Source of the DNA: Halococcus salifodinae DSM 8989
GTDB lineage: Archaea; Halobacteriota; Halobacteria; Halobacteriales; Halococcaceae
Assembly (NCBI RefSeq): GCF_000336935.1
Contig: NZ_AOME01000013.1
Span: forward strand, 158,708-215,749
Reading direction: 5' to 3'
DNA length: 57,042 nt
Both the position numbers and the translations under genes were made by a program. The notes under the pieces were generated by a model. That model saw nothing but the letters and a program-made list of their open reading frames with translations. It ran no database searches and was not told the DNA's origin. Below are positions 1-57,042 of this stretch, in pieces. Each line of letters starts with the position of its first letter. Within the stretch, counting starts at the first letter, position 1.

Positions 1-1
1 G

Positions 2-661
2 GAGCTCACGATGCAGCGCACCGGCGCGGCGGCCGCGGTCGCCACCGACCATCTCGCACGCGAGGACGCCCGGAGTCTCGGTCTCGTCGGGGCGGGCGTC
101 CAGTCGTACACCCAGGTCGAAGCCATCGCCGCCGTGCGCGACATCGAGGAGATCGTCGTCGCGGACCTCGACGACGAGGCCGTCGCGGCGTTCGTCGAGC
201 ATTTCGACGACCGGTTCGATGTCCACGGCGGCTCGATCCCGGAGGCTGCCGCCTGCGACGTGCTTTCTACGGTGACCCCGAGCACCGCCCCGCTCGTCTC
301 CAGAGACGACCTCGGCGAGCACACCCACGTCAACGCGATGGGCGCGGATGCCGCCGACAAGCAGGAGCTCGATCCCACGATCCTCCGCGACGCCCGGCTC
401 GTGATCGACGACCACGCTCAAACCACCCACTCCGGCGAGATCAGTATCCCGTACGCAGACGGCGTGATCAGCGACGCCGACATCGACAGCGCGGTCGGCG
501 AGATCGTCGTCGGCGAAGCGTCGGGCCGCACCCCCGAGGACGGCATCTCGGTGTTCGACAGCACCGGCCTCGCGATCCAGGACGTGGCGACCGCTCACGT
601 GGTCTACGAGCACGCCCGCGAGAACGACAACGGCGAGTCGTTCGCGTTCGTCAGTCAGTAG
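2..661 (+). CDS. Ornithine cyclodeaminase / alanine dehydrogenase family protein, 5' truncated
   Basis: The gene is cut by the left window edge; the frame is open from base 2 and ends at TAG 659-661. The visible 219 residues hold the Rossmann half of the ornithine cyclodeaminase/mu-crystallin family: a glycine-rich loop in LGLVGAGVQSYTQ, an acidic end of beta-2 (VADLDDEA) indicating NAD(H) preference, and the family segment HVNAMGADAADKQELD. Family members deaminate ornithine to proline or interconvert alanine and pyruvate. The substrate-binding N-terminal part is missing, so the two cannot be told apart. The last 11 bases overlap the convergent gene at 651-872. Confidence 0.85.
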   Translation, partial: ELTMQRTGAAAAVATDHLAREDARSLGLVGAGVQSYTQVEAIAAVRDIEEIVVADLDDEAVAAFVEHFDDRFDVHGGSIPEAAACDVLSTVTPSTAPLVSRDDLGEHTHVNAMGADAADKQELDPTILRDARLVIDDHAQTTHSGEISIPYADGVISDADIDSAVGEIVVGEASGRTPEDGISVFDSTGLAIQDVATAHVVYEHARENDNGESFAFVSQ

Positions 662-872
662 CTCGATCCGCGCCCCGATCGAACAGTCTCGTCAGCACCC
701 AGACGATCACGAGCACCGGCAGCAACGGCAGCGCGACGACCAACAGGCCGACGAGGATCGACCACCCGATGACGTCCATCTCGGTGTCGCGATGCATCTG
801 CGATGGCGGCGTCACTGTCCGCAGCACTTTCCGTGCGGTTCCGGGTTCGTCGTCCGATTCCTCCTGGCTCAT
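651..872 (-). CDS. Small haloarchaeal membrane protein (DUF7535-like)
   Basis: The product has 73 residues. A short acidic N-terminus (MSQEESDDE) is followed by RTVTPPSQMHRDTEMDVIGW and one long hydrophobic stretch, about residues 35-62 (ILVGLLVVALPLLPVLVIVW), with a short charged tail. The VTPP...EMDVIGW pattern is one I recognise from a family of tiny haloarchaeal membrane proteins, provisionally DUF7535; no function is known. Its 3' end overlaps the cyclodeaminase gene tail to tail. Confidence 0.7.
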   Translation of the reverse strand: MSQEESDDEPGTARKVLRTVTPPSQMHRDTEMDVIGWSILVGLLVVALPLLPVLVIVWVLTRLFDRGADRATD

Positions 873-990
873 GCCGTCGTTTACGTGTCGCGTCGTAAAG
901 AGCGTCGCGGTCGGACGGGGCTCGTGTTTGCGGTGGACGATGGCAACCTATAGATGGATGGATCGGTTACGACGGACAACGCCATCTCTC

Positions 991-3648
991 ATGCAACAAC
1001 AGGACACCTACGACCACGCCGACGTCGAACAGAAGTGGCAGGCCCGCTGGGAGGAGTCGGACGTCTTCCGCATCTCCGACGATGCGACCGACCCGAGCTA
1101 CGTCCTCAGTATGTTTCCCTACCCCTCGGGCGACCTCCACATGGGCCACGTCCGCAACTACACCATCACCGACGCCTACGCCCGCTACAAGCGGATGCAG
1201 GGCGAAAGCGTGCTTCACCCGATGGGGTGGGATTCGTTCGGCCTCCCCGCAGAAAACGCCGCGATCGAGCGCGAGATCGACCCCCGGGAGTGGACGATGG
1301 ACTGCATCGACACCATGCGAGACCAGATGCAGTCGATCGGATTCGGTATCGACTGGGACAGGGAGATCACGACCTGCGAGCCCGAGTACTACCGCTGGAA
1401 CCAGTGGCTGTTCAAGCAGTTCTACGAGGAGGGGCTCGCCGAGCAGAAGGGCGGCGAAGTCAACTGGTGTCCGTCCTGTGAGACCGTCCTCGCCGACGAG
1501 CAGGTCGAAGGCGAGGCGGAGCTGTGCTGGCGGTGTGACACCCCCGTCGAGACCCGAACCCTCGATCAGTGGTTCTTGAAGATCACCGAGTACGCCGACG
1601 ACCTGCTCGACGGGATCGACGGGTTGGAGCAGTGGCCCGACAACGTCCGAGGGATGCAGCGCAACTGGATCGGCCGCCAGGAGGGCGCGACCGTGGAGTT
1701 CGGCACTGACTACGGTCCGGTCGAGGTCTTTACCACGCGACTCGACACCCTCTACGGCGCGACCTTCTTCGCGCTCGCACCGGATCACGAGATGACTCGG
1801 GAGATCGTCGCCGACGATCCCGACCTCGCCGCAGCGGTCGACGAGCTCGATCCGGAGGCCGACACCGACGAGAAGAACGGCGTGTTCACCGGCGAGTACG
1901 CGATCAATCCCGCGACGGGCGAGGACATCCCGATCTACGTCGCCGACTTCGTGCTCGCCGACGTGGGGACCGGCGCGCTGATGGGCGTTCCCGGCCACGA
2001 CGAGCGCGACCACGAGTTCGCCGCGGAGTACGACATCGAGATCCGTCAGGTCGTCGCACCCGATGACGGAGGCGAAAGCGACACCGCGGAGGTCTCGGAG
2101 GGGGCCTACACCGATGACGGCGTCCTGATCGACAGCGGCGAGTACGACGGCGTGGCGAGCGGCGAGGCACGCGAACAGCTGATTGCGGACCTCGACACGG
2201 CGGCCCACCACACCCAGTACCGGCTGCGCGACTGGCTCATCTCTCGTCAGCGCTACTGGGGCACGCCGATTCCAGTAGTTCACTGCGAGGAGTGCGGCCC
2301 GGTCATGGTCCCCGACGAGGATTTGCCCGTGGAGCTCCCCGAGTTCGTCCCGACGCCGACGGGCAACCCGATCGAAGAGGTCGAGTCGTTCGTCGAAACC
2401 GAGTGTCCCGACTGTGGTGGCCCTGCGGAACGCGAGACCGACACGATGGACACGTTCGTCGACTCGTCGTGGTACTTCCTCCGATTCACCTCGCCCGACC
2501 GTGCGGACGTGCCGTTCGACACCGAGCGCGCGAACGACTGGCTGCCGGTCGACGAGTACGTGGGCGGGATCGAACACGCGGTCATGCACCTGCTGTACTC
2601 GCGGTTCGTGACCCGCGCGATTGCGGACATGGAGCTGCTCGACGTCGACGAGCCGTTCGAGCACTACCTCCCCCAGGGAATGGTCCAGCTCGACGGGACG
2701 GCGATGTCCTCCAGCACGGGCAACGTGGTCTCGCCCGTCGAGATCATGGCAGAGTACGGCGCGGACACGGCCCGGCTGTTCATGATGGGCGCGGCCCGCC
2801 CCGCGAAGGACTTCGACTGGACCGAGCGCGGCGTCCGGTCGAGCAACGAGTTCATCCGCCGGTTGTTCGGCACGGTCGAGGCGTTCACCGACGGCGATCT
2901 CTCGACGACCGATGCGGGCGATCGACCGATCGACGCGTACGTCGCCCGCGAGATCGACGCGACGATCGCGGAGGCAACCGGAGGGTACGAGGCGTTCCGG
3001 TTCAACGAGGCCCTCCGGGAGGCGCGCGGGCTGGTCTCACTGCTCGGCCAGTACCGCGAGTACACGACCCCCGACACGGCAACGTTCGAGCGGGGGCTCC
3101 GGACGGCGGTCAGGCTGCTCGCGCCCGTCGCACCCCACGTCGCCGAGGAGTCGTGGGCCACGCTCGGCAACGAGGGGTTCGTGGCCGAGGCCGCGTGGCC
3201 CGACCCCGACGGCGGTGTCGAGGACTACGCCGCCGAGCGCCGCCTCGTCGAGAACACCCGTGAGGACGTCCGTGACATCCTCGACGTGGCCGGGATCGAG
3301 AACCCCGAAACCATCGAGGTCGCGGTCGCCCCCGAGTGGAAACATCGTGCGCTCGACGTCGCGATCGAAGCCGACGACGACGTCGTGGGCACGGTGATGG
3401 CCGACGAGGAGCTCCGGACGCACGGCGAGGACGCCGCCGACTACGCGAAGGACCTCGCCGCGAACCCTCAGGCACTCTCCGAAACGCTCGCGCCCGACCA
3501 CGAGTACGACGCACTCGAACGCGCGTCGTGGCTGCTCGATCGAGAGTTCGACGCCACAATCGTGCTCGAACGCGCCGCCGAGGCTCCTGACGACCTGGTA
3601 AGTAAGGCGCGACCGGGCCGGCCAGCGATCGAGATTCGCGAGGGATAG
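991..3648 (+). CDS. leuS: Leucyl-tRNA synthetase
   Basis: The class I aminoacyl-tRNA synthetase charges tRNA-Leu in the cytoplasm. I chose ATG 991 (MQQQDTYDHADVEQKWQARW), giving 885 aa; an upstream in-frame start would add residues that do not look like the family. The HIGH motif is HMGH in PYPSGDLHMGHVRNYT, followed by LHPMGWDSFGLPAENAA. A zinc knuckle is visible (CPSCETVLADEQV...CWRC), then the CP1 editing domain with TTRLDTLYGATF and GVPGHDERD. The order and motifs are those of the bacterial-type LeuRS found in haloarchaea. The KMSKS-loop position reads AMSSSTGN, without lysines (see findings). A TATA-like CCTATAG lies about 40 nt upstream. Confidence 0.96.
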   Translation: MQQQDTYDHADVEQKWQARWEESDVFRISDDATDPSYVLSMFPYPSGDLHMGHVRNYTITDAYARYKRMQGESVLHPMGWDSFGLPAENAAIEREIDPREWTMDCIDTMRDQMQSIGFGIDWDREITTCEPEYYRWNQWLFKQFYEEGLAEQKGGEVNWCPSCETVLADEQVEGEAELCWRCDTPVETRTLDQWFLKITEYADDLLDGIDGLEQWPDNVRGMQRNWIGRQEGATVEFGTDYGPVEVFTTRLDTLYGATFFALAPDHEMTREIVADDPDLAAAVDELDPEADTDEKNGVFTGEYAINPATGEDIPIYVADFVLADVGTGALMGVPGHDERDHEFAAEYDIEIRQVVAPDDGGESDTAEVSEGAYTDDGVLIDSGEYDGVASGEAREQLIADLDTAAHHTQYRLRDWLISRQRYWGTPIPVVHCEECGPVMVPDEDLPVELPEFVPTPTGNPIEEVESFVETECPDCGGPAERETDTMDTFVDSSWYFLRFTSPDRADVPFDTERANDWLPVDEYVGGIEHAVMHLLYSRFVTRAIADMELLDVDEPFEHYLPQGMVQLDGTAMSSSTGNVVSPVEIMAEYGADTARLFMMGAARPAKDFDWTERGVRSSNEFIRRLFGTVEAFTDGDLSTTDAGDRPIDAYVAREIDATIAEATGGYEAFRFNEALREARGLVSLLGQYREYTTPDTATFERGLRTAVRLLAPVAPHVAEESWATLGNEGFVAEAAWPDPDGGVEDYAAERRLVENTREDVRDILDVAGIENPETIEVAVAPEWKHRALDVAIEADDDVVGTVMADEELRTHGEDAADYAKDLAANPQALSETLAPDHEYDALERASWLLDREFDATIVLERAAEAPDDLVSKARPGRPAIEIREG

Positions 3649-3705
3649 CTCACCCGTCTAACGGCTGCCGAAAACCATAGGAAGTGGGAGCGTCTGTGCG
3701 AGCTC

Positions 3706-4206
3706 GTGGGTGCGTTCGCCACTGCGGTTCAAAACCGGCTGTGTGATACACTCGTGGAGCGGTGCGACGACTACGACTGGGAGATCGAACGCCGAATTGC
3801 AGGGACGCCGGTCGACATCGCTGGCTGCCGTTCGGCGGAGTGGGTACTCGTTGAACTCGAATGGCGACGAGCCGACCCCGCCGACAACACCGCGAAACTG
3901 TTTCGCCATCTCGCCGAGGGTGCGTTCGATGACGGCAACGCTCCCGACGCCAGCGACACGTCCGACGCCGATCGCGTCGCCGTCTTTCAGGTATTTACCG
4001 GTTACTACGATCTCACGAGCGGCGGTGTCTCCGCAAAACGGGAAAACGCCGAGTTCGTCGGCCGGGTCGCGAGCGACGCGCTCGATCGGTTCACCTACGC
4101 ACCAATCGAGTTCGAACTCGATCCACCGAAGCGCGGCGGCGAACGCTCGGACGACTGGCAGGCCGTCACCGACGCAACCGCTCGGACGATCGCGACTCGG
4201 CTCTGA
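3706..4206 (+). CDS. Hypothetical protein, possible PD-(D/E)XK-like fold
   Basis: The 166-aa acidic product starts at GTG 3706, with no better start nearby. No family is recognised with confidence. The segment VDIAGCRSAEWVLVELEWRR places an Asp about 13-15 residues before an E-x-E pair on a predicted beta strand. That loosely resembles the D...ExK core of restriction-endonuclease-like nucleases, but the lysine is not at the canonical place, so this is only a suggestion. It follows leuS by 57 nt on the same strand and could be cotranscribed. It is convergent with the peroxiredoxin gene. Confidence 0.6.
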   Translation: MGAFATAVQNRLCDTLVERCDDYDWEIERRIAGTPVDIAGCRSAEWVLVELEWRRADPADNTAKLFRHLAEGAFDDGNAPDASDTSDADRVAVFQVFTGYYDLTSGGVSAKRENAEFVGRVASDALDRFTYAPIEFELDPPKRGGERSDDWQAVTDATARTIATRL

Positions 4207-4238
4207 CTCGGTTTGTCGCCTCTCGGTAACTTCTCGCC

Positions 4239-4694
4239 TCAGTCGTCGAGCGACGCGAGGTCAGCGTCGAGCGCGTCGCCGAGCACCGTCCGGGCGTGAC
4301 CGTCGGGATCGACGCCAGTGTAGACCCGCTGGATTTCACTGTCACTGATGACGAACGTCGTCCGTGCGGCCGCGCCGCTTGACGTGTCGACGCCGAAGGC
4401 GTCGGCGACCTCGCCATCGGGGTCGGCGAGCAGGTCGAAGTCGAGGTCCTCCTGGTCGGCGAACGCGCGGTGGGAGTCGACGCCGTCGGTCGAGACGCCG
4501 TAGACCGTGACGCCGGCGTCGCGATAGCTCTCGTGCTCCTGCTCGAACTGGTTGGCTTCGACAGTGCAGCCGGGCGTGTCGTCGCGCGGGTAGAAGTACA
4601 CGACCGTGGGGTCGTCGAAGGCGGGCGCGACCGTCTCGCCGTCCTGGTTGGGTGCCGAGACATCGGGTGCGGGGTCGCCGGCTGTGAGCGTCAT
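4239..4694 (-). CDS. bcp: Thioredoxin-dependent peroxiredoxin (Bcp/PrxQ type)
   Basis: The product has 151 aa from ATG 4694 (MTLTAGDPAPDVSAPNQDG). It carries the peroxiredoxin signature YFYPRDDTPGCTVEANQF. The peroxidatic cysteine lies in PGCT, and no second cysteine follows five residues later, so it is either a 1-Cys enzyme or uses an external resolving thiol. Later family marks are VYGVSTD and the Arg in ARTTFVI. It reduces hydroperoxides in the cytoplasm using thioredoxin-like donors. Longer upstream in-frame sequence reads as low-complexity Arg/Pro and overlaps hsp20, so I rejected it. Confidence 0.92.
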   Translation of the reverse strand: MTLTAGDPAPDVSAPNQDGETVAPAFDDPTVVYFYPRDDTPGCTVEANQFEQEHESYRDAGVTVYGVSTDGVDSHRAFADQEDLDFDLLADPDGEVADAFGVDTSSGAAARTTFVISDSEIQRVYTGVDPDGHARTVLGDALDADLASLDD

Positions 4695-4753
4695 GCATCC
4701 GCTCCGGCGTCGAGGCTGAAAGCGGCCTCGGTCGAGGGTGGAATCGCGCTCGA

Positions 4754-5173
4754 TCAGTCGATGTCGATGCTGCGCGAGTCGTCGAGATCCGTGGCCTTCG
4801 GCAGCGTCACAGTCAGGACGCCGTTGGTGTAGGTGGCGCTGGCTTCGTCCTCTTCGACGTTCTCGGGCAGCGAGAGGGTGCGGCTGACCGAGTGGCGGCG
4901 GCGCTCGCGCCGGAGGTAGTCGCCCTCGCCCTCCTCGGTGGATTCGTCGCGTTCGGCGGTGATTCGGAGGGTGCGGTCGGCCACCGAGAGATCGATGTCC
5001 TCGCGGTCGTAGCCCGGCAGGTCGGCGGTGACCTCGAAAGCGTCGTCGCGGTCGGCGAGGTCGACCGAGAGCTGCTGGGTTCCGGGGACCGGCATGTCGT
5101 CGAACTGGCCGAGCTGCTGGTTCATCCGCTCGAACATCTGCTCGATCTCCTCGAAGGGGTTGCGTCGCGACAT
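4754..5173 (-). CDS. hsp20: Hsp20 / alpha-crystallin family small heat-shock protein
   Basis: The 139-aa ATP-independent holdase chaperone has a short N-terminal arm (MSRRNPFEEIEQMFERMNQQ). An alpha-crystallin domain, about residues 38-130, follows with FEVTADLPGYDREDIDLSV and the late motif YTNGVLTVTLPKA (G-V-L-x-V/I-x-L). The IxI-type tail reads SRSIDID. An AT-rich box on the coding strand (CAAAGTTAAGTCC, around 5203-5215) lies about 30-40 nt before the ATG and is a plausible TATA/BRE for a heat-responsive promoter. The peroxiredoxin gene follows 59 nt downstream on the same strand, so a stress-gene pair is likely. Confidence 0.95.
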   Translation of the reverse strand: MSRRNPFEEIEQMFERMNQQLGQFDDMPVPGTQQLSVDLADRDDAFEVTADLPGYDREDIDLSVADRTLRITAERDESTEEGEGDYLRRERRRHSVSRTLSLPENVEEDEASATYTNGVLTVTLPKATDLDDSRSIDID

Positions 5174-5275
5174 GGCGCTTCAGCATAGGCCCGCGATGGA
5201 CTTAACTTTGACAGGTAGCCGGCTGCGCACCCACTGCACGCTCACCGCACGCCAACCGCATCCTCACCGCACCCC

Positions 5276-6082
5276 TCACGCCACGACGTGTTCGGTGTCG
5301 TACGAGCCGAGCCGGCAGACCCAGCCCTCCTCGGCGATGGCCTCGATGGATTCGACCGCTTCCTGAGTGCGCTCCTCGTAGAGCCCGGCGGCGACGTCGA
5401 TGTGGAAGACGTAATCGCCGAGGCGCTCGCCGCTCGGGCGCGACTCGGCCCGAGTGAGGTTGATCCCGCGATCGGCGAACGGTTCAAGCAGATCGAGCAG
5501 CAGCCCAGGATAATCGTCGTTCGGGTAGACGACGAGCGAGGTCTTCCCGCCGGCCGCGGAGCGTTCGGCGCGCGGGGCGATCGCGACGAACCGCGTGGCG
5601 TTCGAGGCCTGATCCTGGATCCCCTCGGCGAGCACGGAGAGGTCGTCGCCGGCGGTGTCGGGGTGGGCGATCGCCGCCATGTTCGGGTCCTCGCGGGCGC
5701 GCTCGACCCCTCGGGCGGTAGAGGCGACCGCTTCGAGTGCCACGTCGGGATACTCGACGTCGAGGAACGCCCGGCACTGTGCGAGCGCCTGGGAGTGACT
5801 CGCCACGGTGTCGAATTCGGGCCCCTGGGCCAACAGTGCGTGGCGAATCGGGGTGACGAGCTCGCGGACGACCGCGACCTCGTACTCGGTGAGCGCGTCG
5901 AGGCTCTCGGTCACCGAACCCTCGATGCTGTTCTCGACCGGGAGCACGCCGCGCGGGGCCGCGCCATCGGCGACCGCCGCGACGATCCCCGTGACCGATT
6001 CGCGGAACTCGACCTCGTCGGCGATCGCCCCCGCCGCCCGATGGGAGTAGGTCCCCTCGGGCCCGAGTGTGACTGCGTTCAT
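5276..6082 (-). CDS. pheA: Prephenate dehydratase
   Basis: The enzyme converts prephenate to phenylpyruvate in phenylalanine synthesis. I chose ATG 6082 (MNAVTLGPEGTYSHRAAG), giving 268 aa; a further upstream frame is open but overlaps the promoter of the divergent gene. The catalytic domain shows GPEGTYSHRAA, LPVENSIEGSV and the invariant TRF in SNATRFVAI. A C-terminal ACT domain follows (KTSLVVYPND...PGLLLDLLEPF...ESRPSGERLGDYVFHID), with the ESRP motif expected for phenylalanine feedback binding. There is no chorismate mutase domain, as is normal for archaea. Confidence 0.95.
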   Translation of the reverse strand: MNAVTLGPEGTYSHRAAGAIADEVEFRESVTGIVAAVADGAAPRGVLPVENSIEGSVTESLDALTEYEVAVVRELVTPIRHALLAQGPEFDTVASHSQALAQCRAFLDVEYPDVALEAVASTARGVERAREDPNMAAIAHPDTAGDDLSVLAEGIQDQASNATRFVAIAPRAERSAAGGKTSLVVYPNDDYPGLLLDLLEPFADRGINLTRAESRPSGERLGDYVFHIDVAAGLYEERTQEAVESIEAIAEEGWVCRLGSYDTEHVVA

Positions 6083-6158
6083 GCGCTCTCGTGCCGTGGG
6101 GTGGTGAAAAACGCGTCGTTGGACAATCGATTTATGTTCTGCTGAGACACGGGAGACC

Positions 6159-7115
6159 ATGCCTCTGGACTCGCGACGTCTGTTGGAAGAGAGCCTGCCC
6201 GTCGGGGGACTGCTGTTCGCGTGGTACGTGCTGAGTGCGCTCGTCGCGGCGCTCGCAAACGGATCGTTTCTCGGAACGCTTTCGATCGGCTTTCAAATCG
6301 TCGGGTCCGCCACCGCGGTGGTGTTCGTCGTCGTCCGTGGCATCGCTATCGCCCGCGAAACTCGTCCGCTCCGCTTGTCGGGTGATCTCCGCGAGCTTCT
6401 CGACGAGAGTACCGTGGTCGCAGTGCCCGTCCTCGTGTGGGTCGCTCTCGGAACCCTCGTCGCGCTACCGTTCGGTCTTTTCAGGTTCGGGACCAGTGTT
6501 CCGACACTCGTCGCCGCCTTCGTACAGACAGCGATCGCGACCACGGGACTGTACGTCGTGGTCCGTGTCGTGCCGGTTCTCCGCTCGGGAGTCGGATCGG
6601 GCAGAACCGCCGCTCTCGGCGACGACTGCCGCGTGCGGTGGCGGTGCGGTCTGCGGGCCTGGCGGATGAAGGGCGAGGCGCGCGAACGAGGCCGCAGGCC
6701 GAGTGAGCAGCGAACACCGGAGCACGCTTCGCGTGCTCCGAGCTCCCGTTCGCTTCGCTCACGGGAACGAAGGGAGCGCGCGGCGAGGGCTTCGGCGGTG
6801 CTGTGCGGTGCAGTTGCGGTCCTCGGTGGATCGAGGGCGAGGCCCGCTTCGCGGGCCGAGGGCTCGGACGGTGCTGTGCGGTTGCGGAAAGGGGTAGCAA
6901 CTGTACCGCGAGTGAGCGGGGCGAACGAGCGGCAGTTTTTGGTCCAGATTTTTACGAGGAGTGGTCCCCGCAGCGAGTCGGCGAAGCCGACGAGCGAGGA
7001 GACCCGACGTGGTTCGAAAGACGCCGGAGGCGTCTTTCGTCATGCCGAGACGGCGGAGCCGTCTCGTAACAAAGTAAAAAGGTGGGTGTCTAGTAGTTAT
7101 CGTAGACAGTTTTGA
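6159..7115 (+). CDS. Four-helix membrane protein whose frame runs into a dispersed repeat
   Basis: Residues 1-145 look genuine, with four hydrophobic segments at about 14-33, 40-62, 85-106 and 112-138 and short charged loops (ARETRPLRLSGDLRELLDES). From about residue 165 (base 6652) the frame enters repeat copy 1 and continues as Arg/Ser/Glu-rich low-complexity sequence. It stops only at 7115, overlapping the 3' end of xacF by 26 nt. The natural C-terminus probably lay before 6652 and was lost or overwritten, or the repeat is now translated. No family is recognised for the membrane part. The ATG sits 77 nt from pheA, divergent to it. Confidence 0.5.
   Translation: MPLDSRRLLEESLPVGGLLFAWYVLSALVAALANGSFLGTLSIGFQIVGSATAVVFVVVRGIAIARETRPLRLSGDLRELLDESTVVAVPVLVWVALGTLVALPFGLFRFGTSVPTLVAAFVQTAIATTGLYVVVRVVPVLRSGVGSGRTAALGDDCRVRWRCGLRAWRMKGEARERGRRPSEQRTPEHASRAPSSRSLRSRERRERAARASAVLCGAVAVLGGSRARPASRAEGSDGAVRLRKGVATVPRVSGANERQFLVQIFTRSGPRSESAKPTSEETRRGSKDAGGVFRHAETAEPSRNKVKRWVSSSYRRQF
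6652..7084 (+). repeat. Hairpin-mosaic intergenic element, copy 1
   Basis: This copy shares six conserved blocks with the inverted copy at 51160-51503: A 6652-6677 (26/26 identical), B 6785-6801 (17/17), C 6821-6841 (21/21), D 6858-6881 (23/24), E 6936-6961 (25/26) and F 7072-7084 (13/13). Between the blocks lie segments unlike those of copy 2. They contain perfect hairpins with 3-nt loops: 6718-6740 (10-bp stem, TTC), 6841-6857 (7 bp, TTC), 6977-6991 (6 bp, GAA), 7015-7039 (11 bp, GGA) and 7046-7066 (9 bp, GGA). The element fills the space before the 3' end of xacF and after the membrane-protein domain of the opposing gene. Confidence 0.85.
7072..7084 (-). terminator. T-rich block after the xacF stop (repeat block F)
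   Basis: Read on the minus strand, CACCTTTTTACTT begins 5 nt after the TAG of xacF. A T5 tract shortly after a stop codon is the usual form of an archaeal intrinsic termination signal. It is followed on the same strand by the hairpin at 7046-7066. The same 13 bases follow carS at 51160-51172. Confidence 0.6.
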
Positions 7116-8553
7116 TGATGGTGAAGTAGTCCATCCCCTCCTCGCCCTGTTCGCGGTAGGTCTCGCTGGAAGAGGCGTTCATGCCGCCGAAGGGAACGTG
7201 GAGTTCGAGGCCGGTGGTGGCTTCGTTGACCTTCACGACGCCGAAGTCGACCTCGTCGACGAAGCGGTTGGCCTGAGTGTGGTCGTCGGTGACGATCCCG
7301 GCCGCCAGTCCGAACTCGACATCGTTGGCGAGGTCGATCGCTTCCTCGAAATCGCTCACGGTCATGATCCCCACGAAGGGGCCGAACACCTCCTCCTGCA
7401 TTACGGTCGCATCGGAGTCCAAGCCGGTGAGGATCGTCGGCTCGACGAAGTAGCCGTTCTCGTACTCGTCGCCGTCGGGTTGGCCGCCGCCGTACTCGAC
7501 GGTCGCGCCTTCGTCTTTGGCGGTCTCGACGTCGTCGAGGGTGCCCTCGATTTCGCCCTCGTTCGCCTGGGGGCCCATGTCCGCCCCGTCGAGGGCGGCC
7601 CCGATCTCGATCGATTTCGCATAGTCGACGAGCGCGTCGACGAACTCGTCGTGGACCGACTCGTGGACGATCACCCGCTCGGTCGCGGTGCAGGCTTGTC
7701 CTGTGACGCCGAACGCACCGCCGCCAACGATTTGTGCGGCCTCCTCGACGTCGGCGCTCTCGGTCACGACGGTGGGGTTTTTCGAGCCGAGCTCGGTCTG
7801 GACGCGCTTGTGGGCGTCAGTAGCCTGCTCGTAGATCATATCGCCGACCGAGCGACTCCCCGTGAAGGAGACGGCGTCGACCTCGTCGTGTTCGACGATC
7901 GGCTGGCCGACCTCCTCGCCGCCACCGGTCAGGACGTTCACGACACCATCGGGGGCATCCACGGCGTCGGCGGCCTCGGCGAGACATTCGGTGACCTTCA
8001 GAAAGACCGTCGGCGCGTCCTGTGAGAGCTTACAGACCACGGTGTTGCCCGTCGCGAGCGCGGGAGCCATCTTCCACGAGGGGATTGCGATGGGGTAGTT
8101 CCACGGGACGATCAGGCCCGCGACGCCCATCGGCTCGCGGACGGTGTAGAGGTTCTGTCCGGTGGCGCTCGGATTGCTGGCCTCGCCGGCGTAGTCCATG
8201 GCCTTCTCGGCGTAGTAGTAGAAGATGTTGATCGCGCGGCCGACCTCGCCGCCGGCCTCGCCGAGCGCCTTGCCCTCCTCGCGCGCGAGCGTCTCGGTGA
8301 GTTCCTCGCGTCGGTCGTCCATCCGCTTGGCTGTCTCGCGCAGGAGTTTGCCGCGAGCGGGTCCCGGGGTCTCCGCCCACGCGTCCCGGGCGGCTGCGGC
8401 AGCCTCGATGGCACCACGGGCGTCGGCGCTGCTCGAATCCTGACACTCCGCCACCGTCTCGTCGGTGTTCGCGGGGTTTTCGACCGCGAACGTCTCGCCG
8501 GTTTCGGAGGCGCGCCACTCCCCGTCAACGTAGTTCTCGTAGGTGTCTGCCAT
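7090..8553 (-). CDS. xacF: Aldehyde dehydrogenase, probably alpha-ketoglutarate semialdehyde dehydrogenase (XacF-like)
   Basis: The product has 487 aa and the length and motifs of the NAD(P)+-dependent aldehyde dehydrogenase superfamily: VPWNYPIAIPSWKMAPALAT, the general-base Glu in QTELGSKNPTVV, the catalytic Cys in VTGQACTATERVIVH, and the late motif EEVFGPFVGIM. The GQxCTAT(S/E)R form and the tail SYREQG-like ETYREQGEEGMDYFTIIK match the dioxopentanoate/alpha-ketoglutarate semialdehyde branch. This is the last step of oxidative D-xylose/L-arabinose degradation in haloarchaea. Divergent xacE begins 113 nt away, which supports that role. Exact substrate is inferred, not proven. Confidence 0.85.
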   Translation of the reverse strand: MADTYENYVDGEWRASETGETFAVENPANTDETVAECQDSSSADARGAIEAAAAARDAWAETPGPARGKLLRETAKRMDDRREELTETLAREEGKALGEAGGEVGRAINIFYYYAEKAMDYAGEASNPSATGQNLYTVREPMGVAGLIVPWNYPIAIPSWKMAPALATGNTVVCKLSQDAPTVFLKVTECLAEAADAVDAPDGVVNVLTGGGEEVGQPIVEHDEVDAVSFTGSRSVGDMIYEQATDAHKRVQTELGSKNPTVVTESADVEEAAQIVGGGAFGVTGQACTATERVIVHESVHDEFVDALVDYAKSIEIGAALDGADMGPQANEGEIEGTLDDVETAKDEGATVEYGGGQPDGDEYENGYFVEPTILTGLDSDATVMQEEVFGPFVGIMTVSDFEEAIDLANDVEFGLAAGIVTDDHTQANRFVDEVDFGVVKVNEATTGLELHVPFGGMNASSSETYREQGEEGMDYFTIIKTVYDNY

Positions 8554-8666
8554 CGCTGGAGCAACGGACGCGAGACATACCCTTCTTTCGGCCTGCTATC
8601 TCAGGCTCACGGTGTTCGTGCGTCGATCACCCTGACGGCTTTGTGCGGGGAGGTCGTACCGCCGGC

Positions 8667-9533
8667 ATGCGCTACTACCGCGTGGCGACCGACCAAGGCA
8701 CGAAGCTCGTCGCCCGCGACGACGAGAAGGCCTACGACCTCACCGGGGCGCGCGACGGACTCCGCGACTTTTGCGACCTCGCTCAGGTCGCGGACGTCGT
8801 CGACACCGACGTCGACGGCGTGACCGAGCGCCTGACCGCCGACGCGCCGCTGCTCGACGCCGAATCGGTGGCCGAGCGGGCGACCCTGCCGGCGATCCCG
8901 GGCGAAGTCTGGGCCGCCGGCGTCACCTACGAGGTAAGCAGCGACGCCCGCGAAGAGGAGAGCGGCCGCGGCGAGATCTACCAGGGCGTCTTCGAAGGCG
9001 ACCGCCCGGAGGTCTTCTTCAAAGCCACTCCCTCACGGACTGTGGGCCCTGGCGAGGGTGTCGGGATCCGCGAGGACTCCGAGTGGGACGTGCCCGAACC
9101 CGAACTCGGCGTCGTGGTCTACCGCGACGAGATCGTGGGCTACACCGTCGGCAACGACATGAGCAGTCGGTCGATCGAGGGCGAGAACCCGCTGTACCTC
9201 CCCCAGGCCAAAGTCTACGACCGGTGCTGTGCCATCGGCCCCTGCATCGCGTCGCCCGAAACCGTCGGCGATCCTCGGGATCTGGAGCTCTCGATGACGA
9301 TCGAGCGCGACGGCGAGACGCTGTTCGACGACAGCACGTCGACTTCACGGATGGTGCGCTCGCCCGAGGAGCTCGTCTCGTACACGACTCGCCACAATCC
9401 GCTGCCCGAGCTCGCGGTGGTTCTCACCGGGACCTCGCTGGTGCCCGAGGAGTTCACGCTCGAAGCGGATGATCAGGTTGCGATCGGAATCGAGAACGTC
9501 GGACAGCTCGAAAATACCGTTATCGAGGTCTGA
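8667..9533 (+). CDS. xacE: FAH-family 2-keto-3-deoxypentonate dehydratase (XacE-like)
   Basis: The 288-aa product starts at ATG 8667 (MRYYRVATDQGTKLVARDD); a GTG 24 nt upstream is possible but unneeded. It belongs to the fumarylacetoacetate hydrolase fold, with metal-ligand segment VPEPELGVVVY and GNDMSSRSIEGENPLYLPQA. The N-terminus and this core match the haloarchaeal 2-keto-3-deoxyxylonate/arabinoate dehydratase. That enzyme makes alpha-ketoglutarate semialdehyde, the substrate of the adjacent divergent dehydrogenase. Together the two convert 2-keto-3-deoxypentonate to 2-oxoglutarate. The shared 113-nt promoter region suggests coordinated control. The pentose dehydrogenase and pentonate dehydratase genes are not in this window. 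Confidence 0.82.
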   Translation: MRYYRVATDQGTKLVARDDEKAYDLTGARDGLRDFCDLAQVADVVDTDVDGVTERLTADAPLLDAESVAERATLPAIPGEVWAAGVTYEVSSDAREEESGRGEIYQGVFEGDRPEVFFKATPSRTVGPGEGVGIREDSEWDVPEPELGVVVYRDEIVGYTVGNDMSSRSIEGENPLYLPQAKVYDRCCAIGPCIASPETVGDPRDLELSMTIERDGETLFDDSTSTSRMVRSPEELVSYTTRHNPLPELAVVLTGTSLVPEEFTLEADDQVAIGIENVGQLENTVIEV

Positions 9534-9560
9534 AACGACGTAGACCGGAATCGGCCGTCC

Positions 9561-10436
9561 TCAAAACGTGATCGTGTCGACATCGTCCCCGGTCCCAAGA
9601 TAGACCGCATCGACCATGTCAAGGAAGATGCCGTGGTCGAGGACGCCGGGGATCGCGTCGAGTTCCTGCGCCGTGCCCGCCGCATCGTCGAGCCCGCCAA
9701 AGTCACAGTCGAGCACGAGGTTGCCGTTCGCGGTGAACACCGGCCCGTCCTTGCGTTCGGCCATCCGAAGGTCGGGCTCGCCGCCGGCCTCGCGCACCCA
9801 CTCGGCGACGACCTCGCGGGCGTCGGGCATCACTTCCACAGGAACGGGGTAGTCGAGCGGGTCGGTCGCCTTCTCCTCGTCAGTGGTGATGACCAGCTCG
9901 TCGGCCATCGCGTCGATCACCTTCTCGCGGGCGTGTGCGCCGCCGCCGCCCTTGATGACGGTAGGCTCGTTCTCCGAGTACTGGTCCGCGCCGTCGACCG
10001 TGATGTCGAGCTCGGTGACTGCGTCGAGCGTGACGAGCGGGATCGCGGCCTCCTTCGCGAGCTCGTGGGACTGAAGCGAGGTCGCCACGCCGCGGACGTC
10101 CTCCAACTCTCCCTCGCGGAGCAGCCGACCGATCTCGGCGACCGTCCACGCCGTCGTGCTCCCGGTCCCGAGCCCGACGTCCATCCCGTCCTCGATGAGT
10201 TCTTGCGCTGCGCGCTCGCCCGCCCGTCGTCGGCGCTCGTCGAAAACGCCCTCTGCGCCGCTCTTGATCCGGTTCGGCGACGGGACCACTTCGATATGCT
10301 CGCGGATCGCTGCGTCGTCGAGGTCGAGCCCGTGGTCGTCGAGCGCCGCGCGGGCCTGCTCGATCGCCTCGTCTTCGGTTTCCGCCCATTCACGGATCTG
10401 CTCGTCGTCGGCCGTGTAGGTGAACTCTTTTGCCAT
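9561..10436 (-). CDS. rpiA: Ribose-5-phosphate isomerase A with an N-terminal extension
   Basis: The enzyme interconverts ribose 5-phosphate and ribulose 5-phosphate. The catalytic domain starts near residue 70 and shows VGLGTGSTTAWTVAEIGR, ITVDGADQYSENEPTVIKGG (catalytic Asp and Lys region), a conserved Glu/Lys region around GGGAHAREKVI, and HGIFLDMVDAVYLG. A canonical RpiA is about 225-230 aa; this one has 291 aa. The extra ~68 N-terminal residues (MAKEFTYTADDEQIREWAET onward) are acidic, look helical, and are not part of the known fold. The gene lies 15 nt after gnd on the same strand, consistent with a ribulose 5-phosphate producing and consuming operon. Confidence 0.93.
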   Translation of the reverse strand: MAKEFTYTADDEQIREWAETEDEAIEQARAALDDHGLDLDDAAIREHIEVVPSPNRIKSGAEGVFDERRRRAGERAAQELIEDGMDVGLGTGSTTAWTVAEIGRLLREGELEDVRGVATSLQSHELAKEAAIPLVTLDAVTELDITVDGADQYSENEPTVIKGGGGAHAREKVIDAMADELVITTDEEKATDPLDYPVPVEVMPDAREVVAEWVREAGGEPDLRMAERKDGPVFTANGNLVLDCDFGGLDDAAGTAQELDAIPGVLDHGIFLDMVDAVYLGTGDDVDTITF

Positions 10437-10451
10437 CGTTCGTATCTCCGC

Positions 10452-11495
10452 TTATCCGTCGTCGGATCGATCGACCGGCCGGAGCGGGTCCATCTCCTCC
10501 TCGTCACGGAGTTCGTGGCGGACGTCGTTTCGGACCCGACCGGTGAACCGTTCCTCCCTGATGTGTTCGTCCTCGCCGAAGGGGTGTTCGCCGAACCCGT
10601 GTCGCATCAGCGCGACTGCCCGCGGGGCGTGGCGCTGGTTGCCCCGTGATTTGAACAGCTCCATCACCGACTGGCTGATGACCGGGATCGGCGTCTCGCC
10701 CTTGAACGCCTCCTGAACCAGCCAGTTGACTTCCCCAGTGTCCTCGATGTAGTGGGGGATCTCCTCGAACTCGGGGGCGTCCGATTGCTGGTCCTCGTGG
10801 CGGAGGCCCTTCTCCATGAGTTCGACCAGCCAGCTCTCGATGACCGCGCCGTTCGACCAGTTGTGGAACACGTCGGCCATGTCGACGTCGAAGTCACCGG
10901 CTTCGAGGAGTTCGACCCCCTCCGCGATCGACTGGAGCATCCCGAACTCGATCCCGTTGTGGACGAGCTTCACGAAGTGTCCACTCCCTGGCGGTCCCAC
11001 GTGCAGGAGACCGCCGTCGACCGACAGCGTGTCGAGATAGGGCTCGGCGATCTCGAATCCTTCTTCCTTTCCGCCGACCATGAAACAGGCCCCCTCGCTC
11101 GCACGCGGTGGTCCGCCGCTGGTCCCTGTATCGAGGTAGTAGACACCCTCCTCCCATGCGCGCTCCTCGCGGCGCATCGAGTCGCGCCAGAAGGAGTTGC
11201 CGCCGTCCATCACGACGTCGCCCTCGTCGAGATGATCGAGTAGAGCATCGAGTTCGTCGTCGATCAGGCCACCGGCGGGCAGCGAGAGGTAGATCACGCG
11301 TGGTGGGTCGAGCTCCTCGACCAGCGTGTCGTACTCGCCGGCATCGTGGACCTCGACCCCCGTATCGTCGAGGTCGGGCCGATCGGCCGTGTCGAACCCG
11401 ACAACTCGGATGTCTTTTCCGATAGCCTGGCGCGCGAGGTTGCCCCCGATCTTGCCCAGTCCAACGATGGCGAGTTCGCGGTTGTCTCCTGACAT
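10452..11495 (-). CDS. gndA: 6-phosphogluconate dehydrogenase (decarboxylating), short archaeal/bacterial type
   Basis: The product has 347 aa from ATG 11495 (MSGDNRELAIVGLGKIGGN). It has the Rossmann loop GLGKIGGN and an Asp after beta-2 (VVGFDTADRPD), suggesting NAD+ rather than NADP+ use. Catalytic segments are MDGGNSFWRDS, DTGTSGGPPRASEGACFMVG and the KxxxN motif in FVKLVHNGIEFGM. It oxidatively decarboxylates 6-phosphogluconate to ribulose 5-phosphate in the haloarchaeal oxidative pentose phosphate pathway. rpiA follows directly. The alternative longer start adds ~50 Arg-rich residues over a non-coding region and was rejected. Confidence 0.93.
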   Translation of the reverse strand: MSGDNRELAIVGLGKIGGNLARQAIGKDIRVVGFDTADRPDLDDTGVEVHDAGEYDTLVEELDPPRVIYLSLPAGGLIDDELDALLDHLDEGDVVMDGGNSFWRDSMRREERAWEEGVYYLDTGTSGGPPRASEGACFMVGGKEEGFEIAEPYLDTLSVDGGLLHVGPPGSGHFVKLVHNGIEFGMLQSIAEGVELLEAGDFDVDMADVFHNWSNGAVIESWLVELMEKGLRHEDQQSDAPEFEEIPHYIEDTGEVNWLVQEAFKGETPIPVISQSVMELFKSRGNQRHAPRAVALMRHGFGEHPFGEDEHIREERFTGRVRNDVRHELRDEEEMDPLRPVDRSDDG

Positions 11496-11708
11496 GGCTC
11501 GAAATCTCCGTCGTCCGGCGGTTCGCCGATCCTCCGTGGCACGGCAACCGCCCCGTGAACGTCGCGTCCGAACCAATCTCCCACGGCGATTCACATAGGC
11601 GTGTTGCCTGCGCCACCGAATCGAAGGGAGCATCGAGTGTACGGGCGTCACGACCCGATCGACAGCGATAGCCCCGATACAAGGACGAACGACGGCACAA
11701 GACTTATG

Positions 11709-11728
11709 CTGACGAAACGTTTAGTCAG
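11709..11728. promoter_or_regulatory. 20-bp palindromic operator-like site (CTGAC...GTCAG)
   Basis: CTGACGAAACGTTTAGTCAG is an 18/20 palindrome. It agrees at 17 of 20 bases with the site at 18627-18646 in front of the zinc-ribbon gene. It lies just downstream of a TATA-like ACTTATG, where a repressor would block a leaderless transcript. A TetR-family protein is the likely binder by inference. Confidence 0.55.
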
Positions 11729-11998
11729 GGCCGGGGTGCGATGCCGCTTCATCCCACCATCGGGGGAGTACAAACCAACCGTTGCGTGGCATCACCGCAC
11801 GGTTTTGACCTGGTTAGCAGCCTTCCCCCGTCGGCCCATTCTACGGCACGTGATCGGAAGAGCGATCTGTGGAGAGCCACCGGAACGATACCGTCGACGA
11901 CTCGTCGATCCCGCTCGTCGACGGTTCGATCGCCGTGTGGGCACTACAATGGCCGAATCCCGGCAACTCCTTCGACTGAAGGAGGCAGAAGATTGATA

Positions 11999-12018
11999 TT
12001 GAATGAATGGTTAGTCAG
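11999..12018. promoter_or_regulatory. Degenerate TTAGTCAG operator half-site upstream of the HalOD1 gene
   Basis: TTGAATGAATGGTTAGTCAG keeps one perfect arm (TTAGTCAG) of the palindrome seen at 11709 and 18627; the left arm is weak. It lies 44 nt before the ATG at 12063, next to the AT-rich TTGATATTGAATG, so it may belong to that promoter. Confidence 0.35.
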
Positions 12019-12062
12019 AATGTCGAGCGGCGATCCCATATGGCGCTCGGCGGAGTACACGA

Positions 12063-12398
12063 ATGAGCAACCACGAGGCTAAAGCGACCGAAACACGATG
12101 GAACGGACAGTATATCGGCCGTCACTACTGGGACGAAGCGGGCTCGCTTCGCGAGTCCATCGTCGAGGCGGTCGCGACGGCGACCGGCACGAACACGACA
12201 GCCGTCGCCGCCGACTACGGCGAGGATCACTCACGAACCGTCGAACGACTCTTCGGTGGAACCACGGACGAAGAGCCCCGGTCGTACGGGGTGATTCGGT
12301 TCACGCTCGCCGGATCGACCGTCACGGTGCACAGCGACGGTCGGCTCGTCGTCGAGTCAACGGACGGGGCTGCGACGCGACGACCGGCCGTCGGGTGA
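12063..12398 (+). CDS. HalOD1 (halobacterial output domain 1) protein
   Basis: The 111-aa product matches the small haloarchaeal HalOD1 pattern: a helix with SLRESIVEAVATATGTNTTA, then a linker, and a beta-rich end GVIRFTLAGSTVTVHSDGRL. HalOD1 is a presumed signalling or output domain, often encoded alone or fused to sensor domains; its molecular role is unknown. A degenerate operator-like site lies upstream at 11999-12018. Confidence 0.75.
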   Translation: MSNHEAKATETRWNGQYIGRHYWDEAGSLRESIVEAVATATGTNTTAVAADYGEDHSRTVERLFGGTTDEEPRSYGVIRFTLAGSTVTVHSDGRLVVESTDGAATRRPAVG

Positions 12399-12554
12399 GG
12401 ATCGCTCCGGTGTAGACCGCGGCCCCGGCGTCAGAGAGTCGATCCGTCGCCATGCAGTTGCGGGTGAGACGAATCCGACGATCGCGCCGGGGCGGCTCGG
12501 ATCACGGGTGAAGCGGCACCGGCGCTTATGAGTGCGCCACGCGTTCGCAGGGAT

Positions 12555-13619
12555 ATGTCCATCGAACGAAGTCTGCTCCTCGCCGCGATCGCCCTCTTCG
12601 GCGCGGTCGCCGTCCTCATGGTGCTGCCCTACGAGCAGTATCTGCTGCTCGCGATCCTGCTCGCCTACCTGCTCTACCCGCTCCAATGTCGCCTCCGGGA
12701 GTACGTCGGGAGTCGGGGGTCGGCAGGACTACTCATCGTCGGATCGTTTCTCGCCGTGATCGTTCCGCTCGGGGTGCTCGTCGGTGTCGGCGTCCGACAG
12801 GCGTCCACGATTCTCGTTGCGATCGAGCGCGGCGAGTTCAGCGTCGGGGCGATCGAGAGCCGCTTGAGCGAGCAGACCGGCATCCCGATGAACATCGATC
12901 GGATCCTGACGGAGTGGAACCTCGATCCATCCGCGCTGCTCGGCGGTTCCGGCGGGGACGGCGCAACAGCGCTTCTCGGTAATGTCAGCCAGGTGCTCGG
13001 CAACGTCGTGAGCGTCATCGGCAGTCTCTCGAACATCGCGATCGGCATCACTGTCCTCCTGTTCGTGCTCTACTACCTGCTCGCGGACGGCCCGGCACTC
13101 GCGGCGTGGCTCCGGGCCGTCTCGCCGGTCAGAGAGACGACGATCGACCGGCTCTACGAGCGGAGCGATCGGCTGATGTGGGCGGTCGTGTTCGGCAACA
13201 TCCTCGTCGCCGTCGTCCAGGGCGTGCTCCTCGGGATCGGGTTCGCCGTCCTCGGCGTGCCGAACGCGATCTTCTGGACGATCACGACCACCGTGCTGGC
13301 GCTGTTGCCGATCATCGGCGCGTCGGTCGTCTGGCTCCCCGCTGCCGGCTATCTCGTGCTCGTCGACCGCCCGGTGATCGCGGTGGCGCTGTTCGTCTAC
13401 GGCGCGCTGGTCGTGAGTCTCTCGGACAACTACCTCCGGCCGATGATCGGCGGGCGCGAGGCGCGGCTCAACCCCGGCCTGTTCGTCGTTGGCCTCTTCG
13501 GCGGCCTCGCGGTGTTCGGCTTCATGGGACTGTTCTTCGGACCGGTCGTCCTCGGCCTGCTCAAGGTGCTCGTCGAGGTGTTCGCGGAGTACCGACCGCC
13601 GGCCCGTTCGGCGATGTGA
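12555..13619 (+). CDS. AI-2E family (PerM/YdiK-like) membrane transporter
   Basis: The product has 354 aa from ATG 12555 (MSIERSLLLAAIALFGAV). An ATG at 12528 would add nine residues and cannot be excluded. The topology is that of the AI-2E transporter family: two or three N-terminal helices (LLAILLAYLLYPLQCRLREY), a periplasmic-side amphipathic region around residues 90-145, and a C-terminal helix bundle with the family motifs NAIFWTITTTVLALLPIIGA and LSDNYLRPMIGGREARLNPG. The substrate is unknown in archaea; the family includes Na+/H+ antiporters and putative autoinducer exporters. A TATA-like CGCTTATG lies at 12522-12529. Confidence 0.88.
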   Translation: MSIERSLLLAAIALFGAVAVLMVLPYEQYLLLAILLAYLLYPLQCRLREYVGSRGSAGLLIVGSFLAVIVPLGVLVGVGVRQASTILVAIERGEFSVGAIESRLSEQTGIPMNIDRILTEWNLDPSALLGGSGGDGATALLGNVSQVLGNVVSVIGSLSNIAIGITVLLFVLYYLLADGPALAAWLRAVSPVRETTIDRLYERSDRLMWAVVFGNILVAVVQGVLLGIGFAVLGVPNAIFWTITTTVLALLPIIGASVVWLPAAGYLVLVDRPVIAVALFVYGALVVSLSDNYLRPMIGGREARLNPGLFVVGLFGGLAVFGFMGLFFGPVVLGLLKVLVEVFAEYRPPARSAM

Positions 13620-13646
13620 CGTCGTCGCCACGACATCGCCGATGGC

Positions 13647-14282
13647 TCAGTCGTGCGTTCGGTCGTGTGGGTCGTCTTCCCGGCCCATAGTATCGGTGAG
13701 TCCGGCAGCGATCGTCTCGATCATCGTGTCGCGGATCGCGGGGTAGCGGTCCTCGCCGATCTCCTCGCGGTACGGCGCGAGGGTCACCGCCGCCTCGATG
13801 GTGCCGGCGATCGCTTCGGGATCGCCATCTCGAATCGTCCCCTCGGCCTGCCACGCTTCGACGTACGGCAGGAGGTAGCCGAGTTCGCGGTCGATCTGTT
13901 CGGCCAGTTCCTCGTCGGAGTAGAGGCGCGTCAGCCGCTCGTAGTCGTCGCCGGTGAACAGCTGTTCGACGAGCGGGTTCGTCTCCAGCTCCTCGAACGT
14001 GATCCGGAGGAACTCCTGAATAGCGCGCTCGGGATCGTCCGTCTCCTCCAACGGCGTGACGGCGCGCCCGTAGAACCGCTCGGTCTCGCGGTCGAGGACC
14101 GCGAGGTAGAGCTCGTCCTTCGAGTCGAAGAACTGATAGAACGTGCTCGGCGCGATGTCGACCTCTCCTGTGAGATCGGCGATCGTGGTCTTGTCGATCC
14201 CGTAGCGCGCGAACTGCGTCCGGCCCGCATCGAGGAGTTCTTCTCTGAGGAGATCCCGTTTTTCGTCGCTGAATCCCTTCAT
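13647..14282 (-). CDS. TetR/AcrR family transcriptional regulator
   Basis: The product has 211 aa. The N-terminal helix-turn-helix, about residues 13-58, reads LLDAGRTQFARYGIDKTTIA and DIAPSTFYQFFDSKDELYLA, with the typical STFYxxFxSKDEL recognition helix. A ligand-binding C-terminal domain without recognisable specificity follows. It is the last gene of a minus-strand run with two ABC-2 permeases and an ATPase (14347-17037). It lies 64 nt after the permease stop, so it most likely regulates that exporter. It is convergent with the AI-2E gene. Confidence 0.93.
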   Translation of the reverse strand: MKGFSDEKRDLLREELLDAGRTQFARYGIDKTTIADLTGEVDIAPSTFYQFFDSKDELYLAVLDRETERFYGRAVTPLEETDDPERAIQEFLRITFEELETNPLVEQLFTGDDYERLTRLYSDEELAEQIDRELGYLLPYVEAWQAEGTIRDGDPEAIAGTIEAAVTLAPYREEIGEDRYPAIRDTMIETIAAGLTDTMGREDDPHDRTHD

Positions 14283-14346
14283 CTGTCAGCCATTTGTGAG
14301 TGGGGCGTGCGGTGGTTCGGTTTCGCTGCCGAGCGAGACGATCGGA

Positions 14347-15150
14347 TCACTGGATGTCCATCCTCGCGAAGCGTACTTGACTCACGGCTATCAGTACGAC
14401 CGTGGCGGCGAGCAGGATGCCCGCGCTCACGAAGTCGTAGCTCCCCTCGACGAGGATCTCGTTCGCGTCGAAGTAGTTCATCGGCGCGATGTTCGCCACC
14501 CAGCCGAAGTCGGTCGCCACGATGAACGATTCGAGCAGATACAGCGAGAAGAGCAGCCCGATGGCGGCGTTCTGGGCGGTGTCCTTGCTGTCGAGCAGGA
14601 CGGAGAGGACGAGGCCGATGGCCCCACAGCACAGGAGGTAGGGAATCGAGAGCACGTGAACCATCAGAAGCTCCTCGACCGCGATCGACGCGTCGATGAA
14701 CAGCGTCCCGGCGTAGATCACCGCCGGCGTGACGACGCTAGCGACGAGGATCGGCACGAGCAGCGAGAGGAACTTCTCGACGAGCACGCTGCCCCGCGAG
14801 ACCGGGTTCGCGAGCAGCACGTCCATCCGGTCGGTGTCGATGTCGCCCCGGATCGACCCCGCCGCGGTGTACGCGAGATAGAGACCGAAGAACACGGCCC
14901 AGAAAAGGGTGTAGAACTCGCCGGCGAGCAGACCTTCGAGGCTCGACAGACTCTCCAAACCGAACGCCTCGATGAACGGCTGTGGCAGGTCCGTCATGAC
15001 CTGCTCGAACTGAGCGCTGGCCGCGACGTCGGTCGTGATCAACGGCGTGAACGCCACGAACGCCAACGCCATCAGCGCGAATGCGGCGCTAAGTCCGATC
15101 GCACTCTTGATCCGGTGGCCCCCTTCGTATCGCAGGATGTCGAGGGTCAT
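14347..15150 (-). CDS. ABC-2 type exporter permease (second of tandem pair)
   Basis: The 267-aa integral membrane protein has about six helices and a conserved cytoplasmic segment after helix 2, GDIDTDRMDVLLANPVSR, in which MD-LL-PVSR is the ABC-2 permease signature. The next segment is SVLVEKFLSLLVPILVASV. It resembles the upstream permease along its whole length, and both end in the same RMDIQ tail, so the pair arose by tandem duplication. Its ATG overlaps the preceding stop by 4 nt (ATGA), showing translational coupling. It probably forms a heterodimer with its paralog driven by the ATPase at 15925-17037. Confidence 0.9.
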   Translation of the reverse strand: MTLDILRYEGGHRIKSAIGLSAAFALMALAFVAFTPLITTDVAASAQFEQVMTDLPQPFIEAFGLESLSSLEGLLAGEFYTLFWAVFFGLYLAYTAAGSIRGDIDTDRMDVLLANPVSRGSVLVEKFLSLLVPILVASVVTPAVIYAGTLFIDASIAVEELLMVHVLSIPYLLCCGAIGLVLSVLLDSKDTAQNAAIGLLFSLYLLESFIVATDFGWVANIAPMNYFDANEILVEGSYDFVSAGILLAATVVLIAVSQVRFARMDIQ

Positions 15151-15932
15151 TGGATATCCATCCTCGTAAAGCGCCACTGACTCGCAAAGACCAGCACTGC
15201 GGCCGCAGCGAGCAGGATGGCTCCGCCCGCGAGGTCGTAGTTCCCGTTGACGAGGATCTCGGTGGGGTCGAAGTAGTTCATCGGCGCGATCACACCCAGC
15301 ACCTCGTAATCGGTGCCGATGAGCAGCGTCTCGACGAGAAACGCCACGACCAGCACCCCGATCGAGGTGATCTGGGCACGGCCCTGGTCGCTGAGGAACA
15401 CCGACGCCGCGAACCCGACCGCCGAACAGCACAGCAGATAGGGAACCGCCAGCGCGTGGAGCGCGAGGAGGTTCGCGACGTCGAGCGGCGTGTCGATGAT
15501 CACCGACCCAGCATAGAGCACGATCGGGGTGATCACGTTGACCGCGAGGATCGGCACCAGCAGGGAGGAAAACTCCTCGACGACGAGTTTCGATCGGGAG
15601 ACCGGCGCGGAAAGCAGCGTATCCATCCGGCCCGTCTCGATATCGCCAGCGACCATCGAGGCCGCGCTGTACGCGAGGTAGAGCCCGAGCACGAGCACCC
15701 AGCCGACCTGGAAGAGTTCGACTGCGAGCAGCCCCGGTAGGGTATCGATCGCCGCGAGACCGAGTCCTTCGGTGAACTGTTGGGGGAGGTTCGAGAAGAT
15801 GGCTTCGAGGTCGAAGTCGGTGAACGACGGCGAGAGGGCGACGAACATCGCACCGTAGAAACTCGCCGCGACCGCGATGGTGGCCCCGAGCACGAGGCGG
15901 CGTTCGCCCTCGTAGCGCGCGACCTCAAACAT
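15147..15932 (-). CDS. ABC-2 type exporter permease (first of tandem pair)
   Basis: I chose ATG 15932 (MFEVARYEGERR), which aligns with the paralog's MTLDILRYEGG; an ATG at 15944 is in frame too. The product has 261 aa with about six membrane helices and the permease signature GDIETGRMDTLLSAPVSR. Later segments are SVIIDTPLDVANLLALHALA and APMNYFDPTEILVNGNYD, the latter also nearly present in the paralog. The start overlaps the ATPase stop by 8 nt. Substrate unknown. Confidence 0.9.
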   Translation of the reverse strand: MFEVARYEGERRLVLGATIAVAASFYGAMFVALSPSFTDFDLEAIFSNLPQQFTEGLGLAAIDTLPGLLAVELFQVGWVLVLGLYLAYSAASMVAGDIETGRMDTLLSAPVSRSKLVVEEFSSLLVPILAVNVITPIVLYAGSVIIDTPLDVANLLALHALAVPYLLCCSAVGFAASVFLSDQGRAQITSIGVLVVAFLVETLLIGTDYEVLGVIAPMNYFDPTEILVNGNYDLAGGAILLAAAAVLVFASQWRFTRMDIQ

Positions 15933-17037
15933 CCGCCTCACCACGCCGATCCGATCGGCCGACGGTGCTCGACTCCTCGTCCGGGTCGACGTCGCCGTAA
16001 AAGCGCATGAACACGTCCTCCAGCGGGGCGTCCGCGACGTCGAGGTCGAGGATGTCGTACTCGACGAGGTGTTCGAGCAGGGCGTTGTAATCGCCCGTGT
16101 ACGTGAAGCTCACCGTCGTCCCCTCGCGTCCGCCCGCAGCGGAACCCTCGCCCGCGTCGTCCTCGCCCGGTTCCTGTTCGGCGTCCGCGGGCGCTCCGTT
16201 CGTTCGGTTGCCATCGCCGTCGGATCGCTCCGCGCTCCGACGAGGATCGCGCTCACCCCCGTCGGCCGCTGTGGGACGGGAGGACTCCTCGTCACCGCTG
16301 ATCGTGACGTCGTGTGCGCCGTCGATGTCGAAGGCTCCGGGTTCGATGGTGCCGGCGACGTGCGCCGAGACGCGTTTTCCCGTCCTGTCGAGCAGCGTCT
16401 CGACGTCTTCGAGTTCGACGAGCTGGCCGTTTCGGATGACGCCCACGCGGTCACAGATCTTCTGGACCTCGCTCAGGATGTGCGAGGAGAAAAAGAAGGT
16501 CACGCCCTGCTCTTGCTCCTCGCGGATGAACTCGTAGAAGCGCTCCTGCATCAGCGGATCGAGTCCTGAAGTCGGTTCGTCCATGATGACGAGATCCGGG
16601 TCGTGCATGAACGCGAGCACGACCGCGAGCTTGCGCTTGTTCCCAGTCGAATACTCGCCGATCTCGCGGTCCATCGGCGGATCGAACAGCTCCAGTAACT
16701 CCTCGCTCCGCGTATCGCCCTTGAGCGACGCCTGGTACCGGAGGAATCGCCGCCCGGTGACGCTCTCGTCGAACCCCATCTCGGCCGGGATGTAGCCGAT
16801 CGACTGTTTGGCCTCGATCATCGCGCTCCGGTCGGTGACGTCGTGGCCCAACACGGTGGCGCTCCCGCCGCTCGGCGATTGAAACCCCATCAGCGTCCGG
16901 ATGGTGGTCGACTTGCCCGCGCCGTTGGGACCCAGAAATCCGAACACTTCGCCCTCCCGCACGTCGAGGGTGAGATCTTCGATACCAAGGGTCTCGCCGT
17001 AGTATTTCGTCAGTTCGTTCGTCCGGATTGCAACCAT
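15925..17037 (-). CDS. ABC-2 exporter ATP-binding protein (NatA/CcmA-like)
   Basis: The product has 370 aa. Walker A is GPNGAGKST, the signature loop is the unusual YSTGNKRK in place of LSGGQ, Walker B is VIMDEPTSGLD, and the switch histidine is in FFFSSHILSEVQ. The nucleotide-binding domain covers residues 1-215. An acidic, low-complexity linker (about 245-305, rich in Asp, Glu, Gly and Arg) separates it from a short C-terminal domain (VSFTYTGDYNALLEHLVEYD). The first gene of the operon with the two permeases. AT-rich sequence at 17090-17110 probably holds the promoter. Confidence 0.92.
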   Translation of the reverse strand: MVAIRTNELTKYYGETLGIEDLTLDVREGEVFGFLGPNGAGKSTTIRTLMGFQSPSGGSATVLGHDVTDRSAMIEAKQSIGYIPAEMGFDESVTGRRFLRYQASLKGDTRSEELLELFDPPMDREIGEYSTGNKRKLAVVLAFMHDPDLVIMDEPTSGLDPLMQERFYEFIREEQEQGVTFFFSSHILSEVQKICDRVGVIRNGQLVELEDVETLLDRTGKRVSAHVAGTIEPGAFDIDGAHDVTISGDEESSRPTAADGGERDPRRSAERSDGDGNRTNGAPADAEQEPGEDDAGEGSAAGGREGTTVSFTYTGDYNALLEHLVEYDILDLDVADAPLEDVFMRFYGDVDPDEESSTVGRSDRRGEADV

Positions 17038-17277
17038 ATTACTCCCTCACGCCTGCTGTTACACACCACGAATACATGAATCTAACGTCGGTTTCATTTT
17101 CGTATTTTCGTGTTCACGGCCACTCGGTAACCAGCCGTCCTACCGCCCACCGACGGAACCGTTAACAACCATCGACAACATAGCTCCAAATTGGTGTTGG
17201 ATGTGTACACACCTCATGGAACGAGCGAGAAAGAGCAGTCGTCCATTTCCGGGAGTGGACAGGACGGGGTGGAGGGG

Positions 17278-17514
17278 ATGGAGGGCGTGGAGGGCGTTCG
17301 ACCGTTCGAACACTACGCGTGTGCGGTCGGAAGTCTCGTCATCGCGGTCGTCCTCGGGGCGCTGCTCTACCCGCTGCTGGTGTCGCTCACGTGGTCGCTG
17401 GGGATTCTCGCCACGACGGCGATCGTGGCGACGGTCGTCCTCGTCTGGGGACTCGGATGGATCGGCCTCGAACTCCTTTGGGAGTGGCGTGCCGGGCGCT
17501 GGCAACGGCCGTAA
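17278..17514 (+). CDS. Small two-helix membrane protein
   Basis: The 78-aa version starts at ATG 17278 (MEGVEGVRPFEHYACAVGSL). A longer frame from 17191 adds 29 Ser/Gly-rich residues. Two hydrophobic stretches are clear (LVIAVVLGALLYPLLVSLTW and ILATTAIVATVVLVWGLGWI), followed by a basic, Trp-rich end WEWRAGRWQRP. I recognise no family. It is convergent with the TetR gene at 17583. Confidence 0.55.
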   Translation: MEGVEGVRPFEHYACAVGSLVIAVVLGALLYPLLVSLTWSLGILATTAIVATVVLVWGLGWIGLELLWEWRAGRWQRP

Positions 17515-17582
17515 GCGTCGCGCAGCGAAACCGCCACTCCGGCCTTAGCGACGGCCGCCGATGACTGCGCGGCGGCTGTTGG

Positions 17583-18182
17583 CTACTCACCAGTGAGGAT
17601 TTCTGTTTCGATGAACTGTGTCAGCGCCTCGCGGGTCGCGGCCGTACTGTTGCCGGCGATGGTCGCACGCCGCAACATCGCACCGTCGATCGTCGAGGCG
17701 AGTAGCGATACCGTCGGCTCGACGTCGACCTCCCGGAAGGTGCCGTCGTCGATGCCGGCCGTGAGAACGTCCGCGAGCGTGTCCTTGATGAGACGATCGG
17801 CGCGAGTGAACTGCTCGCGGTAGGCCTCGTTCGAGAGCGCCTGGGAACGCAGTTCGAGCAGCGCGATCTGGAACTCGCGCTGTTCCGCGTCGGGCGATGC
17901 CGGCAGGAAGTTGTCGATCAGCGACCGCAGCTGGTCGTCGGGACTGTCGGTCGTATCGATCGCGTCCTCGACGGTGAACTGATCGAGCATGTACGACAGG
18001 AACTCGACGAGGATCTCGTCTTTGGTGTCGTAGTGGTAGTACAGCAGCGATTTGCTCTTTTCGAACTCGTCCGCGATCGCCTGGATCGTGAGGTCGGCGT
18101 AGCCGTGGTCACAGAGCGCCCGGTAGGTGGCCTCCATGATCGCTGCCTGCGTGCCGGTTCGATCGTCCGCGTCACTGCTCAT
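17583..18182 (-). CDS. TetR family transcriptional regulator
   Basis: The product has 199 aa from ATG 18182 (MSSDADDRTGTQAAIMEATY). The helix-turn-helix reads LTIQAIADEFEKSKSLLYYH followed by YDTKDEILVEFL, the TetR consensus. The C-terminal half matches TetR_C-type regulators (QREFQIALLELRSQALSNEA). A palindrome centred 13 nt before its own start (18186-18203), and a similar one before the ABC ATPase gene at 18761, suggest autoregulation and repression of the divergent exporter. Its natural ligand is unknown, probably the exported compound. Confidence 0.93.
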   Translation of the reverse strand: MSSDADDRTGTQAAIMEATYRALCDHGYADLTIQAIADEFEKSKSLLYYHYDTKDEILVEFLSYMLDQFTVEDAIDTTDSPDDQLRSLIDNFLPASPDAEQREFQIALLELRSQALSNEAYREQFTRADRLIKDTLADVLTAGIDDGTFREVDVEPTVSLLASTIDGAMLRRATIAGNSTAATREALTQFIETEILTGE

Positions 18183-18185
18183 ATA

Positions 18186-18203
18186 GACTGAATATTCAAT
18201 CAG
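18186..18203. promoter_or_regulatory. Operator-like palindrome at the tetR promoter
   Basis: The core TGAATATTCA is a perfect 10-bp palindrome inside GACTGAATATTCAATC (14/16 symmetric). It starts 4 nt upstream of the tetR ATG. ATAGACTGA-N3-TTCA is shared with the site at 18726-18747 before the ABC ATPase gene (16 of 22 bases match). Confidence 0.55.
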
Positions 18204-18222
18204 AAACAAAAGGCTATCGTTT

Positions 18223-18624
18223 TCACGACCCCTCGCTGCCGAGCGGGGTTGCACACCACTGGCAGAAGTCGAGGTCGTCGTCATCCACTGGCCGACCACA
18301 CGATGGACACGCCGTCGGGCCGGCTCCATCGTGGGTACGAACGCGGTGGAAGTAGTTGTTGACGACCGCGAGCTGGTATGCGTCGAGCGCGCTGAGGGTC
18401 GTCACCACGAGCAGCGGGAGGAGATCGAGCCAGACAACCTGACCACCGGAGACGAACGCTTCGAGCGCCGACGCCGGCACGAACAGGTAGCTGGTGAGCC
18501 CCGCGACCCCGAGCCAGCCGAGCGCCCGTAGCCACCGTCGGAGATACAGGTGACCCGCCCCCGTGGCGAAAACGGCGAGGAGCGCGGCGAGCCACGGACG
18601 CTTCTTTGAAAGTGATTGGGCCAT
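18223..18624 (-). CDS. Membrane protein with C-terminal zinc ribbon
   Basis: The product has 133 aa. Residues 1-85 contain three hydrophobic stretches (PWLAALLAVFATGAGHLYL, LGWLGVAGLTSYLFVPASAL, LLPLLVVTTLSALDAYQLAV). The end carries a two-knuckle zinc ribbon, CPSCGRPVDDDDLDFCQWC. Such ribbons typically serve protein or nucleic-acid contacts; function unknown. It lies between tetR and the exporter genes, and a perfect-arm 22-bp palindrome sits directly before its ATG, so it is probably under repressor control. Confidence 0.75.
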   Translation of the reverse strand: MAQSLSKKRPWLAALLAVFATGAGHLYLRRWLRALGWLGVAGLTSYLFVPASALEAFVSGGQVVWLDLLPLLVVTTLSALDAYQLAVVNNYFHRVRTHDGAGPTACPSCGRPVDDDDLDFCQWCATPLGSEGS

Positions 18625-18625
18625 A

Positions 18626-18647
18626 CCTGACTATACATTTAGTCAGG
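18626..18647. promoter_or_regulatory. 22-bp palindromic operator before the zinc-ribbon gene
   Basis: Perfect 8-bp arms CCTGACTA (18626-18633) and TAGTCAGG (18640-18647) flank a 6-nt spacer TACATT. The site begins 1 nt upstream of the ATG on the minus strand, where the start of a leaderless transcript would be. It matches the palindrome at 11709-11728 at 17 of 20 bases. Confidence 0.65.
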
Positions 18648-18728
18648 TTTCAGTCTTTCGGCTCGGTCGTTGGATTCACGACCCGAGTGTGCATCGCTAC
18701 CGAACACCGACACAACAGGTTTACATAG

Positions 18729-18746
18729 ACTGACCGTTCAGTTAGT
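18729..18746. promoter_or_regulatory. Operator-like site before the ABC exporter operon
   Basis: ACTGAC-CGTTCA-GTTAGT has 6-bp arms with one mismatch and a 6-nt spacer. It ends 14 nt before the ATG at 18761. It resembles the site at the tetR promoter, which fits control by the TetR protein at 17583-18182. Confidence 0.55.
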
Positions 18747-18760
18747 GCAGGAACGATTCG

Positions 18761-19768
18761 ATGGATGCAATCCAGGTAGATGGCCTAACCAAGGAGTTCG
18801 ACACGGTCACGGCGGTGGACGACCTCTCCTTTACGGTAGAACAAGGCGAGATTTTCGGACTCCTCGGCCCGAACGGCGCGGGAAAGTCGACGTTGATCAA
18901 CATGTTAGTGACGCTGCTGGGACCGAGCGAGGGGGCCGCGCGGGTCAACGGCCACGACATCACCAAGGAGAGGGGGGACGTGCGCGACAGCCTCGGGATC
19001 GTCTTCCAGGAGCCCGCGATCGACGAGGAGCTGACGGGCACAGAGAACCTCGCCTTTCACGGTCGAATGTACGGCAAGCGAACGGCAGAGCGTGAGGAGC
19101 GCATCCCCGAGGTGCTCGAACTCGTCGACCTCGCCGACGTGGCGGACAACAAGGTCGCGAGCTACTCCGGCGGAATGCAGCGCCGTTTGGAGATCGGCCG
19201 CGGGCTGATGCACGAGCCCGAGGTGCTCTTTCTCGACGAGCCCACCACGGGGTTGGACGCCCGGACCCGTCGAGACACGTGGGAGTACATCCAGCGGCTC
19301 AACGAGGAGTCGGGCGTCACGATCATCATCACGACCCACTACATGGACGAGGCCGACTTCCTCTGTGAACGGGTCGCGATCATGGATCAGGGCGATATCG
19401 TCGCGATCGATTCGCCCGAGGGACTCAAGGACTCGCTGGGCGGCGACGTCGTCACGCTCGGGCTCAATGGTCCGGCAAACGAGTTCGTCGACCGTCTCGG
19501 CGACCGACCGTGGGTGCGCGAGCGCGATCGAACCGACGAGGGGATCGCCATCACGCTCGAACACGGCACCACCCGGATCGTCGACCTCGTCCGACTCGCC
19601 GACGAGACGGAAGCGACGATTTCGTCCGTGGATCTCGAGAAGCCGAGCCTCGAGAACGTCTTCCTCGCGCTCACCGGCAGCACGCTGACCGAGCGCGAGG
19701 CCGACGAACCGTCGACGGAGTCAGAGTCACGCGAGGAATCGTCGCAGGCCGCGAGGGCGAGTCGATGA
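18761..19768 (+). CDS. ABC exporter ATP-binding protein (DrrA/daunorubicin-resistance type)
   Basis: The product has 335 aa. Walker A is GPNGAGKSTLINML, the Q-loop is in VFQEPAIDEELTG, the signature is YSGGMQRRLEIGRGL, Walker B is VLFLDEPTTGLD, and the H-loop is in IITTHYMDEAD. The DrrA-type C-terminal extension (LEKPSLENVFLALTGSTL) is present, followed by an acidic low-complexity tail. It overlaps the permease start by 4 nt (ATGA), forming a two-gene exporter operon. Control by the nearby TetR through the site at 18729-18746 is likely. Confidence 0.95.
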   Translation: MDAIQVDGLTKEFDTVTAVDDLSFTVEQGEIFGLLGPNGAGKSTLINMLVTLLGPSEGAARVNGHDITKERGDVRDSLGIVFQEPAIDEELTGTENLAFHGRMYGKRTAEREERIPEVLELVDLADVADNKVASYSGGMQRRLEIGRGLMHEPEVLFLDEPTTGLDARTRRDTWEYIQRLNEESGVTIIITTHYMDEADFLCERVAIMDQGDIVAIDSPEGLKDSLGGDVVTLGLNGPANEFVDRLGDRPWVRERDRTDEGIAITLEHGTTRIVDLVRLADETEATISSVDLEKPSLENVFLALTGSTLTEREADEPSTESESREESSQAARASR

Positions 19769-20535
19769 AGCTGATCGATCCCCTCGGCATCTACGGGCTC
19801 TGGCTCCGCGACGTGAAGCGATTCCTGCGGACGCCCTCCCAGATCATCGGCTCGCTCGTGTTCCCGCTGATGTTCCTCGTGCTCCTCGGCTTCGGGCTCG
19901 GTGGCGAGGCGATCCCCGGCCTCCCCGAGGGCGTCGAATACCTCCAGTATCTCGTCCCAGGCATCGTCGGCTTCACGATGCTGTTCGGTGCCTCGATCGC
20001 GGGGATCTCGATCCTCTCGGATCAGGACGTCGGGTTCCTGAAGGAGATCCTCGTCGCGCCGGTGAGTCGGACCTCGATAGTTCTAGGTCGGATCGCCGGC
20101 GGGTCGACGACGGCGATCGTCCAGGCGGTGCTCATCCTCGCGATCTCGATCCCGCTCGGGTTCGAACTCGCGAGTTGGCTCTCGCTACCGCTCGCAGCGG
20201 TCTTCCTCGTGTTGATCGCGGTGACGTTCGTCGGCTTCGGCATCGCGCTCGCGTCGCAGTTCTCCGACAGCGAGGGCTTCTCGCTCATCGTTCAGTTCGT
20301 CATCTTCCCGCTGTTCATCCTCTCGGGCGCGATCGTCCCCATCGAGGGGCTGCCCGAACTGATCCAGCCACTCGCGTACATCAACCCGCTGACGTACGGC
20401 GTCGACGGGCTCCGGGCGGCACTGGTCGGGACGTCGACGTATCCCCTCGTCGTGAACTTCGGCGCGCTCGTGGCCTCGTCGGTCGTGATGGTCGGTCTCG
20501 GTGCGTATCTGTTCGAACGGGTCGAGGCGGTCTGA
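19765..20535 (+). CDS. ABC-2 type exporter permease (DrrB-like)
   Basis: The product has 256 aa from ATG 19765 (MKLIDPLGIYGLWLRDVKRF). Six membrane helices are apparent. The ABC-2 membrane signature is seen in FLKEILVAPVSRTSIVLGRI and in the late segment SGAIVPIEGLPELIQPLAYI followed by NPLTYGVDGLRAAL. With the upstream ATPase it forms a multidrug, lipid or natural-product type exporter; the substrate is not identifiable. A weak T/A-rich segment (AAAAATAAACC, about 20541-20551) follows the stop. Confidence 0.94.
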   Translation: MKLIDPLGIYGLWLRDVKRFLRTPSQIIGSLVFPLMFLVLLGFGLGGEAIPGLPEGVEYLQYLVPGIVGFTMLFGASIAGISILSDQDVGFLKEILVAPVSRTSIVLGRIAGGSTTAIVQAVLILAISIPLGFELASWLSLPLAAVFLVLIAVTFVGFGIALASQFSDSEGFSLIVQFVIFPLFILSGAIVPIEGLPELIQPLAYINPLTYGVDGLRAALVGTSTYPLVVNFGALVASSVVMVGLGAYLFERVEAV

Positions 20536-21555
20536 ATCCGAAAAATAAACCATCATTCGAGAGTCGACTCGCACTCCAGCAACGGCGGCACGATGGTGTC
20601 GCCGGTGACGAACACACCCGTTCTGGGCACCGATCGCTAACCGTGTCGACGGTCGGGTTGGACGAGCGCGTGCGATGCTGTGCTATCGTTGGTCGGTTCG
20701 GGCAGAAACACCGATCAGATGTTGCCGACCCGGATAGTGACCACGCCTCAATCGAACGAAGTTTCAGTAGGGAACACAGTATAATTAGGCATGTCGAATT
20801 AGTCGATGACAGACACAGTTGGATGAGTTTTTAGTTATCACTGCTCTTGAGCTGGTCGACCGTCCTCACGTGAGTGAAAAGTCGGCTGCTATCCAGTAGA
20901 GAACGCCTGTGCGACGACATTCAGTAGCGAAGTCATTTCACGAGGTGAGCGGCCTCGACCGAGAGACAAGGCGAAGCACAGGGCCACGAGACAGATCCGA
21001 CAGCACCGATAACAAACCGGGTTGGCAATAGAACCGCAACAGTTCCAACCGATCGTTAACAGAATTTTCAGTATAACCATATCTTTGGCATTTTTACATC
21101 GTGATTAGAGATGTCTATCGAAAAATGGCAAATCCCACACGCTGTTTCGGTTCTCTGTTACGCGAGACGTGGCTAGAACTGGTAGGTGCTGTATCGGAAT
21201 TTATTAGTTGGAATAGATTACTCATCTGAATCCGGGGTGGAGAGCTGTCGGATCGAACGAGCCGTAGTACATCAAAACAGTCATACGGCTTAGCTGTCCC
21301 GTGCGGCCCATGGAACAACCCGAGTTCAACATCGAGGGGGAGAGGACGTTTACTGCCGAGCTGCTCGAAGACGACGACAGTGAAACCCTGAAAGGGACAC
21401 TCACCGACACCGGATACCGCGGTGCTGGGGACGGCGCTTGTCGAGCTAGCTGCGGAGTAGCTCACGCGACTGGACAACAGGACCGAACAGCGTTGCTGAG
21501 TGGCTGGAAGCGCCGATTCACGAGGGCTTATTACGGTCGCACCCGGCCGTCGTGT
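20536..21555. other. Gene-poor, lower-G+C stretch
   Basis: About 1 kb without a convincing gene. Base composition is visibly more A/T-rich than the neighbours (for example 20760-20830 and 21050-21110). Translations on either strand are short, Cys/Arg/Ser-rich and give no family match. A short acidic frame at 21310-21430 (MEQPEFNIEGERTFTAELLE) has haloarchaeal codon bias and may be the leftover of a lost gene. I saw no clear terminal inverted repeats. Confidence 0.45.
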
Positions 21556-22293
21556 ATGCGACGAGCGCGACTACGGACGTCAGGTGGCGTCGTCAGCGGT
21601 CGGTACGAGGACGGGATCGTGACCACGCGGGACGCCGAGTACGTCGTCGGCCAAGATGGAGAGCTCACGTACCCCTGTTCGCCATCGGCGCTGTACTGTG
21701 TCGGCCGGAACTTCGCCGCAACGCTCGATCAGATGGACTACGAGCGGCCGGACGAACCCGACTTCTTCATCAAACCGCCGGCCTCGCTCGTTGGCCACGA
21801 CGATCCGATATGGTATCCCGACTGGACGAACGAGCTGACGTACGCGGGTGAGCTCGTCGCCGTCATCGAGGAGGAATGCCACGACGTCGCTGCCGCGGAC
21901 GTTCCGGACGTGGTCGAGGGCTACACCATCATGAACGACGTCGACGCGCTCGACCAGCAGGGTCGGACCGCCCGAAAGGCGTTCGATACGTCCGGGCCGC
22001 TCGGTCCGTGGATCGAGACGGATATCGACCCGCACGGGATCGACATGACGACGACGATCAACGGCGAGCAGCGCCAAGCCGCGAACACCGAACTGATGCT
22101 GTTCGATCCACACGAGATCGTCGCGTACCTCTCCCGACGGTTCACCCTCCGCCCTGGCGACGCGATCGCGTTCGGGAGCCCGGCGAACCCGGGCACGATC
22201 GAACCGGGCGACCGCATCGAGATCACCTACGAGGGAATCGGGACCCTCAGCAACACGGTGGCCGCATCCGAGACCGACGCGCAACCCTCATAA
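21556..22293 (+). CDS. Fumarylacetoacetate hydrolase family protein
   Basis: The 245-aa product starts at ATG 21556; the frame is open further upstream but reads as non-family sequence there. The FAH C-terminal fold is clear: CVGRNFAATLDQM, FFIKPPASLVGHDDPIWYP, the metal-ligand pattern ELTYAGELVAVI (E-x-E), GYTIMNDVDALDQQGRTARK, FDTSGPLGPWI and SPANPGTIEPGDRIEITYEG. Relatives are acylpyruvate hydrolases, oxaloacetate decarboxylases and sugar-acid dehydratases; specificity is not readable. It lies in a decaying catabolic cluster with a hydroxyacid dehydrogenase and remnants of a TPP enzyme and an IclR regulator. Confidence 0.85.
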   Translation: MRRARLRTSGGVVSGRYEDGIVTTRDAEYVVGQDGELTYPCSPSALYCVGRNFAATLDQMDYERPDEPDFFIKPPASLVGHDDPIWYPDWTNELTYAGELVAVIEEECHDVAAADVPDVVEGYTIMNDVDALDQQGRTARKAFDTSGPLGPWIETDIDPHGIDMTTTINGEQRQAANTELMLFDPHEIVAYLSRRFTLRPGDAIAFGSPANPGTIEPGDRIEITYEGIGTLSNTVAASETDAQPS

Positions 22294-22390
22294 CCATCGG
22301 CAGCCGCTGCGGATCGGGCGCTACGCGATCAGTACTCAGCGGAAACCGGAGCTTCGAAATCGTTCTCAGGATGCAGCGCGGAGTGTGGCT

Positions 22391-22610
22391 TCAGTTGCCG
22401 ACGTCGGTGGCGCGCTCGACCACGCTCTCGCCGTAGCGGTCGGCGAGGTCGTCGTGCTGGCTGGGGGCGGTTCTCGGAGACGTCCTGAAAGAGGGTGACA
22501 GGGGTCATCGCAGCCTGGTAGGTGGCCTCGTCTCACATTCGGTCGGTGGCGATGTCGATCGCGACGTCGTCGATGACGATCGTGGTCGCGCGTTCTATCT
22601 CTCGCGATCC
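22391..22610 (-). pseudogene. Frameshifted coding remnant downstream of the TPP-enzyme fragment
   Basis: Haloarchaeal-type coding sequence is recognisable in pieces. DDVAIDIATDRM is followed by an in-frame TGA (22533-22535), then DEATYQAAMTPVTLFQDVSE continues in the same frame. After a frame change the end reads HDDLADRYGESVVERATDVG and stops at 22391. The protein family was not identified. It may be part of the same lost gene as 22611-22910 or of a separate one. Confidence 0.45.
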
Positions 22611-22910
22611 TCACGGGTGCCGTGGCACGCATTGAGTCGCGCAACCCACATTCTCGACCGATTTCTCCGTTCCGGGACCAGGCTGGCAGACGAACGCGGC
22701 GATGTTCTCGCCGGAGGACGCCCGCCCGATCCCGTCGGCCATGTGGAGTGCGGTCCGCCCCTGCCGGGTGATGATGGTCCGGATTTCCGCGTCCTCTGGG
22801 ATTTCCGTACCGAACAGCGGGTTGCTGGGGAGCCCCACGAGGTACTCTACGTCTTCCGCTTTCAGCACGTCAGTGATTGACTCGTTGATGATTATTGTGG
22901 TACCCACCAC
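22611..22910 (-). pseudogene. Truncated thiamine-pyrophosphate enzyme (N-terminal fragment)
   Basis: About 85 residues align with the Pyr-domain start of acetolactate-synthase-like TPP enzymes: ESITDVLKAEDVEYLVGLPS, NPLFGTEIP, then TRQGRTALHMADGIGRASSG and VCQPGPGTE, which correspond to the GxPG, Glu-containing HE-x-A-A-x-M-A-D-G and QPGPG segments. The catalytic Glu of the usual RHE motif is not seen (here RQG). After VENVG the sequence degenerates and stops; more than 400 residues of a normal enzyme are missing. A clear decayed gene. Confidence 0.7.
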
Positions 22911-23044
22911 TCAAGTGACAGTCACTCAGCCGATAGCGGCTGGCATGAGTTTGTCAGATGATCCCGGTACCCTGTGTGCGCTCCGCCGCTGAAACGCACC
23001 AACAGACTCAAATGACCCGATTCCGTTGTCTCCGCCGGAACTGC

Positions 23045-23983
23045 ATGACCGACCGTCCCGAGTTACGACGACTCTGTGTTCACGAATCGATCGGCAACGC
23101 GATCCCAAGAGAAGGCTTCGTATCGGCGTTCGACAATTTCCCGATCCCCATCGAACTCGTCAGCGACGACGAAACGTACGACGAGGGCGACGCAGTCGCC
23201 TCGTTCGAGCCGCGTCCAGAGTTCCTCGACGCCGGCTGGGTGCACGTGATTCGTGCAGGCTACGATGCGTTCGACACCAACGCGTACGAGACCGCAAGAA
23301 CTCCCCTGACGAACAGCACGGGCATTCATGGTACCACCGTCGGCGAGATCGCCGTCGGCTACATGCTCTCGCTGGCCCGCATGCTCCACATCTATCGCGA
23401 TCGACAGAACGACGACGACTGGTACGAGCCGGAGTACAGCCGGCCCTTCACCGTCGAAGACGAGCGCCTGTGCGTCATCGGTCTCGGGACGCTCGGCCAG
23501 GGAATCAGCGAGCGTGCGAACGCGCTCGGGATGGACGTCGTCGGCGTCCGTCGCTCCGGGAAATCGATCCCGGGCGTCTCCGAGGTGTACCACCCCGACG
23601 ATCTCCACGACGCCATTGCGGACGCCCGTTTCGTCGCGGTCGCCGTCCCGCACACCCCGTCGACCGAGGGGATGATCAGCACCGCCGAGTTCGAAGCAAT
23701 GGGCGACGACGCCTATCTCGTCAACGTCGCCCGTGGGCCGATCGTCGACGAGGACGCACTCATCGACGCGCTCGACTCGGGCACGATCGCCGGTGCGGGG
23801 CTGGACGTCTTCGAGACCGAACCCCTCCCCGAGGAGTCGCCGCTGTGGGACTTCGAGGAGGTCATCATCTCGCCGCACCGTGGGTCGGCGACGAACCGCT
23901 ATCACCTCGACATCGCCGAACTGGTCGCCGAGAACGTCCACCGGTATCAGGACGGCGAGTCGTTGAAGAATCGCGTCGTCTGA
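23045..23983 (+). CDS. D-2-hydroxyacid dehydrogenase (NAD-binding)
   Basis: The product has 312 aa from ATG 23045 (MTDRPELRRLCVHESIGNAI). The Rossmann loop is GLGTLGQGISERA. The catalytic triad is visible: Arg in VNVARGPIVDEDAL, Glu in AGLDVFETEPLPEES, and His in IISPHRGSAT. The residue after beta-2 sits in VVGVRRSGKS, where the Arg pair suggests NADP(H) preference. The haloarchaeal group reduces or oxidises 2-keto/2-hydroxy acids; the substrate is unknown. It is the best preserved gene of the decaying catabolic patch. Confidence 0.9.
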   Translation: MTDRPELRRLCVHESIGNAIPREGFVSAFDNFPIPIELVSDDETYDEGDAVASFEPRPEFLDAGWVHVIRAGYDAFDTNAYETARTPLTNSTGIHGTTVGEIAVGYMLSLARMLHIYRDRQNDDDWYEPEYSRPFTVEDERLCVIGLGTLGQGISERANALGMDVVGVRRSGKSIPGVSEVYHPDDLHDAIADARFVAVAVPHTPSTEGMISTAEFEAMGDDAYLVNVARGPIVDEDALIDALDSGTIAGAGLDVFETEPLPEESPLWDFEEVIISPHRGSATNRYHLDIAELVAENVHRYQDGESLKNRVV

Positions 23984-24079
23984 GCCGACGGTACTCGATC
24001 TGCACACGCTGTTACACTCTTTTCGACGAAAGTCACAGACTGACCGTCGTGCAAGCCGGTTTCGCGACATGGCAGTCCG

Positions 24080-24553
24080 TCACCGCTCGATGACATCGCT
24101 CACTCGTCCGTCGGAAAAGCCCGCGAGAATCACCTTGCCCAGCGCCGTTGTGTGGTGATACACTTCGCGACCGGCGTGAGTATCGAGATTCGTCGCGCGA
24201 CTGCTGTCGGCTCTGTGGAGAAATATTCCACGTCCCCGTTCTTCGACCAGCAGGTTCGCCATTTCGCCGTACTCCTCGGCCGATCGCCGTATCTCCGATT
24301 TCGCCGTTTCGTCGATCCTCCGCCGTCGGCGTGCCCCTACGTCGAGGTTCAGCAGTCGGAGTCCGGTGTCGGACATATCGTTTCGCCTTCGATCACGTAC
24401 CGCCCCCTCTTCGAGCGTCTTGAGGTGTTTGTAGACGCTGCTTTTGGAGATTTCCAGCCGGTTCGCGATCACGATTGGGCTCGACTGCCGAGTGGAGTGT
24501 CCAGTTCTAACAGTAGTACGTGTGTTATAGTAGGGGAACAGGAAACGGTTCAC
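24080..24553 (-). pseudogene. Truncated IclR family regulator
   Basis: The 157-aa frame contains an IclR-type helix-turn-helix (IANRLEISKSSVYKHLKTLE), a disturbed wing (EEGAVRDRRRNDMSDTGLRL) and the start of the effector domain with well-conserved SAEEYGEMANLLVEERGRGI and TTALGKVILAGFSDGRVSDV. A TGA follows VIER, where intact proteins continue for about 90 residues. A shifted frame downstream still reads GLPCRET, the expected next motif, so a frameshift plus truncation is likely. It would once have regulated the adjacent catabolic genes. Confidence 0.7.
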
Positions 24554-25144
24554 AAAACGTGAACGACAGTTGGAACTGATAACCCATATCGTAGCGAGTC
24601 AGAGTAGGTGGGTAGCGAGCACGGTGCTGGCATCGTACGGTCGAAGCAACGAACGTTCGAGAGAAGGCAGTCGCCTGTTGCTACGTTTCCGTCAGCTGTC
24701 CTCGTGTTCTCGATCACGATCAGATACGAAAGGATGTGATCGAGTCTGTGAAGCACTCAACACAAGTCCCGGGATTGCTACAAGAGAGCAGGACGTGAAA
24801 CGACATCGACAGCATCCCACGGACGAGAATTCGTCGTTCGTGTCGGGCGAGGAGATGCTTGACAGGAGATGAAGACGAATGGGTGTAAAGTGGGATGATA
24901 GTTTTCCAGGTCGAGAGATTCCCAACACCCCGGAAGACATCACAGCACCCAGACACGACTGTACGTTGCATCGTGGTCGGAAACGTCCGCCAGCGAGCAC
25001 CACCGAACAGCCGATCACGACAACACGCCGGACTGCATCCCCCTCTCAGTGCTCGCGCTCATCGATGTCGCAAGCGCTAATTACTGGAAGATAGCATCGA
25101 GTGATACACCGATGAACGACGACGAGTTTTCGGGGTGCGTCTGA
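24554..25144. other. Gene-poor, lower-G+C stretch
   Basis: No frame here gives recognisable protein, and composition is A/T-richer than the flanks, as in 20536-21555. No tRNA, hairpin array or IS ends were found by eye. An AT-rich block at 25078-25090 (TAATTACTGGAAG) lies about 60 nt before the transporter gene and may hold its promoter. Confidence 0.4.
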
Positions 25145-26491
25145 ATGGCCGCACTCGAACGCGTTCGCGGATACACCGCGGAGATCGGACCGGCGTGGCT
25201 CGCGGGGGCGATCGCCGCCGGCCCGGCGACAATGGCCAGCCTCATCGCCGGCGGGGCGGGCTTCGGCTACACCCTGCTCTGGGTCGCCGTGCTTTCGGCA
25301 GTGCTCGGCGCGCTCTCACAGTATCTCGCGATGCGGCTCGGACTGCTGACCGAGGCGGGGATCGTCTCGGTCGTCGAGGACCATCTCGGCGACGGCTGGG
25401 CGTGGCTGCTCGTCGCCGACACGGTGCTGGCCGCCGGATTGGCGCAGTTGGTCATCATGAAGACGGTTGCCGGCGTCTCCGCGACGGTCACCGGGATCGA
25501 CGCCCGGATCTGGGCGGTCGTCTGGGGGCTCGTGCTCGCGATCGGACTCGCCAGTGGCGGCTATCACATCGCCGAACTCGGCGCGAAAGTGCTCGTCTCG
25601 CTCGTCGTCCTCGCCTTCGTCGCCTCGCTGTTCGTCGTTCCCATCGATCTCTCGGCGGCGGCTGGCGGGCTCGTGCCACGGATCCCCGCCGGCGTCGACG
25701 GTGCGCTCGTCGCCGCAGGGGTTCTCGGCGGCGCGGTCCACATCACGCTCGTGACGATGCAGTCGTACACGATGGCGGCACGCGGCTGGACCCGCGAGGA
25801 CGCCGGTCTCGCACGTTTCGACGTCATCGTCTCGATGCTGGGTGCGTTCGGCGTCTACAGCCTCGCCATCTTCCTCGTGGCTGCGTCGGTGCTCCACGGG
25901 CCGAACGTCGCGGCCGCCGAGCTGACCGCGACCGCAGCCGCACAGGCGCTTGGCCCACTCGTCGGCGATGCTGCGAGCTGGCTGTTCCTGCTCGGGCTCT
26001 GGGGTGCAGCCATCTCGACGCTCGGCGCGAACACGGTCGTCCCGCCGTACCTCCTCGCGGACAAGCTGGGGTGGGAGCGCGACGTTGCCGATCCGCGATA
26101 CCGGGCGGCCGTCGTCGTCGTCGCGCTCGCTGGCATCGCCGGCGTGTTCGTCGGCGGAGAGGTATTTCCGCTGCTCGTCCTGACGCTCGCGTTCGGGCTC
26201 GTCGGGACGCCGTTCGCGCTCGCGCTCGTCCTCTACTTGCTCAACGACCGGCAGGCGGTCCCGGAGACGAACTCGACGGCCGCCAACGTCGGCGGCGTGG
26301 TGCTCATCGGCGTGACCGCCGTCACGGCCGGTTCGTTCCTCCAAGGGCAGATCGCGAGCGGGCTGACGCCGGTCACGCTGTTCGTCCTCATCTTCGCCGC
26401 CGTTCTCGGGATCGCGACGTTGCTGTTGCTCGCGCTGTTCGTCCGCGAACGACTCGACAGCGCCAGCACAACCGTCGAATCGGCAGGCTGA
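25145..26491 (+). CDS. Nramp-fold transporter lacking the canonical metal motifs
   Basis: The product has 448 aa and about eleven hydrophobic helices. The start GPAWLAGAIAAGPATMASLI, followed by GGAGFGYTLLWV, aligns with Nramp helix 1. The metal-binding DPGN is replaced by GPAT (residues 26-29). In helix 6 the usual MPH motif is replaced in GGAVHITLVTMQSY. Helix-8/9 type sequence (LFLLGLWGAAISTLGANTVV) is retained. It is therefore an Nramp relative, possibly of the Mg2+ or non-metal branches rather than a Mn2+/Fe2+ importer. A P-loop gene starts 1 nt after its stop, so the two are probably cotranscribed. Confidence 0.8.
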   Translation: MAALERVRGYTAEIGPAWLAGAIAAGPATMASLIAGGAGFGYTLLWVAVLSAVLGALSQYLAMRLGLLTEAGIVSVVEDHLGDGWAWLLVADTVLAAGLAQLVIMKTVAGVSATVTGIDARIWAVVWGLVLAIGLASGGYHIAELGAKVLVSLVVLAFVASLFVVPIDLSAAAGGLVPRIPAGVDGALVAAGVLGGAVHITLVTMQSYTMAARGWTREDAGLARFDVIVSMLGAFGVYSLAIFLVAASVLHGPNVAAAELTATAAAQALGPLVGDAASWLFLLGLWGAAISTLGANTVVPPYLLADKLGWERDVADPRYRAAVVVVALAGIAGVFVGGEVFPLLVLTLAFGLVGTPFALALVLYLLNDRQAVPETNSTAANVGGVVLIGVTAVTAGSFLQGQIASGLTPVTLFVLIFAAVLGIATLLLLALFVRERLDSASTTVESAG

Positions 26492-26492
26492 G

Positions 26493-27044
26493 ATGACTGA
26501 TCTTCCGTTTCCACTCGCCGGAACGACGCTCGTGACTGGCCCATCGAACGTAGGCAAGACACGCCTGACTGCCCGTGCGCTCGACGCGTGGACCGACGAG
26601 CACGGAACGGACGGAGTCGTGGTTCTCGATTTCGCCCCCGAAGTTCGACGGGACGGCCGGCTGCTCGGTGGGTTCTTAACCCGGTTCACCGACGTGCCGG
26701 ACGACGTTTGGAACGAGCGCCTCGACGCCCACGCGCCACGGACGTCCGGCGCGACGGTTTCCGAAGCGCTCGATCTCGCGGCGGCAAACGCCCGACAGTC
26801 GAAACGGATGGTCGAGTCGGCTCCCGCCGATCCGCGTGCGGTCTTCGTCAACGACGCCACTATCCCGTTTCAAGCTGATCTCCTCGATCCCGCGGTGCTG
26901 TCGACGTACTGTGATGGGGCGGAAGTGGCGGTTTGCAACGCCTTCGAGGGCGACGAACTCGGTGTCGACGACGACATCTCCCGCAACGAGCGGACCGCTC
27001 TCGACGCGCTGCGGTCGTGGGCGGATCGGGTCGTCGAGCTCTGA
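26493..27044 (+). CDS. Small P-loop NTPase
   Basis: The product has 183 aa with Walker A GPSNVGKTRLTARAL near the N-terminus. A hydrophobic strand ending in Asp (GVVVLDFAPEV) could be Walker B or the adjacent strand; a second strand is AVFVNDATIPFQADLL. No further signature assigns it to a known family; it resembles small haloarchaeal ATP-binding proteins of unknown role. The 1-nt gap from the Nramp-like gene argues for a shared function, perhaps gating or signalling, but this is inference. Confidence 0.75.
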   Translation: MTDLPFPLAGTTLVTGPSNVGKTRLTARALDAWTDEHGTDGVVVLDFAPEVRRDGRLLGGFLTRFTDVPDDVWNERLDAHAPRTSGATVSEALDLAAANARQSKRMVESAPADPRAVFVNDATIPFQADLLDPAVLSTYCDGAEVAVCNAFEGDELGVDDDISRNERTALDALRSWADRVVEL

Positions 27045-27205
27045 TCGGCGGACGACATTGCGTCGTACTGTGTCGACAGGTCCGCAGTGCTGTTGCTGCT
27101 CGATCCCTCGCTGCGCCCCGAACCTTCCTTCGGATCGGGTCGCGTCGTTCGCCACCACAGTAGTATTCGATGATTATATTACCTGTGAATCCCACCGTTC
27201 AACCA

Positions 27206-27889
27206 ATGCGCTTCAGCGACCACCTCGTCGAGACCGAGGCGGAGCTCTGGACGGCACAGAGGAACCATTCGTTCGTCCGTGAGCTGGCCGACGGAACGCT
27301 CGACGAAGCGGCGTTTCGCACGTGGCTCGAACAGGACTACCGGTATCTCCTCGACTACGCGCGCACGTTCGCCGTGCTCGGGACGAAGGCGCGCGAGGAG
27401 GCGACGATGGCCCACTGCTTCGACGTCGCGGGAACGATCGTCGCCGAGGAGATGGAGCTCCATCGGGAGTTCGCGGCCGAGTACGGGCTCACTCCCGACG
27501 ATCTCGCCGCCGTCGAGAAGGCACCGACCTGCGTCGCCTACACGAACTACTTGCTGCGAACCGCCCGCGAGCGCCCGCTCGGGGTCGGTGCGGCCGCCAT
27601 CTATCCCTGCGGACAGGGGTATCTCGACATCGCCGAGCACATGGCCGAACTGGCCGACGGCGAGCACCGCTACACCCCGTTCATCACGAAGTACACGAGC
27701 GATGCGTTCCGCGAATCGGTGGCCTGGATGCGCGAACTGGTGGATCGGTGTGCCGAGAACGACCCCTCACTCCACGAGGAGATGGAGACGGCGTTTCGCC
27801 GGAGCACACAGTTAGAACACGCCTTCTGGGAGATGGCCTACACCGAAGAGTCGTGGCCGCACACGCGCCAGAGTCGAGAAGACACCTGA
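27206..27889 (+). CDS. tenA: TenA family thiaminase II / aminopyrimidine aminohydrolase
   Basis: The product has 227 aa from ATG 27206 (MRFSDHLVETEAELWTAQRN). TenA marks are HSFVRELADGTLDEAAFRTW, the DYRYLLDYAR helix, EEMELHREFAAEYGL, the cysteine segment YPCGQGYLDIAE, and the C-terminal helix THRSTQLEHAFWEMAY-like FRRSTQLEHAFWEMAY, where the Glu is catalytic. The family hydrolyses aminopyrimidine products of thiamine breakdown for salvage. GQGY instead of the common PWxY next to Cys suggests the TenA_E-like or a divergent subgroup. An upstream ATG would add 12 residues over the promoter. Confidence 0.9.
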   Translation: MRFSDHLVETEAELWTAQRNHSFVRELADGTLDEAAFRTWLEQDYRYLLDYARTFAVLGTKAREEATMAHCFDVAGTIVAEEMELHREFAAEYGLTPDDLAAVEKAPTCVAYTNYLLRTARERPLGVGAAAIYPCGQGYLDIAEHMAELADGEHRYTPFITKYTSDAFRESVAWMRELVDRCAENDPSLHEEMETAFRRSTQLEHAFWEMAYTEESWPHTRQSREDT

Positions 27890-28457
27890 TCGCCGGGGGC
27901 TACGCCCAGCCGGATACGACGGCGCGCTACCGATGGCGAGACCGGACAGCGAGAGACAACCGACACAGAAGTGTTCGTTCGTCTTCCGATGGTACACCCA
28001 CCCGTTCCGCGGTACTCGGCTGTGAGCACGAACGGATAGGTGGGTTGAATTTCTACGGTCCAAACACTTTGGTAGAAACGGTACAGATGACGTCCGCAAT
28101 GAAACGAAGCGATGACAAGTAAATCGAATATAAGTGGTTAAATGTCGACGATGGACGAGATTCCCTATTGCAATGACACGAGCCACAGGAGTATGCAGAA
28201 GCGTAACAGAGACCCGAAATCGAATCTGTCTCAGATCTCGTTCATGCACTCGACACGAATGTAGTGTAATTACTTCTGTTTCGATCCGTCAATCAGAGAA
28301 GAGTTGATCCGACTAACCAGCATCTTCGTTGAGATACCACCTACCACCACTAATCTGATATGTAGAGTAGTGGTCCCGCACACATGCGCTGGGGAGTACC
28401 CAGAAAGGGCCCGTTCGACGGAGCCAGCGCTCTAACAAGAGTCTAAGAGGTCCGAAA
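27890..28457. other. Gene-poor stretch between tenA and tRNA-Thr
   Basis: About 570 bases of mixed, partly A/T-rich sequence (28100-28140 and 28255-28375). No frame codes for a recognisable protein. It lies at the 3' side of the tRNA gene, the usual target of archaeal integrases, but I found no second copy of the tRNA 3' end and no integrase remnant. Confidence 0.4.
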
Positions 28458-28529
28458 AGCCTAGGCCGGGATTTGAACCCGGGGTCTCGTCCTTACCAAG
28501 GACGCGCTTTACCGCTAAGCTACCCAGGC
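28458..28529 (-). tRNA. tRNA-Thr (anticodon GGT)
   Basis: The 72-nt cloverleaf folds completely: acceptor GCCTGGG/CCTAGGC with one G-U pair, D stem GCTT/AAGC, anticodon stem CGTCC/GGACG with loop TTGGTAA, T stem CCGGG/CCCGG with loop TTCAAAT, and discriminator U73. The anticodon GGT reads threonine ACC/ACU codons, and U73 fits archaeal tRNA-Thr identity. There is no intron and no encoded CCA. Confidence 0.95.
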
Positions 28530-28572
28530 AGGCACCTGTGAGTACCGCCGACCCGTGTTTATCCGTTTCGAT

Positions 28573-29268
28573 TCACGAGTCGGGTGCAGAGGGGCGGACA
28601 CCCTCGCCGGACACGGCGGGTGCGGCCGAGAACGTCCGGAGTGACTCGCGTACCGACGGCCCGAACACCGTCTCCGGGGTCGGCAGTCCATCGTCCGTCC
28701 TCGCGAGGGCGGCGACGAACTCGCGACACTCGGTCGAGGGGGGTGCGCCGACGGCCGTCGTGCCCGCGACCGCGGCGAGTTCGAACACGTCGGCTTCGAG
28801 ACTGGTGTCGAGCGCTGTTTCAGCCGTCGATCGGCGGCGCGTCTGATCGCGGCCGAAGCTCCGCACCGTCTCGACGGCGGTCCCGGCGGCCTCGGTCCGT
28901 GCGAGCAGATGGAACCCACGAGCAACCAGCACGTCCGCCACGAGCACGTCGACGTTGGCTCCCGTCTCGATGTCGGGATCGAAGGTGGTGTCGGCACCGC
29001 CGCCGACAGCACCCTCCCACGGGGGATCGGTGGCGAGTTCGCGCGTCAGTCGCAGCCCCTCGTAGATGAGTTGGGTCCCGGCGGCGCGTTCGGCGACGGT
29101 ATCGAACGCGACCGATTCGTCGATCGCGCGCGCACACGCGACCGCGAGGACGCCGGGCGTCATCGACCCGTCGTCGAGCACGGTCCCGACGGCGTCGCCG
29201 AACCGCTCGGGACCGACGTCGCGGACGGCCTCCCGCGCGGCACGTCGGACTTGGGAGGCTTCCTCCAT
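28573..29268 (-). CDS. Conserved haloarchaeal hypothetical protein (DUF7114-like)
   Basis: The 231-aa acidic, helix-rich, soluble product starts MEEASQVRRAAREAVRDVGP. Segments such as GVLAVACARAIDES and GTQLIYEGLRLTRELATDPP are of a type I recall from a haloarchaea-only family, provisionally DUF7114, sometimes considered remotely like polyprenyl synthases. No DDxxD motif is visible, so prenyl-synthase activity is not supported. It is transcribed toward the tRNA-Thr gene and divergent from the enoyl-CoA hydratase gene. Confidence 0.6.
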   Translation of the reverse strand: MEEASQVRRAAREAVRDVGPERFGDAVGTVLDDGSMTPGVLAVACARAIDESVAFDTVAERAAGTQLIYEGLRLTRELATDPPWEGAVGGGADTTFDPDIETGANVDVLVADVLVARGFHLLARTEAAGTAVETVRSFGRDQTRRRSTAETALDTSLEADVFELAAVAGTTAVGAPPSTECREFVAALARTDDGLPTPETVFGPSVRESLRTFSAAPAVSGEGVRPSAPDS

Positions 29269-29327
29269 CAGCCGAAAATAGCCGCGGGGAGGGCAAAGGC
29301 CTTTGGAAAGCGTACCCAGCGTCGGTC

Positions 29328-30020
29328 ATGATCGAGACGACCATCGGGGCAGACATCACGTCCATCACCCTCGATCGGCCCCACCGACGCAACGCGCTGA
29401 CGCCGGACGGACTCGATGCGCTCCAGGCCGCCGTCGAGGAGTGCGAGACGTCGGTCATCTGTCTCCACGGCGCGGGGCCCGCGTTCTGTGCCGGCGCAGA
29501 TCTCGACGTCGTCGCCGACCTCGGCCGCGAAGAGGCTGCCGCGTTCGCCGAGCAAGGCCAGCGGGTCGCGAGAGCCATCGCGGAGTCGCCAGCGGTCGTG
29601 ATCGCGGCGATCGACGGCGCGGCGCGCGGCGGCGGGGTTGAACTCGCACTCGCCTGCGATCTCCGGGTCGCCACCCCGGCGGCGACGTTCGCCGAGACGG
29701 GGGTGCGACTCGGGCTGTTCGGCGCGTGGGGCGGCACGGTTCGACTCCCACGGGTCGTCGGCGAAGGCAACGCGATGGATCTCGCGCTCTCGGGACGGAC
29801 CGTCGACGCCGAGACGGCGCTCAGAATGGGGCTGGTTTCGCGGGTCACCGACGACCCGACCGAAGTCGCTCGTGAAGTGGCAGCGAACGATCCTGCGGCG
29901 CTCGAACGGCTGCAACCGCTGCTACGGGATCGAGGAACCGCCGCCGCCCGCGAACGCGCCGAACGCGAGGCGTTCGCGGATCTCGTCACGCGGAATGCCG
30001 ACGCGCTTCGGGATCGCTGA
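29328..30020 (+). CDS. Enoyl-CoA hydratase / isomerase family protein
   Basis: The product has 230 aa with the crotonase fold: ITLDRPHRRNALTPDGLDAL, the oxyanion-hole segment GPAFCAGADLDVV, and the second oxyanion strand AAIDGAARGGGVELALACDL. The catalytic Glu position is covered by ATFAETGVRLGLFGAWGG (E in FAET). It is shorter than typical 255-260 aa hydratases, with a reduced C-terminal helical region. It could act in fatty-acid or amino-acid degradation; CoA substrate unknown. Confidence 0.9.
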   Translation: MIETTIGADITSITLDRPHRRNALTPDGLDALQAAVEECETSVICLHGAGPAFCAGADLDVVADLGREEAAAFAEQGQRVARAIAESPAVVIAAIDGAARGGGVELALACDLRVATPAATFAETGVRLGLFGAWGGTVRLPRVVGEGNAMDLALSGRTVDAETALRMGLVSRVTDDPTEVAREVAANDPAALERLQPLLRDRGTAAARERAEREAFADLVTRNADALRDR

Positions 30021-30057
30021 GAGTCCTCAACCCGTTGGCTGGCCGTGACATTTCAGA

Positions 30058-30097
30058 CCACCACAAGAGCCATCCGGAGCACGGATCACCCCCGTTC
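30058..30097 (+). promoter_or_regulatory. 40-nt leader shared with the gene at 32175
   Basis: The 40 bases directly before ATG 30098 match the 40 bases directly before ATG 32175 at 30 positions without gaps, beginning with the identical 11-mer CCACCACAAGA and including CACGGA. This indicates a duplicated promoter/leader or a common regulatory site. Confidence 0.5.
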
Positions 30098-32086
30098 ATG
30101 GACGGGTTCCGAGCCGCCGTGAACGGCTACTTCGATGTCGAAGACCAACTGACACGGTATCTCCAGCAGCGGGCGGCTGAGGGGTTTACGGCCGAACGCG
30201 AGGCGAAGCGCGCCATCGACTCGTGGCGCGAGTTCGAGGCACGCCGCGAACGGGTTCGGGAGGGGTTTCTCTCGGGGATCGGCGGACTCCCCGACCGGCC
30301 GGACGATCTCGTGGTCGAGACGACGGGCGTCCTGACTCGGGACGGATACACCATCGAGTTACTCACCTTCGAGAGCCATCCGGACTTCCACGTCACGGCG
30401 AACTGTTACGTGCCAGAGGGCGACGGTCCACATCCGGGAGTGCTCTTCCTCTGTGGCCACATCGATGCGGCGAAGGCCGACCCGCTCAACCAGCGAGCGT
30501 GCATCGAGCTTGCACGGAACGGGTTCGTCGTTCTCGCCGTCGATCCGGTCTGCCAAGGTGAGCGCACGCAGTACCGCGACGCCGAGACGGACGATCCGCT
30601 GGTCGGCAGCGCCGGCGGCGCGTTCGCACACTGCTATGCCGGCCAGCAGTGTTTCTACGCCGGAGCGAACCTCGCGCGGTACATGATCCACGACGCTCGC
30701 TGCGCGCTGGATTACTTGGAGAGACGACCGGACGTCGACGACGACTGCATCGGGGTCACTGGCACCTCCGGTGGCGGTGTCCAGACGGCGTATCTCGCTC
30801 TCGTCGACGACCGGATCGACGCCGCCGCGCCGTGCTGTTCGATCACCGAACGCGAGGAATGGCTCCGGACGGGCAAACGCATCGACGCCGAGCAACTGAT
30901 CCACGGCGCGATCCCGCTCGGTATCAACTACGACGACTTCGTGACGGCGATGGCACCACGACCCGTCTGCATCGGCGCAGCGGCGTCGGACGAATACTTC
31001 CCGATCGAAGGAGTCTACGAGACGGTTGAACGGGCACAGCGCGTCTACGACCTGTACGACGCCCAGGAGAGGGTCGATCTCGTCGTCGCCGACGAGACGC
31101 ACTGTTCGGTCTACGAACTCGGCGACGGGATCTTCGAGTGGTTCTGTGACACCCTCGGTGACACCGAGTACGTCCCGCACGACGAGCTATCGATCGTCGA
31201 CGCGGCCGACCTCCAATGTACTCCCGAAGGAAGCGTCGGAGCAGCGTACCCCGACGAACGGACCATCAACGACCTGCTCCACGAGTACGTGGCGGAGCAG
31301 TACCCCAGCGCGGGGACATCGCCGGCTGTCGACGATCGCGAGGTGGACGCGGCACGGCTCCGACAAACGCTCGTCGAGCGGCTTGATCTCGATAGGAAGG
31401 CACCCGATCCGTACCCACGATACGTTCGGGAAAGCGAAGCAGCGGGACTGAACGTCGAGCACGTCTGGTTCAAGATCGAGCGAGAGCCCGACATCGTCTG
31501 TACAGGTGTTCTCGTCACGGATCGCGACGTATCCGCTCGCTCGCCCGCCGTGGTGTGCTCCGAGCGAGGAACCGAGGCGTTGCCCGAACGAAGCGACGAC
31601 ATCGCGTCGTTGGCCGCCGAGTACGGAACGGTGTTCGTGTTCGATCCGCGCGGCGTCGGGGCAGTGCGGAACCGATCTATCCCGATCCCCACGTGGGTCG
31701 ACGACTACTACGGGATCTATGGCACCGAGTTCAAACTCGCGTACGACGCGCTGCTGCTCGGCGAGTCGCTGTTCGGGATGCGCGTCTACGACGTGCTGCG
31801 GGCGGTCGAGTTCCTCGTCGAGGAAACCGGGTGCGGGGAGGTCTCGCTTGTCGGCGAAGAAGTCGGCGCGTACCACGCGCTGTACGCCGCAGCCGTCGAC
31901 GAGCGCGTCGGAACGGTCGATCTTCGGGGGCTCGGGCCGAGCTTCCACGACATGGCGACGAGCCGGGAGTACTCCTACGATCCGCGTCTCACCGTGTTCG
32001 ACGTCATCAGGGACTGTGACGTTCCACACCTCCTTGCAGCACTCGACGATCGGAATCTCCAGGTCGAGCGGTCGGCCGAGCGATAG
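30098..32086 (+). CDS. Two-domain alpha/beta hydrolase (acetyl-xylan-esterase-like)
   Basis: I chose ATG 30098 (MDGFRAAVNGYFDVEDQLTR), giving 662 aa; a TTG 63 nt upstream would read through the leader. Domain 1 is a serine hydrolase: GVLFLCGHIDAAKADPLNQR, GFVVLAVDPVCQGER, nucleophile elbow GTSGGG (Ser224), AAAPCCSITER and a late DETHCSVY segment that could supply His. It resembles the AXE1/acetyl-xylan esterase branch. Domain 2 repeats the fold (TVFVFDPRGVGAVRNRSIPI and SLVGEEVGAYHALYAAAV), but the elbow is GEEVG at about residue 586, so its serine is lost. No signal peptide is seen; cytoplasmic esterase activity is likely. Confidence 0.8.
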   Translation: MDGFRAAVNGYFDVEDQLTRYLQQRAAEGFTAEREAKRAIDSWREFEARRERVREGFLSGIGGLPDRPDDLVVETTGVLTRDGYTIELLTFESHPDFHVTANCYVPEGDGPHPGVLFLCGHIDAAKADPLNQRACIELARNGFVVLAVDPVCQGERTQYRDAETDDPLVGSAGGAFAHCYAGQQCFYAGANLARYMIHDARCALDYLERRPDVDDDCIGVTGTSGGGVQTAYLALVDDRIDAAAPCCSITEREEWLRTGKRIDAEQLIHGAIPLGINYDDFVTAMAPRPVCIGAAASDEYFPIEGVYETVERAQRVYDLYDAQERVDLVVADETHCSVYELGDGIFEWFCDTLGDTEYVPHDELSIVDAADLQCTPEGSVGAAYPDERTINDLLHEYVAEQYPSAGTSPAVDDREVDAARLRQTLVERLDLDRKAPDPYPRYVRESEAAGLNVEHVWFKIEREPDIVCTGVLVTDRDVSARSPAVVCSERGTEALPERSDDIASLAAEYGTVFVFDPRGVGAVRNRSIPIPTWVDDYYGIYGTEFKLAYDALLLGESLFGMRVYDVLRAVEFLVEETGCGEVSLVGEEVGAYHALYAAAVDERVGTVDLRGLGPSFHDMATSREYSYDPRLTVFDVIRDCDVPHLLAALDDRNLQVERSAER

Positions 32087-32134
32087 CTCCCAGAAACCGC
32101 ACGGAGAGTCGCGATCAACGTAACGTCTCCGCAC

Positions 32135-32174
32135 CCACCACAAGAACAATCCTGGACACGGACTACGCCAGATC
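32135..32174 (+). promoter_or_regulatory. 40-nt leader shared with the gene at 30098
   Basis: This is the second copy of the similar leader. It is positioned identically, ending at the base before the ATG, with 30/40 identity to 30058-30097. The two downstream coding sequences are unrelated beyond the first codons (MDGF and MDDQ). Confidence 0.5.
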
Positions 32175-33131
32175 ATGGACGACCAGGTTGCAGCGGTCCT
32201 CGACGACAGGTTCCCGGGGCGCGAAGTCGACGAGGTGAGGCCTCCGGGGCCATCGTGGAACGGGAAGAATCACACGGTCAGGGTCGATTTCGACGACGGG
32301 ACAACGATCTACCTGAAAGTGGCCGTCGACGGCGACGCGACCCGCGTGGCCCGCGAGCGTGCGGCCATCGCCTACGTCGGTGCGAACAGTTCGATTCCCG
32401 TGCCAAGAGTGGTGGCGAGCGCGACCGACGATCCAGGGCCGTATCTCGCGACCGCACCGATCGACGGGCAGGATTTTCTGGAACTCTGGAGCGACGCGGA
32501 AACCGCCGAACGGGCGTCGCTGGCCCGCGAGGTCGGCGAATCTCTCGCGCGAATCCACGCCGAGCGGTTCGATCGACACGGGCACATCACCGGCGGGGAC
32601 GCGGACGGTCTCGACCTCGATACGAAACCGTGGACGGATGTCCTCCTCGACAAAATCGGCGAGAAGCGCGAAATCGCCCCGTCGGAACGGTTCGATCACC
32701 ACTTCGAGGAGGTCGTCGTAGCGGTCGAGGCGAACCGCGATCTGCTCGACGACACACCGGCCGCTCTGCTTCACGGCGATACCGCCAAGCCGAACTGTTT
32801 TCACACCGACAGCGGCGTGGGATTTCTCGACTGGGAGATCGCCCATGTCGGCGATCCAGCTCGGGACATCGTCCGTACCCGTGGCTATCTCGATACGCTC
32901 CGTAGCGACGGTCCCGAAGAGATCGTGACCGCGTTCCACGACGGCTACCGCGACCGCGCCGGCCGGTTTCCGGCGGGGTTCGCGGAACGCCGACCGATCT
33001 ACGAGGCCGTCCGGTTCCTCGGCAACTCCGGGTTCTACGATCGTCTCGTCGAGTTCACTGGCGAGTCACCCGAGGAGATCGCGGCCTGGATCGAGGACGG
33101 AATGCGTTGCCGGCTGGCCGCGATAGCGTAG
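32175..33131 (+). CDS. APH-family small-molecule phosphotransferase
   Basis: The product has 318 aa with the protein-kinase-like aminoglycoside/choline kinase fold. The nucleotide-binding lobe shows NHTVRVDFDDGTTIYLKV (Lys in YLKV) and a conserved Glu helix. The catalytic loop is LLHGDTAKPNCF (Brenner motif HGDxxxxN), and the metal-binding loop is GFLDWEIAHVGDPARDI, with D-W-E as in the family. The substrate may be a sugar, amino alcohol or antibiotic; it cannot be read from sequence. It shares a similar leader with the esterase gene before it, suggesting co-regulation. Confidence 0.88.
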   Translation: MDDQVAAVLDDRFPGREVDEVRPPGPSWNGKNHTVRVDFDDGTTIYLKVAVDGDATRVARERAAIAYVGANSSIPVPRVVASATDDPGPYLATAPIDGQDFLELWSDAETAERASLAREVGESLARIHAERFDRHGHITGGDADGLDLDTKPWTDVLLDKIGEKREIAPSERFDHHFEEVVVAVEANRDLLDDTPAALLHGDTAKPNCFHTDSGVGFLDWEIAHVGDPARDIVRTRGYLDTLRSDGPEEIVTAFHDGYRDRAGRFPAGFAERRPIYEAVRFLGNSGFYDRLVEFTGESPEEIAAWIEDGMRCRLAAIA

Positions 33132-33177
33132 TGCTGCTCTCCCGCTAGTCGCACTTCGCGACGCTCCCCTCGACGAG

Positions 33178-34833
33178 TTATGTGCGGATTTTCTCCCTCA
33201 GCAGTGGTGGCAGCGTCGCCATCACGTATGCAGTGATTGTACCGAAACCGACCAGAACTCCCAGCCCCGGCAACCCTGGACCGGGCGACGGCGGTTGGAC
33301 AGTCGTATTCTGGATCGTTGGGACGTCACTCGGCATGCCGAACTGACTCTCGATACGCTGGCTGGCGGTACAATCAGCGCCGTAGCCGACGTTTTGGGTC
33401 CGAACCGCTCTGACGTCGTCGGGACCCGCGTCGGGGATTCGGAGACAGCTATCCGCGAGCAGGGAGTTCGAGCGCTCGGTGGACCCACGGACGGCTGGCG
33501 CGCCCGTCATCGATCCTCCGATCTCGATGTGGTCCATCCGTACAGCCTGCGAGCCCGGGGGTGCCGAATACGGGCCCGCTCCCGGTGGGTCGATCACGAT
33601 CGCTGGCGTGCCGTCGAGGTGGTTCGTCAGCCGACAGCGCCGCATCCGCCCCGCGCCGGCGCTCCCGCGATAGACGATCAGTCCCGGACACTTCTGCATC
33701 GCGTACGCCCGAACGTCCAGGTTTCTGAGGCGTGTTCCCGACTTGTCCAATCCACCGGTCTCCAATCGCACGGCGCTCACGCCCTGTACCTCGCCGATTG
33801 TGAATTCGCCAGGATGGCTTTCGGGCCACTGCCGCGCATCGAGGACGATCGTGGCCCCATCACAGAACGATTCCGCACCGCTGATCCGAACGGCCGTGTT
33901 GTTGTTGTTGACGAACCGGCCCCCGATCACCTGAACGGCTCCTCTCGTTCGGGTGGCGTAGAGCGCGTTCTCCCACCCGTGAAGCACGGGGTCAACGAAC
34001 TGCACCACGCCCTCGTTCGCACGGCCGACGAACACGCCGACGATACCGCCAGCGACGTGATTCGGGGGCGGGTCGGACCCCACCCAGGCGTGCGACCCGG
34101 CGTTGGTGCCGCCGCGTGCGTGCAGATCGTCGATCCGGATGCTCGCCGTTCGGTTCTCTGCAACGGGGCGCAGCAGCGCGCCCTGGTCGTCGGCGACGGC
34201 TTCGGCCGTGCCGCGGTAGGTGAGATCGCGAACACCGATGTGGCCGTCGGTACCCAGAAGGACCGAGACGGCGGCCCGTCCGGCACGCTGATCGAACGTG
34301 AACCCCTCGAACAGCCCGCGCGAGAGGCCATGGATCTTCACCTCACAGCGGAGGCCGGAATCGAGTCGAAACGTGGCTCGGGGGCCGACGATACCGAAGG
34401 CTCCCTCTGGCGAGATGCTGAACCCATCCGAGAGGCGGTAGGTTCCGGGCGGGAAATCGAGGAGCACGCCGTCGAGATCGCCGGCAGCGTCTGCTCGTTC
34501 CAGCGCCTCGTCGATCGGATCGTTCGATCCGATGCCGAGATACCCGACCGCGTTCACGACGTGATCGAACGACGGCGATCCCGATCGCTGTGCGACGCTT
34601 CGCTCGATCTGCGCGAGGGCACGGTATGCGGTCCGTGACGGCCGCCCCGGCGTTTCGAACTGTTCGTTGTCGGGAGCCGTCTTTCGAGTCCGTTCCGTCG
34701 CGACGGTGACAGCATCGTTCGGCGTTGCGGCCCCTGTGCTCGCGAGTGCTCCGCCAGTACCGATACCGACGCTGGCGCGGAGAAGCGCACGTCTGGTGGT
34801 CGAGACGTTCGGTTTCGTCGATCGATCACTCAC
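33178..34833 (-). CDS. Exported, membrane-anchored right-handed beta-helix protein
   Basis: The product has 551 aa. The N-terminus has a Tat signal with twin arginines (STTRRALLRASVGIGTGGAL), and an Ala-rich cleavage region follows. Residues about 100-450 read like a pectate-lyase-type parallel beta-helix with repeated short strands: VIGGRFVNNNNTAVRISGAE, then NLDVRAYAMQKCPGLIVYRG. No catalytic Asp/Arg set of known pectinases is evident. The C-terminus has a proline-rich spacer (TTVQPPSPGPGLPGLG), one hydrophobic helix and a basic end LREKIRT, so it is held in the membrane facing outward. Possible roles are polysaccharide binding or cleavage at the cell surface. Confidence 0.75.
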   Translation of the reverse strand: MSDRSTKPNVSTTRRALLRASVGIGTGGALASTGAATPNDAVTVATERTRKTAPDNEQFETPGRPSRTAYRALAQIERSVAQRSGSPSFDHVVNAVGYLGIGSNDPIDEALERADAAGDLDGVLLDFPPGTYRLSDGFSISPEGAFGIVGPRATFRLDSGLRCEVKIHGLSRGLFEGFTFDQRAGRAAVSVLLGTDGHIGVRDLTYRGTAEAVADDQGALLRPVAENRTASIRIDDLHARGGTNAGSHAWVGSDPPPNHVAGGIVGVFVGRANEGVVQFVDPVLHGWENALYATRTRGAVQVIGGRFVNNNNTAVRISGAESFCDGATIVLDARQWPESHPGEFTIGEVQGVSAVRLETGGLDKSGTRLRNLDVRAYAMQKCPGLIVYRGSAGAGRMRRCRLTNHLDGTPAIVIDPPGAGPYSAPPGSQAVRMDHIEIGGSMTGAPAVRGSTERSNSLLADSCLRIPDAGPDDVRAVRTQNVGYGADCTASQRIESQFGMPSDVPTIQNTTVQPPSPGPGLPGLGVLVGFGTITAYVMATLPPLLREKIRT

Positions 34834-34891
34834 GGAACAGCTCTCCCGTCGTCGATACGTGCGCTACTGTGCTCCCGTGCGATCACGACTG

Positions 34892-35254
34892 TCACACCTC
34901 CGGGACACCAAGAACGGAAAGTGAGACGATATCCAGGGTTCCGAGCGCGTACAACGCTACGACGGAAACGAACCAGGCGACGAATCCGAGCACGGCGGCG
35001 GTCGGCCAACTGCTGGAGTACTGCAAAACGATAACGACGATCCAGATGACGAGTGCCGTCACGGGGCCGACGACCGGAACGCGGCCGGCGTAGAAGCTGA
35101 TGGCAGCCCACACGACGGCCCCGACTGCTGCGGTGAGCAACGCACTCTCGGGGCGTACCGTGTCATCGACGACGAATCGCACGCCGGTGAAGATCACGAG
35201 ACCGCCGACCAGCAGGCTCACCGCGAGTATGACGAATGTATCGAGGATCGCCAT
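34892..35254 (-). CDS. Small four-helix membrane protein
   Basis: The product has 120 aa, almost wholly hydrophobic, with helices around residues 5-27, 38-57, 63-81 and 87-107 (MAILDTFVILAVSLLVGGLV at the start). Charged loops are minimal. No family is recognised. It lies 58 nt upstream of the beta-helix gene on the same strand and may be cotranscribed with it. An AT-rich GATAACTTCAC-type box on the coding strand about 25-35 nt before the ATG may be the promoter. Confidence 0.65.
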   Translation of the reverse strand: MAILDTFVILAVSLLVGGLVIFTGVRFVVDDTVRPESALLTAAVGAVVWAAISFYAGRVPVVGPVTALVIWIVVIVLQYSSSWPTAAVLGFVAWFVSVVALYALGTLDIVSLSVLGVPEV

Positions 35255-35421
35255 TCATCATCCCGATCGTGATCGGTGAAGTTATCTTTTTGTCCCTGTC
35301 GAGTGACAGAACTCGGCGAGCAGGTTCGAAGAGGGACGAACAGCAACCGACCACGGACTCGATTCGCAGCGAGTGCTATCGATCGTCGGGGTGAAGGGGG
35401 CGCGGCTCCGGAATCATCGTG

Positions 35422-36273
35422 TCAGCCGAGCGGTTCGGGTGCGGGCGGCATCTGACGTTTGTGCTCGCTCCGAGCGACGAGACCTTCGACCCGCTCGACG
35501 GCCGCTTCGTCGATTGCGAGTTCGCGGACGGTCGCGGACTTCGAGAGCGGCCCATCAATGTGGAGCGCGAGCACGGCGTCGAGAACGTCGTAGCTCAGAC
35601 CCATCTCCTCCTCGTCGGTCTGGCCGACCCACATCCCTGCTGTCGGCGTCTTCGCCACGAGATCGTCTGGAACGCCGAGGTGGCGCGCGAGCTGGCGAAC
35701 CTGCACTTTGTAGAGGTTGCCGATCGGGTTGCAGTCGACGGCCTGATCGCCGTACTTCGTGAAGTAGCCCGCGAGCGCCTCGCTTCGGTTGCCCGTCCCG
35801 AGCACGATCCGGTTTTCGAGGTTGGCGGCGAAGTAGTTGAAGATCGCGCGGGTGCGGACGCGGACGTTGCCGACAGCCGTCGTGAGCGCCGCGGAGTCCG
35901 AGTCGGTGTCGAGATCGGCCGGGAACGCCTCGCGGAACGACTCGACGACCGGTTCGATTGCGATCACGTCGTACGCAATGTCGAGATCGTCGGCGACCCG
36001 CTCGGCATCGCTCATGTTCGCGTCGTCGTTGACCTCGCTCGGCATCACGAGGCCGTGGAGGCCATCAGTACCGAGCGCCTCCACGGCCAGATACGCCGTC
36101 AGGGTGCTGTCGATCCCGCCGGAGAGCCCGAGCACCGCACCGTCTGCCCCAGCGTCGTCGACCGTTTCACGGACGAACTGGAGGATGTGCTCGCGGCGCG
36201 CATCGAGTTCGTTCTCCGAGAGGGTGAGATCGAGCGGTACGTCGGCCTCGGCGACCGCCTCTGCGTCTGGCAT
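35422..36273 (-). CDS. nadE: NAD+ synthetase
   Basis: The product has 283 aa and amidates nicotinate adenine dinucleotide to NAD+ in the cytoplasm. The PP-loop motif is VLGLSGGIDSTLTAYLAVEA. Further family segments are MPSEVNDDANMSDAERVADD, GNVRVRTRAIFNYFAANLEN, VLGTGNRSEALAGYFTKYGD, CNPIGNLYKVQVRQLARHLG and KTPTAGMWVGQTDEEEMGLS. There is no glutaminase domain, so free ammonia is the donor. Confidence 0.96.
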   Translation of the reverse strand: MPDAEAVAEADVPLDLTLSENELDARREHILQFVRETVDDAGADGAVLGLSGGIDSTLTAYLAVEALGTDGLHGLVMPSEVNDDANMSDAERVADDLDIAYDVIAIEPVVESFREAFPADLDTDSDSAALTTAVGNVRVRTRAIFNYFAANLENRIVLGTGNRSEALAGYFTKYGDQAVDCNPIGNLYKVQVRQLARHLGVPDDLVAKTPTAGMWVGQTDEEEMGLSYDVLDAVLALHIDGPLSKSATVRELAIDEAAVERVEGLVARSEHKRQMPPAPEPLG

Positions 36274-36382
36274 TGCCGGCTGTAGGCGGTCGGCTCACTA
36301 ATACCTGCCACTCAGGCCGAGAAACTGGCCGTTCGGTCGCTTTGGTCACCGAGGCCGCTCGCTGAAAGCCGAGTGGCGCTGC

Positions 36383-36487
36383 TCAGGCGAGCCGATCGAA
36401 GAGTTCGCGGCGCTCCTCGACGATCCGTTCGATCCGGTTCTTGTACGCATCGAGATCATCGGGGTCACGCTCTTTTTCCTGACTCAT
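36383..36487 (-). CDS. 34-aa helical peptide downstream of the Doc-type gene
   Basis: A 34-residue frame starts at ATG 36487 (MSQEKERDPDDLDAYKNRIE) and ends in RELFDRLA. It is strongly charged and predicted to be one long helix. It lies 34 nt after the Fic/Doc reading frame on the same strand, so an antitoxin or toxin-partner role is possible. Classical doc operons have the antitoxin first, which argues against it. Being so short, it may also be chance or a fragment. Confidence 0.45.
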   Translation of the reverse strand: MSQEKERDPDDLDAYKNRIERIVEERRELFDRLA

Positions 36488-36521
36488 GATGGGATGGTGG
36501 TAGTAGTGGTCCAACGCATGA

Positions 36522-36917
36522 TTAATGCTCCGGCAGTCGCGATGCGTCGATATCGCCGGTTTCGAACCAGTCCGCAAGTTCGTCCACATCGAACATCCCG
36601 GCCCGCCGCACGACGCGTTCGACAAGTTCGTCGCCGGGAGGTGGCGCGATGCCGTTCTCCCGGAGATAGTTCTCCGTCACGGCCCACGCAGTCCGCTTGT
36701 TCGCGTCTTCGAAGACGTGGACGCTCTCGATTTTCCAGAGCAGCGTCGCTGCCCGGTGGTACGGATCGTCGTGCTCGGCAGCAGGTTCGAGCACTTCGCG
36801 GCGGAGCGTGCGCTTCGGGGCCGCCGTCATCGTTCACGGACATTTGAGGTCGTATATCTCCTCGATCCTGTCGTGGGCGGCGATGATTTCGGCTGGGGTC
36901 GGGAGATCGTCGGTCAT
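36522..36917 (-). pseudogene. Fic/Doc-type toxin gene interrupted by an in-frame TGA
   Basis: Reading from ATG 36917 gives MTDDLPTPAEIIAAHDRIEE IYDLKCP, then TGA (36834-36836). The same frame continues from ATG 36830 with TMTAAPKRTLRREVLEPAAE and the Fic/Doc core HVFEDANKRTAWAVTENYLR (HxFxDANKRT, the catalytic loop). Doc proteins have a Gly-x-R/L-x segment where the stop lies, so a GGA-to-TGA change is a simple explanation. The downstream 102-aa part could still start at ATG 36830 but would lack the first helices. The gene follows DUF63 by 65 nt. Doc toxins phosphorylate EF-Tu-type factors and Fic enzymes AMPylate targets. Confidence 0.75.
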
Positions 36918-36982
36918 CGGTCGAGCGGTGTCGGCTGAGTGATGTCGGCTCCGTTACGGTTCGTTCGTGTTGTGTGATAAAT

Positions 36983-37831
36983 CTACGGGGTGGCGATCGT
37001 GAACAACAACAGGTTGTGGACGCCAGGCCCGAGCCCGACGGCCGCAACCGCGCCGAGCAGGAGGTATCCTTCGGCGGGCTCGTCGCGGACGTACCCGGAA
37101 AAAAGGACGACGACGACCGCCGCGAGCACGAGCTTGACGAGGATGAATAGCCAGACCGTGCCGAGAACCGGTGCCGTCGGGAGGTCGGCGGCGAACGTGA
37201 TGATCGCGCGCGAGATCGGCGACTGTTCGCCGAATCCCAGAACGTCGATTCCGACCGCGGTCGAGACGCCGTCGAGCGTGTGGCCGAACACCGCGAGCGC
37301 GCCGACGCCGCCGGTGATCCGTGTCTCGGGGGCAACGCGCTGCAGGCCGCTCCAGACGACGGCCGCCAGCACCACGGCGACGATGAGCCCGACCGCCGGC
37401 CACGCCACCGTGAGTCCTCGGCGCGTCTCCACGCCGAACGCGAACGCCCACCCCACGGCCGCGATCGCGACCGCGCTCCCCACGAGCGCGACGATCCCCG
37501 GGACCGACGGCAGTCGCCACCGATCCGCAGAGAGTCCGGTCGCCGCTGTGGCCGCCCACACCGCACCCGCGAGCACTGCGATCGAGACGTAGACCGCCGG
37601 CGAGCTGAAAAACGGGGCCACGCTTTCCGGCACCGCCTCGACCTGATAGAGCACGTAGCAGCTCGACCCGGCGACCATCCACGGTGCGAACGCGACCACC
37701 ACCCGCTCGGTGACCCGCGGGGCGATCCGCCGGAGTGCGACGACGACACCCGCGATCCCGATCGCCAGCACGAGGAGGACGACGGGCGACGGGAGCGTCG
37801 TTCCTTCCGGAAGAACCTGCACGGGAACCAT
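36983..37831 (-). CDS. DUF63 family membrane protein
   Basis: The product has 282 aa from ATG 37831 ([20 protein letters not shown]). About seven to eight helices are visible. The segments [36 protein letters not shown] (conserved His and Asp in a helix) and [15 protein letters not shown] match the archaeal DUF63 family. Function is unknown; the buried GHTLDG motif suggests an intramembrane active or metal site. It is divergent from deoC by 83 nt. Confidence 0.85.
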
Positions 37832-37914
37832 GCCCGACGACGCGGCCGGCGGCGGCGAAAGGGTTCCGGTCGGCGGATACGCGATCTTTTGACCGTGGCT
37901 CCGTTCGCCCCGAT

Positions 37915-38556
37915 ATGGACCGCACCGCATTCGCCGCGACGATCGATCACACCATCCTGGGGCCCGAGACGACGCCGCGCGACGTCGAGCGAGTCGTGAC
38001 CGAGGCCGACGAGTACGGCATGAACGCCTGCGTGCCGCCGTGTTACCTCGACATCGCGAGCGAGACTGCACCCGAGGTGACCGTGGCCACCGTGATCGGG
38101 TTCCCCCACGGCCAGCACGCCCCGGAAACGAAGCGTGCGGAGGCGGTTCGGGCGTGGGAGGACGGTGCGGACGAACTCGACGTGGTGATAAACGTCGGTC
38201 GGCTCCGTGCGGGCGAGGACGAGGCCGTCACGGCGGAGCTCGCCGAGGTGGTGGCTGCGGTGCCGCTCCCGGTGAAGGTCATCATCGAAGCCCCCCTGCT
38301 GAGCGACGACGAGAAGCGCCGTGCGTGTGGCTGTGCGGTCGACGCCGATGCCGACTTCGTGAAGACCGCTACCGGGTTCGCGGAGGGGGGTGCGACGGTT
38401 GCCGATGTCGAGCTCATGAGCGAGTTCCTCCCAGTCAAGGCCAGCGGCGGCGTCGGCAGCTACGAGGAGGCGAAAGCGATGCTCGAAGCGGGCGCGGAGC
38501 GGATCGGTGCGTCGAGCGGCGTGACGCTCGTCGAGGAGTTCGAGAGCGGCGAGTGA
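37915..38556 (+). CDS. deoC: Deoxyribose-phosphate aldolase
   Basis: The product has 213 aa from ATG 37915 ([20 protein letters not shown]). This class I aldolase cleaves 2-deoxyribose 5-phosphate to glyceraldehyde 3-phosphate and acetaldehyde. Marks are [58 protein letters not shown] and the Schiff-base lysine in [19 protein letters not shown], followed by [20 protein letters not shown] (second active-site Lys). Cytoplasmic, nucleoside catabolism. Confidence 0.96.
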
Positions 38557-38720
38557 GACCAGGCCGTCACAGCGCCACCCGGGACGATCGCGGACCCGCG
38601 ATTCCAACGACGACCGAAATCGGTTGAAGTCGATCGGTCTTCAAAAGCGGAACTGATTGCTGATCTTCCTCGCTATTAAGTACGTGTGGCTGTGGGTCTT
38701 CGATACGGGAAATCGAATCG

Positions 38721-40112
38721 ATGTCGAAGGGAGAAACGGTCACCGTCGCGGAGGTGCTCGATCGCATCCCGATCGGCGCGTTCCACCGCCGGCTGCTCGC
38801 GATCTGTGGCAGCGCGTGGGCGCTCGACGGGATGGAAGTCATCATCATCAGCTTCACCCTTCCTGTACTGATCGAGGCGTGGACGCTCTCGGGGCTCTCG
38901 GCCGGGTTGCTCGGCTCGGCGAGCCTGATGGGGATGGTGCTTGGCAACTGGGGGTGGGGCTGGTACGCCGATCGGTACGGTCGCCAGGTCGCCTTCCAGT
39001 GGACGGTGCTTCTCTACGGCGTCTTTACCGGGCTGACCGCGCTCGCGGTCGGCTTTTACTCGGGGTTCGCGCTGCGCTTTCTGACCGGCATGGGCCTCGG
39101 CGGCGCGCTCGCAGTCGACACCTCCTATCTCTCCGAGCATCTCCCGACCGACCGCCGGGGCCGGTATCTCGTCTACCTCGACGCGTTCTGGCCGGTGGGC
39201 TACGTGCTCGCGGTGGTGCTCGCGTGGGTCTTCCTCGCCGCGCTCCCTTCAGGAGGGATGATCGCGGTGCCGGTCGTGGGTGCGGTGGCGGGCTGGCGGC
39301 TGCTGTTCGCGGCCGCCGCGTTCCCCGCCTTGCTGGTGTTCGTGATCCGCTCACAGCTCCGTGAGACGCCCTACTACCTCGCGCGCACCGGCGATGTCGA
39401 GGGCGCGAACGAGCGCCTCGCGGCCATCGCCGAGGAGAACGGCGAGGAGCACGCCCCACCCGACGTCGAGGGGGTCGAATCGACCGCCGCTGCGAGTGTC
39501 TCACGGCTGTTTGCGCCGGACATCCGCCGACAGACCCTGATGATCGCGGCGGCGTGGTTCGCGATCAACTTCGGCTACTACGGCGTGTTCATCTGGCTGC
39601 CACAGACTGTGGGCGCGGCGGGTGTGGTCGGCAACGTCTACGGCTACTTCCTGCTCGTCGGCCTCGTCCAGTTCCCGGGCTACTTCAGCGCGGCCTATCT
39701 CGTCGAGAAAATCGGTCGAAAGCCAACCCTCGGCAGCTATCTCGTGCTCTCGGGCGTGTTCACCTTCGTTTTCGCGACGGCGATGCCCGGCGTCTCGCTG
39801 TTCGGTCTCGGCCTCTCCGGATTCTGGCCCTTCTTCGGCGGGCTGCTCGCGGCGAGTTTCTTCTCGCTCGGGGCGTGGGGCGCGATCTACGCCTACACGC
39901 CCGAGCTGTTCCCGACCGAGGCGCGCGCGACCGGCAACGGCTTTGCGGGCGGGGTCGGCAAGATCGCGGCCGTCATCGGCCCGATCCTCGCGGACGCGCT
40001 GGTCGAGGTCGGCTATCTCGCTGCGCTCGTCCCGCTCGCGATCGCGTTCGCTGCCGGCGGAGTCGTAGTGCTGGCGTTCGGCCGCGAGACGAGGGGCGAG
40101 CCGCTGCGGTAG
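38721..40112 (+). CDS. MFS transporter (sugar/organic-acid:H+ symporter type)
   Basis: The product has 463 aa and twelve helices. The MFS loop 2-3 motif appears as GWYADRYGRQVAFQWTVLLY and the equivalent in the second half as YLVEKIGRKPTLGSYLVLSG. The helix-5/6 loop ends YLSEHLPTDRRGRYLVYLDA, and PELFPTEARATGNGFAGGVG is the PESPR-like motif of the SP/AAHS branches. A conserved Asp is in helix 1 (SAWALDGMEVIIISFTLPVL), as in aromatic-acid:H+ symporters. The substrate is unknown. A 164-nt upstream region contains AT-rich CTATTAAGTAC (38672-38682), a possible promoter. Confidence 0.9.
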   Translation: MSKGETVTVAEVLDRIPIGAFHRRLLAICGSAWALDGMEVIIISFTLPVLIEAWTLSGLSAGLLGSASLMGMVLGNWGWGWYADRYGRQVAFQWTVLLYGVFTGLTALAVGFYSGFALRFLTGMGLGGALAVDTSYLSEHLPTDRRGRYLVYLDAFWPVGYVLAVVLAWVFLAALPSGGMIAVPVVGAVAGWRLLFAAAAFPALLVFVIRSQLRETPYYLARTGDVEGANERLAAIAEENGEEHAPPDVEGVESTAAASVSRLFAPDIRRQTLMIAAAWFAINFGYYGVFIWLPQTVGAAGVVGNVYGYFLLVGLVQFPGYFSAAYLVEKIGRKPTLGSYLVLSGVFTFVFATAMPGVSLFGLGLSGFWPFFGGLLAASFFSLGAWGAIYAYTPELFPTEARATGNGFAGGVGKIAAVIGPILADALVEVGYLAALVPLAIAFAAGGVVVLAFGRETRGEPLR

Positions 40113-40189
40113 AGAGGCCGTCACGGTCCGGCGATCACGTTCGCTGATCGACCGAACGCTTCATTGTCGGTGAGAGGGCTCGTGCTGGC

Positions 40190-40693
40190 ATGAATCCGGA
40201 CGAGCCGGACCGAACGGCCCCCACACCGAACCGGACGGACACCCCGGAGCCGATCGTTCGACCGTTCGGCTACGTGGCTGATGAACCGATCGTCCGTCGG
40301 ATCGGCGATCGGGACCTGTTCCTCGGGAACTGGTTCGCCGCCGCTCCCGAGCGCCACGACCACGCGTTTGCGCACGTCCTCTCGGCCACCAGTGAGGAGC
40401 GACCGCTGACGACCCATCACCACCCGCTCGACGATGGGCCAGGCAACGATTGGCCGGCGTTCGAGGCCGCGGTGGATACGGCGCGAGCGCTCTACCGACG
40501 TGACGGCTCGGTGCTGATCCACTGCAAGGCCGGGATCTCGCGGAGCAGCGTGCTGGTGGCGACGACGCTCGCCGCCGAGGAGGATCGTCGGCTCGATGAC
40601 GCGTTCGCCATCGTCCACGAGGCTCGCCCGCACGCCGTTTCCCATCCGGCGCTTCACGAGTCGGCGGTGATCTACCTCGCCGCCAGGCGATAG
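40190..40693 (+). CDS. Dual-specificity / tyrosine protein phosphatase
   Basis: The product has 167 aa. The phosphatase loop HCKAGISRSSVLVATTLAAE carries the Cx5R motif (Cys nucleophile and Arg). The general acid Asp is probably in HHHPLDDGPGNDWPAF. The fold ends with RRLDDAFAIVHEARPHA. It could dephosphorylate Tyr/Ser/Thr on proteins or phospho-substrates. The first 30 residues are Pro/Thr-rich (MNPDEPDRTAPTPNRTDTPE) and probably disordered. Confidence 0.88.
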   Translation: MNPDEPDRTAPTPNRTDTPEPIVRPFGYVADEPIVRRIGDRDLFLGNWFAAAPERHDHAFAHVLSATSEERPLTTHHHPLDDGPGNDWPAFEAAVDTARALYRRDGSVLIHCKAGISRSSVLVATTLAAEEDRRLDDAFAIVHEARPHAVSHPALHESAVIYLAARR

Positions 40694-40785
40694 TCGGCCT
40701 CATCCGAAAGACGACGTGAGACCCGCTCCGGGAGGACGAGTCGTCGCGCTTTTTGCTGCGCACGCCCGAGGACCGACGACAGCGG

Positions 40786-42030
40786 ATGGCCAGTTATCAC
40801 CTCGAAACCTACGGTTGCACCGCAAACCGCGGGGAGAGCCGCGCGATCGAGCGCCGGCTCCGCGACGGCGGCCATCACCCAGTCGACGGCCCCAAAGCGG
40901 CCGACGTGGCCATCCTCAACACCTGCACCGTGGTCGAGACCACCGAGACGAACATGCTCAGTCGGGCGCGCGAGCTCGAAAGCGAGACCGCGGATCTCGT
41001 CGTCACCGGCTGCATGGCGCTCGCCCAGGGCGAGGAGTTCGCCGACCTCGACGCCACGGTCTGTGGCTGGGACGAAGTCCCCGAGGTCGTGCTGAATGGC
41101 GAGTGTCCGACGGCGACCCCCGGCACGGAGCCGATCCTCGACGGGAAGGTCGGCATCCTCCCGATCGCGCGGGGCTGCATGAGCGACTGTTCGTACTGCA
41201 TCACCAAGCACGCGACCGGCAAGATCGACTCGCCACCCGTCGAAGAAAACGTCGAGAAAGCCCGCGCGCTGGTCCACGCCGGCGCGAAGGAAATTCGCGT
41301 TACTGGCCAGGACACCGGCGTGTACGGCTGGGACGACGGCGAACGGAAGCTCCACGAGCTCCTCGATCGGATCTGTGCCATCGACGGCGACTTTCGGGTG
41401 CGTGTGGGGATGGCGAACCCGAAGGGAGTACATGGAATCCGCGAGGAACTCGCCGACGTCTTTGCGGCAAACGAGAAGCTCTACAACTTCCTCCACGCAC
41501 CGGTCCAGAGCGGAAGCGACGACGTACTCGGAGAGATGCGCCGCCAGCACCAGGTGCGCGAGTTCCGCGAGGTGGTCGAGACCTTCGACGACCGCCTCGA
41601 TCACTGGACGCTCGCGACCGACTTCATCACGGGCTTCCCGACCGAGACCGACGCGGACCACGAGGAGTCGATGGATCTCCTCCGCGAGACTCAGCCCGAG
41701 CGAATCAACGTCACGCGCTTTTCGAAGCGGCCTGGCACCGACGCCGCCGAGATGAAGGGCCTCGGCGGCACCAAAAAGAAGGAGCGGTCGTCGGCGATGA
41801 CCGACCTGAAGATGGACGTTGTGGGCGCGGCCTACGAGTCGATGGTCGGCGAGCGCCACGAGGTGCTGGTCGTCGAACCCGGCACCGGCGAGTCGGTCAA
41901 GTGCTACGACGAAGCCTACCGCCAGGTCATCATCCAGAACGCACCCGAACACGGCGTCGCGCCTGGTGATCTCCTCACCGTCGAGATCACGGGGCAGAAC
42001 ACGGTGTACGCGTTCGGCGAACCGGTCTGA
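40786..42030 (+). CDS. tRNA (t6A37) methylthiotransferase, archaeal MtaB type
   Basis: The product has 414 aa from ATG 40786 (MASYHLETYGCTANRGESRA). The N-terminal UPF0004 domain has cysteines in YGCTANRGES, LNTCTVVE and VTGCMALAQGEEFAD, binding an auxiliary 4Fe-4S cluster. The radical-SAM motif CMSDCSYC follows, then VEENVEKARALVHAGAKEIR and TGQDTGVYGWDDG. A C-terminal TRAM domain is recognisable (GESVKCYDEAYRQVII and GDLLTVEITGQNTVYAFGEP). The enzyme converts t6A to ms2t6A at position 37 of ANN-decoding tRNAs. Confidence 0.95.
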   Translation: MASYHLETYGCTANRGESRAIERRLRDGGHHPVDGPKAADVAILNTCTVVETTETNMLSRARELESETADLVVTGCMALAQGEEFADLDATVCGWDEVPEVVLNGECPTATPGTEPILDGKVGILPIARGCMSDCSYCITKHATGKIDSPPVEENVEKARALVHAGAKEIRVTGQDTGVYGWDDGERKLHELLDRICAIDGDFRVRVGMANPKGVHGIREELADVFAANEKLYNFLHAPVQSGSDDVLGEMRRQHQVREFREVVETFDDRLDHWTLATDFITGFPTETDADHEESMDLLRETQPERINVTRFSKRPGTDAAEMKGLGGTKKKERSSAMTDLKMDVVGAAYESMVGERHEVLVVEPGTGESVKCYDEAYRQVIIQNAPEHGVAPGDLLTVEITGQNTVYAFGEPV

Positions 42031-42086
42031 GGAAGACCGACATCGTCCGTAGAGTTATTCCGTTCCGGTTCGTCGATTGTGGCTGT

Positions 42087-43055
42087 ATGGCACACACCGA
42101 ACGCGAGTACACCGTCGATCACCGACTGAGCGATCGCGACGAGAACATCCACAGCGCGTGGGACAACGGCCTCGATCCCGCGCTGACCGTCGAGCCTGGC
42201 GAGGTCGTCCGGTTCGAGTGCCGCGACGCGGTCGACGGCCAGGTCGACGTCGAAACCACCGTCGCGGACGTCCCGGACGTGAGCTTCGATCCCGTCCACC
42301 CGCTCACGGGACCAGTAGCAATCGAGGGCGCGGAACCGGGCGATGTCCTCGAAGTCGAACTGCTCGACTGCCAGCACAAGGGCTGGGGGTACAACGTCTT
42401 CTTCCCTGGCGAGATGGGGCTCGGACTGCTGCCCGACGACTTCGAGGAGCCAGGCCTCCACATCTGGGATCTGGAGGGGGACGTCGGCCAGTTCGTGAAC
42501 GGCATCGAGGTCCCGCTCGACCCGTTCCCGGGCACCATCGGAGTCGCACCAGGCGAGGACGGCGAACACGACACGCTCCCGCCGCGCGATGTCGGCGGGA
42601 ACATGGACGTCAAACATCTCACCGAAGGCTCGACGCTGTACTTGCCCGTGGAAGTCGAGGGCGGGCTGTTCTCGACTGGCGACTGCCACGCGGCTCAGGG
42701 CGACGGCGAGGTCTGCGTGACCGGGATCGAAGCGCCGATGTTCGTGACCGCGCGGTTCGACGTCCGCTCGGACATGGAGATCGAACAGCCCCAGTTCCGA
42801 ACAGAAGGACCGTTCACGCCCACCGGCGTCGACGAGCCGATGTACGGAACCACGGGGATCAGCGACGACCTCATGACGGCGACGAAGAAGGCGGTGCGTC
42901 ACATGATCGATCACCTCCACGACGAGCGCGGGCTGACCCGAGCGGAGGCGTACATCCTGTGTTCGGCCGCGATCGATCTGAAGATCAGCGAGGTCGTCGA
43001 CGCACCCAACTGGACGGTCTCGGCGTACCTTCCCGAGAGCATCTTCCCGGAGTAG
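42087..43055 (+). CDS. Acetamidase/formamidase family protein
   Basis: The product has 322 aa. Family segments are HSAWDNGLDPALTVEPGEVV, HPLTGPVAIEGAEPGDVLEV, PFPGTIGVAPGEDGEHDTLP, PRDVGGNMDVKHLTEGSTLY and the metal/substrate segment FSTGDCHAAQGDGEVCVTGI. It hydrolyses short amides (formamide or acetamide) to ammonia and the acid in the cytoplasm. The stop is only 3 nt from the convergent CDF gene's stop. Confidence 0.93.
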   Translation: MAHTEREYTVDHRLSDRDENIHSAWDNGLDPALTVEPGEVVRFECRDAVDGQVDVETTVADVPDVSFDPVHPLTGPVAIEGAEPGDVLEVELLDCQHKGWGYNVFFPGEMGLGLLPDDFEEPGLHIWDLEGDVGQFVNGIEVPLDPFPGTIGVAPGEDGEHDTLPPRDVGGNMDVKHLTEGSTLYLPVEVEGGLFSTGDCHAAQGDGEVCVTGIEAPMFVTARFDVRSDMEIEQPQFRTEGPFTPTGVDEPMYGTTGISDDLMTATKKAVRHMIDHLHDERGLTRAEAYILCSAAIDLKISEVVDAPNWTVSAYLPESIFPE

Positions 43056-43058
43056 TCG

Positions 43059-44138
43059 TCACTGGCGGCTGCCGTTCGGCCCGGGCTCGCTACCGTCGTC
43101 GGACTCGCTTCGCTCACGGCTTCGCCGTTCGCTGTTTCGAGGCGCTTCCTCCGGTCGCGCCTCGCTCCGCTTGACCGACGTGGATCGCCTCGCTGTGCTC
43201 GGCTCACCGTCGTCGGGACGTTCCTCGGTTCGGCGAACCAGGCGATCGGCGTCCGGGTCCGCCTTCCACTCGTCGAGTTCCTTCGGGTCGAGATGAACGA
43301 ACACGTCGTCGACGCGGTCGAGCGTGCGAATCGATGCGACGACCGCGCTCTCGATCGCGTGAGCCTCCCTGAGCGTGCGATCGCCCTCGACCTCGATGTG
43401 GAGGCTGACGTCGATCTCCGGACCCACGTAGTGAGCGATCACGTCGTGTGCACCCTCGACATCGGGGTGGGCGAGCGCGCGCCGGAGGATTCTGGCCTGG
43501 AAGTCCTCGGACGGTGCGCCGCCGACGAGGTACGGCAGATTGTCTCGGACGACCTCGACGCCCGTATAGAGGATTCCCACCGAGACGATCGCGGCCGCGA
43601 GGGGGTCGAGCAACGGAAACCCGAGCCGTGCGCCGAGCACGCCGCAGAGTGCCGCTCCCGCGGTCAGCACGTCGTTGCGGTTGTCGAGCGCGGTCGCGGT
43701 CAGCGCGGGCGAGTCGTGGGTCCGGCCGGCAGCGAGACAGTACCGATACAGCCCGAACTTGGCGATCGCCGCGCCAGCGAGCACTACGACCGCGATCGGG
43801 CTGCCGGTTGCGGTCACGTCCCCGGCGGCGATCGCGGTGAGCGAGCGCCACAGAACCGTGCCGCCGGTGAGAAAGACCGCGAGCGCGATCGCGAGCGCGA
43901 CGAACGGCTCGATCCGCTCGTGGCCGTGGGGGTGTTCGCTGTCGGGTGGCTGGGTCGTGAGATAGAGCCCACCGAGCACGACTGCGGCGTAGCCCGCATC
44001 GACGAGGGAGTTCGCGGCCTCCGAGCCGACTGCGAGGCTCCCGGTGGTGACCCACGCGCCCCCTTTGACCGCGACGAGCACGACGTTCGCAGCGAGTACG
44101 AGCAGCCCGACCCGCCGGACCGCGGCCGCACGACTCAT
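43059..44138 (-). CDS. Cation diffusion facilitator (CDF) metal exporter with repeat-derived tail
   Basis: I chose ATG 44138 (MSRAAAVRRVGLLVLAANVV), giving 359 aa; ATG 44165 or 44240 would add Ser/Arg-rich residues. Six helices and the CDF metal sites are visible: SLVDAGYAAVVLGGLYLTTQ in helix 2, an HPHGHERIEP loop, and ALDNRNDVLTAGAALCGVLG in helix 5 (D-x3-D, as in Mn2+-type members). The cytoplasmic dimer domain follows (HDVIAHYVGPEIDVSLHIEV). After about residue 305 comes a charged low-complexity tail (KRSEARPEEAPRNSERRSRE) whose DNA resembles the dispersed hairpin element. Confidence 0.88.
   Translation of the reverse strand: MSRAAAVRRVGLLVLAANVVLVAVKGGAWVTTGSLAVGSEAANSLVDAGYAAVVLGGLYLTTQPPDSEHPHGHERIEPFVALAIALAVFLTGGTVLWRSLTAIAAGDVTATGSPIAVVVLAGAAIAKFGLYRYCLAAGRTHDSPALTATALDNRNDVLTAGAALCGVLGARLGFPLLDPLAAAIVSVGILYTGVEVVRDNLPYLVGGAPSEDFQARILRRALAHPDVEGAHDVIAHYVGPEIDVSLHIEVEGDRTLREAHAIESAVVASIRTLDRVDDVFVHLDPKELDEWKADPDADRLVRRTEERPDDGEPSTARRSTSVKRSEARPEEAPRNSERRSRERSESDDGSEPGPNGSRQ
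43097..43171 (-). repeat. Partial hairpin-mosaic element inside the CDF gene 3' end
   Basis: Compared in the same direction with 51172-51256, shared runs include CTCGCTTCGCTCACGG, CCGTTCGC, TCGAGGCGCT and CGGTCGCGCCTCGCT, in the same order. This corresponds to the variable segment between blocks E and F. The core blocks themselves are absent. It lies at another convergent gene junction. Confidence 0.5.
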
Positions 44139-44202
44139 CGTCGACGGTTGGCGAGCGGACGGCATAGACGCTTCGACACGCCGAGGCTGGCGGGGCGTGG
44201 AC

Positions 44203-44733
44203 TCACTCGATGACGATCGCCTCGTCGGGACCGGGATCACGGACCCCGTCCTGTGCGGCGAACGCGTCGTGGAGGTGATCGTAGGTGTCGTCGATCGCTT
44301 CGACGATCACCTTCGTGTCGCTCACCACCGGCATGAAATTGGTGTCTCCCTGCCAGCGAGGGACGACGTGAGTGTGGAGGTGATCGTCGATCGAGCCGCC
44401 GGCCGAATCTCCGAGGTTCATCCCGGTGTTCGCCCCATCAGAGTCGAGCCCGTCGTCGATCGCGGCGAGCGTGCGCTGGACGAGCCGCGAGTGATCGAGG
44501 AGTGCCTCGTCGTCGAGGTCGGGGTACGAACCGGTGTGGCGGTAGGGAATCACCATCGCGTGGCCGGGGTTGTACGGGGCGTTGTTCAGCAGGCAAAAAG
44601 CGTGCTCGCTCCGAGCCACGATCCGCGATTCTCGGTCCGCATTGCGTTCGGGAAGCTCACAGAACGGACACCCATCGCCGTCGTCGTCGCGCTCGACCCA
44701 CTCGATGCGCCACGGGGCGAACACCTGCTCCAT
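44203..44733 (-). CDS. HIT family nucleotide hydrolase/transferase
   Basis: The product has 176 aa from ATG 44733 (MEQVFAPWRIEWVERDDDGD). A zinc-type CPFC segment near residue 22 (GCPFCELPERNADRESRIVA) is followed by NNAPYNPGHAMVIPYRHTGS. The histidine triad is HLHTHVVPRW, preceded by GDSAGGSIDDH. The combination is typical of the archaeal/bacterial HIT branch acting on AppppA-like dinucleotides or adenylylated substrates. A longer upstream frame lacks conserved sequence. Confidence 0.93.
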   Translation of the reverse strand: MEQVFAPWRIEWVERDDDGDGCPFCELPERNADRESRIVARSEHAFCLLNNAPYNPGHAMVIPYRHTGSYPDLDDEALLDHSRLVQRTLAAIDDGLDSDGANTGMNLGDSAGGSIDDHLHTHVVPRWQGDTNFMPVVSDTKVIVEAIDDTYDHLHDAFAAQDGVRDPGPDEAIVIE

Positions 44734-44976
44734 GTGGGGGCTGAGCGGTGGCGCGGTTAGAGCCTTTCCGGATGTATCGAGTGTCGATGAAACCTGTATA
44801 AAAGCTTTTCGGCCGTTCTCGACTGTTTCGGGCGGGATGAACGGTTGAACGGTCGGTGGCAAATTCCGTTTTTCGGGCCTGTTTCGCGGGCGGTTGGCGC
44901 TATCGGCGATTGAACCGTCGGAACTGGAGCCAACGGAATTGGAGGTTTATGATGGCGACACCCCGAGCACTTGTCG

Positions 44977-45177
44977 ATGTCAACCCGCACCGATGCTGCA
45001 GACGGCGTCAGCGAATCCTGCGATGTCTGCGACCGCGATACCAGCCATAGCGTCTCGATCGAGCTTCGCACCGAGAGCGGCAAAGCCGAGAACGCGGAGT
45101 TCTCGCGCGAACCCTACCGGATCAGCGAGTGCATGATCTGCGGCGAGGAGACGGCACTGCGGATGAACAACGCGTAA
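44977..45177 (+). CDS. Small haloarchaeal zinc-ribbon protein
   Basis: The product has 66 aa from ATG 44977 (MSTRTDAADGVSESCDVCDR). Two CxxC knuckles, CDVC and CMIC, lie about 34 residues apart around an acidic middle (VSIELRTESGKAENAEFSRE), and the product ends in ETALRMNNA. This arrangement is typical of small haloarchaeal zinc-finger proteins, of which a few affect motility or biofilm. The exact family is provisionally DUF7835. It lies 163 nt before hemC, same strand. Confidence 0.75.
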   Translation: MSTRTDAADGVSESCDVCDRDTSHSVSIELRTESGKAENAEFSREPYRISECMICGEETALRMNNA

Positions 45178-45340
45178 TCGGGTTTTCTCCACCGCACCGC
45201 CCAGCCCGAAAGCCCGTGGCTCGTCGCCAGCCGAATCCGAACCTCCGCCGTTTGCCCGGCCCGTTTACTCACGAGCAGACAGAGCAACAGTCACGTACGT
45301 CTCTCGAAGGTGGTTTGAAGCTCGGTGTCCGAGAGCAGGT

Positions 45341-46486
45341 ATGAACGCGCGCGACGGGACCATCCGGCTGGCGACGCGGGGTTCGGACCTCGCTACCCGC
45401 CAGGCGGCGACGGTGAAAGAACGCCTCGAAGCCCGCCGCCACACGGTCGAGCTGGTCGAGGTCGAAACCACGGGCGACCAGCTCCGCGACGAACTCATCC
45501 ACCGGCTCGGCAAGACCGGTGCGTTCGTCCGTGCGCTCGACCAGCAAGTCCTCGACGGCGACTGTGACGCCGCAGTGCACTCGATGAAGGACGTTCCGAC
45601 CGAGAGCCCCGACGGTCTCGTGATCGCGGGCGTCCCCGAACGCGCCACCGCCGGTGATCTGCTCGTCACGCCCGACGGAACGACGCTCGACGATCTCCCC
45701 GACGGGAGCGTTGTCGGTACGTCGAGCCTCCGGCGGACGGCCGAACTGCTCGCAACGCGGCCCGATCTCGACGTTCAGCCGCTTCGCGGGAACGTCGACA
45801 CTCGAATCGAGAAGCTGCTCGCGCCGCACCGCCAGCGCGAACACGAACGGCGGATGGAGGCCGCAAACACGGACGAAGAGGGGAGCGAGAGCGATGGAGA
45901 GGGCACGGACGACGGGAATGCGGACGACCTGCCGGCGTACGAGCGCACGCCCCAGGAGTGGTTCGACGATCTGAACGAGATCGAGCGCCAGTCACTGGAA
46001 CGCGAGGTCGAGACCGAATTCGACGCCATCGTGCTTGCGGCGGCGGGACTCGAACGTTCGGGTCTCGCGCGCCACGTCCCTACCCGCGAACTGGCGACCG
46101 ACACGTTCGTCCCGGCAGCCGGCCAGGGCGCGCTCGCGGTCACGGCCCGGGACAGTGACCTCGCCGAGACCCTCAACGAGGTACTGGATCATCCCCGAAC
46201 GCGCGTTGAAACCACCGTCGAGCGAGTGGTTTTGGAGGAGCTCGGCGGTGGCTGTGTCGCACCGATGGGCGCACACGCGGTCATCCAGGGTGAGTACGTC
46301 CGGGTCGCGGTCCGGGTACTGAGTCGGGATGGAACCGAAGAGGTGGCCGCGACCCGCGACCTCCCGATCGAGCGCCATCCGACGGCGGCCCGCGATCTCG
46401 CCGACGACCTCGCCGACCGGGGTGCAGCCGATCTGATCGAGCAGGCCAAACGGGACGACGAAGGGGAGGCGAAACGCGCGGAATGA
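45341..46486 (+). CDS. hemC: Hydroxymethylbilane synthase (porphobilinogen deaminase)
   Basis: The product has 381 aa. It polymerises four porphobilinogens to hydroxymethylbilane. Family motifs are IRLATRGSDLATRQAATVKE, AVHSMKDVPTESPDGLVIAG, GTSSLRRTAELLATRPDLDV, PLRGNVDTRIEKL and the dipyrromethane-binding Cys in EELGGGCVAPMGAHAV. A haloarchaeal insertion of about 60 very acidic residues (around 170-225, NTDEEGSESDGEGTDDGNAD) lies after RGNVDTR. The stop overlaps the next start by 4 nt (ATGA). First gene of the three-gene tetrapyrrole operon. Confidence 0.97.
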   Translation: MNARDGTIRLATRGSDLATRQAATVKERLEARRHTVELVEVETTGDQLRDELIHRLGKTGAFVRALDQQVLDGDCDAAVHSMKDVPTESPDGLVIAGVPERATAGDLLVTPDGTTLDDLPDGSVVGTSSLRRTAELLATRPDLDVQPLRGNVDTRIEKLLAPHRQREHERRMEAANTDEEGSESDGEGTDDGNADDLPAYERTPQEWFDDLNEIERQSLEREVETEFDAIVLAAAGLERSGLARHVPTRELATDTFVPAAGQGALAVTARDSDLAETLNEVLDHPRTRVETTVERVVLEELGGGCVAPMGAHAVIQGEYVRVAVRVLSRDGTEEVAATRDLPIERHPTAARDLADDLADRGAADLIEQAKRDDEGEAKRAE

Positions 46487-47262
46487 CCGGGAACGAGACC
46501 GACACCGAAACCGACTCGGTCGGCATCGTCTCTCTCGTGGGGAGCGGTCCGGGTGATCCCGAGCTCCTGACCGTGAAAGCCCGCCGACTCATCGACGAGG
46601 CCGACGTCGTGCTCCACGACAAGCTCCCCGGGCCGGCGATCATCGAGACGATCCCCGAAGGGAAGCGCGAGGATGTCGGCAAGCGCGCGGGCGGCGATCG
46701 CACAAGCCAGGAGTACACCAACGAGCGGCTGGTCGAACTCGCCCGCGAAGGCAACCACGTCGTTCGGCTGAAGGGCGGCGACCCGTTCGTGTTCGGTCGC
46801 GGCGGCGAGGAGGCAGCCTATCTCGCCGAGCACGGCGTCGATTTTCGCGTCGTGCCCGGCGTGACCTCGGCGCTCGCCGGCCCCGCGCTCGCGGGCATCC
46901 CCACGACCCACCGCGAGCACGCCTCGTCGGTGTCGTTCGTGACTGGCCACGAGGACCCCACAAAGGAAGAATCAGCGGTCGACTGGAACGCGCTCGCCGC
47001 CACCCACGGCACGATCGTGGTACTGATGGGTGTCGGCAAACTGCCCGGGTACACCGCCGCACTCCGCGAAACCGGGATGAGTGGTGAAGTGCCGGTCGCG
47101 CTGATCGAGCGCGCGAGCCGGCCTGACGAACGGATCGTGACCGGCACACTCGAAACGATCACCGGGGTCGCCGATCGCGAGGGTATCGAGCCACCTGCCG
47201 TCACCGTCATCGGCGACGTGGCCGGCGAGCGCGATCGGGTGCGGGAGTTCCTCCAAAGATGA
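46483..47262 (+). CDS. cobA: Uroporphyrinogen-III C-methyltransferase
   Basis: The product has 259 aa and uses SAM to make precorrin-2 from uroporphyrinogen III, feeding siroheme, cobalamin and the siroheme-dependent archaeal heme route. SUMT motifs are VSLVGSGPGDPELLTVKARR, DEADVVLHDKL, VRLKGGDPFVFGRGGEEAAY, VVPGVTSALAGPALAGIPTT, HREHASSVSFVTGHEDPTKE and TIVVLMGVGKLPG. There is no fused HemD or CysG domain. It overlaps hemC and hemD by 4 nt each, so the three proteins are translationally coupled. Confidence 0.96.
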   Translation: MTGNETDTETDSVGIVSLVGSGPGDPELLTVKARRLIDEADVVLHDKLPGPAIIETIPEGKREDVGKRAGGDRTSQEYTNERLVELAREGNHVVRLKGGDPFVFGRGGEEAAYLAEHGVDFRVVPGVTSALAGPALAGIPTTHREHASSVSFVTGHEDPTKEESAVDWNALAATHGTIVVLMGVGKLPGYTAALRETGMSGEVPVALIERASRPDERIVTGTLETITGVADREGIEPPAVTVIGDVAGERDRVREFLQR

Positions 47263-48002
47263 AGGTCGCAGTGTTCCGGCCGGCCGACGAGCGCATCGAA
47301 CGGGCGAACGATCTGCTCGTATCGCTCGGCGTCGAACCGGTAGCGGACCCGATGCTCGCGATCGACACCACGGGAGCCGTGCCACGGACGGACGCCGAGT
47401 ACACGATCCTGACGAGCAAGACCGGCGTCGAGATCGTCGCCGACGTGGGTTGGGAGCCGGAGAGAAAGGTGTGTGCGATCGGCACCGCAACCGCCGACGC
47501 GCTCCGGGCGGCGGGCTACCAGGTCGATCACGTCCCCGGAGAATTCTCCTCGACGGGTCTCGTGGCCCATCTCGCCGACGAGGTCCCCGGTGCGCGCGTT
47601 GAGGTCGCCCGGAGCGATCACGGGTCGGCGGTGCTCACCGACGGCCTCGCCGAGCACGGTGCGTACGTCCACGAGACAATCCTGTACGAGCTCGCTCGGC
47701 CGCCGGAAGCGGGTCGCTCGGCCGAACTCGCCGCCGACGGCGATCTCGCGGCCGCGCTGTTCACCTCCTCGCTCACGGTCGAACACTTTCTCGAAGCGGC
47801 CACAGAACGCGGGCTCCACGAGGCGGCGATCGACGGGTTGGAGAGCGCGGTCGTCGGAACGATCGGCGAACCGACCCGGGCAACTGCGGCGGCCGCAGGG
47901 ATCGGCGTCGACATCGTGCCAGCGGAAGCGACGTTCGACGCGCTCGCACGGACTGCGGTCGATCTCCTCGACGAGACGGCCGCCAACGGTCCGGAGACTT
48001 AA
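47259..48002 (+). CDS. hemD: Uroporphyrinogen-III synthase
   Basis: The product has 247 aa and cyclises hydroxymethylbilane with ring-D inversion. Sequence conservation in this family is low. Support comes from the N-terminal KVAVFRPADERIERANDLLV, ILTSKTGVEIV, CAIGTATADALRAAGYQVDH, LFTSSLTVEHFLEAATERG and VVGTIGEPTRATAAAAGIGV, which match the two-domain HemD pattern. Position directly after hemC and cobA is strong context. Confidence 0.92.
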   Translation: MKVAVFRPADERIERANDLLVSLGVEPVADPMLAIDTTGAVPRTDAEYTILTSKTGVEIVADVGWEPERKVCAIGTATADALRAAGYQVDHVPGEFSSTGLVAHLADEVPGARVEVARSDHGSAVLTDGLAEHGAYVHETILYELARPPEAGRSAELAADGDLAAALFTSSLTVEHFLEAATERGLHEAAIDGLESAVVGTIGEPTRATAAAAGIGVDIVPAEATFDALARTAVDLLDETAANGPET

Positions 48003-48028
48003 ACCGGATCGCGCGCCAATCGGGAACA

Positions 48029-49462
48029 ATGGCCTCACCGGTCCCCGAGCTCGCCGACGACGCCCGAGCGTGCGCCGACGCACTCGTGGGGGCCGACCGA
48101 GTGCTCGTGGCCTCCCACATCGACGCCGACGGACTGACCAGTGCGGCGGTCGCCGCACAGGCGCTCGAACGCGCGGAGATCCCCTTCGAAGTCGTTTTCG
48201 AAAAGCAGCTCGACGCCGACGCGATCGCCGAGATCGCAGCCACCGAGTTCGAGACCGTGCTGTTCACCGACTTCGGCAGCGGTCAGCTCGACCACATCGC
48301 GGAACACGAGGCCGCAGGTGCGTTCACACCGGTGATCGCCGATCACCACCAGCCCGCCGACGCCGACACCGAACACCACCTGAACCCGCTGCTCGTCGGC
48401 CTCGACGGATCGTCGGAGCTCTCGGGAGCGGGGACGGCGTACGTTCTCGCACGGGCGCTAGCGGAGCATGGCGGTGACGCGCACGGAGGAACGACCGAAA
48501 ACCGCGATCTCGCGGCGCTCGCAATCGTCGGCGCGGTCGGCGACATGCAAGCAAGCGACGGCGAGCTCACGGGCGCGAATCAGGCGATCGTCGGCGAGGG
48601 CTGTGCAGCGGACGTCCTGAACGAAACCACCGATCTGGCACTCTACGGCAAACAGACCCGGCCGCTCCCGAAACTCCTCGAATACGCGACCGACGTCCGG
48701 ATCCCAGGGATCTCGGGCAGTGAGCGCGGGGCACGCGAGTTCCTCTCCGGGCTCGGCCTCGATCTCGAAGACGACGACGGCTGGCGGCGGTGGGTCGATC
48801 TCACCGCCGACGAGCGACAGGCGGTGGCGAGCGGTCTCGTCAAGCGCGCGGTCGATCGCGGCGTCCCCGCCGGGCGGATCGACGAGCTGGTGGGGACGAC
48901 CTACACGCTGTCAGGCGAGCCGACGGGCACGGAGCTCCGGGACGCCAGCGAGTTCTCGACGCTGCTCAACGCCACCGCCCGCTACGACCGCGCCGACGTC
49001 GGCCTCGCGGTCTGTCTCGGCGATCGCGACGAGGCGCTCGATCGGGCGCGACGCCTGCTCTCGAACCACCGTCGGAACCTCGCGACCGGCCTCGACTGGG
49101 TGAAGCGAACGGGCGTGACGGGCGAGGAGCATCTCCAGTGGTTCGACGCCGGCGAGGAGATCCGCGAGACCATCGTGGGGATCATCGCGGGGATGGCGCT
49201 CGGGGCCGACGCGACACGTTCGGACAAGCCGATCGTCGCGTTCGCCACGAAAAACGACGCCGAGAGCAAGGTTTCGGCCCGCGGGAGCCATCGGTTGGTG
49301 CGGGAGGGGCTCGATCTCTCGGCGGTGATGGGCGAGGCCGCGCGCGCCCTCGGCGGCGACGGCGGCGGCCACGACGTCGCCGCCGGGGCCACGATTCCGA
49401 CCGAGGAGAAAGAGGCGTTCGTCGAGCGTGCGGACGCGATCGTGGCCGACCAGCTCGACTGA
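48029..49462 (+). CDS. DHH family RecJ-like exonuclease
   Basis: The product has 477 aa. DHH phosphoesterase motifs are LVASHIDADGLTSAAVAAQA (DxD), VLFTDFGSGQ, VIADHHQPADADTEHHLNPL (DHH) and GSSELSGAGTAYVLARALAE. The C-terminal DHHA1 domain is seen in KVSARGSHRLVREGLDLSAV and GGDGGGHDVAAGATIPTEEK (GGGHxxAAG). It is the archaeal RecJ/GAN-type single-strand nuclease associated with replication or repair. It begins 26 nt after hemD and may share its transcript. Confidence 0.93.
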   Translation: MASPVPELADDARACADALVGADRVLVASHIDADGLTSAAVAAQALERAEIPFEVVFEKQLDADAIAEIAATEFETVLFTDFGSGQLDHIAEHEAAGAFTPVIADHHQPADADTEHHLNPLLVGLDGSSELSGAGTAYVLARALAEHGGDAHGGTTENRDLAALAIVGAVGDMQASDGELTGANQAIVGEGCAADVLNETTDLALYGKQTRPLPKLLEYATDVRIPGISGSERGAREFLSGLGLDLEDDDGWRRWVDLTADERQAVASGLVKRAVDRGVPAGRIDELVGTTYTLSGEPTGTELRDASEFSTLLNATARYDRADVGLAVCLGDRDEALDRARRLLSNHRRNLATGLDWVKRTGVTGEEHLQWFDAGEEIRETIVGIIAGMALGADATRSDKPIVAFATKNDAESKVSARGSHRLVREGLDLSAVMGEAARALGGDGGGHDVAAGATIPTEEKEAFVERADAIVADQLD

Positions 49463-49523
49463 GTCGGCAGTCGTCGAGCGATAACAGGAGTGTTATGGGA
49501 TCGGCCGTCGGTAGCGTCGGACG

Positions 49524-50546
49524 ATGAGCGCGACTCAGGTCGCCCTGTACGCGGTGATCGCCGTCGTGGCTACCGCCGGCGTGTGGAAGGGGAGCAGCCT
49601 GCTGGAACGCGCCAGTGATCGACTGTCGACGTACTACGGCTTGCCGGCGGTCGTCCAGGGAGCCATCGTCGCGGCGGTCGGGTCGAGCTTTCCGGAGCTT
49701 TCGGCGGCCGTGCTCTCGACGCTGCTCCACGGTGAGTTCGATCTCGGCGTGAGCGCGATCGTCGGCTCCGCAGTGTTCAACATCCTCGTGATCCCGGCGC
49801 TCAGCGGCTACTTCAGCCGGGGCGATCTCGAAGCGGATCGCACGCTGGTGTACAAGGAGGCCCAGTTCTACATGCTCGCGGTCGCGGGGCTCCTCATCAC
49901 GTTCGCGCTCGCGGTCATCTACAACCCGACCACGCCGGGCTCGCTCGTCGGCACCGTCACGCGGCCGCTCGCGCTCGCGCCGCTCGCCCTCTACGCGCTG
50001 TACGTGTTCATCCAGTACCAGGACGTCATCGAGCACGAATCGACCGAGCCAACCGACGGGATAAACGTCGTGCGGGAGTGGGCGGTGCTCGCGGTGAGTC
50101 TCGTCGTCATCGTGATCGCGGTCGAGGGGCTGGTCCGGGCGGCAATCGGGTTCGGTGACCTCTTCGATACCCCGAGTTTCATCTGGGGACTGACCGTCGT
50201 CGCGGCCGGAACCAGCCTGCCCGACGCGTTCGTGAGCGTCAAAGCAGCGAAGCGCGGCGAGGGTGTGACCAGCCTCGCGAACGTCCTCGGCAGCAACACG
50301 TTCGATCTCCTCGTCGCGGTGCCCGCGGGCGTGCTGGTCGCCGGCACCGCGCCGATCGACTTCGCCGCCACCGTCCCGATGATGGCGTTTCTCACCGTCG
50401 CGACGCTGGTGCTCTTTACCGTTCTCAGGACCGATCTGACGCTCACCGGACGGGAGGGCGGCGTCCTGTTGGGCGTCTACGGGGTGTTCGTCGGCTGGCT
50501 CGTTCTCGAAACCATCGGCGTGCTCGGATTTATCCCCGGCGTGTAG
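49524..50546 (+). CDS. Na+/Ca2+ exchanger family (CaCA) antiporter
   Basis: The product has 340 aa with ten helices in two inverted halves. The alpha-1 repeat reads GSSFPELSAAVLSTLLHGEF with FDLGVSAIVGSAVFNILVIP. The alpha-2 repeat reads GTSLPDAFVSVKAAKRGEGV with LANVLGSNTFDLLVAVPAGV. The acidic residue of alpha-1 is Glu in FPEL, but alpha-2 has Asp (LPDA), a common variant. The central loop is short and cytosolic. It exchanges Ca2+ or another cation for Na+ across the membrane. Confidence 0.93.
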   Translation: MSATQVALYAVIAVVATAGVWKGSSLLERASDRLSTYYGLPAVVQGAIVAAVGSSFPELSAAVLSTLLHGEFDLGVSAIVGSAVFNILVIPALSGYFSRGDLEADRTLVYKEAQFYMLAVAGLLITFALAVIYNPTTPGSLVGTVTRPLALAPLALYALYVFIQYQDVIEHESTEPTDGINVVREWAVLAVSLVVIVIAVEGLVRAAIGFGDLFDTPSFIWGLTVVAAGTSLPDAFVSVKAAKRGEGVTSLANVLGSNTFDLLVAVPAGVLVAGTAPIDFAATVPMMAFLTVATLVLFTVLRTDLTLTGREGGVLLGVYGVFVGWLVLETIGVLGFIPGV

Positions 50547-50613
50547 CGGTCGCTCCGCGTGACGCGGCCTCGAACTCCGACAGTATCATACCGCCGACCG
50601 CCGATCCGGCGGT

Positions 50614-51159
50614 ATGGACCCTGTCGCAGTCATCGCCGTCGCGTTCTGGGCGATGCTGCCGGCGTACGTTCCGAACAACGCCGCCGTTCTCGTCGGCGGT
50701 GGTCGTCCCATCGACAACGGGCGGACGTGGCGCGGTGCGCGCGTGCTCGGCGACGGCAAGACGTGGCGCGGGACCGCCGCTGGCGCGATCGCGGGTATCG
50801 CGCTCGCACTCGTGCTGAATGCCGTCGAGCCCACCGTTTCGGGTGCGACCGGCCTCCCGCTTCCGACGTTTCCCCCCATCGCGATGGTCACACTGCCGAT
50901 CGGCGCGATGGTCGGCGACGCGGCCGCTTCCTTCCTCAAGCGTCGCACCGGCCGCGAACGCGGCGCGGCGTTCCCCGGCGTCGACCAGTTCGATTTCGTC
51001 CTCGGCGCGCTCCTCCTGACGGCGCTCGGCGCGTTCGAGTGGTTTACTGCGACGTTCACCCTCCCCGTTCTCCTGGTCGTCCTCGTCGCCACCCCGTTGC
51101 TCCACGTCGGGACCAACGTGATCGCCTATCGGGTGGGGCTGAAAAGTGAGCCGTGGTAG
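50614..51159 (+). CDS. carS: CDP-archaeol synthase
   Basis: The product has 181 aa: CTP:2,3-di-O-geranylgeranylglyceryl-phosphate cytidyltransferase, which activates the archaeal lipid precursor at the membrane. Markers are MLPAYVPNNAAVLVGGGRPI, LGDGKTWRGTAAGAIAGI, MVGDAAASFLKRRTGRERGA, PGVDQFDFVLGALLL and TPLLHVGTNVIAYRVGLK. About five hydrophobic helices are present. The stop codon is directly followed by block F of repeat copy 2. Confidence 0.95.
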   Translation: MDPVAVIAVAFWAMLPAYVPNNAAVLVGGGRPIDNGRTWRGARVLGDGKTWRGTAAGAIAGIALALVLNAVEPTVSGATGLPLPTFPPIAMVTLPIGAMVGDAAASFLKRRTGRERGAAFPGVDQFDFVLGALLLTALGAFEWFTATFTLPVLLVVLVATPLLHVGTNVIAYRVGLKSEPW

Positions 51160-51172
51160 CACCTTTTTACTT
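51160..51172 (+). terminator. T-rich block after the carS stop (repeat block F)
   Basis: CACCTTTTTACTT begins at the base right after the carS TAG. It is identical to the block after the xacF stop at 7072-7084 (minus strand). A T5 run after a stop codon fits archaeal intrinsic termination. Confidence 0.6.
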
Positions 51173-51503
51173 CGTCGGGTGCGCTCGCTTCGCTCACGGG
51201 TCGCTCCACTCCCCGTTCGCATCGAGGCGCTCCCGTCGGTCGCGCCTCGCTTCGCTCGCACACCCCTCCTCGTAAAAATCTGCACCAAAAACCCCCGCTC
51301 ACTCTCTTCGGTCGTTCGCGGTGAACCGTGCTCGCTTCGCTCGCACGGACGGTCCCGCCGTCCGCTCCGCACAGCACCGCCCGAGCCCTCGGTCGCTCCG
51401 CTCCCTCGCCCTCGATCCACCGAGGGGCCGCAGCCGCACTCCAACCGCACCGCCGAAGCCCTCGCTCACTTCGTTCGCTCGCCCTTCATCCGCCAGGCCC
51501 GCA
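51160..51503 (-). repeat. Hairpin-mosaic intergenic element, copy 2
   Basis: This is the inverted counterpart of 6652-7084: A 51478-51503, B 51447-51463, C 51405-51425, D 51367-51390, E 51265-51290, F 51160-51172. Variable segments differ from copy 1. They contain hairpins 51346-51364 (7-bp stem, 5-nt loop) and 51326-51348 (6-bp stem), and several purine mirror repeats of the GAGCGAAGCGAG type. The element fills the 375-nt gap between the 3' ends of carS and map. Confidence 0.85.
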
Positions 51504-51534
51504 CCGCCGCCGCACCACACCCGCAACTGCCGTC

Positions 51535-52428
51535 TCAGCGCTCGGTCGTCACTTCACAGCCGTCCTCGGTCACGATGATGGTGTGCTCTTTCTGACTCAC
51601 GAGCGCGCCATCGTCCTCTTTCAGCACCGGGTAGCCGTGAACCACGTTCTGGCGTTCGAGCCGGCGGAGCGCCATCTCGGGACGATCGACGTCGAGCCAT
51701 CGGGTGGCGAAGGGGAGCGTGCGGAACTCCTCGGTGATCTGATCGAGCGCCTTGCGCGCGTCCCGGTTTCTGACCGACTGTTCGCGGTCGAGCGCGTAGA
51801 TCTGCTCGTCACCGCCCTCCGAGACCTTCCCGCCACCGTCGGTGGCGAACGGCTCGACGGCGACCACGTCGCCCGCTTCGAGTTCGACGCTCTGGCTCAC
51901 CGCGCGATTCGGGATGTTCGGCGGGGTGTGCTGGTCCCACCGGCCGAGCCCGTGGCCGGTGAGGTTGACGACGGGGTTGTAGCCGTAGTCGTCGATGACC
52001 TCCTCGATCCGTGCACCGATCTCGCCGGTCTCGACACCCGGTTCGACGAGGTCGAGCGCGGCGTCGAGCGCGGCTTCGGGCGCTTCCGCGAGGTCGTCGT
52101 GGCCCGAGAGATCGACCGTAATAGCGGTGTCGGCGAGCCAGCCGTCGACATGTACCCCGATGTCGAGGTTGATCATCTCCTCGCCGAACGTGGCGTCGTC
52201 GTCGGCGCTCGGCGTGGCGTGGGCGGCCTCCTCGTCGATCGAAATGTTCACTGGAAACGCGGGCTCGCCACCCAGCTCGCGGGTACGCTCCTCGGCCCAC
52301 TCCGCAACGTCGAGATGGCTCGTGCCGACCTCGACGCGCTCGGCGGCTTCCTCGCGCACTTGAGCGAGGATTTCGCCTGCCTCACGGTGTTTCTCGTACT
52401 GCTCCGACGAGAGGTCCACGTCGCTCAT
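51535..52428 (-). CDS. map: Methionine aminopeptidase (type II, archaeal)
   Basis: The product has 297 aa from ATG 52428 (MSDVDLSSEQYEKHREAGEI). It removes initiator methionine in the cytoplasm. Dimetal ligands are visible in the expected order: HATPSADDDATFGEEMINLD, then DIGVHVDGWLADTAITVDLS (two Asp), NLTGHGLGRWDQHTPPNIPN (His), VVAVEPFATDGGGKVSEGGD (Glu in EPFAT) and QKEHTIIVTEDGCEVTTE (Glu). A type II insertion with helices around 170-230 is present. Confidence 0.95.
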   Translation of the reverse strand: MSDVDLSSEQYEKHREAGEILAQVREEAAERVEVGTSHLDVAEWAEERTRELGGEPAFPVNISIDEEAAHATPSADDDATFGEEMINLDIGVHVDGWLADTAITVDLSGHDDLAEAPEAALDAALDLVEPGVETGEIGARIEEVIDDYGYNPVVNLTGHGLGRWDQHTPPNIPNRAVSQSVELEAGDVVAVEPFATDGGGKVSEGGDEQIYALDREQSVRNRDARKALDQITEEFRTLPFATRWLDVDRPEMALRRLERQNVVHGYPVLKEDDGALVSQKEHTIIVTEDGCEVTTER

Positions 52429-52471
52429 GGCTCGACGTTGGACCGAACCACCAAAACGCCTGCCGTTCGGC

Positions 52472-53329
52472 CTACGACTGCTCTGCCGTACTGGTCTGCA
52501 TCGCGTCGGTGTTGTACGCGCTGCCCACCCTGCCCTCGTCGTCGAGTACGATGATTCCCGCCCCACCGTCGGTCTCGACCGCCAGCTCGTCGATGGCGTG
52601 CTCGGCGGCCGTCTCGGGACTGTCGCCGGCTTCGAGCCGCTCGACCGCCAGCCGCGAGAGCGTCATCCGGGCGATGTCCTCACCGGCCCCAGTCGCGCTC
52701 GCGCCGCCCGCGGGCGTCGCGTAAAACCCGCTCCCGACCTGCGGGACGTCACCCACCCGCCCGGCGAGCGCACACCACCGCCCGCCGGTCGAGGTCGCCG
52801 CCGCAATTTTCCCATCCTCGACCGCGACCGCACCGACCGTATCCGATCCGCCGAACTGCTCACGAACCCACGCGAGCCGTTCATCGGTATCGCCTTCGTC
52901 GGGCGGCGAGAGATCGGCCCACCGCTCGCGTGTCCGCTCGGTCGTGAGATCGGCCTCGGTCTCGACCCCGAACCCCTCGGCCAGCGAGACGGCATGGTCG
53001 TCGGCGACGAGCACGTGTGGCGTCTCCGTCATCACCGTGCGGGCGACCGTCGCGGCGTCGCGGACGCCGGGCATCGAGCAGGCTGCCCCCACCTCGCGCT
53101 CGTCGGTCATGATCCCCGCGTCGGTTCTGACGACCCCGTCGTCCTGGATCGCCCCGCCGACGCCGGCGTTGAATCGTGGGGCACGTTCGAGCACGCCGAT
53201 GGCGGCGACGACCGCGGCGGTCGGTGTCGGTTCCCCTGTGCCGGTCGCCGCGGCCTCGTCGAGAACTTCCTGGCGTGACTCGGGATCGTCGGGTGCGCTG
53301 CCCGCTCCGCCGTGGACGATGAGCTGCAT
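52472..53329 (-). CDS. Isoaspartyl peptidase / L-asparaginase (Ntn hydrolase)
   Basis: The product has 285 aa from ATG 53329 (MQLIVHGGAGSAPDDPESRQ). Features are FNAGVGGAIQDDGVVRTDAG, the autocleavage site before the nucleophilic Thr in GGSDTVGAVAVEDGKIAAAT, STGGRWCALAGRVGDVPQVG and ATGAGEDIARMTL. The precursor cleaves itself into alpha and beta chains. It hydrolyses isoaspartyl dipeptides and L-asparagine. The usual GTVG is DTVG here. It lies 43 nt before map, same strand, a possible peptide-turnover pair. Confidence 0.94.
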   Translation of the reverse strand: MQLIVHGGAGSAPDDPESRQEVLDEAAATGTGEPTPTAAVVAAIGVLERAPRFNAGVGGAIQDDGVVRTDAGIMTDEREVGAACSMPGVRDAATVARTVMTETPHVLVADDHAVSLAEGFGVETEADLTTERTRERWADLSPPDEGDTDERLAWVREQFGGSDTVGAVAVEDGKIAAATSTGGRWCALAGRVGDVPQVGSGFYATPAGGASATGAGEDIARMTLSRLAVERLEAGDSPETAAEHAIDELAVETDGGAGIIVLDDEGRVGSAYNTDAMQTSTAEQS

Positions 53330-53440
53330 ACGTGCGCCACCGGGGCCGGTCGCATAACCCTCACGAACCGGCGCGGAACGCGGAGAAGCCGGATCGGAGA
53401 ACGGTAAACCTTTGAGCGCGCCACGCGGATTTGTGATGAT

Positions 53441-54688
53441 ATGAGCTACGATCGAGTCGAGGTACCCGACGCGGGCGAGCGCATCGAAGCCGCCGGCAGC
53501 GACGAGTTCGACGTTCCCGACGAGCCGATCATCCCGTTCATCCACGGCGACGGCATCGGTCGCGACGTCGCACCCGCCGCCCAGCGAGTGCTGGGAGCCG
53601 CTGCCGAGGCCACAGGACGCGAGATCCACTGGATGCGACTCTACGCCGGCGAGGCCGCCCGCGAGCGCTACGACGAGAACCTCCCTGAGGACACCCTGAA
53701 GGCGCTCCGGGAGTTCAACGTCGGGATCAAGGGCCCGCTCACGACCCCTGTCGGCGCGGGCTTTCGCAGCCTGAACGTCGCGCTCCGCAAACGCCTCGAT
53801 CTCTACACCAACGTCCGGCCGACGTTCCACATCGACGGCGTCCCCTCACCGGTATCCGACCCGGGCGCGATGGACATGGTCAACTTCCGGGAGAACACCG
53901 AGGACGTGTACGCCGGCATCGAGTGGGAGGCCGGCACCGACGAGGTCGAGCAGGTTCGAGAGTTCGTCGAGGACGAGATGGATTTCGACGAGTCGATCCA
54001 CGAGGGCGCGGTGGGGATCGGCGTCAAACCCATCACCGAGTTCGGCACCAAACGCCTCGTCCGGAAGGCGATCGACTACGCGCTCGATCACGACCGCGAC
54101 TCGGTCACGCTCGTTCATAAAGGAAACATCATGAAGTTCACCGAGGGCGCGTTCCGTGACTGGGGCTACGAGGTCGCAGAGGAGGAGTACGGCGACGAGG
54201 TCATCACCGAGGACACCCTCTGGGAGGACGAGGACGGTGACGCACCCGAGGACACGCTCGTGGTCAACGACCGGATCGCGGACAACATGCTCCAGCAGAT
54301 CCTCACTCGCACGAGTGACTACGACGTCCTCGCGATGCCGAACCTCAACGGCGACTACCTCTCGGACTCCGCCGGCGCACAGATCGGCGGGCTCGGGATC
54401 GCGCCCGGCGCGAACATCGGCGACGGCCGGATGGTCGCCGAACCCGTCCACGGCTCCGCGCCGAAACACGCCGGCAAGGACAAGGCCAACCCGACCGCAC
54501 TGATCCTCTCGGGCCGCATCCTGTTCCAGGAGATCGGGTGGAACGACGCCGCCCAGAAGATCTACGACGCCGTCGAGGCCACCATCTCCTCGAAGCAGGT
54601 CACCTACGACATCCACCGGCAGATCGAGGGCGGCGAGAAGCTCGCCACCAGCGAGTTCGCCGACGTCATCGTCGACAACATCGAGTAG
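53441..54688 (+). CDS. icd: Isocitrate dehydrogenase (NADP-type family)
   Basis: The product has 415 aa and oxidatively decarboxylates isocitrate to 2-oxoglutarate in the TCA cycle. Motifs: IPFIHGDGIGRDVAPAAQRV, GPLTTPVGAGFRSLNVALRK, NVRPTFHIDG, DMVNFRENTEDVYAGIEWEA (RENTED), VTLVHKGNIMKFTEGAFRDW (Lys), MPNLNGDYLSDSAGAQIGGL (Asp) and EPVHGSAPKHAGKDKANPTA. Lys and Tyr determinants of NADP+ binding are likely around HGSAPKHAGK. A TATA-like GGTAAACC is about 35 nt before the ATG. Confidence 0.96.
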   Translation: MSYDRVEVPDAGERIEAAGSDEFDVPDEPIIPFIHGDGIGRDVAPAAQRVLGAAAEATGREIHWMRLYAGEAARERYDENLPEDTLKALREFNVGIKGPLTTPVGAGFRSLNVALRKRLDLYTNVRPTFHIDGVPSPVSDPGAMDMVNFRENTEDVYAGIEWEAGTDEVEQVREFVEDEMDFDESIHEGAVGIGVKPITEFGTKRLVRKAIDYALDHDRDSVTLVHKGNIMKFTEGAFRDWGYEVAEEEYGDEVITEDTLWEDEDGDAPEDTLVVNDRIADNMLQQILTRTSDYDVLAMPNLNGDYLSDSAGAQIGGLGIAPGANIGDGRMVAEPVHGSAPKHAGKDKANPTALILSGRILFQEIGWNDAAQKIYDAVEATISSKQVTYDIHRQIEGGEKLATSEFADVIVDNIE

Positions 54689-54798
54689 CTCTCGTCGCTC
54701 GACTCACCGGTTCGATTCTCGACGAGCAGCCAGATCGGTGGGAACCGACCCGATCGCAGAGCGGAACTGCTATTGACCGCCCGGCAAGAATTGCGCGC

Positions 54799-55632
54799 AT
54801 GATCCCGCCGATCGCCAGTCGGTTCGTCGCGGGCGAGACCCCGGCCGAACTCTTGGAACACGTCAGCCAGCTCGAAGAAAAGGGTGTCAGAACCATCTGC
54901 AACCGGCTCGGCGAGCACTACGAGCAGCCCGAGCCGGCACGCGAGGACCGCGACGCCTACTGTGACCTCCTCGCGGACATCGACAACGCGGGGCTCGGGG
55001 CGTGTATCTCGGTCAAACCCTCACAGATCGGACTCGGGATCGGCGAGGAGACGTTTCGAGAGAACCTCGGGGCCATCGTCGATCGGGCGGCCACCCACGG
55101 AAAGTTCGTCTGGATCGATATGGAGGACCATCCGACGACCGACGCCACGCTCGACGCCTACGCCGATCACGCCACGGAGTACGAGCGGGTCGGGGTCTGC
55201 GTCCAGGCGAACCTGAAGCGGACCCCCGAAGACCTCCGCCGGCTGGCGGACCTGCCGGGGAAAGTCCGACTCGTGAAGGGCGCGTACGACGAGCCCGCGG
55301 CGATCGCCCACCGAAAGAAGTCGGGGGTCAACGAGGCCTACCGCGACTGTCTCGATCTGATGTTCGAGGAGTTCGACGGCGGGATCGCGGTGGGGAGTCA
55401 CGATCCCGCGATGATCGAGCACGCAACCCGCCGCCACGAGGAGCTCGGGACGGACTTCGAGATACAGATGCTGATGGGAGTACGCGAGGAGGCCCAGATC
55501 GAACTCGCCGAGGAGTACGACGTCTGGCAGTACGCCCCTTACGGCGGGAAGTGGCTGTCGTACTTCTACCGCCGGACGATGGAGCGAAAGGAGAACCTCA
55601 CGTTCGCGCTCCGGGCGATCGTGGGGCGGTAG
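54799..55632 (+). CDS. Proline dehydrogenase
   Basis: The product has 277 aa from ATG 54799 (MIPPIASRFVAGETPAELLE). This FAD-dependent TIM-barrel enzyme oxidises proline to pyrroline-5-carboxylate. Motifs: SVKPSQIGLGIGEETFRENL, VWIDMEDHPTTDATL, VQANLKRTPEDL, VRLVKGAYDEP, GIAVGSHDPAMIEHA, FEIQMLMGVREEAQ and APYGGKWLSYFYRRTMERKE, the last holding the paired arginines that bind proline carboxylate. It follows icd by 110 nt, same strand. Confidence 0.95.
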   Translation: MIPPIASRFVAGETPAELLEHVSQLEEKGVRTICNRLGEHYEQPEPAREDRDAYCDLLADIDNAGLGACISVKPSQIGLGIGEETFRENLGAIVDRAATHGKFVWIDMEDHPTTDATLDAYADHATEYERVGVCVQANLKRTPEDLRRLADLPGKVRLVKGAYDEPAAIAHRKKSGVNEAYRDCLDLMFEEFDGGIAVGSHDPAMIEHATRRHEELGTDFEIQMLMGVREEAQIELAEEYDVWQYAPYGGKWLSYFYRRTMERKENLTFALRAIVGR

Positions 55633-55692
55633 CACGGCGGAGCAGCCGAGCAGGGGAAGCGCTCATTACGGTCGGGGGTGACCGTCGAACAA

Positions 55693-56298
55693 ATGGCCTC
55701 CTGGAAGCGCGACGCCACGAGTGGGCTGATCGTGCTCGTACCAGTCATCGTCACGCTCTACGTCATCGCGTTCATCTACAACGCCATCGCGACGCTGCCG
55801 TTCATCGAAAGTATCCAGCCGGGATGGGTTCGGGTTCCGCTCACGCTGATCCTGTTCGCCCTGTTGGTGTTCGCGATCGGGTATCTGATGCGCACGGCCA
55901 CGGGACCGCTGGTCGAAGGGGCGATCGACGACGTGATGAACAGTCTTCCGGGGCTCCGGGTGGTGTACAACGCCTCGAAGATGGCGGTCGAGACCGCGGT
56001 CACGGGCACCGGCGATCTCCAGGCCCCAGTGAAGCTCGAAACCTGGAACGGAATGCGGATGACGGCGTTCAAAACCGGTAAGCGGACCGAGGACGGCCGC
56101 GACGTACTCTTCCTCCCGACCGCTCCCAACATCACCACCGGGTTCGTGATCGAGGTCGAGCCGGACGAGTACACCGAGACCGACGAGCGCGTCGAGGACG
56201 CGCTGACCCGGGTCCTGAGCGCGGGGTTCGGCGAGACTGGCGAGGACATCGGCGTGTCGATCAACGTCACCGAAGAGCCGGCAAAAACCGACGACTGA
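55693..56298 (+). CDS. DUF502 family membrane protein
   Basis: The product has 201 aa from ATG 55693 (MASWKRDATSGLIVLVPVIV). Two N-terminal helices (about 10-32 and 50-70) precede a soluble C-terminal domain. The family segments are GLRVVYNASKMAVETAV, VKLETWNGMRMTAFKTGKR, VLFLPTAPNITTGFVIEVEP and a final LTRVLSAGFGE. Function unknown; related bacterial proteins affect membrane assembly. Confidence 0.9.
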   Translation: MASWKRDATSGLIVLVPVIVTLYVIAFIYNAIATLPFIESIQPGWVRVPLTLILFALLVFAIGYLMRTATGPLVEGAIDDVMNSLPGLRVVYNASKMAVETAVTGTGDLQAPVKLETWNGMRMTAFKTGKRTEDGRDVLFLPTAPNITTGFVIEVEPDEYTETDERVEDALTRVLSAGFGETGEDIGVSINVTEEPAKTDD

Positions 56299-56403
56299 CC
56301 CGAACAACAAGAGAGTGACGACGCGTCCCTGATGACAGTGAACGTCGTCGTTCGTCCCCTGCGCTCCGCGCCGCTTATGGTAGGGCCCGTTCGACCGAAA
56401 CAC

Positions 56404-56925
56404 ATGACCGATCGCGACCTCATCGACGCGCTTCAGAGAGCTGACGCCGTCGAGTTCGGCGAGTTCGAACTCTCCCACGGCGGCACGAGCGAGTACTACG
56501 TCGACAAGTACCGCTTCGAGACCGACCCTCACTGCCTTTCGACGATCGCGGCGGCGTTCGCCGAGCGACTCGACGAGTCGAAACTCGCGGGCGTCGCGCT
56601 CGGGGCCGTCCCGCTGGTCGCCGCGACGAGCGTCGAGACCGACACGCCGTACGTGATCGTGCGGAAAGAACAGAAGGAGTACGGCACCGGAAACCGGATC
56701 GAGGGCGAGCTGGCCGGCGGGGAGTCGGTCGTCGTTCTCGAAGACATCGCCACCACCGGCAAAAGCGCGCTGTCGGCCGTCCGTGCGCTCCGCGAGGCCG
56801 GTGCGAGCGTCGATCAGGTGCTCGTCGTCGTCGACCGCGAGGAGGGCGCGCGCGAAACGCTCGCTGAAGCGGACGTCGACCTCACGTCGCTCGTGACGGC
56901 CTCGGCGTTGCTCGACGACGCCTGA
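56404..56925 (+). CDS. pyrE: Orotate phosphoribosyltransferase
   Basis: The product has 173 aa. It transfers ribose 5-phosphate from PRPP to orotate in UMP synthesis. Motifs: [60 protein letters not shown] (flexible catalytic loop) and the PRPP-binding [20 protein letters not shown]. It ends [13 protein letters not shown]-like CGCTTATGGTA (56371-56381) lies about 25-33 nt before the ATG, consistent with a leaderless transcript. Confidence 0.96.
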
Positions 56926-56976
56926 CCGGCCGGAGCGGACCACAAGCGCTTCAACCGCCGGTCGGTGTGTCGGGAT

Positions 56977-57016
56977 ATGGACCTCCCGCCACGGCGGTGG
57001 CTCCTTCGGGGTATCC
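56977..57016 (+). CDS. Possible gene start, cut by the contig end
   Basis: ATG 56977 opens a frame (MDLPPRRWLLRG) that runs into adapter sequence at 57017. It is preceded by CCACAAGCGCTTCAACC (56940-56956), a promoter-like block at the usual distance. Too short to assign. Confidence 0.3.
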
Positions 57017-57035
57017 CTGTCTCTTATACACATCT
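57017..57035. other. Nextera/Tn5 mosaic-end sequencing adapter
   Basis: CTGTCTCTTATACACATCT is the 19-bp Tn5 mosaic-end used in Nextera libraries. It marks an untrimmed read end, so bases 57017-57042 are not genomic. Its reverse-strand translation starts with the well-known artefact MCIRDR. Confidence 0.97.
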
Positions 57036-57042
57036 CTGATGG

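Follow-up and report, generated by a model that had tools for sequence, protein, structure and literature searches.

In the bidirectional intrinsic terminators of bacteria, one hairpin serves both strands and each strand has its own T run. The BOX elements of Streptococcus pneumoniae combine a modular frame with variable repeated modules, and we know of no stop-codon anchoring for them. The REP and BIME elements of bacteria carry a GTAG or CGTC tag at one end (PMC3733652). In Haloferax volcanii, T stretches are the intergenic terminators, and T5C stopped 95% of transcripts in an in vivo reporter (PMC7237163).

Here we describe a modular repeat present in two copies in a 57,042-nucleotide stretch of Halococcus salifodinae DSM 8989 DNA (hereafter the window, meaning the whole stretch analysed). 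Judged by its sequence, this element appears to function as a terminator in both directions, and it belongs to none of the repeat families tested. Like bacterial bidirectional intrinsic terminators, it has a T run on each strand flanking one hairpin; unlike them, its T runs on both strands precede the stem formed by its last two blocks (E and F), and only the hairpin before block E, followed by T5, keeps the bacterial order. It differs from BOX in sequence and in domain of life. With REP/BIME it shares extragenic palindromic repeats, a position at 3' ends, a preference for tandem and convergent junctions and a composite structure (PMC3733652, PMC2817692), but it has no conserved palindrome, tag or required Y1/RAYT transposase, is oriented by one gene and has T runs built in. 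As in Haloferax (PMC7237163), a T run follows closely behind the stop codon; here, in contrast, the T runs are set in a repeated frame, on both strands, inside a covarying stem that holds exchangeable hairpins and with an extra A/B module. Literature searches on haloarchaeal mosaic, palindromic and REP repeats, with subscription journals mostly outside their coverage, returned no description of the element.

Anatomy of the two window copies

The initial annotation had reported six blocks (A to F) in the same order in two mutually inverted copies, and we confirmed this. Nothing else in the window is similar: at 0–1 mismatch, no further match to A, C, D, E or F turned up outside the two copies. 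When re-measured, identity between the copies was 26/26 for A, 19/19 for B (previously 17/17), 22/22 for C (previously 21/21), 25/26 for D, 26/27 for E and 13/13 for F. The segments between blocks are unlike in both length and sequence, also as reported. The features are as follows, with flanking genes named by eye from their sequence.

Copy 1
6159..7115, +: A-side gene, a membrane-protein ORF that has lost its stop and runs through the element
6652..6677, +: block A (TGCGGGCCTGGCGGATGAAGGGCGAG), forming the 5' arm of A/B, with GAAG in the basal stem
6678..6782, +: exchangeable A-B segment with several hairpins, e.g. GGAGCACGC-TTC-GCGTGCTCC
at 6748, +: flipped tandem-GA hairpin GTTCGC-TTC-GCTCAC in the A-B segment
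6783..6801, +: block B (GCGAGGGCTTCGGCGGTGC), forming the 3' arm of A/B, with CTTC in the basal stem
6821..6842, +: block C, forming the 5' arm of C/D (the duplicate module), with CGAG in the basal stem
6841..6857, +: hairpin GGCCCGC-TTC-GCGGGCC within C/D
6856..6881, +: block D, forming the 3' arm of C/D, with CTCG in the basal stem
6906..6932, +: D-E hairpin CCGCGAGTGAGC-GGG-GCGAACGAGCGG with stacked tandem G.A pairs, immediately before the T run
6936..6953, +: block E, T5-GGTCCAGA-T5; CCA at 6944-6946 is one E/F stem arm
6978..6992, +: E-F hairpin GTCGGC-GAA-GCCGAC
7015..7039, +: E-F hairpin CGAAAGACGCC-GGA-GGCGTCTTTCG
7046..7066, +: E-F hairpin CGAGACGGC-GGA-GCCGTCTCG
7072..7085, +: block F (AAGTAAAAAGGTGG); TGG at 7083-7085 is the other E/F stem arm
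7090..8553, -: F-side gene, aldehyde dehydrogenase (ALDH) family protein

Copy 2
50614..51159, +: F-side gene, carS-like (CDP-archaeol synthase)
51159..51172, -: block F (AAGTAAAAAGGTGC), whose TGC pairs with the GCA of E; shares one base with the complement of the CarS stop (its first letter)
51274..51291, -: block E, T5-GGTGCAGA-T5; GCA at 51281-51283
51367..51392, -: block D
51404..51425, -: block C
51447..51465, -: block B
51478..51503, -: block A
51535..52428, -: A-side gene, M24 aminopeptidase-like, convergent

Both copies had been placed between two converging gene ends. This is correct for copy 2, which lies between two converging stop codons, and its A-side gene is replaced in four species by a different gene on the opposite strand. 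Copy 1 is not cleanly between two stops, since the + strand ORF 6159-7115 crosses the element and overlaps the ALDH 3' end. This ORF has TGC at the site of an in-frame TGA in the sister species G001 and G005 (GGCGACGACTGC vs GGTGACGACTGA) and thus reads through the entire copy 1 element. Block F of copy 1 provides a T5 run on the - strand, about 10 nt past the ALDH stop (7090-7092). The perfect hairpins of copy 1 with TTC, GAA or GGA loops are as first described; the “purine mirror repeats” noted in copy 2 are present, and are in fact hairpins with tandem G.A in the stem.

Paired modules and the strand that folds

The six-block anatomy needs two corrections. C+D repeats the stem module formed by A+B, and blocks E and F pair as a single stem, each supplying one arm. 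The module consensus is GG(C/T)GGAT-[GAAG]-GGCGA-hairpin-GAGGG-[CTTC]-GGCGGTG, in which the bracketed four bases pair. In A/B-type modules this basal stem was GAAG/CTTC in 154 instances and CGAG/CTCG, with two pairs altered on both sides, in 15; 6 further instances require a G.U pair, and 39 other pattern hits that are not fully paired are probably mostly wrong search stops. E has the general form T5-N8-T5 and F the form A5-NN-NNN, and the second T5 of E and the A5 of F are arms of one hairpin-bearing stem. We compared the three spacer bases of E that precede its inner two nucleotides with the three bases after the A run of F, and found complementary triplets in 178/196 pairs (random re-pairing: mean 97, maximum 112), a count that is unbiased and that, like all covariation counts given here, takes related copies as separate. 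Seven kinds occur (CCA/TGG, GTA/TAC, GAA/TTC, CGA/TCG, GGA/TCC, GCA/TGC and CAA/TTG), and complementarity holds in 49/55 spacers other than CCA. The window copies themselves differ by a compensatory C-G to G-C change (GGTCCAGA with GGTGG vs GGTGCAGA with GGTGC). A pair count gave a covariation of 0.266 against 0.073 for shuffled input, with 94% paired against 50–64% when the arms were slid, its input being preselected for complementary triplets and the count biased for those columns. Folding of copy 2 recovered the E/F stem unaided; RNAalifold found no pairs in the core alignment, probably because its middle is too variable, and there the stem was set by hand. These results demonstrate a pairing constraint on A/B, C/D and E/F.

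The exchangeable segments carry hairpins with tandem G.A pairs, such as GCGAAC-GAA-GTGAGC, GCGACC-GCA-GGGAGC and GGGAGC-GGA-GCGACC, in which GA is constant while adjacent pairs vary. The 116 elements hold 274 of them on the strand that reads from A to F, where shuffles give 5.5, against 21 on the opposite strand (shuffles 0.8). A wider search yielded 359 GA hairpins, of which 324 have triloops, 269 GNA loops and 8 TNC loops, mostly closed by C-G. Plain Watson-Crick hairpins of at least 8 bp show no strand preference (GNA 43, TNC 39), and single mismatches within GNA hairpins are G.T in 22 cases and A.C in 2. The strand bias of the G.A pairs, the GNA loops and the excess of G.T over A.C show that one strand, A-to-F, is the one that folds. 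In DNA, GNA loops closed by G-C pairs are known to give mini-hairpins of extraordinary stability (PMC4686876), a hint that the folding molecule is single-stranded DNA; RNA would also be compatible.

At orthologous sites the frame is retained, and hairpins, E spacer types and extra modules are exchanged. Each slot keeps a hairpin but not its sequence, indicating that stems are swapped between copies, and the exchangeable modules proposed in the initial annotation are supported. In L014 and L073 (E spacer AGTCCA/GATCCA) and in L015, L020 and L083 (E spacer CATG), a long hairpin module interrupts the T5-N8-T5 spacer at the same point, while L005 carries the uninterrupted form; E itself can therefore be an insertion target. 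Beside intact tRNA genes, partial tRNA-like pieces (TTTGAACC ... GGTTCAAA) enclose tandem-GA hairpins in L004, L060, L084 and L105, and such pieces also surround tandem-GA hairpins in other genera (L240, L244, L252, L257, L261); the arrangement suggests the entry of hairpin modules into tRNA duplicates. In another genus, GA hairpins of this kind sit in a repeated frame of a different sort, GCGAGGGATGAG-ATCGCAGG-hairpin-CGAGAAACGCAGTCGGTTGGGGAGG-GGCCTGCGGTCGCGGTGCGG (L269-L275 in G078; L281 and L288 in G071).

Distribution and anchoring to gene ends

Exact matches to a 16-base core of block A (GGCGGATGAAGGGCGA) number 25 across the 4.2 Mb genome, far above chance, and the reversed pattern has none. 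The repeated extragenic family that had been proposed is supported. Each of ten Halococcus genomes, including H. morrhuae and H. thailandensis, contains 19–49 exact copies; collection by exact 16-mer misses diverged copies. In a sample of the order, 35/293 genomes had any match, 10 of these 35 being Halococcus, and the others have 1–3 copies except for one 62%-complete genome with 17. This genome (G175) belongs to another family, its genus mates have 0–3 copies and its contigs are possibly mis-binned. A model of the E-hairpin-F core (E≤0.001) matched 65/79 haloarchaeal genomes sampled, with at least 45–60 matches in each Halococcus genome and 0–34 elsewhere; in the window, only the two known copies gave strong scores. 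The core is thus haloarchaea-wide, and the A/B(/C/D) frame, found mostly in Halococcus, is an addition made there upstream of the core. The hairpin GCGAACGNAGTGAGC alone is present in 68/79 haloarchaeal genomes, and for isolated GA hairpins in other genera we found no clear gene orientation. Upstream of block A, on the same strand, copies such as L010, L019 and L020 have G-rich low-complexity runs (GCGGTTGCGGGGCGGT repeats) of variable length.

We used a crude codon-score gene finder trained on the window to assign gene strands around the 116 copies. The F-side gene ends into the element in 89/116 (P = 6e-9), and the A-side gene does so in 61/116, which is random. Convergent junctions (48 copies) and tandem ones in which the F-side gene ends at the element (40 copies) occur with similar frequency; in several exceptions to the F-side orientation, a tRNA gene ends at F (by eye). 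The proposed specificity for convergent junctions thus fails, and we reject a convergence-specific element: the element marks the 3' end of one gene. Placement without regard to gene orientation, which had been named as a refutation, was not what we saw, the orientation being strong and set by one gene rather than two.

The element is kept at the orthologous 3' ends of osmC (10/10), dnaJ (9/10), pcn (8/10, with one more E/F only), the L017 gene (8/9 readable), carS (7/9 readable), mscS (5/10), phoU (4/10), psmB (3/9) and adh (2/10), where we take pcn to encode PCNA and dnaJ to encode DnaJ, these and the names osmC, carS and those of other F-side genes being assigned by eye from protein ends. 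At carS and pcn the opposite neighbour is convergent in some species and on the opposite strand in others, and the element persists. At pcn, osmC, dnaJ and carS, it stays with the F-side gene even where the opposite neighbour differs or is flipped. Sites without the element (ALDH in G003, G004, G007 and G009; carS in G002 and G006) differ in synteny.

The distance from the F-side stop codon to the T run on the gene's strand has a median of 8 nt and is at most 30 nt in 80/86 cases; by comparison, T4+ lies within 30 nt of the stop in only 4/56 genes of this one window. T-N8-T is present in 44/48 convergent and 33/40 tandem copies, and T tracts on both strands were correctly noted at the outset. 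Anchoring of the element to F-side stop codons is thereby shown.

Probable termination and competing readings

A terminator or 3'-end role, as originally suggested, is likely from the sequence. We lean, by a little over even, towards a modular gene-end element that acts as a two-way T-tract transcription terminator or insulator with swappable hairpins, a reading that draws on the established role of T stretches as intergenic terminators in Haloferax (PMC7237163). The transcript of the F-side gene would be ended by the T4-T6 run a median of 8 nt past its stop codon. In the other direction, the GC-rich D-E hairpin followed by T5-N8-T5 would stop oncoming transcripts from the A side, which may be convergent mRNA or, in tandem arrangements, antisense or spurious transcription. 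For the A/B(/C/D) stem module, our guess is 3'-UTR protection or insulation. Two findings speak against the terminator reading: as a signature, GNA triloops point to DNA and not to RNA, and tandem copies keep the A-to-F terminator without an obvious client gene. Furthermore, efficient termination at the T runs would leave few RNAs with a complete E/F stem, so that the covariation of this stem needs another reason; read-through RNA, single-stranded DNA and hairpin-templated repair are candidates.

The element could instead be a non-autonomous mobile repeat (REP-, MITE- or BOX-like) moved via single-stranded DNA, with gene ends as a tolerated or preferred target. Many copies with a common frame, strand-specific and stable hairpins of DNA type, modules nested at one E point (L014/L073; L015/L020/L083) and CCTGGYG repeats flanking the inner, upstream insert as a possible target-site duplication (ends mismatched in L008, L044 and L136) would all suit this idea. 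It is nevertheless an unlikely one: sites at core genes are stable across the genus, no whole-element target-site duplication or terminal inverted repeats were found, and the F side adjoins stop codons far too precisely for drift. The REP-associated, IS200-type Y1 transposase (PF01797) is absent from 3/10 genomes (G001, G005 and G008), which hold 49, 26 and 21 element copies, 49 being the most of any. REP/BIME kinship, also proposed initially, fares no better. Placement is extragenic and mostly downstream of genes, as in REP/BIME; GTAG occurs 123 times and CGTC 122 times in 33,086 bases of element (about 129 expected per 4-mer at equal frequencies), and we found no family-wide short (20–40 bp) palindrome sequence, the frame being conserved and the stems differing between copies and orthologous sites. 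With no tag, no transposase in the richest genome and no fixed palindrome, the element is not of REP type. An IS remnant is likewise disfavoured, no universal Y1 transposase being present and no coding form or transposase having been noticed in the 116 copies read, of which a few long spacings were partly inspected; A-B inserts reach 312 bases, and one long spacing contains an RNase P RNA gene.

A second possibility, which we hold to be doubtful, is that the element folds as RNA in the 3' UTR and there serves to protect or process the ends of mRNAs, as an exonuclease block or a guide for aCPSF1 cleavage, with termination secondary. The A-to-F strand folds better than shuffles (z -4.5 for copy 1, -3.2 for copy 2), G.T exceeds A.C among mismatches by 22:2, and the A/B and E/F stems covary; but the other strand of copy 1 folds about equally well against shuffles (z -5.6), the better-folding strand is antisense to the anchored gene, the tandem copies (40/116) have no annotated gene that transcribes it, and the loops are GNA triloops, not GNRA or UUCG tetraloops. 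A known RNA family was rejected, because Rfam at gathering score returned only tRNA and RNase P hits and none on the element. An independent ncRNA gene starting near A was also rejected: in the copies inspected, we saw by eye no TATA-like promoter upstream of A, only G-rich GCGGTTGCGG-type repeats.

Equally doubtful is a broader proposal, an undescribed, order-wide gene-end class with tandem sheared G.A helices and GNA triloops on one strand, interchangeable hairpins that move between copies and a covarying T5/A5 stem that anchors each element to the stop codons of particular genes, whose members would be single-stranded DNA insulators and not RNA terminators. Less probable still, the hairpins may be DNA-level sites (cruciforms, protein or topoisomerase binding sites, barriers to forks or transcription) that shield neighbouring transcription units from each other's supercoiling. 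The extraordinary stability of GNA minihairpins with G-C closure (PMC4686876) and an A-to-F strand that is G-rich in 115/116 and purine-rich in 114/116 copies are in keeping with such sites, which leave unexplained the T runs at a median of 8 nt from stops and the T-N8-T form of E. Least probable is a mutational by-product, in which gene conversion and quasi-palindrome repair homogenise old terminators and the hairpins have no function: hairpin-templated repair can yield perfect arms, and stems are swapped wholesale at orthologous sites, but repair would remove both the tandem G.A pairs retained while flanking pairs change and the purine-purine mismatches retained at one fixed place in the E/F stem.

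How archaeal transcripts end between closely packed genes is still being worked out. Dozens of Halococcus genes end in one modular element type, with a fixed frame, swappable hairpins and T runs. At the ends of core genes (PCNA, DnaJ, carS and others, by eye), this repeated element sets candidate T-run stop signals on both strands, and it is kept there despite rearrangements. The covarying stem, together with the G.A hairpins confined largely to one strand, amounts to a clear code that can be tested, and the many copies are a natural collection of hairpins in which to ask if selection at archaeal gene ends acts on RNA structure or on single-stranded DNA structure.
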